Positions 1 through 45,134 of a stretch of DNA of 45,134 nt are shown piece by piece. How positions within the stretch are numbered: the first letter of the stretch is position 1; each line of letters begins with the position of its first letter. The translations under genes and the position numbers were made by a program. The notes below the pieces were generated by a model. The model ran no database searches. It saw nothing but the letters and a program-made list of their open reading frames with translations, and had not been told where the DNA came from. Source of the DNA: Desulfobacteraceae bacterium (GTDB lineage: Bacteria; Desulfobacterota; Desulfobacteria; Desulfobacterales; Desulfosalsimonadaceae); NCBI GenBank assembly GCA_021737045.1, contig JAIPES010000014.1, positions 1-45,134 on the forward strand, given 5' to 3'.

Positions 1-48
1 AAAAATTTCAAACTGTTTGAGGCCGACAGGCCGAGTTTTTGAAATTTT
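1..48. repeat. Imperfect AT-rich inverted repeat at window edge
   Basis: The arm aaaaatttcaaa (1-12) faces tttttgaaatttt (36-48), and a ggcc/ggcc pair (21-24, 29-32) lies inside. It could be the tail of a terminator or of a repeat that begins outside the window; nothing upstream is visible to decide. No gene is supported in 1-271. The region holds this inverted repeat and the repeat module at 97-165. Confidence 0.4.
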
Positions 49-96
49 AAGCGAAGGCATTGGCTGAATCCGTAAACGGTCAGGAGCGAAAAAACT

Positions 97-165
97 GACC
101 CCGGCCGCAGGGCTTCCTTCCTGCAACAACAGCGGACGCAGTAAAAAGCTTTTTACGGTGCCATC
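97..165 (-). repeat. Partial copy of the GATGGCRCCGTAAAAAG repeat family
   Basis: Read on the minus strand this stretch gives gatggcaccgtaaaaagctttttac, then ccgctgttgttgcaggaag and aagccctgcggcc. The same sequence, with few changes, lies at 18031-18104 inside the element that splits the nuo operon. The terminal gatggcaccgtaaaaag is at 165-149 on the minus strand. Only one end is recognisable, because 1-96 does not match the rest of the nuo copy. It is therefore a truncated or different family member just upstream of lipA. Confidence 0.6.
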
Positions 166-271
166 AAGCCCTGGCGGGGAAATCGGGAAAAAATTTGCCG
201 GGCACGGCCGCGGAATTAGACCGGACGGCACAAATACGCGAAATTTTCAAAACGGTTTTTTTCGACATTTC

Positions 272-1210
272 ATGGAAACGCGTCAAAACAGGACAAACAA
301 AAACCCGGCCAAGCCTCCCTGGATCCGGGTGGCCGCACCCGGGGGTGATAATTATGAAACCGTCCGCCGCCTCAAAACGGCCGCGGGCCTGCACACGGTC
401 TGCGAATCAGCCCTTTGCCCCAATATCGCGGAATGCTGGCATGCCGGACATGCCACATTCATGATCCTGGGCAACGGCTGTACCCGCAACTGCCGGTTCT
501 GCGGAGTCGCCGGCCGGCCGAAGCCACTGGATAAAGACGAACCCCGGCGCGTGGCAAAAGCCGTTGCCGCCATGGGGCTGGATCACGCGGTGGTGACATC
601 TGTTACCCGGGATGATCTTTCCGACGGGGGAGCCGGCCATTTTGCCGCAACCATCAAAGAAATCCGGAAAAACTGCCCGAACGCGGGCATCGAGGTGCTG
701 GTCCCGGATTTTGCGGCAAACCGCAGGGCCCTTGAAACCGTGCTTGCAGCCGGACCGGACGTGGTGGGACACAACATGGAAACCACGGCCCGGCTCTATC
801 CAACAGTGCGGCCCGTGGCAGACTACCGGCAGTCCCTGGCCCTGCTTTGCACGGCAAAGCGGATCAACCCTGAATGCATTACAAAATCGGGATTCATGCT
901 CGGGCTCGGCGAAACCATGGGCGAAATCCGCCAGACCATCGCCGACATCCGGGCGGCGGGCGTGCAGGTGCTGACCATGGGCCAGTATCTCAAGCCCGGA
1001 CCGCAAAACATGGACGTGGCGGAATATTTTTCGCCTGAAATCTTTGCACAACTGAAGCAATATGCAACAGAGGCGGGGTTTGCGCTGGTGGAATCCGGCC
1101 CTTTTGTACGAAGCTCCTACAGGGCGGCAGCCCAGGCAGAAGCACTGGGGATTATCCGCACACCGAAATCCGGCAAGACCAATCCAGGGCCTGCGGCCTG
1201 CGGACAATAA
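272..1210 (+). CDS. lipA: Lipoyl synthase LipA
   Basis: Radical-SAM enzyme that inserts two sulfur atoms into protein-bound octanoyl chains to make lipoyl groups. Both cysteine sets are visible: the auxiliary cluster CESALCPNIAEC and the SAM-cluster motif CTRNCRFC, and the C-terminal RSSY motif is also present. The ORF track opens at a GTG at 158, inside the repeat. The family normally starts shortly before the KPPW..V segment, so the ATG at 272 (METRQN, 312 aa) is preferred. The gene leads sucA-sucB-lpdA with a 43-bp gap, and SucB carries the lipoyl lysine that LipA would modify. No octanoyltransferase (LipB) or lipoate ligase is in the window, so the octanoyl source is unknown. Confidence 0.95.
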   Translation: METRQNRTNKNPAKPPWIRVAAPGGDNYETVRRLKTAAGLHTVCESALCPNIAECWHAGHATFMILGNGCTRNCRFCGVAGRPKPLDKDEPRRVAKAVAAMGLDHAVVTSVTRDDLSDGGAGHFAATIKEIRKNCPNAGIEVLVPDFAANRRALETVLAAGPDVVGHNMETTARLYPTVRPVADYRQSLALLCTAKRINPECITKSGFMLGLGETMGEIRQTIADIRAAGVQVLTMGQYLKPGPQNMDVAEYFSPEIFAQLKQYATEAGFALVESGPFVRSSYRAAAQAEALGIIRTPKSGKTNPGPAACGQ

Positions 1211-1253
1211 CGGCCATGGATCAAAACTGCACAAACAGGAGACGCAACACACA

Positions 1254-4016
1254 ATGACTTATAACGGCCCATGGAGCGCCCAATACATTGAAACCCAATA
1301 CAACCGCTGGAAGCAGGATCCAAACTCCGTGGACCCGGACTGGCAGTTTTTTTTCCAGGGCTTTGAACTCGGACGGACCCAAAAGCCGGCAGCGTCCGAA
1401 GAAGTATGTGAGCCCTGTGACGAGCAAACCGTCAGAAAGCAGTCACGGGTCGAGGCCCTTGTCTACAGGTATCGCGATATCGGGCACCTGCTGTCGTGCA
1501 CAGATCCCCTTGCGGCATGCCCCACCGACCATCCCCTGTTAAACCCGAAAGCCTTTGGCCTGGATGAAAAAGACATGCAGCGGCGCTTCTACGCGCCGGG
1601 CCTGCCTGAACATCCTGGCCGGCAAATGACCCTTGACGAGCTTGTCGATCATCTGCGCCAAACCTACTGCCGCTCTGTTGGTGTGGAATACATGCACATC
1701 CAGGACCCGGAAGAACGCAAGTGGCTTCGGCAGCGGATGGAATCCACACAAAACATGCCGGCCCTTTCAGATGAGGAAAAAATCCGGATTCTTCGGAAAC
1801 TATCCGAGGCTTCCGGCCTTGAGCAGTTTATCCATAAAAAGTATCTGGGCCAGAAACGCTTCAGCGTTGAAGGCGCAGACGTGATCATCCCCATGCTCGA
1901 TTCCCTGCTGGCCCATGCCGCGGGTGAACACGGCTGCGAACAGATTGTTCTGGGCATGACCCACAGGGGGCGGTTAAATGTTCAGGCCAATATCCTGAAC
2001 AGGCCGTATGCCGATGTCATCGGTGAGTTTGAAAGCCACCACAACCCGGAAGCGGAAGTGGGCGCCGGAGACGTGAAATATCACAAGGGCTTTCACGGTC
2101 AGATCACCACATCGGGCAACAGGCCAATCGATATCCTCATGGCCGACAACCCCAGTCACCTGGAGTCGGTCAACCCGGTGGTGGAGGGAATGGCCCGGGC
2201 CCGGCTGGATGCGGCGGGCATTGAAAACACCGGTGCTGTCATGCCGTTGCTGCTCCATGGGGACGCGGCCTTTTCAGGCCAGGGAATCGTGGCTGAAACC
2301 CTGAACATGTCCCAGCTCGATGGCTATCATACCGGCGGCACCGTTCATATCATCGTCAACAACCAGATCGGGTACACAGCCCTGCCCGATGACCTGCGCT
2401 CCACCCGGTATGCCACGGATGTCGCCAAAAGTTTAATGGTTCCCATCTTCCACATACACGGTGAAAACCCCGAGGCGGCCGTGCATATTGCAAAGCTGGC
2501 CTGTGACTACCGGATGCGTTTTGGCAAGGACGTGGTCATGGATGTGGTCTGCTACCGCAGATACGGGCACAACGAGGGCGACGAGCCCTATTTCACCCAG
2601 CCGCTGATGTATGAACGCATCAAAAACCGCCCCACCCCGGCCCGGGTCTATGCCCGGCAGCTCATTGAACAGGGCGTATTGGACGAAAACACAGCCAGCG
2701 ACATCCAGGAGCAGACAACCCAATGCATCCAGGAAGCCTATGATGCTGTGCAAAAACAAACCGATCAACCGGCGCAGCAAACCACTGCCGAGGATCACCC
2801 GCCCACAAGGGAGCCTGAAAAGGGCCGCCAGAAACCCCGGGACCAACAGGATTCCGGCGCGGACACTGCTGTCAAGCCCTCCCTGCTAAAGCAACTGGCT
2901 GCAAAAATCAACGCAGCCCCGAATGATTTCCATCTGCACCCCAAGATTGAAAAACTCCTGAAAAAACGTCTGGCCGCAGTAAAAGACGGCAAGGGTATAG
3001 ACTGGGCAAACGCCGAAGCCCTGGGGTTTGCCACAATTGTAAACCAGGGCATTTCCGTCCGCCTGTCAGGCCAGGACAGCCAGCGGGGCACTTTCAGCCA
3101 GCGCCACAGCGTATTGTTTGACACCGCCACCAACGCGGAGCATGTGCCCATAAACAACGCAGCCAAAGACGGAGGCAAAATTACCGCCATCAACAGCCTG
3201 CTGTCCGAAGCCGGGGTTTTGGGATTTGAATACGGCTATTCCCTGGTGCGCACAAACGGCCTGACCATTTGGGAGGCCCAGTTCGGCGATTTTGCCAACA
3301 ACGCCCAGGCCGTCATTGACCTCTACCTTGCCAGCGGCGAGACCAAGTGGGGACGCAGAAGCGGCCTGGTGCTGCTGCTGCCACACGGCTATGAAGGCCA
3401 GGGCCCGGATCATTCCAGCAGCCGCGTGGAGCGGTTTTTGCAACTGGCCGCAGATGAAAACTTCTGTGTCTGCAACCCCACCACCCCGGCCCAGTATTAT
3501 CACCTTTTGCGGGGCCAGGCATGCGCCGGGAGACGAAAACCCCTGATCATCCTGACCCCCAAAAGCCTGCTTCGCCACCCTGAAGCCGTCTCCTCCCTGG
3601 ATGATCTGGCAAAGGGGAAATTTCAAAAAGTCATAGACGATACCCGGGCCCCGAAAAATCCCGAACAGGTGGTGCTGGTATCAGGCAAGCTGTTTTACGA
3701 CCTGGCAGAGGCCCGAAATGACAGGGAGGAAAAAAACACGGCCATCGTCCGGGTCGAACAACTCTATCCCTTTGCCGAAAAACAACTGGCTTCGGTGATC
3801 AAGAAATACAAAAACTGCCGCCGCTGGCTCTGGGCCCAGGAGGAGCCGGCCAACATGGGGGCATGGAACTACATCCGGCCCCTTTTGGAAACCCGCTTTT
3901 CAATCACCCCCAGCTATATCGGCCGCAAGGCCTCGGCCAGCACGGCCACGGGATATCACCACGTACACAAGCAACAGCAGCAGCAGATCATTGACATGGT
4001 CCTGAAGAAAAAATAA
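1254..4016 (+). CDS. sucA: 2-oxoglutarate dehydrogenase E1 component
   Basis: Thiamine-diphosphate decarboxylase of the 2-oxoglutarate dehydrogenase complex, which starts oxidation of 2-oxoglutarate to succinyl-CoA. Visible features are the N-terminal E2-contact segment (GPWSAQYIETQY), MTHRGRLNV near residue 235, HGDAAFSGQG near 335, the ThDP region NNQIGYT near 370, RRYGHNEGDEP near 440, and a C-terminal transketolase-like half from about 587 (ALGFATIVNQG, GTFSQRHSVL). A Gln/Pro/Glu-rich linker of about 45 residues (roughly 498-543) separates the halves. The ORF track starts inside lipA; the ATG at 1254 follows aggag and matches the family start, giving 920 aa. The gene encodes the NAD-linked complex, not a ferredoxin-linked 2-oxoglutarate oxidoreductase. 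Confidence 0.95.
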   Translation: MTYNGPWSAQYIETQYNRWKQDPNSVDPDWQFFFQGFELGRTQKPAASEEVCEPCDEQTVRKQSRVEALVYRYRDIGHLLSCTDPLAACPTDHPLLNPKAFGLDEKDMQRRFYAPGLPEHPGRQMTLDELVDHLRQTYCRSVGVEYMHIQDPEERKWLRQRMESTQNMPALSDEEKIRILRKLSEASGLEQFIHKKYLGQKRFSVEGADVIIPMLDSLLAHAAGEHGCEQIVLGMTHRGRLNVQANILNRPYADVIGEFESHHNPEAEVGAGDVKYHKGFHGQITTSGNRPIDILMADNPSHLESVNPVVEGMARARLDAAGIENTGAVMPLLLHGDAAFSGQGIVAETLNMSQLDGYHTGGTVHIIVNNQIGYTALPDDLRSTRYATDVAKSLMVPIFHIHGENPEAAVHIAKLACDYRMRFGKDVVMDVVCYRRYGHNEGDEPYFTQPLMYERIKNRPTPARVYARQLIEQGVLDENTASDIQEQTTQCIQEAYDAVQKQTDQPAQQTTAEDHPPTREPEKGRQKPRDQQDSGADTAVKPSLLKQLAAKINAAPNDFHLHPKIEKLLKKRLAAVKDGKGIDWANAEALGFATIVNQGISVRLSGQDSQRGTFSQRHSVLFDTATNAEHVPINNAAKDGGKITAINSLLSEAGVLGFEYGYSLVRTNGLTIWEAQFGDFANNAQAVIDLYLASGETKWGRRSGLVLLLPHGYEGQGPDHSSSRVERFLQLAADENFCVCNPTTPAQYYHLLRGQACAGRRKPLIILTPKSLLRHPEAVSSLDDLAKGKFQKVIDDTRAPKNPEQVVLVSGKLFYDLAEARNDREEKNTAIVRVEQLYPFAEKQLASVIKKYKNCRRWLWAQEEPANMGAWNYIRPLLETRFSITPSYIGRKASASTATGYHHVHKQQQQQIIDMVLKKK

Positions 4017-4068
4017 AAACCTGCAGCACAAGCCCGTTGAAACAGCAAAAGCCCTGTAAGGAGGCTCC

Positions 4069-5412
4069 ATGAAAGTCGATATCAAGGTGCCGGAAGTCGG
4101 CGAATCCGTAAAGGAAGCCCTGCTGGCGGAATGGTACAAATCAGACGGCGGCCGGGTTGAAAAAGACGAGCCGGTCTTTGTCCTGGAAACAGACAAGGTC
4201 ACCCTGGAGGTCCCGGCAGAGCAAGGCGGCACCCTGGAAATCCTTGTCCATGCCGGCCAGAACGTAAAAATCGGACAGGTGGTGGGCAAAATCGACACGG
4301 ATGCCGCACAAACGGATTCAGCACAAAACACGGACCAGGAAAAACAACCCCCGGAAACAGAAAAAAAGGCGGCTGAACCAGCGCCTGCGCCGGAATCTGA
4401 ACCGGAACCCGAGCCCGAGCCCAAGCCGGGGTCAAAACAGGCCGAAGCAGCACCCGGGCCTGAAGACAAACCCGACCGGGCCCCGAAAACCCAAGAGGCC
4501 GGCGATGACAAACAAGCGGCACAACAGACAGAGACCCTGCCGCCGTCAGTGCGCCGCCTGGTGGCTGAAAACAACCTGGATGTTTCAAAAATCCGGGCAA
4601 CCGGCCCCAACGGACGGATCACCAAGGGTGATGTGATAGCCTACCTTGAATCCGGCGCCGGACAAACTCCAGCCCAGCCGGAGCAAAAAAGTCCTCAACC
4701 TGCGGAAACACAGGAAGCCGTCACCCGCACGCCCATGTCTCCGATCCGAAAATCCATTGCCGCCCACCTGCTCGATGCCAGGCAGAACACCGCCATGCTC
4801 ACCACGTTTAACGAAATCGACATGAGCCGGGTCAAAACACTGCGGGAGCGGTTCAAAGACACCTTTTACAACACCCACGGGGTGCGCCTGGGATTCATGT
4901 CCTTTTTTGTCAAAGCATGCGTGGCCGCCCTCAGGGAGTTTCCGGAAATCAACGCCAGCATAGAAGAAGATGAAATCATCTATCATCACTATTATCACAT
5001 CGGCATTGCCATTGGCGCCAAAAAGGGCCTTGTGGTGCCGGTTGTCCGGCATGCAGACCGGCTCGGTTTTGCAGACATCGAAGAAGCCATTGCGGACTTT
5101 GCCGCGCGCGTGGAAAAAAACCGCATCACCCTTTCCGAGCTCGAAGGGGGCACCTTTTCGATCACCAACGGCGGCATCTACGGCTCGCTTTTGTCCACAC
5201 CCATTTTAAACATGCCCCAGAGCGCCATTTTGGCCATGCATAAGATCGAGGACCGGCCGGTGGTGGAAAACAAGGAAGTGGTGATCCGGCCCATGATGTA
5301 TGTGGCGCTCAGCTACGACCACCGGATCGTGGACGGCAAGGACGCGGTGAGTTTTCTGCGGCGCATCAAGGAATTCATTGAAACCCCGGAACGCATGATC
5401 ATGGAGATATAA
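4069..5412 (+). CDS. sucB: Dihydrolipoamide succinyltransferase (E2)
   Basis: Core acyltransferase of the 2-oxoglutarate dehydrogenase complex. An N-terminal lipoyl domain carries the lipoylation lysine in ETDKVTLEV (about K43). A long Pro/Glu/Ala linker with EPEPEPEPKP follows, then the E1/E3-binding domain (PSVRRLVAENNLD..GRITKGDV, about 158-193). The C-terminal catalytic domain (about 220-447) contains the active-site motif SYDHRIVDG (His near 418). A strong aaggaggctcc ribosome site precedes the ATG. It lies 52 bp after sucA and is followed by lpdA after one base. The pairing with a SucA-type E1 supports succinyl rather than acetyl transfer. Confidence 0.94.
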   Translation: MKVDIKVPEVGESVKEALLAEWYKSDGGRVEKDEPVFVLETDKVTLEVPAEQGGTLEILVHAGQNVKIGQVVGKIDTDAAQTDSAQNTDQEKQPPETEKKAAEPAPAPESEPEPEPEPKPGSKQAEAAPGPEDKPDRAPKTQEAGDDKQAAQQTETLPPSVRRLVAENNLDVSKIRATGPNGRITKGDVIAYLESGAGQTPAQPEQKSPQPAETQEAVTRTPMSPIRKSIAAHLLDARQNTAMLTTFNEIDMSRVKTLRERFKDTFYNTHGVRLGFMSFFVKACVAALREFPEINASIEEDEIIYHHYYHIGIAIGAKKGLVVPVVRHADRLGFADIEEAIADFAARVEKNRITLSELEGGTFSITNGGIYGSLLSTPILNMPQSAILAMHKIEDRPVVENKEVVIRPMMYVALSYDHRIVDGKDAVSFLRRIKEFIETPERMIMEI

Positions 5413-5413
5413 A

Positions 5414-6820
5414 ATGGGTGAACAGTCGCGTTATGACTTGATTGTAATCGGCGCCGGCCCGGGCGGGTACGTGGCCGCGGCCAGAGCCGGCCAGTTGGGC
5501 ATGAAAACGGCCTGTGTGGACAAATTTGACAGACCCGGCGGGGTATGCCTCAATTACGGATGCATCCCGAGCAAGGCCCTGCTCGATTCCTCGGAACATG
5601 CGGCCCAGGCGGTCAATTCATTTAAAAACCACGGCATCCGCGTGGGCAAGCCGGAAATCGATCTAAAGACCATGATGGGCAGAAAAGACGAGGTTGTGCG
5701 GGCGCTTACCGACAATGTGGAAAACCTGCTCAAAGCCAACAACGTGGAGATTATCAAGGGCACGGCCGCACTGCAGGGCGAATCTGCGGTCAGGGTGGAA
5801 AAAAACGGCCAGGCACAGACAATCGCGGCGAAAAACATTTTGCTTGCCACCGGCAGCAGCCCGGCCGAGGTCAAGGGTCTTGAGTTTGACGGCCAGTTTA
5901 TTGTCAACTCAACCGATGCCCTGGCCTTTGACAAGGTTCCCCGGCGCCTTCTCATCGTGGGCGGCGGATATATCGGCCTGGAGCTGGGCTCGGTCTGGTC
6001 GCGCCTGGGGTCAAAAGTGACTGTCGCGGAAATGACAGACCGGATTGCGGGCACGGCAGACAGCCAGTTGTCCCGCCGGCTGCTGCGGATCTTAAAGAGC
6101 CAGGGCATTGAATTTAAGCTCAAAACCCGGGTGACCGGCGCGGATGTGCGCAAAAAGACCGTAAAGGTGACACTGGATACAGACGGGGAAAAATCCGAGC
6201 AAGTTTGCGAAACCGTGCTGGTGGCCGTGGGCAGGCGCCCGCTGTCTGAAGACCTGGGCCTGGAAGACGCGGGCGTTGAGACCGATTCCCAGGGCTTTGT
6301 CAAGGTGGATGCCAATTTCCGCACCGCTGTTGCCAATATTTATGCCGTGGGCGACCTGATCGGCCAGCCCATGCTGGCTCACAAGGCATCGGCCGAAGGC
6401 CGGGCCGCAGTGGAAATCATGGCCGGAAAACCCGGCGAGGTGAACTACGACGCAGTGCCCATGGTCATCTACACCTTTCCCGAGGCCGCGTCAGTGGGCA
6501 AGACAGAAGAACAGTTAAAACAACAGGGAATTGACTACTGCACCGGCACCTTCCCGCTCACCGGCGCCGGCCGGGCCCGGTGCATGGGAGAGACCGAAGG
6601 CATGGTCAAGGTGCTTTCCCACAAAAAAACAGACCGGGTCCTGGGGGTGCACATCCTCTCGCCCCGGGCTTCGGACATGATCGCAGAAGCCGTGTTTGCC
6701 ATCGAATTCGGGGCGTCCTCGGAAGACATCGGCCGGATCATGCACGGCCATCCCACATTTGCCGAAGCCCTGCAGGAAGCCGCCCTGGTGACCCGGCAGT
6801 GCTCCATATATTCGGGATAG
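5414..6820 (+). CDS. lpdA: Dihydrolipoamide dehydrogenase (E3)
   Basis: FAD flavoprotein that reoxidises dihydrolipoyl groups and reduces NAD+. Visible features are the FAD dinucleotide fold GAGPGGYVAA, the redox disulfide GGVCLNYGCIPSK (cysteines near 44 and 49), the NAD-fold GGGYIGLELG, the second FAD motif IYAVGDL, and the C-terminal His/Glu motif HGHPTFAEALQEAAL near 442. The ATG follows the sucB stop by one base, with ggag eight bases upstream, so translation is probably coupled. The 468-aa length is normal. It is the last gene of the operon and converges on nuoN with 14 bp between the stops; no clear hairpin terminator is visible there. Confidence 0.95.
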   Translation: MGEQSRYDLIVIGAGPGGYVAAARAGQLGMKTACVDKFDRPGGVCLNYGCIPSKALLDSSEHAAQAVNSFKNHGIRVGKPEIDLKTMMGRKDEVVRALTDNVENLLKANNVEIIKGTAALQGESAVRVEKNGQAQTIAAKNILLATGSSPAEVKGLEFDGQFIVNSTDALAFDKVPRRLLIVGGGYIGLELGSVWSRLGSKVTVAEMTDRIAGTADSQLSRRLLRILKSQGIEFKLKTRVTGADVRKKTVKVTLDTDGEKSEQVCETVLVAVGRRPLSEDLGLEDAGVETDSQGFVKVDANFRTAVANIYAVGDLIGQPMLAHKASAEGRAAVEIMAGKPGEVNYDAVPMVIYTFPEAASVGKTEEQLKQQGIDYCTGTFPLTGAGRARCMGETEGMVKVLSHKKTDRVLGVHILSPRASDMIAEAVFAIEFGASSEDIGRIMHGHPTFAEALQEAALVTRQCSIYSG

Positions 6821-6834
6821 AACTCCCCCGCCGC

Positions 6835-8262
6835 TCAGGGAAGCAGCCCTGCTGTCATGGCACCGGCCAGGGCCGTCATGTATCGGGGATAAAGGCCGCC
6901 GGCCACCATGAAAACAATCATGGCAAGGGCCAGGAGCCTGAAGGGCAGGGATACAGCAATGGCCCGGGGCTGTGACGCAGGTGCAGTAAAATACGCGGCC
7001 TTAAGGACGCCGAGGTAATAGTAAAGCGATATCACCACGTTCAACATGGCAATGATCACCAGCCACAGCAGACCCTGTTCCATGGCGGCCTTAAAAACAA
7101 GCAGCTTTGCCGTAAAACCGATGGTGGGCGGAATGCCCGCCAGCCCGAAAAGCGCCAGCAGCAGGGCCAGAGCCAGCACAGGCGCCCGTTGGTGCAGGCC
7201 GGCAAGGGCATCTGTTTTGATGTTTCTGCCGCCGTCTGCGGCCTTGACCACCACCATGAAACAGGTGAATTTCATCACCATAAGCGACAGTCCGTAAAAT
7301 ATTGCACCTGTATAGCCCATGGCGTTTGCACTCAATATCCCGATCATCACGTAGCCGGCATGGGCCACGCTGGAAAAGGCCAGAAGCCGCTTGATATCCT
7401 TCTGGGCCATGGCCGCGAGATTGCCCGCGGTCATGGAAGCAACCGATACGAAAATCAGCACCCAGGCCACCCGGTCGCTCTGCCCCCCGGTCAGGGCGAT
7501 CATGCGCACCAAAATGGCAATGGCAGCCACCTTTGAGGCAGTGGCAATGTATGCCGACACCTGGTGGGGGGCGGCCTCGTAGGCGTCAGGGGCCCATAAA
7601 TGAAAGGGAAAAACCGCCAGCTTGAAAAAAAATCCCGACAACGACAGAACAAAACCGGTAAAAACCACGGGCTCATTGATCCTTGCCGGCACCTGCCCCA
7701 TCAGCTCGGCCATGTGCGCTGTTCCAAACGCGCCGTAAACCAGGGCAAACCCGAAAAGCATCACAGCAGATGATGCCGCGCCAAAAACGAAATACTGAAA
7801 TGCCGGCGCCGCCCCTTTTGGGTATCCCCGGCGAAAATAGACCAGCACATAAAGGCTGTAAGAAGAAATCTCAAGGGAAATATAGATGGTCAGCAGATGT
7901 ACGGAGCTTGCCAGCAGCATCATGGCAAGGGTAGACAAGCAAAGCAGGAGGTAGAATTCGCTGTGCCGGGCCTTGTCCACTCCTGAAAGATCGGCGCAAA
8001 GACATACGGTAAGAAAGAACCCGGAATAGATAAGGGCCTTAAACACCTGGGAGTAAAGATCCACCTGATAGACTCCCTCAAAGACAAGGCCTTCAAAACC
8101 CGCAGTGCAGACCGTCAGGACCAGACCGGCCGCAGACAGCATCATGGCCGCGGCATAATCCCGTCCGGGACGGCCCCGGCCCAGACAGAAAAAGAAAAAC
8201 ACGCCTCCTGCCGCCAGTGTATAGAGTTCGGGAATAAACAGGATCCAGTCCGTCATGGCCAT
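6835..8262 (-). CDS. nuoN: NADH-quinone oxidoreductase subunit N
   Basis: Antiporter-like membrane subunit of complex I and the last gene of the nuo operon. It is a hydrophobic, multi-helix protein of 475 aa. The conserved glutamate segment SLEISSYSLYVLVYF, the lysine/proline segment FKLAVFPFHLWAPDAYE and FSSVAHAGYVMIG are typical of proton-pumping subunits. Two in-frame ATGs are possible: 8262, or 8256 which gives a classical ATGA overlap with the nuoM stop. Either leaves the first helix intact. Confidence 0.93.
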   Translation of the reverse strand: MAMTDWILFIPELYTLAAGGVFFFFCLGRGRPGRDYAAAMMLSAAGLVLTVCTAGFEGLVFEGVYQVDLYSQVFKALIYSGFFLTVCLCADLSGVDKARHSEFYLLLCLSTLAMMLLASSVHLLTIYISLEISSYSLYVLVYFRRGYPKGAAPAFQYFVFGAASSAVMLFGFALVYGAFGTAHMAELMGQVPARINEPVVFTGFVLSLSGFFFKLAVFPFHLWAPDAYEAAPHQVSAYIATASKVAAIAILVRMIALTGGQSDRVAWVLIFVSVASMTAGNLAAMAQKDIKRLLAFSSVAHAGYVMIGILSANAMGYTGAIFYGLSLMVMKFTCFMVVVKAADGGRNIKTDALAGLHQRAPVLALALLLALFGLAGIPPTIGFTAKLLVFKAAMEQGLLWLVIIAMLNVVISLYYYLGVLKAAYFTAPASQPRAIAVSLPFRLLALAMIVFMVAGGLYPRYMTALAGAMTAGLLP

Positions 8263-9800
8263 ACGCTCATCAATTCAGTGAAAAGGGTCTCAACGCTTTC
8301 CGGGCCTGCAAGCCCGACTGCCGGTCCCAGGGCATGGATCAGGGGAACCGAGGCGGTCTGGATCAGGTCATACATGAGAAACGGCATCAGACCGAAGCCC
8401 ACGATGGCCGCGGCCAGCACCGCCCGGGGCATACCCATTGCAAAACTCATGTCCTTTAAATGCGCCCAGCGGGGATTCAGGGGCCCAAAGCAGGTATTGC
8501 GGACAACCCGGAGCATGAACAGGGCGTTTACCACCAAAACCCCCACGGATATCATTGCCAGGGCCGGATAAACCCGGAATGCTGCGATAAAAACCAGCAG
8601 TTCGGCCCAGAAGCTGGCCAGGCAGGGCACACCGATGCCGGCAAGCGCGGCAATAACAAAATAGCTGCTGGCCGCGGGCATCACAGCCGACAAACCGCCG
8701 AGTTCGCCGATTTCCCGGGTGTGGGTGCGGTCATAGATATGTCCCACAGCCGAGAAAAAAAGGGCGGTCATGACCCCGTGGGCAAACATCTGAAACACCG
8801 CCCCGTTAATCCCGTCCACTGTCATGGTGGCAAACCCGAGGCCCACGATTCCCATGTGGGAAACACTGGAATAGCCGATCACAAACTTGAGATCCGTCTG
8901 GCGAAGGCCCACCATGACCCCGTAGACAATCCCGATGACCGCCAGAACCGCCATCATCGGCGACCAGTACATCCAGCCTTCCGGGCACAGAAACATGCCC
9001 ACCCGCAGGATGCCGAAAGCCCCGATCTTCATGAGCACGCCGGCATGCAGCATGCTCACCGCCGTGGGGGCGGCCACGTGACCCGTGGGCGACCAGGAGT
9101 GAAACGGCCATACCCCGGCCAGAATCCCGAATCCGATATAAAAAAGCAAAAATGCGGTTTTCTGCTCAAAACCGGAAAAAGACGCATTTTCCACCAGGGC
9201 GGGCAGAGAAAACGTCTCCAGGCCGGATACGGCTGCCAGATAAATGATGCCCGGCAGAATCAGTGCGCTTCCGAACAAAAGATACAGGGTCAGTTTCATG
9301 GCCCCGTACTCCCGTGCGCTGCTGCCCCAGATCACAATGAGCAGATACATGGGAAGAAGGGAGACATCAAACCACACGAAAATAAAAAACAGGTCAAGGG
9401 CCATGAACATGCCGTAAACGCCGATGACCAGGAGGATAAACAGGGCGAAGAATTCCTTTACCCGAAAATCGAGTTCCCACATGGAAACAACCCCGGTGAA
9501 AAACACAATTCCGGTGAGCAGAAGCATGGGCGCGGCAAATCCGTCTATGCCGTTTAAATAGGAAATGCCCATGGAGGGAATCCAGTCCAGGCGCTCCACG
9601 AACTGCATGCCCCCCGCCGCCCGGTCATATGCGGCAAACAAAAAAACCGACAGGGCCAGGGTTGCAGCCGAACATGCCGCACTCACCCATTTGACCGCCG
9701 CATTGCTGTTTTTGGGCAGCACCAGCACCAGCGCCAGCCCGCTTACGCATATCAGCAGGATCGTGCTCAAAAACGGAAAGTGTGCGGCATGCATCTGCAT
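8253..9800 (-). CDS. nuoM: NADH-quinone oxidoreductase subunit M
   Basis: Antiporter-like proton-pumping subunit of complex I. Motifs include the glutamate helix WFDVSLLPMYLLIVIWG (Asp in place of the usual Glu in the F-E/D context), WPFHSWSPTGHVAAPTAVSMLHAGVLMKIGAFGILR and GYSSVSHMG. The ORF track begins at 9899, inside nuoL, and its first 30 residues look like out-of-frame nuoL sequence. Candidate starts are the ATGs at 9809, 9800 and 9794 behind aaagga. I use 9800 (515 aa), but 9809 is nearly as good. It overlaps nuoN at its 3' end. Confidence 0.92.
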   Translation of the reverse strand: MQMHAAHFPFLSTILLICVSGLALVLVLPKNSNAAVKWVSAACSAATLALSVFLFAAYDRAAGGMQFVERLDWIPSMGISYLNGIDGFAAPMLLLTGIVFFTGVVSMWELDFRVKEFFALFILLVIGVYGMFMALDLFFIFVWFDVSLLPMYLLIVIWGSSAREYGAMKLTLYLLFGSALILPGIIYLAAVSGLETFSLPALVENASFSGFEQKTAFLLFYIGFGILAGVWPFHSWSPTGHVAAPTAVSMLHAGVLMKIGAFGILRVGMFLCPEGWMYWSPMMAVLAVIGIVYGVMVGLRQTDLKFVIGYSSVSHMGIVGLGFATMTVDGINGAVFQMFAHGVMTALFFSAVGHIYDRTHTREIGELGGLSAVMPAASSYFVIAALAGIGVPCLASFWAELLVFIAAFRVYPALAMISVGVLVVNALFMLRVVRNTCFGPLNPRWAHLKDMSFAMGMPRAVLAAAIVGFGLMPFLMYDLIQTASVPLIHALGPAVGLAGPESVETLFTELMSVWP

Positions 9801-9814
9801 GTTTCCCATTTCCT

Positions 9815-11692
9815 TTAAACAACCAGCAAAATGAGTGTCAATCCGAACATCACGGCAACCGCCACCATCAGCTTCGGCTGGATCATGGCCCGGTGCCATC
9901 CCGCAGCCATGCGTCCGCAGATAACAACCCAGCCGGTGATCATGGCCAGCGCCCCTTCAATCACCCGATTCTCCGTCCGCCGGGCCCCCTCGGCAATGCC
10001 CCGGTCCAGGACCCGGTCGGTTATCCAGGCGTAAACATGATCCAGGTACCAGCGGCTGGCAAAAAGACGGCCCACAGGCCCGATTTTCTCAGCAAACCCC
10101 ACCTGATCCGAGGCGCTGCGGCCAAATTGCATCCACGCGGCAAAAATGCCTGCAACCGCCAGAACCGGAGAGGCGATATGGGCCAAAAACGCCGTATGAC
10201 CGTCTTTGGCATGTGGGCTGTGGATACTGATAAAATCCTGAAAGCCTTGTGCAAAAAACCCCGCCGCCAGGGTAATCACAGCCAGGATCACCAGCACCGC
10301 ATACATGGCCGCACTGGCGGGCACAGACCCGTGGCCGTGGCTGTTGGCGCCGGCCGCTTGGGTGCGGGGAAACAGGATGATAAAAATCAGGCGGAACGTA
10401 TAATATGCGGTCAGAAACACTCCGGCAAGCCCGCAAAACAGCCATACGGGATTGTCTGCAGCCGCCAGCGCTCCCATGATCGCCTCTTTGCTGAAAAAAC
10501 CGGAAAAGGGCCATATTCCGGCAAGCGCCAGGGCGCCGGCTGTCATGCAGACCATGGCTGTTTTCATGCGGCGTCCGCCGGCCCGGCCGATGACAAACAT
10601 ATCGTTTGTATCATGGGCATGGATCAAAACCCCGGCACATAAAAACAACAGCGCCTTGAACCCGGCATGGGTGGTGAGGTGAAATATCCCGGCCGCATAA
10701 CCGCCCGCGCCAAGGGCCATGATCATGAAACCGAGCTGGCTGATGGTGGAATAAGCCCACACCTGCTTAATATCCCGGCTCACCATGGCCATGGTGGCTG
10801 AAAGCAGCATGCTGACAGTACCCACTGCCATGCACACGGTCATGACCGTATCTGACTGGCTGAAAAACGGAAACAGCCGGCCCAGCAAAAAAACCCCGGC
10901 GGCAACCATTGTGGCGGAATGAAGCAGGGCACTGACCGGCGTGGGGCCCTCCATGGCATCGGGCAGCCAGGTCATGAGCGGAAACTGGGCGCTTTTGCCG
11001 ATGATCCCGCCGAATACCAGCAGTGCGGATGCGGTTGTCATGGCACTGGAAAGCCCGTGTGCGCCGCTGTTTAACTCAAAGATCTGCAATGTCCCCCCCC
11101 AGACCAGCAAAATCAGCCAGCCCCAGAAAAACAGGGTATCGCCGGCCCGGGTCATGATAAACGCCTTTTTTCCCGCCCGGGTGGCGGAAAACTTCTCATA
11201 CCAGAAACCAATGAGCAGATAGGATGAAACACCCACCAGCTCCCAGAATATAAAGACCTGGAGGATATTGGGGGCAAGCACCAAACCGGCCATGGCCCAG
11301 GCAAACAGGGACATGAACCCAAAATACCGCCCATAGCCGGCATCGCCGGCCATGTAGCCAAGGGAATAAACCTGGACCAGAAACGCAATACAGGTCACAA
11401 TCACCAGCATGACAAGGCTCAACGGATCGAGCAGCACCCCAACGGCAATCTCAAAATCCCCTGAGGCCATCCATGTCACAGAAGATTGCAGGGGCGCATC
11501 CATGCCCAAATGGCGGACCAAAAGACAAACCGCGCAGATCAGGGACACGGCCGCGGCAGCCACGGAAGTCCCGGCCGCTGCTCTGGGCAGGCCCCGGAGA
11601 AACACCAGGATGAGCCCGAAGGCCGCCAGGGGCACCACGGCCGCGGCCCAGGCCAGGAAGAGCGAAATTTCGGGTACGGGTTGGAGAAGCAT
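9815..11692 (-). CDS. nuoL: NADH-quinone oxidoreductase subunit L
   Basis: Largest antiporter-like subunit of complex I (625 aa). Visible features are FWELVGVSSYLLIGFWYE with the functional glutamate, KSAQFPLMTWLPDAMEGPTPVSALLHSATMVAAG, WAYSTISQLGFM and THAGFKALLFLCAGVLIHA. The long C-terminal part (after HSPHAKDG) fits the lateral helix and last anchoring helix that distinguish NuoL from NuoM and NuoN. The ATG at 11692 lies 10 bp after the nuoK stop; no strong ribosome site is visible, so coupled translation is likely. Confidence 0.94.
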   Translation of the reverse strand: MLLQPVPEISLFLAWAAAVVPLAAFGLILVFLRGLPRAAAGTSVAAAAVSLICAVCLLVRHLGMDAPLQSSVTWMASGDFEIAVGVLLDPLSLVMLVIVTCIAFLVQVYSLGYMAGDAGYGRYFGFMSLFAWAMAGLVLAPNILQVFIFWELVGVSSYLLIGFWYEKFSATRAGKKAFIMTRAGDTLFFWGWLILLVWGGTLQIFELNSGAHGLSSAMTTASALLVFGGIIGKSAQFPLMTWLPDAMEGPTPVSALLHSATMVAAGVFLLGRLFPFFSQSDTVMTVCMAVGTVSMLLSATMAMVSRDIKQVWAYSTISQLGFMIMALGAGGYAAGIFHLTTHAGFKALLFLCAGVLIHAHDTNDMFVIGRAGGRRMKTAMVCMTAGALALAGIWPFSGFFSKEAIMGALAAADNPVWLFCGLAGVFLTAYYTFRLIFIILFPRTQAAGANSHGHGSVPASAAMYAVLVILAVITLAAGFFAQGFQDFISIHSPHAKDGHTAFLAHIASPVLAVAGIFAAWMQFGRSASDQVGFAEKIGPVGRLFASRWYLDHVYAWITDRVLDRGIAEGARRTENRVIEGALAMITGWVVICGRMAAGWHRAMIQPKLMVAVAVMFGLTLILLVV

Positions 11693-11702
11693 GATAAAAG
11701 TG

Positions 11703-11725
11703 TTAAGGGTTAAGGGTTAAGGGTT
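11703..11725. repeat. Heptamer tandem repeat (TTAAGGG)x3
   Basis: Three exact ttaaggg units followed by tt lie at the 3' end of nuoK and supply its last codons and TAA stop. The period of 7 resembles the ttgaacc array in the element at 18007-18307. Confidence 0.8.
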
Positions 11726-12053
11726 CGGAAGCGGCTTTCGGGTCCGGGACACGCGGGCTGTTTTCAATGCATTGCGGATCTATGCTGTGTCGCTGCCGGT
11801 ATATGCAAACCACCATGGCCAGGCCCACTGACACCTCGGCTGCGGCCACGGCCACGATAAAAAGGGCCATGACCTGGCCTTCGATCTGCTGAAACTGCAG
11901 GCCTGCGCCCACAAACACAATGGCAGCAGCGTTTAACATGATCTCCAGTCCCACAATGATCATAATCAGGTTCCTGCGGGTCAAAGTGCAGATCATCCCC
12001 ATCAGAAACACAATGGCCCCAAGCAGCATGACATGGGTGTAGGGTACAATCAT
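11703..12053 (-). CDS. nuoK: NADH-quinone oxidoreductase subunit K
   Basis: Small three-helix proton-channel subunit of complex I. GLEIMLNAAAIVF and the second buried glutamate in AAAEVSVGLAM are the family hallmarks. The track starts at a GTG at 12056, but aaggag is better spaced for the ATG at 12053, which overlaps the nuoJ stop as TGATG. The family is about 100 aa. Here the final residues SEPLTLNP are read from a ccctta-type heptamer repeat, so the protein carries a short extra tail. Confidence 0.92.
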   Translation of the reverse strand: MIVPYTHVMLLGAIVFLMGMICTLTRRNLIMIIVGLEIMLNAAAIVFVGAGLQFQQIEGQVMALFIVAVAAAEVSVGLAMVVCIYRQRHSIDPQCIENSPRVPDPKAASEPLTLNP

Positions 12054-12577
12054 CACGGCTCCTTGTTTCCGGATTGTTTCCGTCTGCCCGCCCTGCCCAG
12101 GTGAAGGGCTCCGATCAGGGCAACCAGGAGAAGAATCGAAATCATCTCCACTGCCAGCCAGTGTTGGTCAAACAAATAAAACCCAAACGCAGCGGGTGAG
12201 GCCGCTGCCGCAGCCATTGGCCTGCCGGCTTCAGGGCCTGAAAAAAACGCAAGCACCAACGCGGCGGCAATGTATACGCCGCAGACCCCGAAGGCCGCTA
12301 TAAAGTGGCCTGCCGGAAAAGGGCGATCGGCTCCCGGAGCCATCCGGATCATCATGACAATGAAGAGAAAAAGCACCATAATGGCCCCGGCGTATAAGAT
12401 CACCTGAAAAATCCCCACAAGCGGTGCGCCCAGCAAATAAAACAGCAGGGCTGTTGCAATAAAGGACACCACCAGGTAAAGCACCGCATGAACCATGTGC
12501 TTTCTGGTGATCGCCAGGCCTGCAGAGGCGATGATCAGCGCGGCAATGATATAGAAAAACACGGCGTAAACAGTCAT
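12053..12577 (-). CDS. nuoJ: NADH-quinone oxidoreductase subunit J
   Basis: Membrane subunit of complex I with five expected helices. The segment VGIFQVILYAGAIMVLFLFIVMMI is the conserved third helix. The track uses a GTG at 12586 that overlaps the nuoI stop. The ATG at 12577 (MTVYAVFF, 174 aa) sits behind gaggg and is closer to the family start; both are possible. The C-terminal part after the last helix (GRAGRRKQSGNKEP) is short and basic. Confidence 0.9.
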   Translation of the reverse strand: MTVYAVFFYIIAALIIASAGLAITRKHMVHAVLYLVVSFIATALLFYLLGAPLVGIFQVILYAGAIMVLFLFIVMMIRMAPGADRPFPAGHFIAAFGVCGVYIAAALVLAFFSGPEAGRPMAAAAASPAAFGFYLFDQHWLAVEMISILLLVALIGALHLGRAGRRKQSGNKEP

Positions 12578-12582
12578 ATCCC

Positions 12583-13119
12583 TCACGGCATGTTGGTTCT
12601 GACATTGACCGGCGGCGACTCGTTTACGTGCCCGCCCTTTGGGCGGATCGCGTCGGCCACACCGGCATGATGGTAGAAATTGTAATTTGGGTCCTTTCCG
12701 CAGTGGTCCACCTGGAGATCCTCCTTTTCAGCAACCATCTTCAGGATGTCCCGGTCTGCATGTTCAAAAGACGGGGTGAGCTGGATGGCGGCGGTGGGAC
12801 AGGCCTCCTCGCAGAGCCCGCAGTATATGCACCGGCCGAAATTGATCCGGAACCATGCCGCATACCGCCGACCTTCCGGGTTTTCGGCAGCCTGCATGGA
12901 AATGCAGTCCACCGGGCACGCAGCCGAGCAAAGATAGCAGGCCACACAGCGCTCCCTGCCGTCTGGATCAACGGTTAAAATGATGCGCGCCCTGGACCGG
13001 GCCGGCAGGGGACGCTTGTACTCGGGATACAGCTCCGTGGCCGGTCCCCGGAAAATGTGCTTCAATGTGGTGTAAAAACCCGTGCAAAGCGAATGCACGA
13101 CCAAAAACAATTCCTTCAT
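12583..13119 (-). CDS. nuoI: NADH-quinone oxidoreductase subunit I
   Basis: Ferredoxin-like subunit carrying the two [4Fe-4S] clusters that pass electrons towards NuoB. Both motifs are intact: CVACYLCSAACPVDC and CIYCGLCEEACPTAA. The N-terminal TLKHIFRGPATELYPEYKRP segment is typical of the family. The ATG overlaps the nuoH stop as ATGA. The 178-aa length is slightly long because of a C-terminal extension ending VNVRTNMP. Confidence 0.94.
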   Translation of the reverse strand: MKELFLVVHSLCTGFYTTLKHIFRGPATELYPEYKRPLPARSRARIILTVDPDGRERCVACYLCSAACPVDCISMQAAENPEGRRYAAWFRINFGRCIYCGLCEEACPTAAIQLTPSFEHADRDILKMVAEKEDLQVDHCGKDPNYNFYHHAGVADAIRPKGGHVNESPPVNVRTNMP

Positions 13120-14105
13120 ATGCCCACCATCACAAATCCGGTAATCACGATATTGATCAGGGCCGCAGGGATCAGAAACTTCCAGCCCAGGCCCATGAGC
13201 TGATCATAACGGAACCTGGGCAAAGTGGCCCGGATCCAGATCATGGCCGTTACCACCAGAACAATTTTTACAAGCAGCCACAGGGGAGCGGGCAAAAGCG
13301 GCCCGCGCCAGCCCCCGAGGAAAAACACCGCTGTAAGGGCACCAAGAACCTGCATCTGCACATATTCACCCAGAAAAAACATCCCAAAGCGCATGCCGCT
13401 GTATTCCGTGTGATACCCCGAGCCGAGCTCGGCCTCAGCTTCGGGCAGATCAAAGGGAATGCGCTTGCTTTCGGCCATGGCAGAGAGAAAAAATATGACA
13501 AACGCCAGGGGCTGGACCAGGATAAACGGCCTGCCCGCCTGGGCGTCTACGATATCGACCAGGCTAAGAGAGCCCGCCAGCATGACCACCGGGACAATGG
13601 AAAGCCCCAGGGCCAGTTCGTAGCTGATCATCTGGGCCGCGCCGCGGATGCTGCCGAGCATGGCATACTTGGAATCCGAGGCCCATCCACCCAGCACCAC
13701 CCCGTAAACACTCAAAGAAGCCATGGCAAAAACATAGAGCAGCCCCACATTCATGTCCGTTACCACCATGGGAATCTTTCTGCCGCCAAGGTGTAAGTCC
13801 GGACCCATGGGCACCACCGCAAAGGTGAGCAGGGCCGTGGCGGCCACAACAGCCGGGGCGAACAAAAAAATCCTGCGATGGGCCCCCTGGGGTATGACAT
13901 CTTCTTTTGTCAAAAGCTTGATGCCGTCGGAAACAGGCTGGAGCAGGCCGAAAATCCCGGTACGGTTGGGCCCGATGCGGGCCTGAAAGCGGCCCAGCAG
14001 CTTGCGTTCCAAAAGCACCAGGTAAGCGGCCAGCAACAAAACCCCGGTTAAAATCACCGCGATCTTAATCATTAAAATGGCATATCCTGTCAGCCAGAGT
14101 CCCAT
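13116..14105 (-). CDS. nuoH: NADH-quinone oxidoreductase subunit H
   Basis: Membrane subunit that forms much of the quinone entry site. LERKLLGRFQARIGPNRTGIFGLLQPVSDGIKLLTKED, the acidic loop EAEAELGSGYHTEYSGMRF and IRATLPRFRYDQLMGLGWK are all diagnostic. The length (329 aa) is normal. The first ATG (14105) follows aagg; a second at 14072 (MIKIAVIL) would also keep the first helix. A 79-bp gap separates it from nuoG and holds no recognisable gene. Confidence 0.94.
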   Translation of the reverse strand: MGLWLTGYAILMIKIAVILTGVLLLAAYLVLLERKLLGRFQARIGPNRTGIFGLLQPVSDGIKLLTKEDVIPQGAHRRIFLFAPAVVAATALLTFAVVPMGPDLHLGGRKIPMVVTDMNVGLLYVFAMASLSVYGVVLGGWASDSKYAMLGSIRGAAQMISYELALGLSIVPVVMLAGSLSLVDIVDAQAGRPFILVQPLAFVIFFLSAMAESKRIPFDLPEAEAELGSGYHTEYSGMRFGMFFLGEYVQMQVLGALTAVFFLGGWRGPLLPAPLWLLVKIVLVVTAMIWIRATLPRFRYDQLMGLGWKFLIPAALINIVITGFVMVGI

Positions 14106-14184
14106 TGCTGTTGCCTTGTGTTTGTTGGTCCCAAACCGCCCGCCCTGTTTTTTGCCACCGCGGGCCGGCCGGATTTTTTCATCG

Positions 14185-16233
14185 TTACTGCAAAGGAAAA
14201 ATCCGCACGCCTTGTGCTGCCATGGTTTTGACCGGCGCTGTCACCGGATAGGTTTTTGTCATCCACTCGAGCATTTCCCCGGGGCCGGCCGGCGGAGCCA
14301 GACCCGCAATCTGCCAGGCTGCCTGCCAGGCACCGGGCATATCACCTCCGGGTATGGCTGAGCCGATAACCCTTGGGGGATGGCCCCCTGCCCCGGTTAT
14401 GCGCACGGGCGTGCCCCCGGCATGGGCGGGGGCTGACCATTGGGCCCTTGCTTCCTGGTTGACATAGATCCCCCCGGCTTCATAGACGCTTGACACCGGG
14501 ATGACAATATCTGCCCGGGAAACGAGTTCAGTGGCCATGCAGTCGGCTGCACACAAAAATTCCAGGCCGTTGAGCGCGCGCTCCAGAAGATCCCGGTCTG
14601 TGCAGTTTTGCCAGAGATCGCTTTCTACGGCCACCAGCGCCTTGATTTCACCGGATTCCATGGCATGGATGAGTTCATCCGGGGGTTGCACCCGGTGATC
14701 CAGCAAAAGCCCGCCAAAGGTATTGGCCTTGGGCAGGGTGTAAAACAGGCGCGTGTCCTTTTTATTTTTGCGCAATCGTTTGACAAGGCCGGCTGCGGCC
14801 AAAGCCGTGCTTTGATCAACAATGGCAGTGCCGCACAGGATCACCGGAAAGCGGCTGTGCCGGATCTGGTCCTGGATTGCCGCCATTTTGCCGGCATGCT
14901 TGCCGGCATTGCCGCCAATTTCGTTTTCCGGCTCAATACCGGACAACAAATCAACGATTTCATGAGGTTCGGCCACAACCTGCTGGAATTCAAACGGCCA
15001 TTCCAGGTCTCTGGAATCAATGGCGAAAACTTTGGCCCCGGCGCGCCATGCCTGGCGCATGGCCAGGGCCAGCATGGGGGCCTCGCCCAGGGGATCTGCG
15101 CCCACAGCCAGAATCATGTCCGCGGATTCAACAGCTTTCATGGATACGACATTTTCCGGGCTCAGACCGGAAACCGCGGCCGGCGCCGCCGGGGCGGCTG
15201 CCAGGTCATCGAAAAAAAATCCGCGCCAGGAGCGGCGCCTGCACAAATCCATCCATGCAGCCAGGGTTTCCAGGCTGCTGCGCCCGGAGCCCGCAACCGC
15301 AATGGCACCGGCGCCGTATTGCTCCGCCAGGCTATCGAGCCTGCCAGCCGCGGCAGCAGCGGCCTTTTGCGGGGCCATTGCTTTTGCCGCCACACGGCCC
15401 TGCCTGGGCCGGTTTTCCGAGTTGACCCAGGAAAACCCGTATCGTCCGCGATCACAGATGAAAGCACCGTTGACCGCCCGACTGAAAGCCGCCTCCAGAC
15501 GGACAACCTGCCTGTACCTGGCCGAAACCATGATGCTGCAGCCCAGACCGCAGGTGGTACAAACGCCCGTGGTCCGCTCAAAATCCCATCTGCGGCCGGT
15601 GTAGCGCGACGGCTTGTCCGTGTAGACACCTGTGGGGCACAGATCGATGAGGTTTCCGGAAAACGGATTTTCAAGCACGCCGTCTTTGTAACGCCCGAAA
15701 TAAATCCGCTGGGCAATGCCCATGACCCCGAGGTCTGTGTATCCGCAATATTCCTGGTAAAACCGGGAACAGCGGTAACACTGAATGCAGCGGTTTTCCT
15801 CGTGGCTGATCAGCGGCCCCAGGTACTGATCTGCATATGTCCGTTTTTTGCCGGCAAACCTGCGGATACCGTGGCCGCCGGCAACGGTGAGGTCCTGGAG
15901 CAGACAATGGCCGCCTTCGTCGCAAACCGGGCAGTCATGCGGGTGGTTCATCATCATCCACTCAATGACATGCCTTCTGAAATCCACGGCCTCGGCATCG
16001 TCCGTGGCGACCACCATGCCGTCTTCAGCCTCGACCATGCAGCTCATCCGGATGCCTTCAACGGGTCCGTCTATGAATTTCACCGCGCATACCCGGCAGG
16101 CGCCCACCGCCCCGAGTTCCGCAAAATAGCAAAACCGCGGGATATAGATACCGGCGCTTTCGGCGGCATCAATGACCCGGGTGCCTTTGGCAACCCTGAT
16201 CTTTTTGTTGTCAATAATGAGATTCGGCATCAT
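14185..16233 (-). CDS. nuoG: NADH-quinone oxidoreductase subunit G
   Basis: Large iron-sulfur subunit of the NADH module. The N-terminal [2Fe-2S] set reads CYFAELGAVGACRVC with a fourth cysteine in RMSCMVE. The His-ligated cluster is HPHDCPVCDEGGHC, and CIQCYRCSRF with a later Cys in IDLCPTG gives another. CTTCGLGCSI plus FICDRGR supplies the extra cluster found in some bacterial NuoG proteins. A molybdopterin-oxidoreductase-like domain follows from about residue 200. The track start at 16278 is deep in nuoF. I use the ATG pair at 16233/16230 (MMPNLIIDNK, about 682 aa), which still overlaps nuoF by about 20 bp. Confidence 0.93.
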   Translation of the reverse strand: MMPNLIIDNKKIRVAKGTRVIDAAESAGIYIPRFCYFAELGAVGACRVCAVKFIDGPVEGIRMSCMVEAEDGMVVATDDAEAVDFRRHVIEWMMMNHPHDCPVCDEGGHCLLQDLTVAGGHGIRRFAGKKRTYADQYLGPLISHEENRCIQCYRCSRFYQEYCGYTDLGVMGIAQRIYFGRYKDGVLENPFSGNLIDLCPTGVYTDKPSRYTGRRWDFERTTGVCTTCGLGCSIMVSARYRQVVRLEAAFSRAVNGAFICDRGRYGFSWVNSENRPRQGRVAAKAMAPQKAAAAAAGRLDSLAEQYGAGAIAVAGSGRSSLETLAAWMDLCRRRSWRGFFFDDLAAAPAAPAAVSGLSPENVVSMKAVESADMILAVGADPLGEAPMLALAMRQAWRAGAKVFAIDSRDLEWPFEFQQVVAEPHEIVDLLSGIEPENEIGGNAGKHAGKMAAIQDQIRHSRFPVILCGTAIVDQSTALAAAGLVKRLRKNKKDTRLFYTLPKANTFGGLLLDHRVQPPDELIHAMESGEIKALVAVESDLWQNCTDRDLLERALNGLEFLCAADCMATELVSRADIVIPVSSVYEAGGIYVNQEARAQWSAPAHAGGTPVRITGAGGHPPRVIGSAIPGGDMPGAWQAAWQIAGLAPPAGPGEMLEWMTKTYPVTAPVKTMAAQGVRIFPLQ

Positions 16234-17521
16234 TTTCGCCGGATTGCCTGTTTTTAAACGGGCATCCCTGATTTTCAATATGGTCCGTGACCTCTGCGTG
16301 AAAATCCTCGATCAGGGCCTGAACCGGGGCCACGGCTCCTGGGGCAAACGCGCAATAGGAATATTTCATGTGCCCGCACATTTTTCGTATCATTTCAATG
16401 TATTCAGCCCTGCCCTGTCCGGCCTCAATGCGCTTTAGCAAATCCAGGATATAGGGCAGTCCTTCCCGGCAGGGCGTGCACCAGCCGCAGGACTCCCTGA
16501 CAAAAAACGTCATCAGGTTGGCGGCCGCCTGCACCAGGCAGGTCTTGTGATCAAACACCATGATCGCTCCGGTGCCCAGCCGATAGCCGTTTTTTTCCAT
16601 TTCGCTGTAATCGAGCCGAAGGTGATACATGGATCCGGGCATAAGCCGCGTGGAAGCCCCGCCCGGCATGCACGCCTTAAACCTTGAGCCCGGTACCATG
16701 CCGCCGGCATGTTCTTCAATGAGCTCCGAGAGCCGGATGCCCATGGGCAGTTCGAAACAGCCGGGATGATTGACCCTGCCGCTGACGGAAAACACCTTGG
16801 TGCCGGCCCCGTTTTCAGTCAGGGCCAGGGATCTGAACCATGGGGCCCCGTTGGAAATGACATGGGGCACGCAGCACAGGGTCTCAACATTTTGCACCTC
16901 GGTGGGCCGCTGCCACAGCCCGCTGGTAGTGGGATAAGGCGGCGGCCGCCGGGGATTGGCACGTTTTCCCTCAAGTGCGTTGGTCAGCGCCGTGCCCTCC
17001 CCGCAGATATACCGGCCGGCGCTGCGGTGGACAACAAGCTCACAGTCATGGCCGGAACCGAGAATGTTTTTGCCGGCAAGCCCGGCACCCAGGGCTACCT
17101 GAATTTCCCGTTCCAGAATCCGTGCGGCGTTTTCGTATTCCCGCCGGATAAAAATCACGGCGATTTCGGCCTCAATGGCCCGGGCGGCCAGCACAATGCC
17201 CTCAATGAGCTGGTGGGGATCGGCATGGATCAACACCCGGTCCTTGAAAGTGCCCGGTTCCATTTCATCGGCATTGCACACCAGATATCTCGGGTGCGGG
17301 GCATTGTCAGGGACGGTTGACATTTTTTTCCCAATGGGAAACCCGGCGCCGCCGCGGCCCAGAAGCCGGGCCTCAAGCAGAGTCTCCCGGATATCCCCGG
17401 GCGGGGGATCATTTTTGACAAACGCGTTTTCAAGCGCCTGATACCCCCCGCTTTGCCGGTATTCGTCAATCGTGGCGATCCGGCCGGACTTTCGGTTTTT
17501 CAGCAGTACCCGGGGATGCAT
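16211..17521 (-). CDS. nuoF: NADH-quinone oxidoreductase subunit F
   Basis: NADH- and FMN-binding subunit, the electron entry point of complex I. The glycine-rich GRGGAGFPIGKK motif, NADEMEPGTFKDR and the [4Fe-4S] ligands ESCGWCTPCREG plus MKYSYCAFAPG are intact. The stretch RYICGEGTALTNALEG has Gly where the familiar sequence is CGEETAL, i.e. one of two adjacent glutamates near the NADH site is missing; the codon is an unambiguous GGC. The gene starts directly after the nuoE stop, and its C-terminus overlaps the start of nuoG. Confidence 0.94.
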   Translation of the reverse strand: MHPRVLLKNRKSGRIATIDEYRQSGGYQALENAFVKNDPPPGDIRETLLEARLLGRGGAGFPIGKKMSTVPDNAPHPRYLVCNADEMEPGTFKDRVLIHADPHQLIEGIVLAARAIEAEIAVIFIRREYENAARILEREIQVALGAGLAGKNILGSGHDCELVVHRSAGRYICGEGTALTNALEGKRANPRRPPPYPTTSGLWQRPTEVQNVETLCCVPHVISNGAPWFRSLALTENGAGTKVFSVSGRVNHPGCFELPMGIRLSELIEEHAGGMVPGSRFKACMPGGASTRLMPGSMYHLRLDYSEMEKNGYRLGTGAIMVFDHKTCLVQAAANLMTFFVRESCGWCTPCREGLPYILDLLKRIEAGQGRAEYIEMIRKMCGHMKYSYCAFAPGAVAPVQALIEDFHAEVTDHIENQGCPFKNRQSGENDAESHY

Positions 17522-17998
17522 TTATTTTTCCCGCCTGAGGTCTTCAATGATCTGATCAAACTTTTCCGCAGTCAGACGACCATAGATTGTCCGGTTGATC
17601 ATGAGGGCCGGGGCCAGATCGCAATAGCCCAGACAGCAAACCGGAAGCAGGGTAAACATCCCATCATCGGTGGTCTGTCCCATCCGGATGCCGAGTTTTT
17701 CCTGGATGTGCTCCACAAAGGATTCATAACCGCCGATCATCCAGCAGATCACGCTGTCGCAGACATGAATGACGTACTTGCCCACCGGCTGTCTGTAGAT
17801 GTAGTTGTAAAAGGTTGCGAGTTCCTCGATTTCCAAAGGACTCATATTCAAAAGCCGTGCGGTCTGCTCCAGGGCCTCGTCTGAAAACCAGCCGTAGAAC
17901 TGCTGGACTTCGAGCATCACGTCAATGATGATTTCCCTGGGGTGCACGGCCCGGCGCAGCCGTTTTTCCACTTCATTGATGTAAGTTTCAGGCAGCAT
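17522..17998 (-). CDS. nuoE: NADH-quinone oxidoreductase subunit E
   Basis: Thioredoxin-fold [2Fe-2S] subunit of the NADH module. The cluster ligands are visible as CDSVIC and CCLGYC. The ORF track extends to 18199, but its first 67 residues translate the inserted repeat element (FLPRHLKSDFLR), so the ATG at 17998 (MLPETYINEVEKRL, 158 aa) is the real start. That ATG lies 9 bases from the element end, and no good ribosome site is visible now. Without the element, nuoE would begin about 7 bases after the nuoBCD stop. Confidence 0.92.
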   Translation of the reverse strand: MLPETYINEVEKRLRRAVHPREIIIDVMLEVQQFYGWFSDEALEQTARLLNMSPLEIEELATFYNYIYRQPVGKYVIHVCDSVICWMIGGYESFVEHIQEKLGIRMGQTTDDGMFTLLPVCCLGYCDLAPALMINRTIYGRLTAEKFDQIIEDLRREK

Positions 17999-17999
17999 T

Positions 18000-18006
18000 T
18001 GTCTTT
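18000..18006. repeat. 7-bp target site duplication TGTCTTT (left)
   Basis: TGTCTTT directly precedes the left end gatggcac of the inserted element and recurs directly after its right end at 18308-18314. Confidence 0.7.
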
Positions 18007-18036
18007 GATGGCACCGTAAAAAGTCTGATTTCAGAT

Positions 18037-18064
18037 GGCGCGGTAAAAAGCTTTTTACCGCGCC
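18037..18064. repeat. 28-bp perfect palindrome
   Basis: ggcgcggtaaaaag is followed at once by its exact reverse complement, ctttttaccgcgcc. As RNA or single-stranded DNA it would form a cruciform-like hairpin with almost no loop. It embeds the family's terminal motif twice, head to head. Confidence 0.8.
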
Positions 18065-18146
18065 CGCTGTTTTTGCAGGAAGAAAGCCCTGCGGCCGGTG
18101 GCGAAACCCGAATTTACAAGCAACTAAAATTATTAGATAAAATTTT

Positions 18147-18206
18147 AAGTTACTTAGAAGTGTTCCCCCCGGGCCGCCGCCCGGGACCGAACACTGCAAA
18201 TAACTT
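18147..18206. repeat. Large GC-centred stem-loop inside the element
   Basis: Nested pairs are aagtta/taactt, agtgttc/gaacact and an inner cccgggc-cgcc-gcccggg hairpin. On the minus strand, the direction of nuo transcription, it is followed by moderately T-rich sequence. It could therefore attenuate or process the nuoBCD-nuoE transcript, but a clean U-tract is missing. Confidence 0.6.
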
Positions 18207-18241
18207 TTTGCCGCATGCTTAAAAGCTTTGATTTTATTTTT

Positions 18242-18275
18242 TTGAACCTTGAACCTTGAACCTTGAACCTTGAAC
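18242..18275. repeat. Heptamer tandem repeat (TTGAACC)x4.9
   Basis: Four full ttgaacc units and a partial fifth lie in the right part of the inserted element. The 7-base period invites copy-number change by slippage. Confidence 0.85.
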
Positions 18276-18307
18276 GAAGTTATTTAGAAGCTTTTTACCG
18301 CACCATC

Positions 18308-18314
18308 TGTCTTT
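18308..18314. repeat. 7-bp target site duplication TGTCTTT (right)
   Basis: Matches 18000-18006 exactly and ends on the last base of the nuoBCD stop codon, so the insertion point was immediately behind that stop. Confidence 0.7.
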
Positions 18315-20668
18315 TACCTGTCAATATCTGCCGGGGTATAGTCATGAGCGCCGATAATGGCAATAAAATCGGCAATGGTTGCCCCTTTGCAGATTTTGGC
18401 AAACGCCTGGACATTGGTAAAGCTCGAAGCCCGGATGCGCACCCGATAGGCAAAGCCCAGCCCGTCGCTGACCACGTAGTAGCCCTGCTCGCCCCGGGGA
18501 TTTTCCGTTGCGGCATATGCCTCGCCCCTGGGGATTTTCGGCCCCCGGGAGACATTGATAAAATGATGGATCAGGCTTTCAATGTCTTTTAGCATGTCCT
18601 GTCTTTGGGGCACCACGTACCGATAGTCCTCTGAGATATATCTTCCCCCGGGCATTTGGTCGATGACCTGCCGGATGATCCGGACACTTTCCCGGCATTC
18701 TTCTGCCCGCAGGCGAAACCGGGTCCAGCAGTCGCTGACCGTATCGGTCGGCACGTCAAAATCCAGGCTGCCGTAAACCGAATAGGGCATGTTTTTGCGC
18801 AAGTCCCAGTTAACCCCGGTGGACCTGAGATTGGGGCCGGATACCCCCAGATCCACTGCATCGTGTTTTTCCATCAGGCCCACATCCACGGTGCGGGCCC
18901 TGAAAACCGGATTTTTCAGTGTGATTTTTTCGTACTCGCCAAGCCTTTTGGGAAATACCCGCAAAAACGCCTCCACAGGCTCCTTCCAGCCTTCGGGAAG
19001 ATCTGCCGCCACGCCGCCCGGCCGGAAAAACGCGGGATGGAGCCGTCCGCCGGAGATCATCTCCACGATATCCATGATCATTTCCCGGTCCCTGAAGGCA
19101 TAAAAATTGGGCGTAAGCGCTCCCACGTCATTTGCCGTAATGCCCATGTAGGCCATGTGGTTGGCAATCCTGGAAAGTTCGGCAAAAAGCACCCGGATGT
19201 ATTCGGCGCGTTCAGGCACGCGTATGCCCGCTATTTTTTCCAGGGCCAGGACGTAGGGAAACTCGTTTGCCGCCCCCACCAGATAATCCACCCGGTCAGT
19301 GTAGGGGATATACTGTATCCAGTGCTGGCGCTCGCCGATTTTTTCCGCCCCCCGGTGGTGGTAGCCGATATCCATGTCCAGGCCGGTGATGGTTTCCCCG
19401 TCCATTTTTGCGATATACCGGATAATGCCATGGGTGCCGGTGTGGTGCGGGCCGATGTTTAAGACATAGGACTCGCCGTCTTCATCCACTTGGTAAAACT
19501 GCTCTCCGGCCCTGGGCTGGAGCCTGTGCGCATCTTCTGCGGTATAGGCGGGCATTTCAGTGGCCCGTCCCGTGTATGATTTCCGCAGCGGATGGCCCTG
19601 CCAGCCCTCGGGCATCAAAAGCCGGCGCAAATCCGGATGCCCGGAAAACCGGATCCCGAACATGTCATAGATTTCACGCTCGTACCAGCCGGCGTTTTCC
19701 CAGAGCTCGTGGATGCTTTGCGTCTCCGGGTATCTGCCGTACAGGGCCGCCCGGAGACGCACCCGCACGGCCGGATCAAAGGCCAGCAGATGATAGACCA
19801 GGGTGAAATCCGGGTAATCCTCCGGGTTCTGCCGGGCGGACTGGTCAACTGCGGTGTAATCCTCCAGGCGCAGAAAGCGCGGGCCGGACTCGTATTTGAG
19901 AAACCGCAGAACCTCGGCGGCCCGGCTTTGGTCCACATCAATGGTGAGCATGTCAGCGCTTTTTTCCGCAGGCGCCACGGCATCACCAAAACGCCGGACC
20001 AGTTGGGATTTGACTTCGTTTTCAACCGGGGACAGGGTAATTTGGGCCGCAGGCGGGGTCCACATCAATTGCGCCCGGTTTTCATGGAAATCAGGCGGGG
20101 TCACGGAACTGCCCCGAACGGGAATGCCGTTCATGCCCGGCCCACGGGTGTCGCGGGTCTTGGTTTCGCCGTCCACCAGCACGGGGGAAACGGTTCCCTG
20201 GCTGCCCCCGGCCATATGAAAAACCTTGCCCGACGGCCGTTCCTGGGATTGGATTTTTTCCTGCAGCCGGGTCAGGCCATGGAGTACCGCTTCAGGCCGG
20301 GGCGGGCATCCCGGGATGTAAACATCCACGGGCAGGATCTGGTTGACCCCCTGGACCACCGAGTAGACATCATACATTCCGCCGGTATTGGCGCACGATC
20401 CCATGGATATCACCCATTTGGGCTCGGCCATCTGCTCATAAAGGCGCAGCACCACCGGCGCCACCTTCTTGAACACGGTTCCTGAAACAATGAGCAGATC
20501 GGCCTGTCTTGGCGAAAGGCGCAGCACCTCTGCGCCGAAACGGGCAATATCGTATCGCGGCGTCCACGCGGTGATCTCTTCGACAAAGCAGCACGACAGC
20601 CCGAAATACATGGGCCATAGACTCGTTGCCCGGGCCCAGTTGATGACACTGTCCACAGCCCGGCTCAC
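18314..20668 (-). CDS. nuoBCD: NADH-quinone oxidoreductase fused subunits B-C-D
   Basis: One polypeptide carries three complex I subunits. The NuoB part (about 1-165) keeps all four ligands of cluster N2: [17 protein letters not shown] and PGCPPRPEA. The NuoC part (about 215-370) shows [26 protein letters not shown]. The NuoD part (about 395-784) has [13 protein letters not shown] with the quinone-site histidine in THG, the YTDRVDYL tyrosine and the [17 protein letters not shown] aspartate. A linker of about 50 residues joins B to C. The track start (20725) overlaps nuoA by 61 bp. A GTG at 20668 gives a GTGA overlap with the nuoA stop, and a GTG at 20656 has aggtga upstream; one of these is more likely. 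Fused CD and BCD forms are known elsewhere. Confidence 0.92.
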
Positions 20669-21087
20669 CTGCGGTCGGCTCTTTTGTCCTTTCCGTCCTT
20701 TAATGCCAGTCCTCCCTTGCACCATATGTAGACCAGACCCATAAGCAAAACAAAAATAAAAAAGGTGATCTGCACCATGGCCTTTGCCCCGAGGGCTTTG
20801 ACAGCCAGGGCCCAGGAAAAGATAAATGCGCCTTCCACATCAAAAATCAAAAAAAACACCGCCACCAGAAAAAAGGGCACCGGATAGCGAATCGGTGCTG
20901 ATCCGGTTGGGATAATCCCGCTTTCATAGGGGCGAAGCTTGTTTTCATTGACACGTTTTTCACCCAGAAAGCCGGTGAGAAACATCAACACCGCCATCAT
21001 CAGAAAAACGGCAAAAATAAACGCCAGGAAGCTGACCACTGCCGGTGTCCAGGACGAAAGCGCATATGTGTAATTTACCGGAACCAT
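20665..21087 (-). CDS. nuoA: NADH-quinone oxidoreductase subunit A
   Basis: First gene of the complex I operon, a small three-helix membrane subunit. [37 protein letters not shown] is the family signature, with Ser where the common sequence has the loop Cys. The ATG at 21087 (MVPVNYTY, 140 aa) is preceded by ggggag at good spacing, so the 12 extra residues in the track are not used. The gene is divergent from maf across about 200 bp. Confidence 0.93.
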
Positions 21088-21198
21088 TGTCACTCCCCGA
21101 CCGGTGCGCATCAATTGCGCCAATTTCTTTTGTGCCGCGTCTGTGCGGCATGGTGACGATTTCAGTCTTATTTACCAATACTAATCATAGGCATCCTG

Positions 21199-21269
21199 TC
21201 TTGCCAATATCTCGGCAGTGTTCGTTTATGAGCCCAACCGGCCTGGCATTGCGGCTCTTTCTTGCCAAT
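21199..21269. promoter_or_regulatory. Direct repeats in the nuoA/maf divergent region
   Basis: tcttgccaat occurs at 21199-21208 and again at 21260-21269, 61 bp apart (about six helical turns), between divergent nuoA and maf. This is the right place for an operator, but no regulator family could be recognised. No convincing sigma70 or sigma54 promoter was found in 21088-21290 on either strand. Confidence 0.25.
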
Positions 21270-21290
21270 CCTGAAGGGATTTGTTAATCA

Positions 21291-21947
21291 ATGTATATGA
21301 ACCCGTTAAATGAAAAAAACAGCATTGTCCTGGCCTCTGCATCGCCCCGGCGCAGGCGGCTGCTTGGGCAGGCACAGATCGCATTTTGTGTGGTGCCCAG
21401 CGGAATCGATGAGGATGCCATCCGCGGCCCGGAGCCGGAGACCCATGCGCAAATCCTGGCTGCGGCCAAGGCAGAGGCGGTTGCAAAACAATATCCCGAT
21501 GCCTGGGTGATCGGAGCGGACTCCATTGTGGTCATCGATGGCCTGATCCTAAACAAACCGGGATCAGCCGCCGGGGCCGGACAAATGCTCAGGCGCTTAA
21601 GCGGGCGCACCCACCGGGTGATCACCGGCTACAGCATCTGGTGTGAAAACCGGGGGCACCGCCACAGCAATGCCTGCATCACAGAGGTGACATTTAAGCT
21701 ATTGACCGAAGATGAAATCAACTGGTACACACAAACCCCTGAGCCCCGGGACAAGGCCGGGGGCTATGCCATCCAGGGCATTGCCGCGTTCATGGTCAAA
21801 AGCATAAACGGATCCTATACAAACGTGGTGGGCCTGCCCATGTGCGAGATCGTCGGGCATTTGACCCGGCACGGGGCCATCGGGCAAAGGTCCGGGCCCG
21901 GGCAAATCCCCAGCCCGGCCGCAGCTGATGCCGCGGGAAAGTGTTGA
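21291..21947 (+). CDS. maf: Maf-family nucleoside triphosphate pyrophosphatase
   Basis: House-cleaning pyrophosphatase that hydrolyses non-canonical or modified NTPs to NMPs. LASASPRRRRLLGQ, IGADSIVVIDGLILNKP and DKAGGYAIQGIAAFMVKSINGSYTNVVGLP cover the substrate-binding and catalytic motifs. The 218-aa length includes about 25 extra C-terminal residues (HGAIGQRSGPGQ..) beyond the usual end. Two close ATGs (21291, 21297) are possible. It heads a co-directional run of eight genes and overlaps the next start as TGATG. Confidence 0.9.
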   Translation: MYMNPLNEKNSIVLASASPRRRRLLGQAQIAFCVVPSGIDEDAIRGPEPETHAQILAAAKAEAVAKQYPDAWVIGADSIVVIDGLILNKPGSAAGAGQMLRRLSGRTHRVITGYSIWCENRGHRHSNACITEVTFKLLTEDEINWYTQTPEPRDKAGGYAIQGIAAFMVKSINGSYTNVVGLPMCEIVGHLTRHGAIGQRSGPGQIPSPAAADAAGKC

Positions 21948-22645
21948 TGCAAATGGATGATATCGCCGAAAACATCCAACAAGTCAGAGAGCGCATCACA
22001 AAAGCCGCCCTGGGCTGCGGGCGCAGTCCGCAGGAGGTCGGTCTGGTGGCTGTCACCAAAACGGTTTCGCATGAACAAATCAGAAAAGCCGCTGAAGCCG
22101 GCCTTGATTGTTTCGGGGAAAACTACATCCAGGAAGCGGACAAAAAAATCACGGCCCTGGCAGACACCGCAGTCAGCTGGCATTTTATCGGGCATCTGCA
22201 GTCCAACAAGGCCAAATACGCAGTGCGCCTGTTTGACCTGATCCATTCAGTGGACAGCCTCAAGCTGGCCAAAGAACTCAACCGGCAGGCCGCCCGGCAC
22301 GGGCGGGTCCAGAAAGTATTGATCCAGATCAACCTGGGAGGGGAACAAACCAAGTCCGGCGCAGAAAAACAGGCGGCAGAAGAGCTGGTCTACGATGTTG
22401 CCGGGCTGGAGAACCTTTCTATACGGGGCCTGATGACCCTTCCGCCGTTTTTTGACGCCCCTGAAAAGGTCCGGCCCTATTTCCGGCAGCTGGCGGAACT
22501 GCGCCGGGAAATTGCGGCCAAAAACATTGCCAACATGGAAATGGACGAGCTTTCCATGGGCATGACCGGTGATTTTGAAACCGCCATTGAAGAAGGCGCC
22601 ACCCTGGTGCGCATTGGCACCGCCATTTTCGGAAAGCGCTCATGA
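21947..22645 (+). CDS. YggS-type PLP-binding protein
   Basis: Pyridoxal-phosphate homeostasis protein of the YggS/PROSC family, a TIM-barrel fold without known strong catalytic activity that buffers PLP and affects amino-acid pools. The PLP lysine lies in LVAVTKTVSHEQI. GENYIQEADKK, WHFIGHLQSNKAK and the C-terminal MDELSMGMTGDFETAIEEGATLVRIGTAIFG are typical. The track starts at a GTG at 21941; the ATG at 21947 overlaps the maf stop and is preferred (232 aa). It overlaps queH by four bases. Confidence 0.92.
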   Translation: MQMDDIAENIQQVRERITKAALGCGRSPQEVGLVAVTKTVSHEQIRKAAEAGLDCFGENYIQEADKKITALADTAVSWHFIGHLQSNKAKYAVRLFDLIHSVDSLKLAKELNRQAARHGRVQKVLIQINLGGEQTKSGAEKQAAEELVYDVAGLENLSIRGLMTLPPFFDAPEKVRPYFRQLAELRREIAAKNIANMEMDELSMGMTGDFETAIEEGATLVRIGTAIFGKRS

Positions 22646-23199
22646 AACTGCTGCTCCACATCTGCTGTGCGCCATGCGCCATCTATCCCGTTGACTGCCT
22701 GCAGGAAAAAGGCCTTGAGATCATGGGATTTTTCTACAGAAACAACATCCATCCGTTTACCGAATGCATGAAGCGCGAAGACACCCTCAGGGCTTATGCA
22801 CAACAGACCGGCCTGCGGGTGATCTTTCAGGAGGGCTACGATATCGAGGGCTTTTTGCAAAACGTGGTGTTCAGGGAAGCCCACAGGTGCCGGTTCTGCT
22901 ATCATGACCGGCTCATGACCACAGCCAAACTGGCCCGCAGGGGAAAATTCGACTATTTCTCCTCCACCCTGCTTTACAGCAAATTCCAGAATCATGACAC
23001 CATTGCCGAAATCGGCAAGGCCGCGGGCAAATCCGCAGGCGTGCCGTTTTATTACGAGGATTTCAGAACCGGGTGGAAAACCGGGGTGGAGACATCAAAG
23101 CAGATGGGCATGTACCGGCAGTCCTATTGCGGCTGTATTTACAGTGAAAAACAGCGCTTCTACACCGGGGCCACCAAAAACCGGCAGGACAACAGCTGA
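22642..23199 (+). CDS. queH: Epoxyqueuosine reductase QueH
   Basis: Converts epoxyqueuosine to queuosine in tRNA, replacing the cobalamin-dependent QueG in many anaerobes. The metal and cluster cysteines are visible as HICCAPC, RCRFCYHDRL and YCGCIYSEK. The length (185 aa) fits the family (formerly DUF208). ATGA overlap with yggS upstream and TGATG overlap with the protease gene downstream indicate tight co-translation. Confidence 0.92.
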   Translation: MKLLLHICCAPCAIYPVDCLQEKGLEIMGFFYRNNIHPFTECMKREDTLRAYAQQTGLRVIFQEGYDIEGFLQNVVFREAHRCRFCYHDRLMTTAKLARRGKFDYFSSTLLYSKFQNHDTIAEIGKAAGKSAGVPFYYEDFRTGWKTGVETSKQMGMYRQSYCGCIYSEKQRFYTGATKNRQDNS

Positions 23200-25034
23200 T
23201 GTTTGGCAATTTTCTCTACTTTATCATCGCCCTGCTGATTTACACCACCTATCCGCCTCCGGCACAGCCGCAGATGCCGCTTTTCCAGGCCTTAGGCTTT
23301 TTTGCCGCCATTTCCCTGCTGTTTGCCGCCCTGACCCGGATTTTGTTTAAAAAACTCGAAGACCGCATTGAACAGGGCGTAAACGGCGACCTGCACCAGA
23401 GCTTTGAATCCCTGATCGTGCGCCAGTGCATCATTGCCATCGGACTGTTTGCAGTCAATGTTTATGCACTGGAATTAAGCGGACACCTCCGAAAGATCCC
23501 TGCTGTTGAAAGCATGCCCACCCTGGGCGCAGTATTGTTTCTGGGCATTTTTCTGGGATATTTGTGCATTGTCTGGGCATCTGCCCACAAGGCCCACGAA
23601 AAGCTCTACCGGACCGGCATCACCCGGCGCCGCTACGTGGTTTCCCATATTACCTTTTCCATCCCGGTGCTGCTGCCCTGGTTTTTTCTCTCCCTGGCCG
23701 CGGATCTGATTTATGTGCTGCCCTTTGATGCGCCACGGGCATTTCTGAATTCCACCACGGGCCAGATCCTTTATTTCCTGTTTTTCCTTTTTGTAATCGC
23801 GGTGTTCGGCCCGGCTCTGATTCAGTATTTCTGGGGTTGCAGGCCGCTGGAACAAGGGGATGCACGCACCCGGATCGAGAATTTGTGCCGCCGGGCCGAA
23901 GTTTCCTACCGGGAAATCATGCAATGGCCGCTGTTTGGCGGCGGCATGATCACCGCCGGGGTCATGGGCCTGATTTCGCGGTTCCGCTATATCCTGGTGA
24001 CCCCGGGGCTGCTGCGCTATCTGGGCCCCGAGGAAGTCGAGGCGGTGGTGGCCCATGAAATCGGTCATGTCAAACACCGGCATCTGTATTTCTACCTGGT
24101 TTTTCTGGCCGGATACATGGTGATCGCGTTTGCAGCCCTGGATTTTATCGTCTTTGGGGCCGTGTATCTGCAGACGGTTTTCGGGGCGGTCAATGCCGGG
24201 GGCGAGACCTTTGTTTCCCTGGTGTTTAGCCTGGCCATGATTGTGACCTTTTTTGTTTATTTCCGGTTCGGATTCGGCTATTTCATGCGCAATTTCGAGC
24301 GCCAGGCCGATATCTCCGTCTACCGGCTCATGGACTCGGCCGTGCCGCTGATCACAACGTTTCACAAGATCGCGGCCTCCAGCGGCCAGGCTCCGGACCG
24401 GCCCAACTGGCATCATTTCAGCATATCCGACCGCATCGGCTACCTTCGCAAATGCGAGGCCGATCCGGCCTGGATCCGGCGCCATCACAGAAAGGTGCGC
24501 GCAAGCATGGCCGTTTACCTGGCCGTCATCCTCGGGCTGGCCTCAGTGGGCTACAGTCTGCATTTTGGCGCAGCCGGGGAACAACTGTCCGGAAAAATGG
24601 CCGAACAGATCCTCACCCGCCAAATCGGCCAGCAGCCCGGGAACCCGGAACTGCACGTGATGCTCGGGGATCTGTATTACAGCAGAAACAATCTCAACGC
24701 CGCAACACAGGCCTATCAGCAGGCCCTGGACCTGGATTCCGGCAATGTGGCGGCATTAAACAATCTGGCCTGGCTATACGCCACTTCAGAGCCGGATACG
24801 GAAATGTTTAAACCCCAACAGGCCCTTGTGCTGGCCAAAAAAGCCGCAGACCGGTCTTTGGCACCCCATGTGACAGATACCCTGGCAGAGGCCTGGTTTG
24901 TCAACGGGCAATATGAAAAGGCCGTTGAAACCGCTAAAAAAGCCCTGTCTGCGGCAACAACGAGGCAGGATTATTACCGCGATCAGCTCAGGCGGTTTGA
25001 GCAGGCCTTACACGACAATCACAAACCCCGGTGA
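23199..25034 (+). CDS. M48-family membrane metalloprotease with TPR tail
   Basis: The N-terminal third has several hydrophobic segments. The zinc site is VAHEIGHVKHRH (His near 286), with a later conserved FERQADISVYR that supplies the downstream glutamate-type ligand region. A further membrane segment (about 435-455) precedes a C-terminal TPR block (about 480-600: NPELHVMLGDLYYSRNNLN, NVAALNNLAWLYATSEP). This layout matches Ste24/HtpX-like integral membrane proteases fused to a protein-interaction tail. The position just before the Mla-type genes suggests envelope quality control, but the substrate is unknown. Confidence 0.85.
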   Translation: MFGNFLYFIIALLIYTTYPPPAQPQMPLFQALGFFAAISLLFAALTRILFKKLEDRIEQGVNGDLHQSFESLIVRQCIIAIGLFAVNVYALELSGHLRKIPAVESMPTLGAVLFLGIFLGYLCIVWASAHKAHEKLYRTGITRRRYVVSHITFSIPVLLPWFFLSLAADLIYVLPFDAPRAFLNSTTGQILYFLFFLFVIAVFGPALIQYFWGCRPLEQGDARTRIENLCRRAEVSYREIMQWPLFGGGMITAGVMGLISRFRYILVTPGLLRYLGPEEVEAVVAHEIGHVKHRHLYFYLVFLAGYMVIAFAALDFIVFGAVYLQTVFGAVNAGGETFVSLVFSLAMIVTFFVYFRFGFGYFMRNFERQADISVYRLMDSAVPLITTFHKIAASSGQAPDRPNWHHFSISDRIGYLRKCEADPAWIRRHHRKVRASMAVYLAVILGLASVGYSLHFGAAGEQLSGKMAEQILTRQIGQQPGNPELHVMLGDLYYSRNNLNAATQAYQQALDLDSGNVAALNNLAWLYATSEPDTEMFKPQQALVLAKKAADRSLAPHVTDTLAEAWFVNGQYEKAVETAKKALSAATTRQDYYRDQLRRFEQALHDNHKPR

Positions 25035-25043
25035 CAGCAAAAA

Positions 25044-26183
25044 ATGCACCCCCCCCTGCCGTCCGGAAAACCGCTTTTTGAACTGCAACAGGAGGATGAC
25101 AACATCCTGACCGTGGTCCTGCACGGCCGGGCCGATATCACCACCGCACCGACCCTGATCCGGCAGCTGCCGGCAGCTGTGCCATCAGATCAAAGGATTC
25201 AACAGCTGAAGGTGAATTTTGCCAACGTGACACAGTTTGACGATTACGGGGCCATGGTGGTGCTGCGCCTTGTTCAGATACTGCAACTCAACCACGACCA
25301 GCTCAGTTTTGTCAATCTTGCCGCAGACCATGAAAAAACCCTGGCACTGGTGGATTTCGGCCAGCCGGACTGCCGTATCCCGTCGCACAAATCCGGCAAC
25401 CTGATCGTCCATCTCGGGGACGCCACCATCTCGGTTTTCCGGGGCGGGGCCTTTTTTATTGAATTTATCGGGGCCATGGTGTTTTCCCTTCTGCGGGTTT
25501 TCAGACGCCCCCGGTCCTTCCGGGCCGGTGATACCATCGCATACATGAAAACCACCGGTGTGGACGCCCTGCCCGTGGTGGGGCTGATCACTTTCCTGCT
25601 GGGCCTGATCATGGCCTTTATGTCATCGCTGCAGCTTTCCCAGTTCGGGGCCAATTTGTATGTGGCCTCCCTGGTGTCTCTGGCCATGGTTTCCGAGCTG
25701 GGCCCGATCATGACCGCCATTGTGGTGGCCGGCCGGTCAGGATCGGCTTATGCCGCGGAAATCAGTACCATGAAAATTTCAGAAGAAATCGACGCACTGG
25801 TGGTCATGGGTTTTGACCCCAACGTGTTTCTGGTCCTGCCCAGGGTTGTGGCCGCCATGGTGGTGGTGCCGCTGCTGACTGTGTTTGCCAGCATATTCGC
25901 CGTGGCCGGCGGCCTGGTCATCGGCGTGCTTATGCTCAATCTCAGCCCAGGGGCCTATATCAACCAGTCCCTGGATGCCCTGACCCTGTTTGAGGTCATG
26001 TGGGGACTGTCAAAATCCGTTGTATTTGCCCTGCTCATTGCCCTGACCGGATGCTTCCGGGGGATGCAGGCCCGGGGCGGGGCCGCGGCCGTGGGCAGCG
26101 CTGCCACTTCCGCAGTTGTGACCAGCATATTTCTGATTATTTTGTTTGACTCGGTTTTTGCGGTAATCCGCAGCTACTGGTAA
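25044..26183 (+). CDS. STAS-MlaE fusion, lipid ABC transporter permease
   Basis: The N-terminal ~110 residues form a STAS/MlaB-like domain (VVLHGRADITTAPTL.., VNFANVTQFDDYGAMVVLRL). The rest is an MlaE/YrbE permease: SFRAGDTIAYMKTTGVDALPVVGLITFLLGLIMAF, ELGPIMTAIVVAGRSGSAYAAEISTMKISEEIDALVVMGFDP and a C-terminal SAATSAVVTSIFLIILFDSVFAVI. The transporter moves phospholipids between the membranes. In E. coli MlaB is separate; here the regulatory domain is covalently joined. Nine bases separate it from the protease gene and it is followed by the ATPase. Confidence 0.9.
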   Translation: MHPPLPSGKPLFELQQEDDNILTVVLHGRADITTAPTLIRQLPAAVPSDQRIQQLKVNFANVTQFDDYGAMVVLRLVQILQLNHDQLSFVNLAADHEKTLALVDFGQPDCRIPSHKSGNLIVHLGDATISVFRGGAFFIEFIGAMVFSLLRVFRRPRSFRAGDTIAYMKTTGVDALPVVGLITFLLGLIMAFMSSLQLSQFGANLYVASLVSLAMVSELGPIMTAIVVAGRSGSAYAAEISTMKISEEIDALVVMGFDPNVFLVLPRVVAAMVVVPLLTVFASIFAVAGGLVIGVLMLNLSPGAYINQSLDALTLFEVMWGLSKSVVFALLIALTGCFRGMQARGGAAAVGSAATSAVVTSIFLIILFDSVFAVIRSYW

Positions 26184-26192
26184 GAAAGGTTT

Positions 26193-26951
26193 ATGGGCGC
26201 ACACGACATCATACGGGTTGAAAACCTGGCTGTTGTTTACGGTGAAGACCATGTACTGGACAAAGTGAACTTTACGGTAAACAAGGGCGAGATTTTTATT
26301 ATCGTTGGCGGCTCGGGCTCGGGCAAATCCACGCTCATGCGCCATATGATCGGTTTGGAACAACCGGCCGGGGGCAAAGTCTTTATCGGGGATACAGACA
26401 TTGCCACATCCGGCGAAAAGGCTGTTTCCCTGGCTTTAAGACGCATCGGGGTGCTGTTTCAGGCAAGTGCGCTTCTCGGCTCCATGACTGTGGCGGAAAA
26501 TGTGGCCCTGCCGATAACGGAATTTTCCGGATTGCCGGCTGAAGCCGTGGCCGCAATGGTGCAGATCAAGCTTTCCCTGGTGAGCCTGGAGTGCTACGGT
26601 GACCATTTGCCCTCGGAGATCAGCGGGGGCATGAAAAAACGGGCCGGTCTTGCCAGGGCCATGGCCCTGAATCCGGACATCCTGTTTCTAGATGAGCCTT
26701 CGGCGGGCCTGGATCCGGTAACTGCAGCTGAAATCGACCGGCTGATCCTGCATATCAACCAGACACTGGGCACTACCATTGTCATTGTGACCCATGATCT
26801 CGACAGCATCTTTGCCGTGGGCCAGCGGGCCATCATGCTGGGCAGGAAAACGGGCAATATCATCGCCCGGGGCGCACCTGCGGATTTGCGGGACCATGAT
26901 CCGGACCCGGAAGTCAGGCGCTTTTTCACCCGCAGGCCGCCGGATGCATAA
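26193..26951 (+). CDS. mlaF: MlaF-type ABC transporter ATPase
   Basis: ATPase of the MlaFEDB-type lipid transporter. Walker A is GGSGSGKSTLM (about 38-48), the signature is SEISGGMKKRAGLARAM (about 140) and Walker B is ILFLDEPSAGLD (about 165). The H-loop lies in VIVTHDLDS. ISGGMKKR rather than SGGQ(R/Q)QR is the form typical of this family. An aaagg ribosome site precedes the ATG, 9 bp after the permease stop. Confidence 0.92.
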   Translation: MGAHDIIRVENLAVVYGEDHVLDKVNFTVNKGEIFIIVGGSGSGKSTLMRHMIGLEQPAGGKVFIGDTDIATSGEKAVSLALRRIGVLFQASALLGSMTVAENVALPITEFSGLPAEAVAAMVQIKLSLVSLECYGDHLPSEISGGMKKRAGLARAMALNPDILFLDEPSAGLDPVTAAEIDRLILHINQTLGTTIVIVTHDLDSIFAVGQRAIMLGRKTGNIIARGAPADLRDHDPDPEVRRFFTRRPPDA

Positions 26952-26996
26952 CCGGTATCAAAGCAGGGACCGGCTTGTGATCCGGACAATCTAAGA

Positions 26997-27025
26997 TTGC
27001 GCACCAGGTACAAATCCTTTATAAA
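26997..27025 (+). promoter_or_regulatory. Candidate sigma70 promoter before mlaD
   Basis: TTGCGC, 17 bases, then TATAAA lie in the 121-bp gap between mlaF and mlaD, placing a start about 40 bases before the mlaD ATG. In this otherwise tightly packed operon the gap is the longest, so a secondary promoter is plausible. Confidence 0.35.
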
Positions 27026-27072
27026 AAAAGTGATCCCCGGCAGTTGACCCAATTTATCAGGAAAATGTTTGC

Positions 27073-28005
27073 ATGCAGTCTGTACGGACCAAATTCTCGG
27101 TGGGATTGTTTGTTATCCTTGGTATGACCGCGGTGATACTGCTGGTTTTATGGCTGGGCATGGCCCAGTACTTCCAGGAGGGACACAAGTACACTGCCTA
27201 TTTTGACGAGTCGGTGCAGGGCTTGAGCCAGGATGCGGCCGTCAAGTACCGGGGGGTGAACGTGGGCCGGGTGGAACAGATCAACGTAGCCCCGGACGGG
27301 CGGCTCATTGAGATCGTGTTCACCCTTGACAAAACACTCCGGAATACGGCCAATCTCGTGGCCCAGATCAAATCCGTGGGCATTACCGGCATCATGTTCG
27401 TGGAACTGGAAAGACAAACGCCGGACGAACTGGTTTCGATTCCGGATTATAAATTTGAACCCAAACACCCGGTGGTGGCCACCCGGCCATCGGAAATGAA
27501 ACAGCTTTTATCCGATATCAATGAAATTCTGGGAAGCATCAGGCAGGTGGATGTGGAAGGCATCTCAGTTCAGCTCAGCCAGCTTCTGGAAAAAAGCAAC
27601 CAATTGCTCGATACCCAGAAGTGGAGCCGCCTCCGGAGTTCTGCGGAACAAAGCCTGCAAAACATCAACGGACTCATTACCGATACCAGACGGGCGGTCA
27701 ACCGGATTGATGCAGCCGTCAACACAAGCGCCGGCCGGTTTGACAGCGCGGTAAACCAGGTGGGAAAGGCCGCGGAAACCGCAGACGACTTGTTTGCCAG
27801 GGGCTCGGCAAGCCTGGATGGGGCCGAAGTCCGTGTCCGGGACTATGACCGGCAGATGGCCGATATCATGGAACAACTCCGTGAGGCGGCAATGGGTATC
27901 AACCGCCTGATCAACCAGTTGGAGCGGCAGCCCTCACAGATTCTTTACGGACGGCCTGTTCCGGAAAAACCGATGGAACCGGAAACCCGGCCGGAAAACA
28001 GATAA
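27073..28005 (+). CDS. mlaD: MlaD-like MCE-domain lipid transport protein
   Basis: Substrate-binding, membrane-anchored MCE protein. One N-terminal helix (FSVGLFVILGMTAVILLVLWLGM) is followed by the MCE domain (YTAYFDESVQGLSQDAAVKYRGVNVGRVEQI.., about 38-118) and a long helical C-terminal half (about 150-290) expected to form a tunnel-like bundle across the periplasm. It ends with a Pro-rich tail. At 310 aa it is longer than E. coli MlaD and nearer to the PqiB/YebT-like or plant-type forms with extended helices. Confidence 0.9.
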   Translation: MQSVRTKFSVGLFVILGMTAVILLVLWLGMAQYFQEGHKYTAYFDESVQGLSQDAAVKYRGVNVGRVEQINVAPDGRLIEIVFTLDKTLRNTANLVAQIKSVGITGIMFVELERQTPDELVSIPDYKFEPKHPVVATRPSEMKQLLSDINEILGSIRQVDVEGISVQLSQLLEKSNQLLDTQKWSRLRSSAEQSLQNINGLITDTRRAVNRIDAAVNTSAGRFDSAVNQVGKAAETADDLFARGSASLDGAEVRVRDYDRQMADIMEQLREAAMGINRLINQLERQPSQILYGRPVPEKPMEPETRPENR

Positions 28006-28038
28006 ACAAAGGCCTTCAGGCAAAAAAGCGCTTAAAAA

Positions 28039-28689
28039 ATGAAGCAAAACATCTTGTTCATACAAATGCCGGCCATTGCCGCAGCCATTTTCGCGATCCT
28101 GCTGCTGCCCGGGTGCACCGGTTTCAGCCAACCCCCCAAACCGGTGGAATCCTATGTTCTTTCTTATCCTGCGCCAATGACGGCCGCCGACACCAGGACC
28201 ACCGCGCCGGATGCAGTGCTGGCCGTCCAGGCCTTTGATGCAGCCGCCCCTTACCAATCCAGGCAGATGGTGTATGCCGATCACCGGTTGCGCAGAAAAA
28301 CATACGCCTATCACCAATGGGTATCAAAGCCAGCAGAGATGATCCGGGACCTGATCATCCGGGATCTTCAGGCAGCACAGGCGGTCCGGAGCGTGACCCG
28401 TGCTGAAAAACGGCTGGAACCCCCCACGCATGTGCTTTGGGCAACCATAGAAGCATTTTACGAAGATGACACCCGCAGCCCGTGGCAGGCCGTGCTGGAA
28501 CTCACAGCGACCCTGGCCGAAACCCGGAGCGGGCAATCCGGGCGCTGCCTTATCATGACAAAAACCTACCAGGCCAGACAGGACCTTGAGCAAAACAACC
28601 CCCTGGGCCAGGCCAGGGCCATGAGCACGGCCCTGGCAGAAATTTCGGAAGATCTTGCAGCAGACCTCCGAAAGGCCCTGAGGCGATAA
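28039..28689 (+). CDS. PqiC-like ABC transport auxiliary lipoprotein
   Basis: The N-terminal signal peptide ends in a lipobox, LLPGC, so this is a lipoprotein. The mature part has the fold signature of the ABC-type transport auxiliary (PqiC/DUF330) family: ESYVLSYPAP, VLAVQAFDAAAPYQSRQMVYADHRLRRKTYAYHQWVSKPAEMIRDLIIRDL. It probably docks the MCE protein at the outer membrane. No MlaC-like soluble carrier gene is in the window. It is the last gene of the + strand run and converges on the nitroreductase with six bases between stops. Confidence 0.8.
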   Translation: MKQNILFIQMPAIAAAIFAILLLPGCTGFSQPPKPVESYVLSYPAPMTAADTRTTAPDAVLAVQAFDAAAPYQSRQMVYADHRLRRKTYAYHQWVSKPAEMIRDLIIRDLQAAQAVRSVTRAEKRLEPPTHVLWATIEAFYEDDTRSPWQAVLELTATLAETRSGQSGRCLIMTKTYQARQDLEQNNPLGQARAMSTALAEISEDLAADLRKALRR

Positions 28690-28695
28690 TTTCGT

Positions 28696-29244
28696 CTAGA
28701 ACGTATTTTGCCGGCAGAATTCTTCCACGGATTTGCGCTTTGGTGCAGAGGGCACCTTGGAGGGGTATCCCATGGGAATCAGGCTCACCAGTTCATAATT
28801 TTGCGGCACCTTGAGCACTTCTGCGGCCTTGTCCTGGTCAAACAGGCCCATGATCACCGAGCCCAGCCCCAGGGAATGCGCGGCCAGAGACAGGTTCTGG
28901 GCGGCAATGCCGAGATCGAACATAAACCAGTCACCGAACTTGGTGGTCACCTGCCCTTTGTAATAGCCGGCCTCGTTTAAGCGGGCGCACAATGCCAGCA
29001 CCACCGGAGCGCTACCAACGGCCTTGTGGGCCGGATTGGACTTGGGCACGGCCTCCTGCTGCAGCCGGGCCTTGATTTGCGGATCGGTTACCGCCACCAC
29101 CTCCCAGCACTGGGTATTGGCCCAGGAAGGCGCCCACTTGACAGCTTCGAGCACGGACTTGAGCACGTCATCGGAAACGGGTTTGTCTTCGAAATTACGG
29201 ACGGTGCGTCTTTGGTAAATGGCGTCGAATACTTCATTGCTCAT
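28696..29244 (-). CDS. Nitroreductase-family FMN protein
   Basis: FMN-dependent NAD(P)H oxidoreductase fold. IYQRRTVRNFEDKPVSDDVLKSVLEAVKWAPSWANTQCWEVVAV is the FMN-binding start, and AAQNLSLAAHSLGLGSVIMGLF plus LVSLIPMGYPSK complete the family pattern. The length (182 aa) is typical of the short, single-domain group. The substrate cannot be assigned from sequence. The ATG overlaps the ispD stop by four bases. Confidence 0.88.
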   Translation of the reverse strand: MSNEVFDAIYQRRTVRNFEDKPVSDDVLKSVLEAVKWAPSWANTQCWEVVAVTDPQIKARLQQEAVPKSNPAHKAVGSAPVVLALCARLNEAGYYKGQVTTKFGDWFMFDLGIAAQNLSLAAHSLGLGSVIMGLFDQDKAAEVLKVPQNYELVSLIPMGYPSKVPSAPKRKSVEEFCRQNTF

Positions 29245-29963
29245 GGTTTGGCCTCCGCTGTTGATTGGTTTTCTAAAAGCCGGGCAGCCATTTCCAGGTC
29301 TGCCGGTGTGGTGATCTTGATATTGCAGCGGCTGCCCTCGATGATGCGCACACCCACACCCATGCGCTCCACAAGGGAAGCGTCATCGGTTCCGAGAAAT
29401 CCGTCAGCCGCCGCTTTTTCAAAAGCCCTTTGGATGAGTCCGGATTCAAATGCCTGGGGGGTCTGGGCCAGCCAGATCCCGTCCCGGTTTACGGTTTCGG
29501 CAATCACGTTGCCGGCGTCCACCCGCTTAAGCGTTTCTGCGGCAGGAATGCCCGCAATGCAGGCCCCGGTTTCAGCCGCCATGTCAATACAGCCGGAAAT
29601 GAGCTTGACCGTGACAAAGGGACGCACTCCATCGTGGATCACGACAATTTTTTCAGGCCGGTCCAGACTGGCCAGCCCGCGTTGCACCGAGTCCTGCCGC
29701 TTTCTGCCCCCGGCCGTGAGTTTGACGGGTTTTTGGGTCTGTACCAGGGGCAGAACCGATTTGCGGCAAAACGCAAAATCCGCCTCCGGAACCACAAGGC
29801 AGATATCGGCGATCCGGGGATGTGCGGCAAAAACCTGCAGGGTGCGCGCAAGAACGGGCATGTCCCCGAGCGCAAGAAACTGCTTGGCAACCGGCGAACA
29901 CATGCGCACCCCGCGTCCGGCTGCCACGATCACGGCTGAGGCCATATGCCGGGTTTCATTCAT
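29241..29963 (-). CDS. ispD: 2-C-methyl-D-erythritol 4-phosphate cytidylyltransferase
   Basis: Third step of the MEP isoprenoid pathway: CTP + MEP gives CDP-ME. VIVAAGRGVRMCSPVAKQFLALGDMPVL is the nucleotide-binding loop, followed by GGRKRQDSVQRGL, VVIHDGVRPFV and GTDDASLVERMGVGVRIIEGSRCNIKITTPADLEMA. The track start is a TTG at 29969; ATGs at 29963 (240 aa) and 29945 are better. It lies 16 bp after the HPr-domain gene. IspF is not in the window. Confidence 0.93.
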   Translation of the reverse strand: MNETRHMASAVIVAAGRGVRMCSPVAKQFLALGDMPVLARTLQVFAAHPRIADICLVVPEADFAFCRKSVLPLVQTQKPVKLTAGGRKRQDSVQRGLASLDRPEKIVVIHDGVRPFVTVKLISGCIDMAAETGACIAGIPAAETLKRVDAGNVIAETVNRDGIWLAQTPQAFESGLIQRAFEKAAADGFLGTDDASLVERMGVGVRIIEGSRCNIKITTPADLEMAARLLENQSTAEAKP

Positions 29964-29979
29964 GAACAAATCACAAAGC

Positions 29980-31299
29980 CTATCGCAGGTATTTCAGGCT
30001 TTTGGGAAGCGGGATGCCCTTGCCCATCCGGTCTTCGCCGTAGTTGACCCCGGCAAGGACCTCAATGTCTTTTAACGCCCGGACATCACCCTCAAAACTC
30101 ACCTCCTTGATGCCTTCCTTCTGTATCATACCCCCGGCCCACTGGATATCGAGCACGCTGCTGGCGTCAAAGCGGTGATCGCCCACCACCAGATCCACCT
30201 GCCCGCCGTAGCGCTGGACCACCTTGGCCACGAGCAGGCTGGGCCGGCAGTGAAACCCCAGATCCTTTGGAATGGGCACCTGAATGGCGCCTTTTTCCAC
30301 GTTTTCCTTTAAAATTTCCCTGGCCTCTTCCCGGCCGGAGGCAAAGTAGTGGTTGACGTAATAAAGGCCGTAATTGATGGTGCAGTCCAGCAGGCGGTCG
30401 GGATCAACAAGTTCACAGAGCTGCCTGCGCACCACCCGGTAGATGTTTTTATACCCCACCTCAATGAGATGCCGCTCGTAGAAATGCAGAAGCCGGCCCA
30501 TGATCTGCAGAAGGTGGAATATCACGGAAAAATAGGAACGGAACTGCTTCAGCCCCCGGTTACCGTACCGGAATCCGCCGTGGATCACATAGGAATCAAA
30601 CGAGGACTGCAGGTTGTGCACCAGCATTTCAAAGCGCCGGATCTCCACTTCGTTGACTTTTTCAGGCACCAGGGCCTTTAACCCGTCCCGGTCGTATACC
30701 TCGTAGAATTCATAGGTGTCAAAATCATCGGCAATGGAGAGAAACTCATTGGCCACCCGGACGATCTGGTTTCGCTGCTGGTCCTTGTCCTCGTCATAAA
30801 TATTGTAGTCCAGCATCTCGCCGGAAGAAACCCCGGGAAAATTGGTTTCCGGATATCCGCCCTCGGCCGGTTCGGCAATGCCGAGCCGGCTGGCTTCCGC
30901 CAAAATGGCCGGGGCCAGGTTGGACAGGGATCCGGTGATAAAGGAGAGCACGATCTCCCCGTGAATCCGGAAATCCTCCTTGGCGTCAATGTCATAGAAC
31001 ACCAGGCGGTTTAATATATGCTTCTGGGTGTATCCGGCAAGACTTAAATGGCGGACTGCCGCGGCCAGCTCCCGGTAATAGTACCAGTCTGCATTGTTTT
31101 TGGCCCCGTGGAAATCCAGGAAATCCTCTAGCAAATGGGAGTTGGTGATCAGTTTTGAATAAAGACTTTTGGTAAAGGATTTCTCCGGGTAGGAACAGGT
31201 GCGGATAAACATGAGGCAGCGCATGTAATTGTGGGAATAAAACCGCACCCGCTCTCCAAAAGAAAGATCACAAAGCCCGTTTGCCGCATCGATTTCCAT
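29980..31299 (-). CDS. Uncharacterised protein with C-terminal HPr-like domain
   Basis: 439 aa. The last ~95 residues resemble the phosphocarrier HPr: DLGFHCRPSLLVAKVVQRYGGQVDLVVGDHRFDASSVLDIQWAGG, with the His-x-Arg-Pro phosphorylation site (His near 350) intact. The first ~340 residues are soluble, rich in aromatic and charged residues (NADWYYYRELAAAVRHL, FRSYFSVIFHLLQIMGRLLHFYERHL), and I do not recognise them. No PTS enzyme is in the window. It starts 9 bp after sufB/D and runs into ispD, so it is probably co-transcribed with Fe-S assembly. A regulatory or scaffold role using a phosphorylatable histidine is conceivable, but the function is unknown. Confidence 0.8.
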   Translation of the reverse strand: MEIDAANGLCDLSFGERVRFYSHNYMRCLMFIRTCSYPEKSFTKSLYSKLITNSHLLEDFLDFHGAKNNADWYYYRELAAAVRHLSLAGYTQKHILNRLVFYDIDAKEDFRIHGEIVLSFITGSLSNLAPAILAEASRLGIAEPAEGGYPETNFPGVSSGEMLDYNIYDEDKDQQRNQIVRVANEFLSIADDFDTYEFYEVYDRDGLKALVPEKVNEVEIRRFEMLVHNLQSSFDSYVIHGGFRYGNRGLKQFRSYFSVIFHLLQIMGRLLHFYERHLIEVGYKNIYRVVRRQLCELVDPDRLLDCTINYGLYYVNHYFASGREEAREILKENVEKGAIQVPIPKDLGFHCRPSLLVAKVVQRYGGQVDLVVGDHRFDASSVLDIQWAGGMIQKEGIKEVSFEGDVRALKDIEVLAGVNYGEDRMGKGIPLPKSLKYLR

Positions 31300-31308
31300 T
31301 ACATCCGC

Positions 31309-32508
31309 CTATATTGCATCATGTTGGGTCTCGCTGACCACCTGGTCGATTTCCTCGGCCAGGCCTGGCGGCAGCCCTTCGATGTCCACGTTTAAAAATC
31401 CGCGGACAATGGTGGAAACAGCGGTTTCCTCGTCAAGCCCCCGGGCCATGAGATACTCGATTTCCCGCTGGTCGATCTTTCCCACAGCCGCCTCATGGGA
31501 CATGTCCACTCCCGGCACCCGGCCCACCAATTCCGGAATGGCGTGCATAATGCCCTCTTTTAAAATCAATCCCTTGCATTCCAGATGCCCCTTGACGCCT
31601 TCGACCCGGGCATCCATCTCGCCCCGGGCGATAATGGTGCCGCCTGTGGTAATGGCCCTGGAAATGATTTCCGCCCGTGCCCCGGGATGCTCCAGAATCA
31701 CCGTGGAGCCGGTATCGAGCTCGCATCCGGGCGGAGCCACAAGGATACTGTTAAACCGCGCCACCGAATCTTTGCCGGCCAGGTAGGTCACCGGGTTCAT
31801 CTGCAAAGATCCCACGGGACGCAGGGAAATATAATTGGACACCACTGTACCGCCTTCTTCCACGTAAATGCCCGTGCGGGGGCGCACCTCGATCTGCTCG
31901 CCCCAGCGATGGATCATGGTAAAGTGCAAAGTGGCGTTCTTTTTGACATAAAATTCAGAAACCCCCACGTGCAGGCCGCTGCGAAGATGCTCGGCAGTTG
32001 CGCAGCCGGTAATAATATGGATGCTGGAATTTTCCTCGGCAATCACCACGTTGTGTACATGCTGGGACAGGCCTTCCTCTGAAATATACAGGCAGGACTG
32101 GACCGGCTCGGCAACCTGCGCCCCGGGAAGCGACCGGATGAAATATCCCTCATGGGGGATATCACGGGTCATGCGGGTATAATCGTCCTTTTCCGGGGAA
32201 ACCAGGCGCCACATGTAATCGCTGAGCCAGTCGTGGGTTTGCAGGGCCTGGCTGATACCCATGATTTCAACATCTGCGGACCCGCAGCCGGAATGGAGAA
32301 CCGAGCAGTCTTTTTGAATAAAGGTTCCGGAACGGTTCTGCCCGGTGATATCCACACCCACATTGAGCCATTGCCTGGCTTCCTCGGGATCCACATTGTC
32401 GAGCTGCTCCAGATAGGCATGCGGATCTGCCTGGTCCTTGTATCCGGTCTTGTGGCTGCTGTTGTCATCCCGGGCTGCCGCCTTGTTTTTATCATCTAGC
32501 TCGCGCAT
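31309..32508 (-). CDS. sufB: SufB/SufD-family Fe-S assembly scaffold
   Basis: Beta-helix scaffold that, with SufC, builds Fe-S clusters. The C-terminal part has EHPGARAEIISRAI, GHLECKGLILKEGIMHAIPELVG with a conserved Cys, and MSHEAAVGKIDQREIEYLMARGLDEETAVSTIVRGFLN with the His-Glu typical of SufB/D. The track begins at a GTG at 32517; the ATG at 32508 has ggag eight bases upstream and is preferred (399 aa). Only one SufB/D-type gene accompanies sufC, so this looks like the minimal two-component system (SmsB-like) rather than the full SufBCD. Confidence 0.88.
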   Translation of the reverse strand: MRELDDKNKAAARDDNSSHKTGYKDQADPHAYLEQLDNVDPEEARQWLNVGVDITGQNRSGTFIQKDCSVLHSGCGSADVEIMGISQALQTHDWLSDYMWRLVSPEKDDYTRMTRDIPHEGYFIRSLPGAQVAEPVQSCLYISEEGLSQHVHNVVIAEENSSIHIITGCATAEHLRSGLHVGVSEFYVKKNATLHFTMIHRWGEQIEVRPRTGIYVEEGGTVVSNYISLRPVGSLQMNPVTYLAGKDSVARFNSILVAPPGCELDTGSTVILEHPGARAEIISRAITTGGTIIARGEMDARVEGVKGHLECKGLILKEGIMHAIPELVGRVPGVDMSHEAAVGKIDQREIEYLMARGLDEETAVSTIVRGFLNVDIEGLPPGLAEEIDQVVSETQHDAI

Positions 32509-33254
32509 CGAAAACACTCCTCATAGCCGTATTCACGGATCCATTGCAGAATTTCCCGGGCGTTTCTGGCACAGCACAACACGCCGTTATACAGCACATG
32601 TCCCTTGTCTGCGGTGATGTAGTTTAAAATGTGGCCGGTATGGGTGATAACAAGGGCGGATTTGCTCTTTTTCTCGCGGTGGGCAATGGGACCCTCCTTT
32701 TCCCGCTGACGCACACCCCGGCCGAGCAGCTCATTGATAATCTCGCCGAGCAGCACCACGTTTTCCAGGTCCACGCCGGACTCGGGCTCGTCGAGCAGCA
32801 CCAGATCCGGACTCTGGGCCATGAGCTGCAGCATTTCAGATCTTTTCATCTCACCGCCGGAAAAGTTCAGGTTCAGATCCCGGTCCAGGAAATCCGCGAA
32901 ATTGGCCTTTTGGGCCAGCTCTTCCACATTGGCGGGCTGTTGCCCCGCACACAGGGAGACCACGTCCCGGGTTTTGAGTCCGTTTATGGCCGGCGGCCGC
33001 TGAAAGGCCACGCCGATTCCCAGCCGCGCCCTTTCGTGGATGGGCATTCGGGTGATGTCCTCGCCTTTAAACCAGATATGCCCGCTTTTCACCCGGTAGC
33101 CGGAAAAGCCCATGATGGTCATCATCAGGGTGGATTTGCCCGACCCGTTGGGTCCGAACAGGATATGGGTTTCGCCCTCGGGAATCTCCAGGCTGATTCG
33201 GTTTAAAATGGTGCGGCCCTCAACCTCCACCACCAGATCTTCGATTTTTAACAT
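32496..33254 (-). CDS. sufC: SufC-type Fe-S assembly ATPase
   Basis: ABC ATPase partner of SufB/D. Walker A is FGPNGSGKSTLM, the signature is NFSGGEMKRSEMLQLM, Walker B is LVLLDEPESGVDLENV and the H-loop is VITHTGHILNYI. A basic insert of about 20 residues (GRGVRQREKEGPIAHREKK) sits between Walker B and the H-loop, unlike E. coli SufC. The ATG at 33254 (MLKIEDLVV, 252 aa) has gagagg six bases upstream, so the ten extra residues in the track are rejected. The 3' end overlaps sufB by 13 bp. Confidence 0.9.
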   Translation of the reverse strand: MLKIEDLVVEVEGRTILNRISLEIPEGETHILFGPNGSGKSTLMMTIMGFSGYRVKSGHIWFKGEDITRMPIHERARLGIGVAFQRPPAINGLKTRDVVSLCAGQQPANVEELAQKANFADFLDRDLNLNFSGGEMKRSEMLQLMAQSPDLVLLDEPESGVDLENVVLLGEIINELLGRGVRQREKEGPIAHREKKSKSALVITHTGHILNYITADKGHVLYNGVLCCARNAREILQWIREYGYEECFRCAS

Positions 33255-33303
33255 AACCATCCTCTCATGTATCCATGCAGACAAATTGCGCAGAAAAAAT
33301 TAC

Positions 33304-33695
<392 letters not shown>

Positions 33696-33703
33696 GCAAA
33701 TCC

Positions 33704-33732
33704 ATTATAAAACATAAATCAACCGATGGCAA
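33704..33732 (-). promoter_or_regulatory. Sigma70-type promoter of rnpB
   Basis: On the minus strand TTGCCA (33732-33727) is followed by 17 bases and a perfect TATAAT (33709-33704), then eight bases to the deduced first base of the RNA at 33695. The promoter lies within the last codons of the upstream zinc-ribbon gene. This is the best promoter match in the window. Confidence 0.8.
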
Positions 33733-34418
33733 TGCGGACACATCCGCAGCTCATTTCCGCGATGCAGTTCATTATACAACTGGGGGGGAATATTTAAATG
33801 ACACCCCTTGCACACGGCATTTTCCACCGGCACCAGGCCGATACCGGCGCAACGCTGCTTGACCTGCCGGTACTGAGCCACCAGGTCCGAATCCAGTTTG
33901 TCGGCAAGCTCTGCTGCTTTTTCCTGCAGCTGATTCATTTGTTGCCGCAGTTGTTGGGTCTGCTCCGCCAGCTGCTGCTTTTCCGCATCGATGCGCTCTT
34001 TTTCTGCGGCAAAAGCCCTGTTTTTTTCCTCCAATTGCTTTTCCGCAGCCTCCAGATCGTCCAGGCACTGCAGGCTGGCATCCTCGATTCTGGAACTGGC
34101 CGCACGGATATCCTCGATTTCCTTTAACATCCCCTGATATTCCCGGTTGGTCTTCACCGAGTTAAGCTGAACCTGGCGCTTTTTGATCCTGGCCTGGTTG
34201 GTCTCCAGTTCGCCCTCATAAGCCCGGTAATCCTTTTTCAGAGCGTCCACATGCGCCTTTCTGGTTTCAATCTCCTGGGTCCATGCCTGGAGCCCGGATT
34301 CAAGGGCGGCCATTTTGTCGGGCATGGCGTCGATTTCCGCCTGCACCCGGCCGGCCTCGCGTTCGTTTTCCTGCAGTTCAATGAGCAGCTCCAGCTGCGG
34401 TTTGCTGATCGATAGCAT
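33705..34418 (-). CDS. Coiled-coil protein with C-terminal zinc ribbon
   Basis: The first ~185 residues form a continuous coiled coil (heptad-like runs of Glu, Lys, Gln and Leu, e.g. QQLAEQTQQLRQQMNQLQEKAAEL). The C-terminus is a C4 zinc ribbon, CKGCHLNIPPQLYNELHRGNELRMCPHCHRLIY. This is the C4-type zinc-ribbon (zf-RING_7) family, often found beside nif3-like genes and rnpB; the molecular role is not established to my knowledge. It lies 44 bp after the nif3-like gene, and its last codons contain the rnpB promoter. Confidence 0.88.
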   Translation of the reverse strand: MLSISKPQLELLIELQENEREAGRVQAEIDAMPDKMAALESGLQAWTQEIETRKAHVDALKKDYRAYEGELETNQARIKKRQVQLNSVKTNREYQGMLKEIEDIRAASSRIEDASLQCLDDLEAAEKQLEEKNRAFAAEKERIDAEKQQLAEQTQQLRQQMNQLQEKAAELADKLDSDLVAQYRQVKQRCAGIGLVPVENAVCKGCHLNIPPQLYNELHRGNELRMCPHCHRLIYVL

Positions 34419-34462
34419 AATTTACCCGGCTTTCATAGGGTTTGTATTTTTCGGCAGGCCCC

Positions 34463-35575
34463 TCACACGTGGACAAAAGGATCAGCCTCCCGGTCAAAGA
34501 CGTTTACATCAACAGACTCGCCGGCCGCATGGACAGCATCCCGAATCCGGGAGCAGATCACGTCAACCACAATGTGCTCGGAGGCAAAATGGCCGATGTC
34601 AATCAAACCCCGCCCCTTTTGGACGGCATCAACTGCGTCATGATACCTTAAGTCCCCGGTGATCAGCACTTGCGCAGGGCTGGCGAAAAAAGGACCAAGC
34701 AGACCGCCGCCGCTTCCCGAACACACGGCCGCGCAATCCACGGCAAGATCAGCAGGCCCGGAAAAACGCACCCACGGCAATTCCAGCCGGTTCTTTAAAT
34801 CCCGTGCCAGTTCGCCAAGGGTTTTGGCCGGTCTGATCCGGCCGATACGCCCCAGGCCCTGGTTTGAGGTCTCCGGCACCAGGGGATAAACATCATATGC
34901 CATGGTCTCATAGGGGTGATGCGCCTTTAAATGGGCAATCACCGCATCCAGATCCGCCTTTTCCACCACGGTTTCCATCCGCACTTCGAAGGCCTCTGAG
35001 AGTTCCCCGATCACCCCGTCATAGGGATCCGCCCCGGGTCCGGGCATGAACGTGCCCGTGCCCGGACTGCGGAACGTGCAGCAGGAATAATTGCCGATAC
35101 GGCCGGCCGGGCTTTGGCACACAGCATCAATCATCTTTGATGTGTGGTCTTCCGGCACAAACACCACCACCTTGTACTGCCGGGGCCCGGACGCCGGGCA
35201 CAGCACGGACAGGTCCCTCAGACCGATTTTTCCGCACAGCACATCATTGACTCCTCCTGCAGCACTGTCAAGATTGGTATGGGCGGCAAAAACAGCAAGG
35301 CGGTTTCTGGCGGCGGTTTCAATGACGGCACCGGTCGGACTGTCTGTGTCAATGGCGGACAAGGGCTTGAAAATCAGGGGATGGTGGGTGATCAACATAT
35401 CCGCCCCGGCGTTGACAGCTGCATTGACCGCTTCTACAGACGGCTCCAGGGCCACGAAAATATTTTTGACATCCCGCCCCGGGCTGCCGAACTGCAAGCC
35501 GGAATTGTCCCAGTCTTCGGCCAAATGCGGCGGAGCCATGTCAGCCATGATTTTGATGACATCAGATACCTTCAT
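34463..35575 (-). CDS. Nif3/YbgI-type dinuclear metal protein
   Basis: The N-terminal AEDWDNSGLQFGSPG, LITHHPLIFKPL and AAHTNLDSAAGGVNDVLC and the C-terminal VITGDLRYHDAVDAVQKGRGLIDIGHFASEHIVVD carry the metal-binding His/Asp/Glu residues. The halves are separated by an inserted CutA/PII-like domain (about 130-235: KVVVFVPEDHTSKMIDAVCQSPAGRIGNYSCCTF), as in the 370-aa YqfO-type members. Often annotated GTP cyclohydrolase I type 2, but the reaction is uncertain. The GTG at 35581 in the track is less likely than the ATG at 35575, which has aaagg eight bases upstream. Confidence 0.88.
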   Translation of the reverse strand: MKVSDVIKIMADMAPPHLAEDWDNSGLQFGSPGRDVKNIFVALEPSVEAVNAAVNAGADMLITHHPLIFKPLSAIDTDSPTGAVIETAARNRLAVFAAHTNLDSAAGGVNDVLCGKIGLRDLSVLCPASGPRQYKVVVFVPEDHTSKMIDAVCQSPAGRIGNYSCCTFRSPGTGTFMPGPGADPYDGVIGELSEAFEVRMETVVEKADLDAVIAHLKAHHPYETMAYDVYPLVPETSNQGLGRIGRIRPAKTLGELARDLKNRLELPWVRFSGPADLAVDCAAVCSGSGGGLLGPFFASPAQVLITGDLRYHDAVDAVQKGRGLIDIGHFASEHIVVDVICSRIRDAVHAAGESVDVNVFDREADPFVHV

Positions 35576-35613
35576 TTCCACGACCTTTCACAAAAACTGG
35601 GTTTTGCCGATTT

Positions 35614-35763
35614 GATGGGACCGTAAAAGTCTGATTTCAGATGGTGTCGTAAAAAGTTCAGGATCAAGGCTTGCGCAATTTCAAAGAATGCAGGGTACTT
35701 ATCCGTACGTGAAATGCTGAGAAATTGCGCATAACGCAGATATCGGACTTTTACAGCGCCATC
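35614..35763 (+). mobile_element. MITE-like element, copy A
   Basis: Opens with gatgggaccgtaaaagtctgatttcagatgg, nearly the same as the left end of the nuo element, and closes with acttttacagcgccatc, the inverted terminal motif. The centre holds gcgcaatttc and its exact complement gaaattgcgc around a gtacttatccgtac loop. No full 7-bp target duplication is visible; only GATTT recurs beside both ends. It lies between the nif3-like gene and the regulator. The spurious ORF 35572-35958 is its translation. Confidence 0.7.
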
Positions 35764-35774
35764 AGATTTCAGAC

Positions 35775-35811
35775 AAAAAAAGGCGTGGAGGTCCTTGCAC
35801 CCACGCCCTTT
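35775..35811 (-). terminator. Rho-independent terminator
   Basis: On the minus strand a seven-pair stem ggcgtgg/ccacgcc with a short loop is followed by TTTTTTT. It would stop minus-strand transcription arriving from the regulator gene, about 240 bp downstream of its stop. Confidence 0.7.
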
Positions 35812-36052
35812 TGTCCTGTTATCTCGGTATTGATATGTCATTGCCGTGCTTATGATATGGCCGTCCGCATCTTCCGGTTTTTTCTTCCCTGATGGACTGC
35901 TATGGCATATCACCGCAAACTTGTCAACTTGCCAGTTTATTGATAGCGGCATAAACATCTTTTACGTTCATTGCCTTCGGCTTGCCTTGAGTTCGGCAAG
36001 AGAAACAAACCCGGCGCTGCCGGATTTTTGGCAGCGCCTCGCCCACCCCGCA
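35812..36052. other. Non-coding stretch after the regulator gene
   Basis: Together with 35576-35811 this makes about 470 bp without a gene. It holds element copy A, a terminator, a second hairpin at 36013-36038, and otherwise no frame with family-like sequence. The 128-aa ORF drawn here runs through the terminator and the repeat and is not credible. Confidence 0.5.
36013..36038 (-). terminator. Hairpin after the sigma54 regulator gene
   Basis: A perfect nine-pair stem, ggcgctgcc/ggcagcgcc, lies 14 bases beyond the regulator stop. On the minus strand it is followed by gggtttgtttc, which is only partly T-rich, so it is a weaker terminator than that at 35775-35811. Confidence 0.5.
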
Positions 36053-39000
36053 TCAGGATGTACTGACCTTATAAACGTCTTTTTTGATACCCAGCCGTTT
36101 TATCTTGGAATAAAGCGTTGTGGGCTTGATATCCAGAAGTGCGGCCGCACCACTGGTGCCGCTCACCCTGCCCTGGCAGGCGGATAAAGCCTTTAAGATA
36201 TGCCGGGCTTGCATTTCTTTTAAGGGCAGAATTGTTTCATCAGGATCGGAAAGACTTTTTGAGGCTTTTTGATCCAGGGCGGGGAGCTCAAGTCGATTGC
36301 TTTTGCTGAGCAGCACGGCACGCTCTATTACATGGCGCAGCTCCCGTATATTGCCGGGCCAGGGATAGCGAATCAGGGCCTCTACATCTTTTCTGGAAAT
36401 CCTGTCAATGTCTTTGCCGAATTTTTTGCTGAATGTCTTCATAAAATATCGGGCCAACAAAGGGATGTCTTCTGAGCGCTCCCGCAGCGGGGGGATATTG
36501 ATGGGAAAGACGTTTAGCCGGTAATAAAAATCCGATCGGAAAAGCCCCTGGCGAACCAGGTCTTCGATGTTGCGATTGCTGGCCGCCACCAGTCGAAACC
36601 GGGTCTTCCGGGTCTGTGTCCCCCCTACCCGCTCAAACTCGCGGGCTTCAAGAACCCTCAGCATTTTGGCCTGAATTTCCAGGGAGAAGGCATCGATATC
36701 ATCCAGAAAAAGCGTTCCATCACTGGCCAGTTCAAAACGGCCTTTCCGTGTCTGGGACGCCCCGGTAAACGCGCCTTTCTCATGGCCGAAAAGTTCGCTG
36801 GCAATCAACTCCGGGCTCAAGGAAACAACACTGACTGCAATAAAGGGCCCGGACGCGCGCTCGCTGCTATGGTGGATGGCCTGGGCGACCAATTCCTTGC
36901 CCACGCCGGTTTCCCCGGTGATCATGACTGTGGTATCGGATTCGGCCACCTGCTGGATGGATCTGAGCATTTTTTTAAATGGCGCTGATCGGCCGATCAT
37001 CTGAGAATGGACGGGACCGGACTCAAGATTTTCTCTGTGATAGTGGGTTTCCGCTTCCAGATCGCTTTTGAGATTGATGATCTCCTCATAGGCTTCCATG
37101 TTTTCAATGGCCACAGCTGCCTGGTTGCTGATGATCCGCAGCAGGGCAGTCTCATCTTCCGGCAGCTGCAGCCGGGTGGGGCCCCGGTCCATGAAAAGCA
37201 CACCCATCACCCTTGCCCTGAGCCGGATTGGAAAACAGCCGAGCCATCCCTTGACGTCCAGATTTCGCTCCTGATGCGGCTGACAGATATCTGCCTGTTG
37301 AATGATCTGTTCACCGGATTCAACAACCTGATGAATAAGCTTCATCCGGGAGCTAAACGTATCCGAGTCAATCTCACGCGTTTTAATGTTTCGGCTGGTC
37401 ACCATTTTCAACTGCCCGTCCTGCCGCAGAAAAATGCAGCCTCTTTCGGCGCCGGCGATGCGCATGGCGTGTTTGATAATTCGGCTGAGCAGCTGTTCCC
37501 GGTTTCGTATGGCGCCTATGGCGTCTCCAATCTCCAAAAGAGATTCAACCCATAAGGCGTGTTTCGATTGACGGTCCAGATAGGGCCTCAGATCCTTTGG
37601 AAAAAGGTCCGGATTGATCCTGGAGAAGACTTCCCAGGCTGATTTGAGCAGTGTCTCCACCCTGGCACGCTCCTTATCCCGTATCATCACACGCGCCTGA
37701 AGGATCTTTGCATGGGACAGTTCGATCTTGGCTCCGGCCCGGGTCAGCAGGGCAATGCTTTGCTTTAAATCCGCCCTGATCTGCCCGGATAACCCTCCTT
37801 TGCGAAAAGCCTTGAGCGCCTTGAAGCGCAGGGCCACCCCTTTCATGTAGATATCCGGCCAACTGAGCAGCCGTGCGATATCCGATTCAAAATTCCACTC
37901 GGGATGGACCATCCCCTGCTCTTCAAGGCCGAGCATGACCTCGAGATTATCCGGTCCCCTGTGATGCGGTGTGCCCAGTATCTTTGAATTCTCCCAGGCC
38001 TGGCTCAGGTGATAAAACGCCTTTTCATATTCCCCGCGGCGGTAGGCAAAAAAGGCACTTTTGCCATTTCCCGGCCAGAGAGTATAAGGATCGAGAAACT
38101 CATCAGGGGTTTTATAAACCTCTTCTAAAAAAGCCTCGCCCTCCTCAAGTCGGCCGGCGTCCGACAAAATGATGACAAGAATCAGCGTGGCATAACGTTC
38201 CAGAACCTGAGCGCCAATTGCTCTGGCCTTCCTGCGAACCGACCGTACCAGCCCCACACCCCTGGCTGTTTCCCCGGCGTTGCCATAGGTCCATCCCAGC
38301 CGAACGCTGCTTTTGAGGGTTTCCACATCCGAGGGAAGTTCCTCATGGTTACCGATAACCGATTCATAGCGATCAATGGCTTCATTGAGATATCCCTGCC
38401 AAAAAAGCAGCTCGGAATTGGCCAGGGCCACCTGAATTTTCAGTCCCGCAGGCAGATCGTGTTTGGGCAGCATCTGCCAGGCCTGTTCCAGCAGTTTTTG
38501 GGCTTCGCCGGATTCACAGGTTCTAATAAAGGTTTTGGCAAGCAGCACCTTGAGCTTTATACAGCGGATCGGATCATCCACCTGATCGCTGAATGCCAGG
38601 GCTTTCAGCAGCCAGGAACGCTGGATATTTTTGGACAGTGCCGTGTCCCTGCAGGTGCAAAGGCCGATGGCTGCGTCGATGAAATCCTTACGTCCATCAC
38701 CGCCTACTGCGGCCATGTCCATGCTCTCCAAAGCCATGCGGTAATACTCTGCCGCATCAATGGGCAGGTTCTGTTCCTGGCAGTAGTGACCGGCATTTAC
38801 GACATCCCTGGCATGCTGAATCGGCATTCCGGAAACCTGGTAAATGTGGGCGACGTTCATCCATCGCCTGGCCCCGTCGGGCAGATATTGGCAGACACCG
38901 CACAGAGATTTTTCTGCCGCACGGAACCGCTCGGTTTCAGAAACAGCATTTATAAGGTTCTTTGCAGAATTAAAATCGGTCAGGTAATAATATCCCGCGC

Positions 39001-39211
39001 CTTTGTCTCTGCAACAGGAAAGTTGGCCGGAGCGCTGCAGATCCTCGATGATCCGCAACACCTCTACCGGGGAATAGCCCGTAGTGGTGCAAAGAATGTT
39101 CAAAGAAATCGGTGGCGGCAGCAGTGATAAAATCAGAATAATTTCCGCGCCCATATCATCCTGCTGTAAAAAGCATTCATCCATTTGTTTCGTGCGTGCT
39201 TCAAGGCTCAT
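36053..39211 (-). CDS. Sigma54-dependent activator with TPR-like and GAF domains
   Basis: 1052 aa. The N-terminus (about 1-95) looks like a small winged-helix-type segment, and about 100-500 is a helical TPR-like region similar in style to MalT/LuxR-type large regulators. A GAF sensor domain spans about 570-700 (LLSRIIKHAMRIAGAERGCIFL..). The AAA+ domain follows with Walker A GETGVGKELV (near 764), the sigma54 contact loop GAFTGA (near 811) and Walker B GTLFLDDIDAF. It ends in a Fis-type HTH (SGAAALLDIKPTTLYSKIKRLGI). It lies on the same strand after the methyltransferase/porin operon and probably controls it through an inducer sensed by the GAF or TPR part. Confidence 0.9.
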   Translation of the reverse strand: MSLEARTKQMDECFLQQDDMGAEIILILSLLPPPISLNILCTTTGYSPVEVLRIIEDLQRSGQLSCCRDKGAGYYYLTDFNSAKNLINAVSETERFRAAEKSLCGVCQYLPDGARRWMNVAHIYQVSGMPIQHARDVVNAGHYCQEQNLPIDAAEYYRMALESMDMAAVGGDGRKDFIDAAIGLCTCRDTALSKNIQRSWLLKALAFSDQVDDPIRCIKLKVLLAKTFIRTCESGEAQKLLEQAWQMLPKHDLPAGLKIQVALANSELLFWQGYLNEAIDRYESVIGNHEELPSDVETLKSSVRLGWTYGNAGETARGVGLVRSVRRKARAIGAQVLERYATLILVIILSDAGRLEEGEAFLEEVYKTPDEFLDPYTLWPGNGKSAFFAYRRGEYEKAFYHLSQAWENSKILGTPHHRGPDNLEVMLGLEEQGMVHPEWNFESDIARLLSWPDIYMKGVALRFKALKAFRKGGLSGQIRADLKQSIALLTRAGAKIELSHAKILQARVMIRDKERARVETLLKSAWEVFSRINPDLFPKDLRPYLDRQSKHALWVESLLEIGDAIGAIRNREQLLSRIIKHAMRIAGAERGCIFLRQDGQLKMVTSRNIKTREIDSDTFSSRMKLIHQVVESGEQIIQQADICQPHQERNLDVKGWLGCFPIRLRARVMGVLFMDRGPTRLQLPEDETALLRIISNQAAVAIENMEAYEEIINLKSDLEAETHYHRENLESGPVHSQMIGRSAPFKKMLRSIQQVAESDTTVMITGETGVGKELVAQAIHHSSERASGPFIAVSVVSLSPELIASELFGHEKGAFTGASQTRKGRFELASDGTLFLDDIDAFSLEIQAKMLRVLEAREFERVGGTQTRKTRFRLVAASNRNIEDLVRQGLFRSDFYYRLNVFPINIPPLRERSEDIPLLARYFMKTFSKKFGKDIDRISRKDVEALIRYPWPGNIRELRHVIERAVLLSKSNRLELPALDQKASKSLSDPDETILPLKEMQARHILKALSACQGRVSGTSGAAALLDIKPTTLYSKIKRLGIKKDVYKVSTS

Positions 39212-39263
39212 AGGCTATATCGTAAAAGTGTAGCCGAAAAATTCGATAAATTCTTTAACAAAC

Positions 39264-39429
39264 AATTGCTGACGCGCTCGTAAAAAGTCGATTTTCAGAT
39301 GGCGCTGTAAAAAGTTCAAGATCAAGGCTTGCGCGATTTCGAAGAATGCAGAGTACTTATCCGTACGTGAAATTCTGAGAAATCGCGCGTAACGCTGATA
39401 TTGGACTTTTTGCGGTGCCATCAATTGCT
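39264..39429. repeat. 7-bp target duplications AATTGCT flanking copy B
   Basis: AATTGCT at 39264-39270 and again at 39423-39429 directly flank the element 39271-39422. The length of 7 agrees with the TGTCTTT duplication around the nuo element. Confidence 0.65.
39271..39422 (+). mobile_element. MITE-like element, copy B
   Basis: 152 bp, same orientation and plan as copy A: tandem terminal motifs, core hairpin and inverted end actttttgcggtgccatc. The left terminal motif is degenerate (gacgcgctcgtaaaaag). The core stem reads gcgcgatttc/gaaatcgcgc against gcgcaatttc/gaaattgcgc in copy A. The single difference is compensated on the other arm, so the stem is preserved. It lies just upstream of the regulator start. 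Confidence 0.75.
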
Positions 39430-39695
39430 GAAATTCATAAAATCCCCTATGAAGAAGCAATTTTTCCCAAATAAAATACTTTCAAAAGGGACTTTTCGCT
39501 ATATTGTCAAAATATCAAACATGGGATCAGAAAACAAAACAAAAGATCCTATCCAGACTGGCAGCGGCTGAGCAAAAAAATAAAACCGGCCTGAAACAAT
39601 ATTAATGGCATCACCGTTTGAAACCGGAATTTATGACATTACAGATCAGTATTGCATGATAGACTGCTTTGATTGCATAGATTCCAAAAAACTTT
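39430..39695. other. AT-rich intergenic region between regulator and porin
   Basis: The porin and regulator genes point the same way, and 39212-39759 holds element B, this AT-rich stretch and the porin terminator. A TTGACA on the minus strand (39510-39505) has no good -10 partner at 16-18 bases. No sigma54 -24/-12 element was found. The regulator promoter probably lies here but cannot be fixed. Confidence 0.4.
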
Positions 39696-39726
39696 AAAAA
39701 AGCCCCATGCGAAATCCGCACAGGGC
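39696..39726 (-). terminator. Rho-independent terminator after the porin gene
   Basis: Minus strand: gccctgtgcg and cgcatggggc form a ten-pair stem (two G-T pairs) around gattt, followed at once by TTTTTT. It lies 33 bp beyond the porin stop and closes the operon. Confidence 0.8.
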
Positions 39727-39759
39727 CCTTCACTGATTTTATAAGGTGTTTGGACTTTC

Positions 39760-41277
39760 TTAAAACCGCCATGTCATTTCAATGTAATTACATAAGGCGA
39801 TTTCATCCCAGTCTCCCCCTGTATCCGGATATTTTGCCTCCAGGATGTCCTGTGTTCCATTGCCGGGAGAAAAAAGGGACAGTGTTGTCCCGAGAGAAAA
39901 ATGCGGGTTGAATCTATAGGTCAGGTTTGCGGATAATTCAGACCCCATTTCATCATCAATCTCGGTGCCGGTGAGATCTTCCATGGCGCCTGTTTCGGTG
40001 AACATCAGATACTGAAACTGCACCTTGTAATCGAACTTGTCCCAACGACCCTTGAACCCGGCTCCAATAGAGGTCAAACCCGGATGATAAGCCGAACTGG
40101 TATTGCCAACGCCGCCATATCCGGTGCCGACAACCCATGGAGCCGGCCCATTGGCAAGATCATTGCCCAAAAGTGCGGGAAGCATTGAATAGACTATCGT
40201 TCCAAGGGATTCAACTGTCTTGTAAGCGAACGCGTTGGGATTGCCAAAGGTCGGGGTGGCAAACTGCCCGTCTGTAATACCGTTATAGGCATTAATTTCT
40301 GAATCATTTGCATCGTCATCGCCTGCAACAAGGTATCCTCCGAAATAGGGTTGGAAAGAGGAAGAAACTTTGTACTCAAGTGAAGCAAAGGCGGCATAGG
40401 AGCTTACATCCGCATCTTCGTCCGTGGCCGGATAGTTTGCTTTTTCTCCTGTTACATAGACGAATTCCGCCCTTGGCGTCAGCCTCCCCAGTGTTCCAAA
40501 AAATTCGGTTGCCACGTAATGTATTTTCGCGTCCCTTTCTCTGTTGTCAGAATATGCATAAAAAGGGCTGACATTGAGATTTTGATTCATTAAAGGAATA
40601 TTAAATTTCAAAGAATAGAATCGCCAGTCCTGCTCCTGAGAAATCAGCTCGCTATCCGTGGTTTCAAGATCCTCCTCAATCGTGTGATATCTAAGGGCCC
40701 AATCCACGTCATTAAAGGAGCCCGTTAAACCCAGGTAGGGGTGATCATCACCATAAACCAGTCCACCGGTTGCCAAATCGAGTCCTTTGATTGACCATCC
40801 GGATTCCAGGGTGACTGGCGAGTTGCCAAACGTATTGAAATCATATGTTAATACCAACGCCTCAATGCCGAACTGATCCCCGTAGACACCGGACGGGGCA
40901 TCCCATCCTTCATCTGCCCCAACATCCCGGGTCCGGTCAACATTGTCCTTGTCCATTACGAATTCGCCTTCCAGCAAAGTCATAAAACTCCAGTTTTCGC
41001 CGCCGCCCTCAAGCCCCAGGCGAAGCTGTTGCCGGATGGAATGGTCTGCATAGTTTCCGCCGGTATCCCCGATATATTCAAGGGGCGTGGACTCATCGTT
41101 AAAATCCGGGTTAGCGACAAAGATAGGCTGGGTTGTTGCGCTTCCAAAGATTTGGATATTCATATCAGAAAACTTTGAGACCACTTCCCCTGTTTTCATT
41201 TTTGCTTCAGAGGGTTGGATGGTTAAGAATAAAAAACTGACACACAGACCGGTTAAAATCAACAAGGACCTCTTCAT
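39760..41277 (-). CDS. Outer-membrane beta-barrel porin
   Basis: 505 aa with a clear signal peptide (KRSLLILTGLCVSFLFLTIQPSEA). The mature protein has alternating amphipathic strands (e.g. WRFYSLKFNIPL, AEFVYVTGEKANY, KFDYKVQFQYLMF), acidic and Gly-rich loops (AGDDDANDSEINAYNG) and a C-terminal aromatic, ..EMTWRF, as required for barrel assembly. No specific family could be named. Strong ribosome site aggaggaa. It is 69 bp after the UroD-family methyltransferase with no terminator between, so it is probably the outer-membrane entry for that pathway's substrate. Confidence 0.82.
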   Translation of the reverse strand: MKRSLLILTGLCVSFLFLTIQPSEAKMKTGEVVSKFSDMNIQIFGSATTQPIFVANPDFNDESTPLEYIGDTGGNYADHSIRQQLRLGLEGGGENWSFMTLLEGEFVMDKDNVDRTRDVGADEGWDAPSGVYGDQFGIEALVLTYDFNTFGNSPVTLESGWSIKGLDLATGGLVYGDDHPYLGLTGSFNDVDWALRYHTIEEDLETTDSELISQEQDWRFYSLKFNIPLMNQNLNVSPFYAYSDNRERDAKIHYVATEFFGTLGRLTPRAEFVYVTGEKANYPATDEDADVSSYAAFASLEYKVSSSFQPYFGGYLVAGDDDANDSEINAYNGITDGQFATPTFGNPNAFAYKTVESLGTIVYSMLPALLGNDLANGPAPWVVGTGYGGVGNTSSAYHPGLTSIGAGFKGRWDKFDYKVQFQYLMFTETGAMEDLTGTEIDDEMGSELSANLTYRFNPHFSLGTTLSLFSPGNGTQDILEAKYPDTGGDWDEIALCNYIEMTWRF

Positions 41278-41346
41278 AAAAAAATTCCTCCTGCAGTGAT
41301 GTGTTTAATTTTTTCTTTAAGAACAAAGCATTGTCTAGATTACAGG

Positions 41347-42324
41347 TCAGAACGTTTTTCTGCTCATCCCATCGATGGCCTCGGAGACGGCTTCATATAC
41401 ACCCGGAAATGAACTGACATTGAGGCCCTGGGTCAGGCAGGGGATGAAATAGTGCTTTCCGCACCGCCGGCAGGCATTTTCCACATGATCCGCAATGATT
41501 TCCGGTTTCCAGTCCTTGCAGTCCACTACCCCGCTGTCAATTTCGCCCATAAAGGAAATCTGCCCCCCGTATTCCCTGATCAGCTCCGGTGTATTATTGG
41601 TGGTCATCACGCCCTGCCAGATATCGATGCCCATATCGATCATGTAGGGAACCAGATTGGCGGCATAGGAATCACTGTGGTGGACAATCAGTTCAACGCC
41701 GTTGTCCTTCCAGAAACCATATGCCTTTTTGTAAGGCTCCAGATAGAACTCCTCAAACATTTCCGGCGACATGAACGAGGCAATCTGTCCGCCCCAGTCA
41801 TCATGGTGGAAAACAGCATCCGGCTGAATCCTGTCGATGATCTGCCTGGCATAACGGATTTCATACTCGGTCAGATAGTCGATCAGCTCGTGCATGTACT
41901 CGGGTTCTTCGTACAGGTTCATCATGGCGGCTTCCATGCCCATGAGCATGTGGGTCATCTCAAATGTTCCTGAAGCAAAAAACGCGGTGACGAATTTGTC
42001 CTTCCGGTCGACCGCTTTGGCATGCTCGATGGCCGGTGCCCAGCTTTCATCAGAAAATTCAACCGACGGCGCAGAGACCACGTCCCGCCATTTGGTGATA
42101 TCCTTGAGCACGATGTGTTCATCGTCATGTACAGGAAACGGACCGAGCTGATCTTTCGGCCAGTTAAAAGTAATCCCCCACTCGTTGGTAATTATCTCCC
42201 CGGGCTTGGGACGGGTTCGCAGCGGGGCTTCCAGTATGATTTCCAGGAATTCATACTGATTGACAAACCGATCCGGGTTGCCGCCCCTTATGGCCTCCAT
42301 GAGGTTCTGTCGTTTGGTAAGCAT
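41347..42324 (-). CDS. UroD-family corrinoid methyltransferase
   Basis: 325 aa with the uroporphyrinogen-decarboxylase-like barrel of methyltransferases such as MtaA, MtbA and O-demethylase MT-I proteins. Features include the N-terminal LTKRQNLMEAIRGGNPDRFVNQYEF, DAVFHHDDWGGQIASFMSPEMFEEFYLEPYKK, ELIVHHSDSYAANLVPYMIDMGIDIWQGV and SFMGEIDSG. The zinc motif HxC of MtaA/MtbA reads HHSD here, so the metal ligands differ. With a separate corrinoid protein and MeTr beside it, it is likely the substrate:corrinoid methyltransferase. The aaagga ribosome site is well spaced. Confidence 0.82.
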   Translation of the reverse strand: MLTKRQNLMEAIRGGNPDRFVNQYEFLEIILEAPLRTRPKPGEIITNEWGITFNWPKDQLGPFPVHDDEHIVLKDITKWRDVVSAPSVEFSDESWAPAIEHAKAVDRKDKFVTAFFASGTFEMTHMLMGMEAAMMNLYEEPEYMHELIDYLTEYEIRYARQIIDRIQPDAVFHHDDWGGQIASFMSPEMFEEFYLEPYKKAYGFWKDNGVELIVHHSDSYAANLVPYMIDMGIDIWQGVMTTNNTPELIREYGGQISFMGEIDSGVVDCKDWKPEIIADHVENACRRCGKHYFIPCLTQGLNVSSFPGVYEAVSEAIDGMSRKTF

Positions 42325-42372
42325 GGGTTTGGATCCTTTCTTTTATTTTTTTTAACATTGAAAACACTGGCA

Positions 42373-43008
42373 TTATAAGGAGTTAACCAGCTCCCTGGCT
42401 TTGACTGCCGCGCTGCCGGCATCCGGGGCATAGGCATCTGCACCGATTTTATCTGCAAACTCCTGGGTAACCGGTGCCCCGCCGACGATGACTTTAAATC
42501 CGCTCAGGCCGCTTTCCTTAAGCGCTTCAACCGTGGCCTGCATAGCCGGCATGGTGGTGGACAAAAGACCGGAACATGCGACCAGCTTGACATTCTCATT
42601 TTCCTTGACGGCCTGAATAAATTTTTCCGCCGGCACATCAACTCCCAGATCCACCATGGTAAACCCGGCGCTCTCCAGCATCATGGTGACCAGATTTTTG
42701 CCGATATCATGCAGGTCGCCCTGAACCGTACCGATGATGCAGGTGCCAAGTGAGATGGATGTCTCTTTTGCCAGATGGGGCTTGAGTACATCCACGCCCA
42801 GAGACATGGCCTTGGCGGCAATGAGCATTTCCGGCACAAAAATGGTGCCGGCCGAAAACTTATCGCCCACCGTTCCCATCCCGTCGATCATGGCCTGGAG
42901 AATATCATTGGCTGCATATCCTTCATCCAGGGCTTCCTGTACCAGCCCGGATATGAGTTTGGTTTTGCCTGCTTCCACGTTTGATTTTACTTCTTCGATT
43001 TTAGACAT
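42373..43008 (-). CDS. Methyltransferase corrinoid protein
   Basis: Cobalamin-binding shuttle protein of 211 aa. An N-terminal helical cap (about 1-85) precedes the B12 domain with GDLHDIGKNLVTMMLESAGF, i.e. the DxHxxG motif whose His becomes the lower cobalt ligand, and with VACSGLLSTTMPAM and VIVGGAPVTQEFADKIGADAYAPDA. It accepts the methyl group from the UroD-family protein and hands it to the MeTr gene product. No reductive-activation protein (RamA-type) is in the window. Confidence 0.93.
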   Translation of the reverse strand: MSKIEEVKSNVEAGKTKLISGLVQEALDEGYAANDILQAMIDGMGTVGDKFSAGTIFVPEMLIAAKAMSLGVDVLKPHLAKETSISLGTCIIGTVQGDLHDIGKNLVTMMLESAGFTMVDLGVDVPAEKFIQAVKENENVKLVACSGLLSTTMPAMQATVEALKESGLSGFKVIVGGAPVTQEFADKIGADAYAPDAGSAAVKARELVNSL

Positions 43009-43049
43009 GGCCTACACCCTTTCTATGAAATTGATTTTTCGACATTTAT

Positions 43050-43853
43050 CTATTTTACAGGGCCGAAAAGCCCTTCCCTGTAGGCATTGATGTATTCAAT
43101 GCAGTACTCATCATTGCCTTTCAAAGCTTCCGCGGCATAGATCAGCCCCATCATGTGCTTGTCCATCGGGTTAATAATGGCACTGTCCATACCGGCACCA
43201 ACGGCAAGGACAATAAAAGCCTGGTTGACATATTTTCTGGCCGGCAGGTTAAACGAGATATTGCTGGCACCGCCCGTGACATGAATGCCCGGGTACTGCT
43301 CTTTTATTTCTCTTATGACTTTCAGCACCGTGTTGATCCCATCCTCGGATGTGCACAGCATCTCCACCAGGGGATCGATGTGAAGGCGCGAGGGAGCAAT
43401 GCCATATTCCTTTGCTTTTTCCATAATGCCGGAAAACACCTGCATTCGATGTTCACCGCTTTTGGGAATGCCGGTGTCATCGCTTAAAAGAGCGACGCAT
43501 TCCCATTCGGTGTCGGCGATTACAGGGAAGATGACATCGATTTTATCCCCTTCCAGGGATACGGAGTTGACCATGCCGGGCTTGTTGCACAGTTTAATGG
43601 ATTCAGCACAGATCTGCGCACTGGGACTGTCCACTGCAATGGGGGTATCCGTTGTTTCCTGAACAAAATCGATCAGCCACTTCATTGATTCAAGCTCCAC
43701 GGAAACTTCCGTGGATGCGCAGACATCAATAAAGTGAGCACCTGCACCCGCCTGGTTTTCAGCCAGATTTTTTATAAAATCCTTGTCTTTGCTGGCGATG
43801 GCCTTTGAAACAGAGGGAATCGCTCCGTTTATTTTTTCTCCGATGATGATCAT
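43050..43853 (-). CDS. Methyltetrahydrofolate:corrinoid methyltransferase
   Basis: 267 aa of the pterin-binding (DHPS-like) barrel family that includes AcsE, MtgA and O-demethylase MT-II proteins. MIIIGEKINGAIPSV, GAHFIDVCAST, TPIAVDSPSAQICAESIKLC, PLVEMLCTSEDG and VTGGASNISFNLPARKYVNQAFIVLAVGAGMDSAIINP trace the fold. It would move the methyl group from the corrinoid protein to tetrahydrofolate for oxidation or acetyl-CoA synthesis. It is directly upstream of the corrinoid gene (41 bp). Confidence 0.9.
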   Translation of the reverse strand: MIIIGEKINGAIPSVSKAIASKDKDFIKNLAENQAGAGAHFIDVCASTEVSVELESMKWLIDFVQETTDTPIAVDSPSAQICAESIKLCNKPGMVNSVSLEGDKIDVIFPVIADTEWECVALLSDDTGIPKSGEHRMQVFSGIMEKAKEYGIAPSRLHIDPLVEMLCTSEDGINTVLKVIREIKEQYPGIHVTGGASNISFNLPARKYVNQAFIVLAVGAGMDSAIINPMDKHMMGLIYAAEALKGNDEYCIEYINAYREGLFGPVK

Positions 43854-43913
43854 TTTGGGCTAACCTTTCTCGTATGTTGAATTAGACAAAAAGGCTGCCG
43901 GTATGAAGGAAGC

Positions 43914-45134
43914 TCATTTTCTTCCACCGGGAGCGTCACGATTTGCCGAAAGCTTCTTTGGAAAGAAGAGCATTACAGCGGCCAGCAGGGAACCCATCCC
44001 CATTATCAGGGCAACGGTGGGCAGCTTTGCCCCGATCTGCAAAAATACACCGGCCAGGATGGGGGAGAGCACAGCGCCGGCCCGTCCAACGCCGATGACA
44101 AAGCCTGTACCCGTGGCTCTGACATCCGTGGGAAAGGCAACGGCAAGGAGCGAATACAGACCGGAAATGCCGGCATTTGCGAAAAAGCCGGCCAGCGCCG
44201 CCAATAGTTTGATCTGGGTGAGTTCGGGACCGGTTCGACCAAATACCGCAACAAATAGCGATGTGAGCACCATGATCAGCACGGTCAGCTTCTTCAACGC
44301 GATCCGTGTGGTCAACCACCCGAAAACCGCGCCGCCCAGTGCCCCGCCCAAACTGGCCCAAACCAGGACTCCGCCGGCAAGGGCGGGAGAAAACCCCATG
44401 TCGGCAACGACCTTGGGAGACCATTTCAGAATGAAGTAGAAGGTGGTGATGTGAAGGAAATAGGCAGCGGTCAGTATCAGGGTTATCGGAAGGATGGATG
44501 GCGAAAAAATGCTCCAAACAGCCTTTTTCTCTTTTGTCTCCCGGATTTCGGGCAGTTTTTCGATACCTGGAAAATTCATTCTTGCCAGTACGGCATTAAT
44601 CTTTCCCAAGGCCCCTTTGGGCTGCCTGTTTGTCAGCCAGTGCACGGATTCGGGCACAAGAACGTATACCGCAAGGGCCAGGATGCCGGTTACCGCAGCG
44701 CCGAAGTAAAATATGGAACGCCAGTCGTGGGCCTGGAGCAGGTGTGAGGCGATCATGCCCCCGAAGGTGCCGCCTAAAGGGTAGCCGATAACCATCAATG
44801 AAATGCTCATCCCCCGGCGTTTGATATTGGAAAACTCCGCTACTATCGCATTGACACAGGCCAGAATACCGCCGATGCCCAAACCCACCAGAATCCGCCA
44901 GACAGAAAGTTGAATGGGATTGGAAGCGGTGGTGACCAAAAACATACCGGCGGACATGGCAATCAGGCAGCCCAGGACCGTGGGCCGCCTGCCGAACCTG
45001 TCCGCCACGCTCCCCAGGAAAAAGGAACCCACAGCCATACCGATCAATTCCATGGCCATAACCACTCCCAGGGCAGCCTGGGGTATCCCCCACTCACTGG
45101 CTATACCCGGCGCGGCAAAACTGATGGACAAGAC
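43914..45134 (-). CDS. MFS transporter, 5' end cut by the window
   Basis: 406 codons are visible; the N-terminus lies outside the window because the frame stays open (GTC, TTG) to the last base. The MFS motif after helix 2 is GSVADRFGRRPTVLG. A central loop (NRQPKGALGKINAVLARMNF) and twelve-helix spacing follow. The style (FAAPGIASEWGIPQAALG, IWQ-free GRRP loop, FYFILKWSPKVVADMG) is closest to the aromatic-acid:H+ symporter (AAHS) group, which is an inference. It is probably the first visible gene of the methyltransferase operon and imports its substrate. Confidence 0.8.
   Translation of the reverse strand, partial: VLSISFAAPGIASEWGIPQAALGVVMAMELIGMAVGSFFLGSVADRFGRRPTVLGCLIAMSAGMFLVTTASNPIQLSVWRILVGLGIGGILACVNAIVAEFSNIKRRGMSISLMVIGYPLGGTFGGMIASHLLQAHDWRSIFYFGAAVTGILALAVYVLVPESVHWLTNRQPKGALGKINAVLARMNFPGIEKLPEIRETKEKKAVWSIFSPSILPITLILTAAYFLHITTFYFILKWSPKVVADMGFSPALAGGVLVWASLGGALGGAVFGWLTTRIALKKLTVLIMVLTSLFVAVFGRTGPELTQIKLLAALAGFFANAGISGLYSLLAVAFPTDVRATGTGFVIGVGRAGAVLSPILAGVFLQIGAKLPTVALIMGMGSLLAAVMLFFPKKLSANRDAPGGRK

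Follow-up and report, generated by a model that had tools for sequence, protein, structure and literature searches.

The window, i.e., the whole stretch of DNA analyzed here, comprises 45,134 nucleotides of a contig from a Desulfobacteraceae bacterium (JAIPES010000014.1, assembly GCA_021737045.1). In the frame spanning positions 29980-31299 of the minus strand, it carries a gene with an ATG start codon that encodes a protein of 439 aa and that we denote HPrF, for HPr fusion. HPrF is separated by 9 bp from the stop codon of sufB upstream and by 10 bp from ispD downstream, in agreement with the first-pass annotation, which had placed the gene 9 bp after sufB/D and ahead of ispD. The open reading frames, homologs, profiles and models described below define the following features:

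29241-29969, minus strand: ispD, the downstream neighbor, adjacent to HPrF only within Desulfobacterales (profile match, survey of loci)
29980-31299, minus strand: HPrF, 439 aa (open reading frame, homologs, alignments)
30034-30294, minus strand: C-terminal HPr domain, residues about 336-422 (profiles, predicted fold)
30157-30159, minus strand: Ser381 codon, equivalent in position to HPr Ser46 (sequence, alignments)
30250-30252, minus strand: His350 codon; this residue is the putative phosphorylation site (sequence, conserved HxRP motif)
30295-31299, minus strand: N-terminal all-helical domain, residues 1-335 (AlphaFold2 models, conservation)
31309-32517, minus strand: sufB/D-like gene, the upstream neighbor in about half of the Desulfobacterales loci (profile, survey of loci)
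32496-33284, minus strand: sufC, in the same cassette as sufB (profile, survey of loci)
33304-33691, minus strand: rnpB (RNase P RNA, class A), which adjoins HPrF upstream where the suf cassette is absent (survey of loci)

Homologs of HPrF with intact frames were found in 277 of the 291 genomes of the class, with ~58-97% identity among the class matches listed. Because of this conservation, HPrF is confirmed as a real gene rather than a chance frame. Beyond the class, its occurrence is scattered within the same phylum, and a search of plasmids with HPrF yielded no match. The genome scan for HPrF loci covered the best 80 of 245 loci, all from close relatives, and the phylum sample included 38 HPrF carriers, 17 within the class and 21 outside it.

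The C-terminal domain of the window HPrF scores below the family cut-offs for both Pfam PF00381 (17 bits, cut-off 23) and TIGR01003 (E = 1.4e-4; 21.7 bits, cut-off 47.9), but the PF00381 cut-off is exceeded by more than a dozen of its homologs, for example, those from genomes G574 (38.3) and G419 (34.1). Furthermore, a profile built from 25 diverse HPrF members retrieved solved HPr proteins from the PDB at E = 2.6e-6, and hhalign matched the HPrF profile to the free HPr of these genomes with 96.8% probability (E = 2.4e-10). In the full-length AlphaFold2 model of HPrF (68 sequences, mean pLDDT 85.9), residues ~336-422 adopt the HPr fold (TM 0.78, prob 1.00 to 3le1), with the secondary structure elements in the order beta-alpha-beta-beta-alpha-beta-alpha of an open-faced beta sandwich; the model confidence is low near the active-site loop, residues 347-352. 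Thus, the profile matches and the predicted fold settle the identity of the HPr domain despite the weak score of the window copy.

The presumed phosphorylation site, His350 within G-F-H350-C-R352-P353, is intact, and the H350-x-R352-P353 motif is retained in 130 of 130 homologous loci (a few of which repeat one gene), whereas outside this motif the aligned homologs diverge to ~30% identity. Ser381 is also kept in nearly all homologs. These results bear out the initial description of a C-terminal HPr domain with an intact His-x-Arg-Pro site and support as plausible the suggestion that the domain is phospho-regulated. Control of HPrF by HprK was considered and dropped, given that no match to PF07475 over the cut-off was detected in the 16 genomes searched. 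A separate observation concerns the free HPr of two genomes (G497 and G397, represented by loci L171 and L172, respectively), which carries HARA instead of HARP at the active site; the fusion in these genomes keeps HSRP.

The N-terminal domain, residues 1-335, is predicted to consist of nine long and two short helices (pLDDT 88.3 when folded alone). Its conserved polar motifs are E58-x3-D62-x-H64-G-A, W72-x4-E77, H228-N-x2-S232-x2-D235 and H272-x2-E275-R276-H277. In the alignment, conserved polar residues within these motifs (E58 and D62; H228, S232 and D235; H272, E275, R276 and H277) recur at one-turn spacing, a pattern that hints at a ligand-binding or active site. Searches of Pfam, NCBIfam, PDB sequence profiles, PDB folds and viral folds produced no credible match to this domain, so that the profile and structure searches left it as unrecognized as the first-pass annotation had found it. 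Matches to ABC transporter, GPCR and clusterin folds were discarded as helix noise (TM < 0.3), and individual members gave weak Pfam matches to DUF2096_N and Ferritin that were judged to be due to chance. HPrF defines a family of helical domains without a known relative. Beyond Desulfobacterales, no conserved neighbor of HPrF hints at the role of this domain.

Within Desulfobacterales, the genes are arranged in the order Nif3 - zinc-ribbon protein - rnpB - (sufC - sufB) - HPrF - ispD. Whereas ispD adjoins HPrF in 92 of the 95 loci of this order, sufB does so in only 46 of 91. On the gene tree, gain and loss of the suf cassette account for 16 changes, at least 9 of which are forced by supported branches. 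Of the 21 carrier genomes tested, 10 lack a SufB of the window type, and another four encode it at an unlinked site. Outside Desulfobacterales, both suf and ispD are non-adjacent in all 20 loci, where the flanks vary by family and, as identified by eye, include pheST-ihfA, ffh-rpsP, and fabF-like, dnaG-like or kdsB-like genes. The adjacency of HPrF and ispD is characteristic of a single order, and the turnover of the suf cassette together with the flanks outside the order indicates, therefore, that HPrF is independent of either pathway. A phospho-regulated link between Fe-S supply and isoprenoid synthesis, which the first-pass annotation had put forward, is thus largely refuted by the neighborhood survey. 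The same annotation had named two outcomes that would speak against such a link, homologs scattered with no suf or isp association and homologs lacking the histidine; the former was found outside the order, and the latter was not, as HxRP is invariant.

Several observations pertain to the flanking genes themselves. The sufC-sufB cassette (31309-33284 in the window) is repeatedly gained or lost at a single precise position, which lies between rnpB and HPrF, and most of the tested genomes without the cassette at this site lack this SufB altogether. The SufB/D-like protein (31309-32517) scores far under every NCBIfam cut-off for SufB, SufD and SmsB (at best 157 versus 650), which marks the two-gene SufBC system of the window as divergent. 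The rnpB region (33302-33732, minus strand) includes a match to a sigma-70-like promoter at 33704-33732 (11/12) and a terminator-like hairpin at 33302-33315. Elsewhere in the window, inside the complex I gene cluster, an 803-aa open reading frame (18314-20725) appears, by eye, to combine NuoB, NuoC and NuoD in one chain.

The initial remark that no PTS genes are present holds for the window but not for the genome, which encodes on other contigs free HPr, two EI proteins, PtsN, RapZ and EIIA-Man. Specifically, contig 36 carries ptsH-ptsI-smpB, with ptsH encoding the free HPr (G000:C36); contig 3 encodes the EI with a GAF domain; and contig 141 carries lptB-rpoN-hpf-ptsN-rapZ-EIIA-Man (smpB, lptB, rpoN and hpf were assigned by eye). 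EI, PtsN and EIIA-Man were all found in 16 of the 16 genomes tested, and the N-terminal HPr-binding domain of EI was present in each of the 20 cases checked.

In the phylum sample, free HPr is present in all 17 in-class carriers. By contrast, HPrF is the only HPr match in 11 of the 21 carriers outside the class, all of which keep an EI with the HPr-binding domain. In the five EI loci read from such genomes, the EI retains the active-site GG-x-TSHT and has no HPr of its own; the gap between rsmI and ptsI, where ptsH sits in genome G593, measures -14 to 125 bp in these loci and holds no ptsH. Free HPr is missing from 11 of the 38 carriers versus 32 of the 357 non-carriers (Fisher p = 0.001, kinship ignored). 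In G419, one of the genomes without free HPr, HPrF is followed after 26 bp by rapZ; in the window genome, this PTS-Ntr gene resides beside ptsN. Because G554, from the same family as G419 (f108), retains a second HPr, fused to RsmI, the losses of free HPr in G419 and in the class of G324 are separate, so that at least two lineages have lost it. This second HPr of G554 (L182:4187-5347) is encoded in one frame with an RsmI-type methyltransferase (TP_methylase and PTS-HPr domains), directly before ptsI. Moreover, the HPr domains of fusions that are the sole HPr score closer to canonical HPr than those that coexist with free HPr, with means of ~29.6 and ~23 bits, respectively (p = 0.007, in a test that takes no account of kinship and assigns 19-20 to scores that were not reported).

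Considering all these observations, we lean toward the view that HPrF is a trans-acting carrier and regulator that is phosphorylated by EI within a soluble relay of the PTS-Ntr type. Given that certain relatives retain no HPr other than the fusion, HPrF is likely to carry or sense phosphate in a regulatory relay that acts across the cell, and not to connect Fe-S with isoprenoid synthesis. In this view, suf, isp and rnpB are neighbors of HPrF but not its pathway. Under this scheme, PEP would charge EI, and EI would phosphorylate His350 in the C-terminal HPr domain. Where free HPr is absent, HPrF could pass the phosphate on to PtsN and EIIA-Man, and where it is kept, as in the window genome, HPrF would be a second substrate of EI. 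The helical domain might serve as a sensor or output, reading or gating whether the HPr domain is phosphorylated. The data establish the domain architecture, the invariance of HxRP, the full set of relay partners and the existence of genomes that combine an intact EI with the fusion as their sole detectable HPr, from which we infer that HPrF is phosphorylated, that it transfers phosphate onward and that the N-terminal domain has a part in this. The genomes in which the fusion is the sole HPr next to EI lend indirect support to a phosphocarrier function between EI and EIIA.

The invariance of HxRP in a protein that otherwise diverges, the predicted HPr fold and profile match, the consistent presence of EI, PtsN and EIIA-Man, the sole-HPr carriers with EI in at least two lineages, the missing ptsH in the five EI loci, the position of the G419 fusion beside rapZ and the more canonical domains of sole-HPr fusions all favor an EI-phosphorylated relay protein. 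Conversely, the window copy falls under the Pfam cut-off, model confidence is low at residues 347-352, no conserved neighbor outside the order points to the role of the N-terminal domain, and 32 of the 357 non-carriers also lack HPr, some perhaps while possessing EI. The apparent loss of free HPr could reflect genes missed in incomplete assemblies, but the five local losses of ptsH argue otherwise.

An alternative that we consider unlikely is intramolecular phosphotransfer, whereby the HPr phosphate would move to conserved His, Asp or Glu residues of the N-terminal domain, and this domain would act as a PEP-driven kinase or a phospho-switched enzyme. The persistence of polar residues at one-turn spacing at ~30% identity would, judging from the alignment, suit a ligand or catalytic site better than a scaffold, and the helical model is compact and confident; however, the profile and fold searches detected no similarity to enzyme or metal-site families, and no metabolic gene travels with HPrF outside the order. 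Rather doubtful, and ranked below it, is a repurposed HPr fold, that is, a phosphorylation-independent binding module that would dock the helical domain onto EI, PtsN, EIIA-Man or RapZ. Such repurposing is favored by the coexistence of free HPr in every in-class genome of the phylum sample and by the drift of the window HPr domain below the family cut-off, but a module of the Crh type loses the histidine, whereas the H, R and P are invariant here, and EI would be left without a partner in 11 genomes. Finally, a phospho-regulated link from SufBC-mediated Fe-S assembly to isoprenoid synthesis via IspD, although suggested by the adjacent same-strand genes in the window and the nearly constant ispD neighbor in Desulfobacterales, is highly improbable and was rejected given that the suf cassette, which changed 9-16 times on the tree, places sufB next to HPrF in only about half of the Desulfobacterales loci, that 14 of 21 carrier genomes either lack SufB or encode it at an unlinked site, and that neither neighbor is found among the family-specific flanks outside the order.

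Compared with known systems, HPrF shares with HPr and NPr (PtsH, PtsO; PF00381) the fold, the HxRP motif, the Ser46 equivalent and the co-occurrence with EI, PtsN, EIIA-Man and RapZ. However, single-domain HPr and NPr are stand-alone proteins of ~85-95 aa, whereas the HPr domain of the 439-aa HPrF is fused behind a helical domain of 335 residues, has diverged below the Pfam cut-off in the window copy and is followed by an extra conserved C-terminal tail, NYGED-xMGKGxPLP-YLR. Bacillus Crh has an HPr fold, lacks the active-site His and acts without an active histidine; HPrF resembles it in existing beside canonical HPr and differs in that the His is always present. As in multiphosphoryl transfer proteins (FruB/FPr, HPr-EI, EIIA-HPr), HPr is one domain of a larger protein, but HPrF lies outside sugar transport operons, no match to an EI or EIIA domain was found in the 25 HPrF members searched, and the partner domain is unrelated to PTS modules by profile and fold. 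The HPr fusions surveyed previously join HPr to EI or EIIA domains only (PMC2405797). Among the open papers searched, none described an HPr that is fused to an unrelated helical domain and occurs near-universally in an order. HPrF likely already bears an automatic annotation along the lines of 'HPr family phosphocarrier protein'.

The closest functional parallel to the role we favor is PTS-Ntr, the soluble regulatory relay PtsP-PtsO-PtsN (PMC13104625), to which the rpoN-hpf-ptsN-rapZ-EIIA-Man cluster of the window genome corresponds; the difference is that the carrier is (also) fused, HPrF being the only HPr found in 11 genomes. Tentatively, and with the odds somewhat against it, HPrF might represent a new class of PTS signal proteins in which an HPr domain is permanently coupled to a helical sensor or effector domain not described before. 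In that case, it would have replaced free HPr in several anaerobic lineages, where it would be the sole carrier linking EI with PtsN and EIIA-Man, and it would serve almost all Desulfobacterales as a core regulator. An HPr fusion near-universal in Desulfobacterales, along with lineages that have EI but no free HPr, offers a direct handle on the regulatory PTS of sulfate reducers: one protein, one histidine and clear partners.
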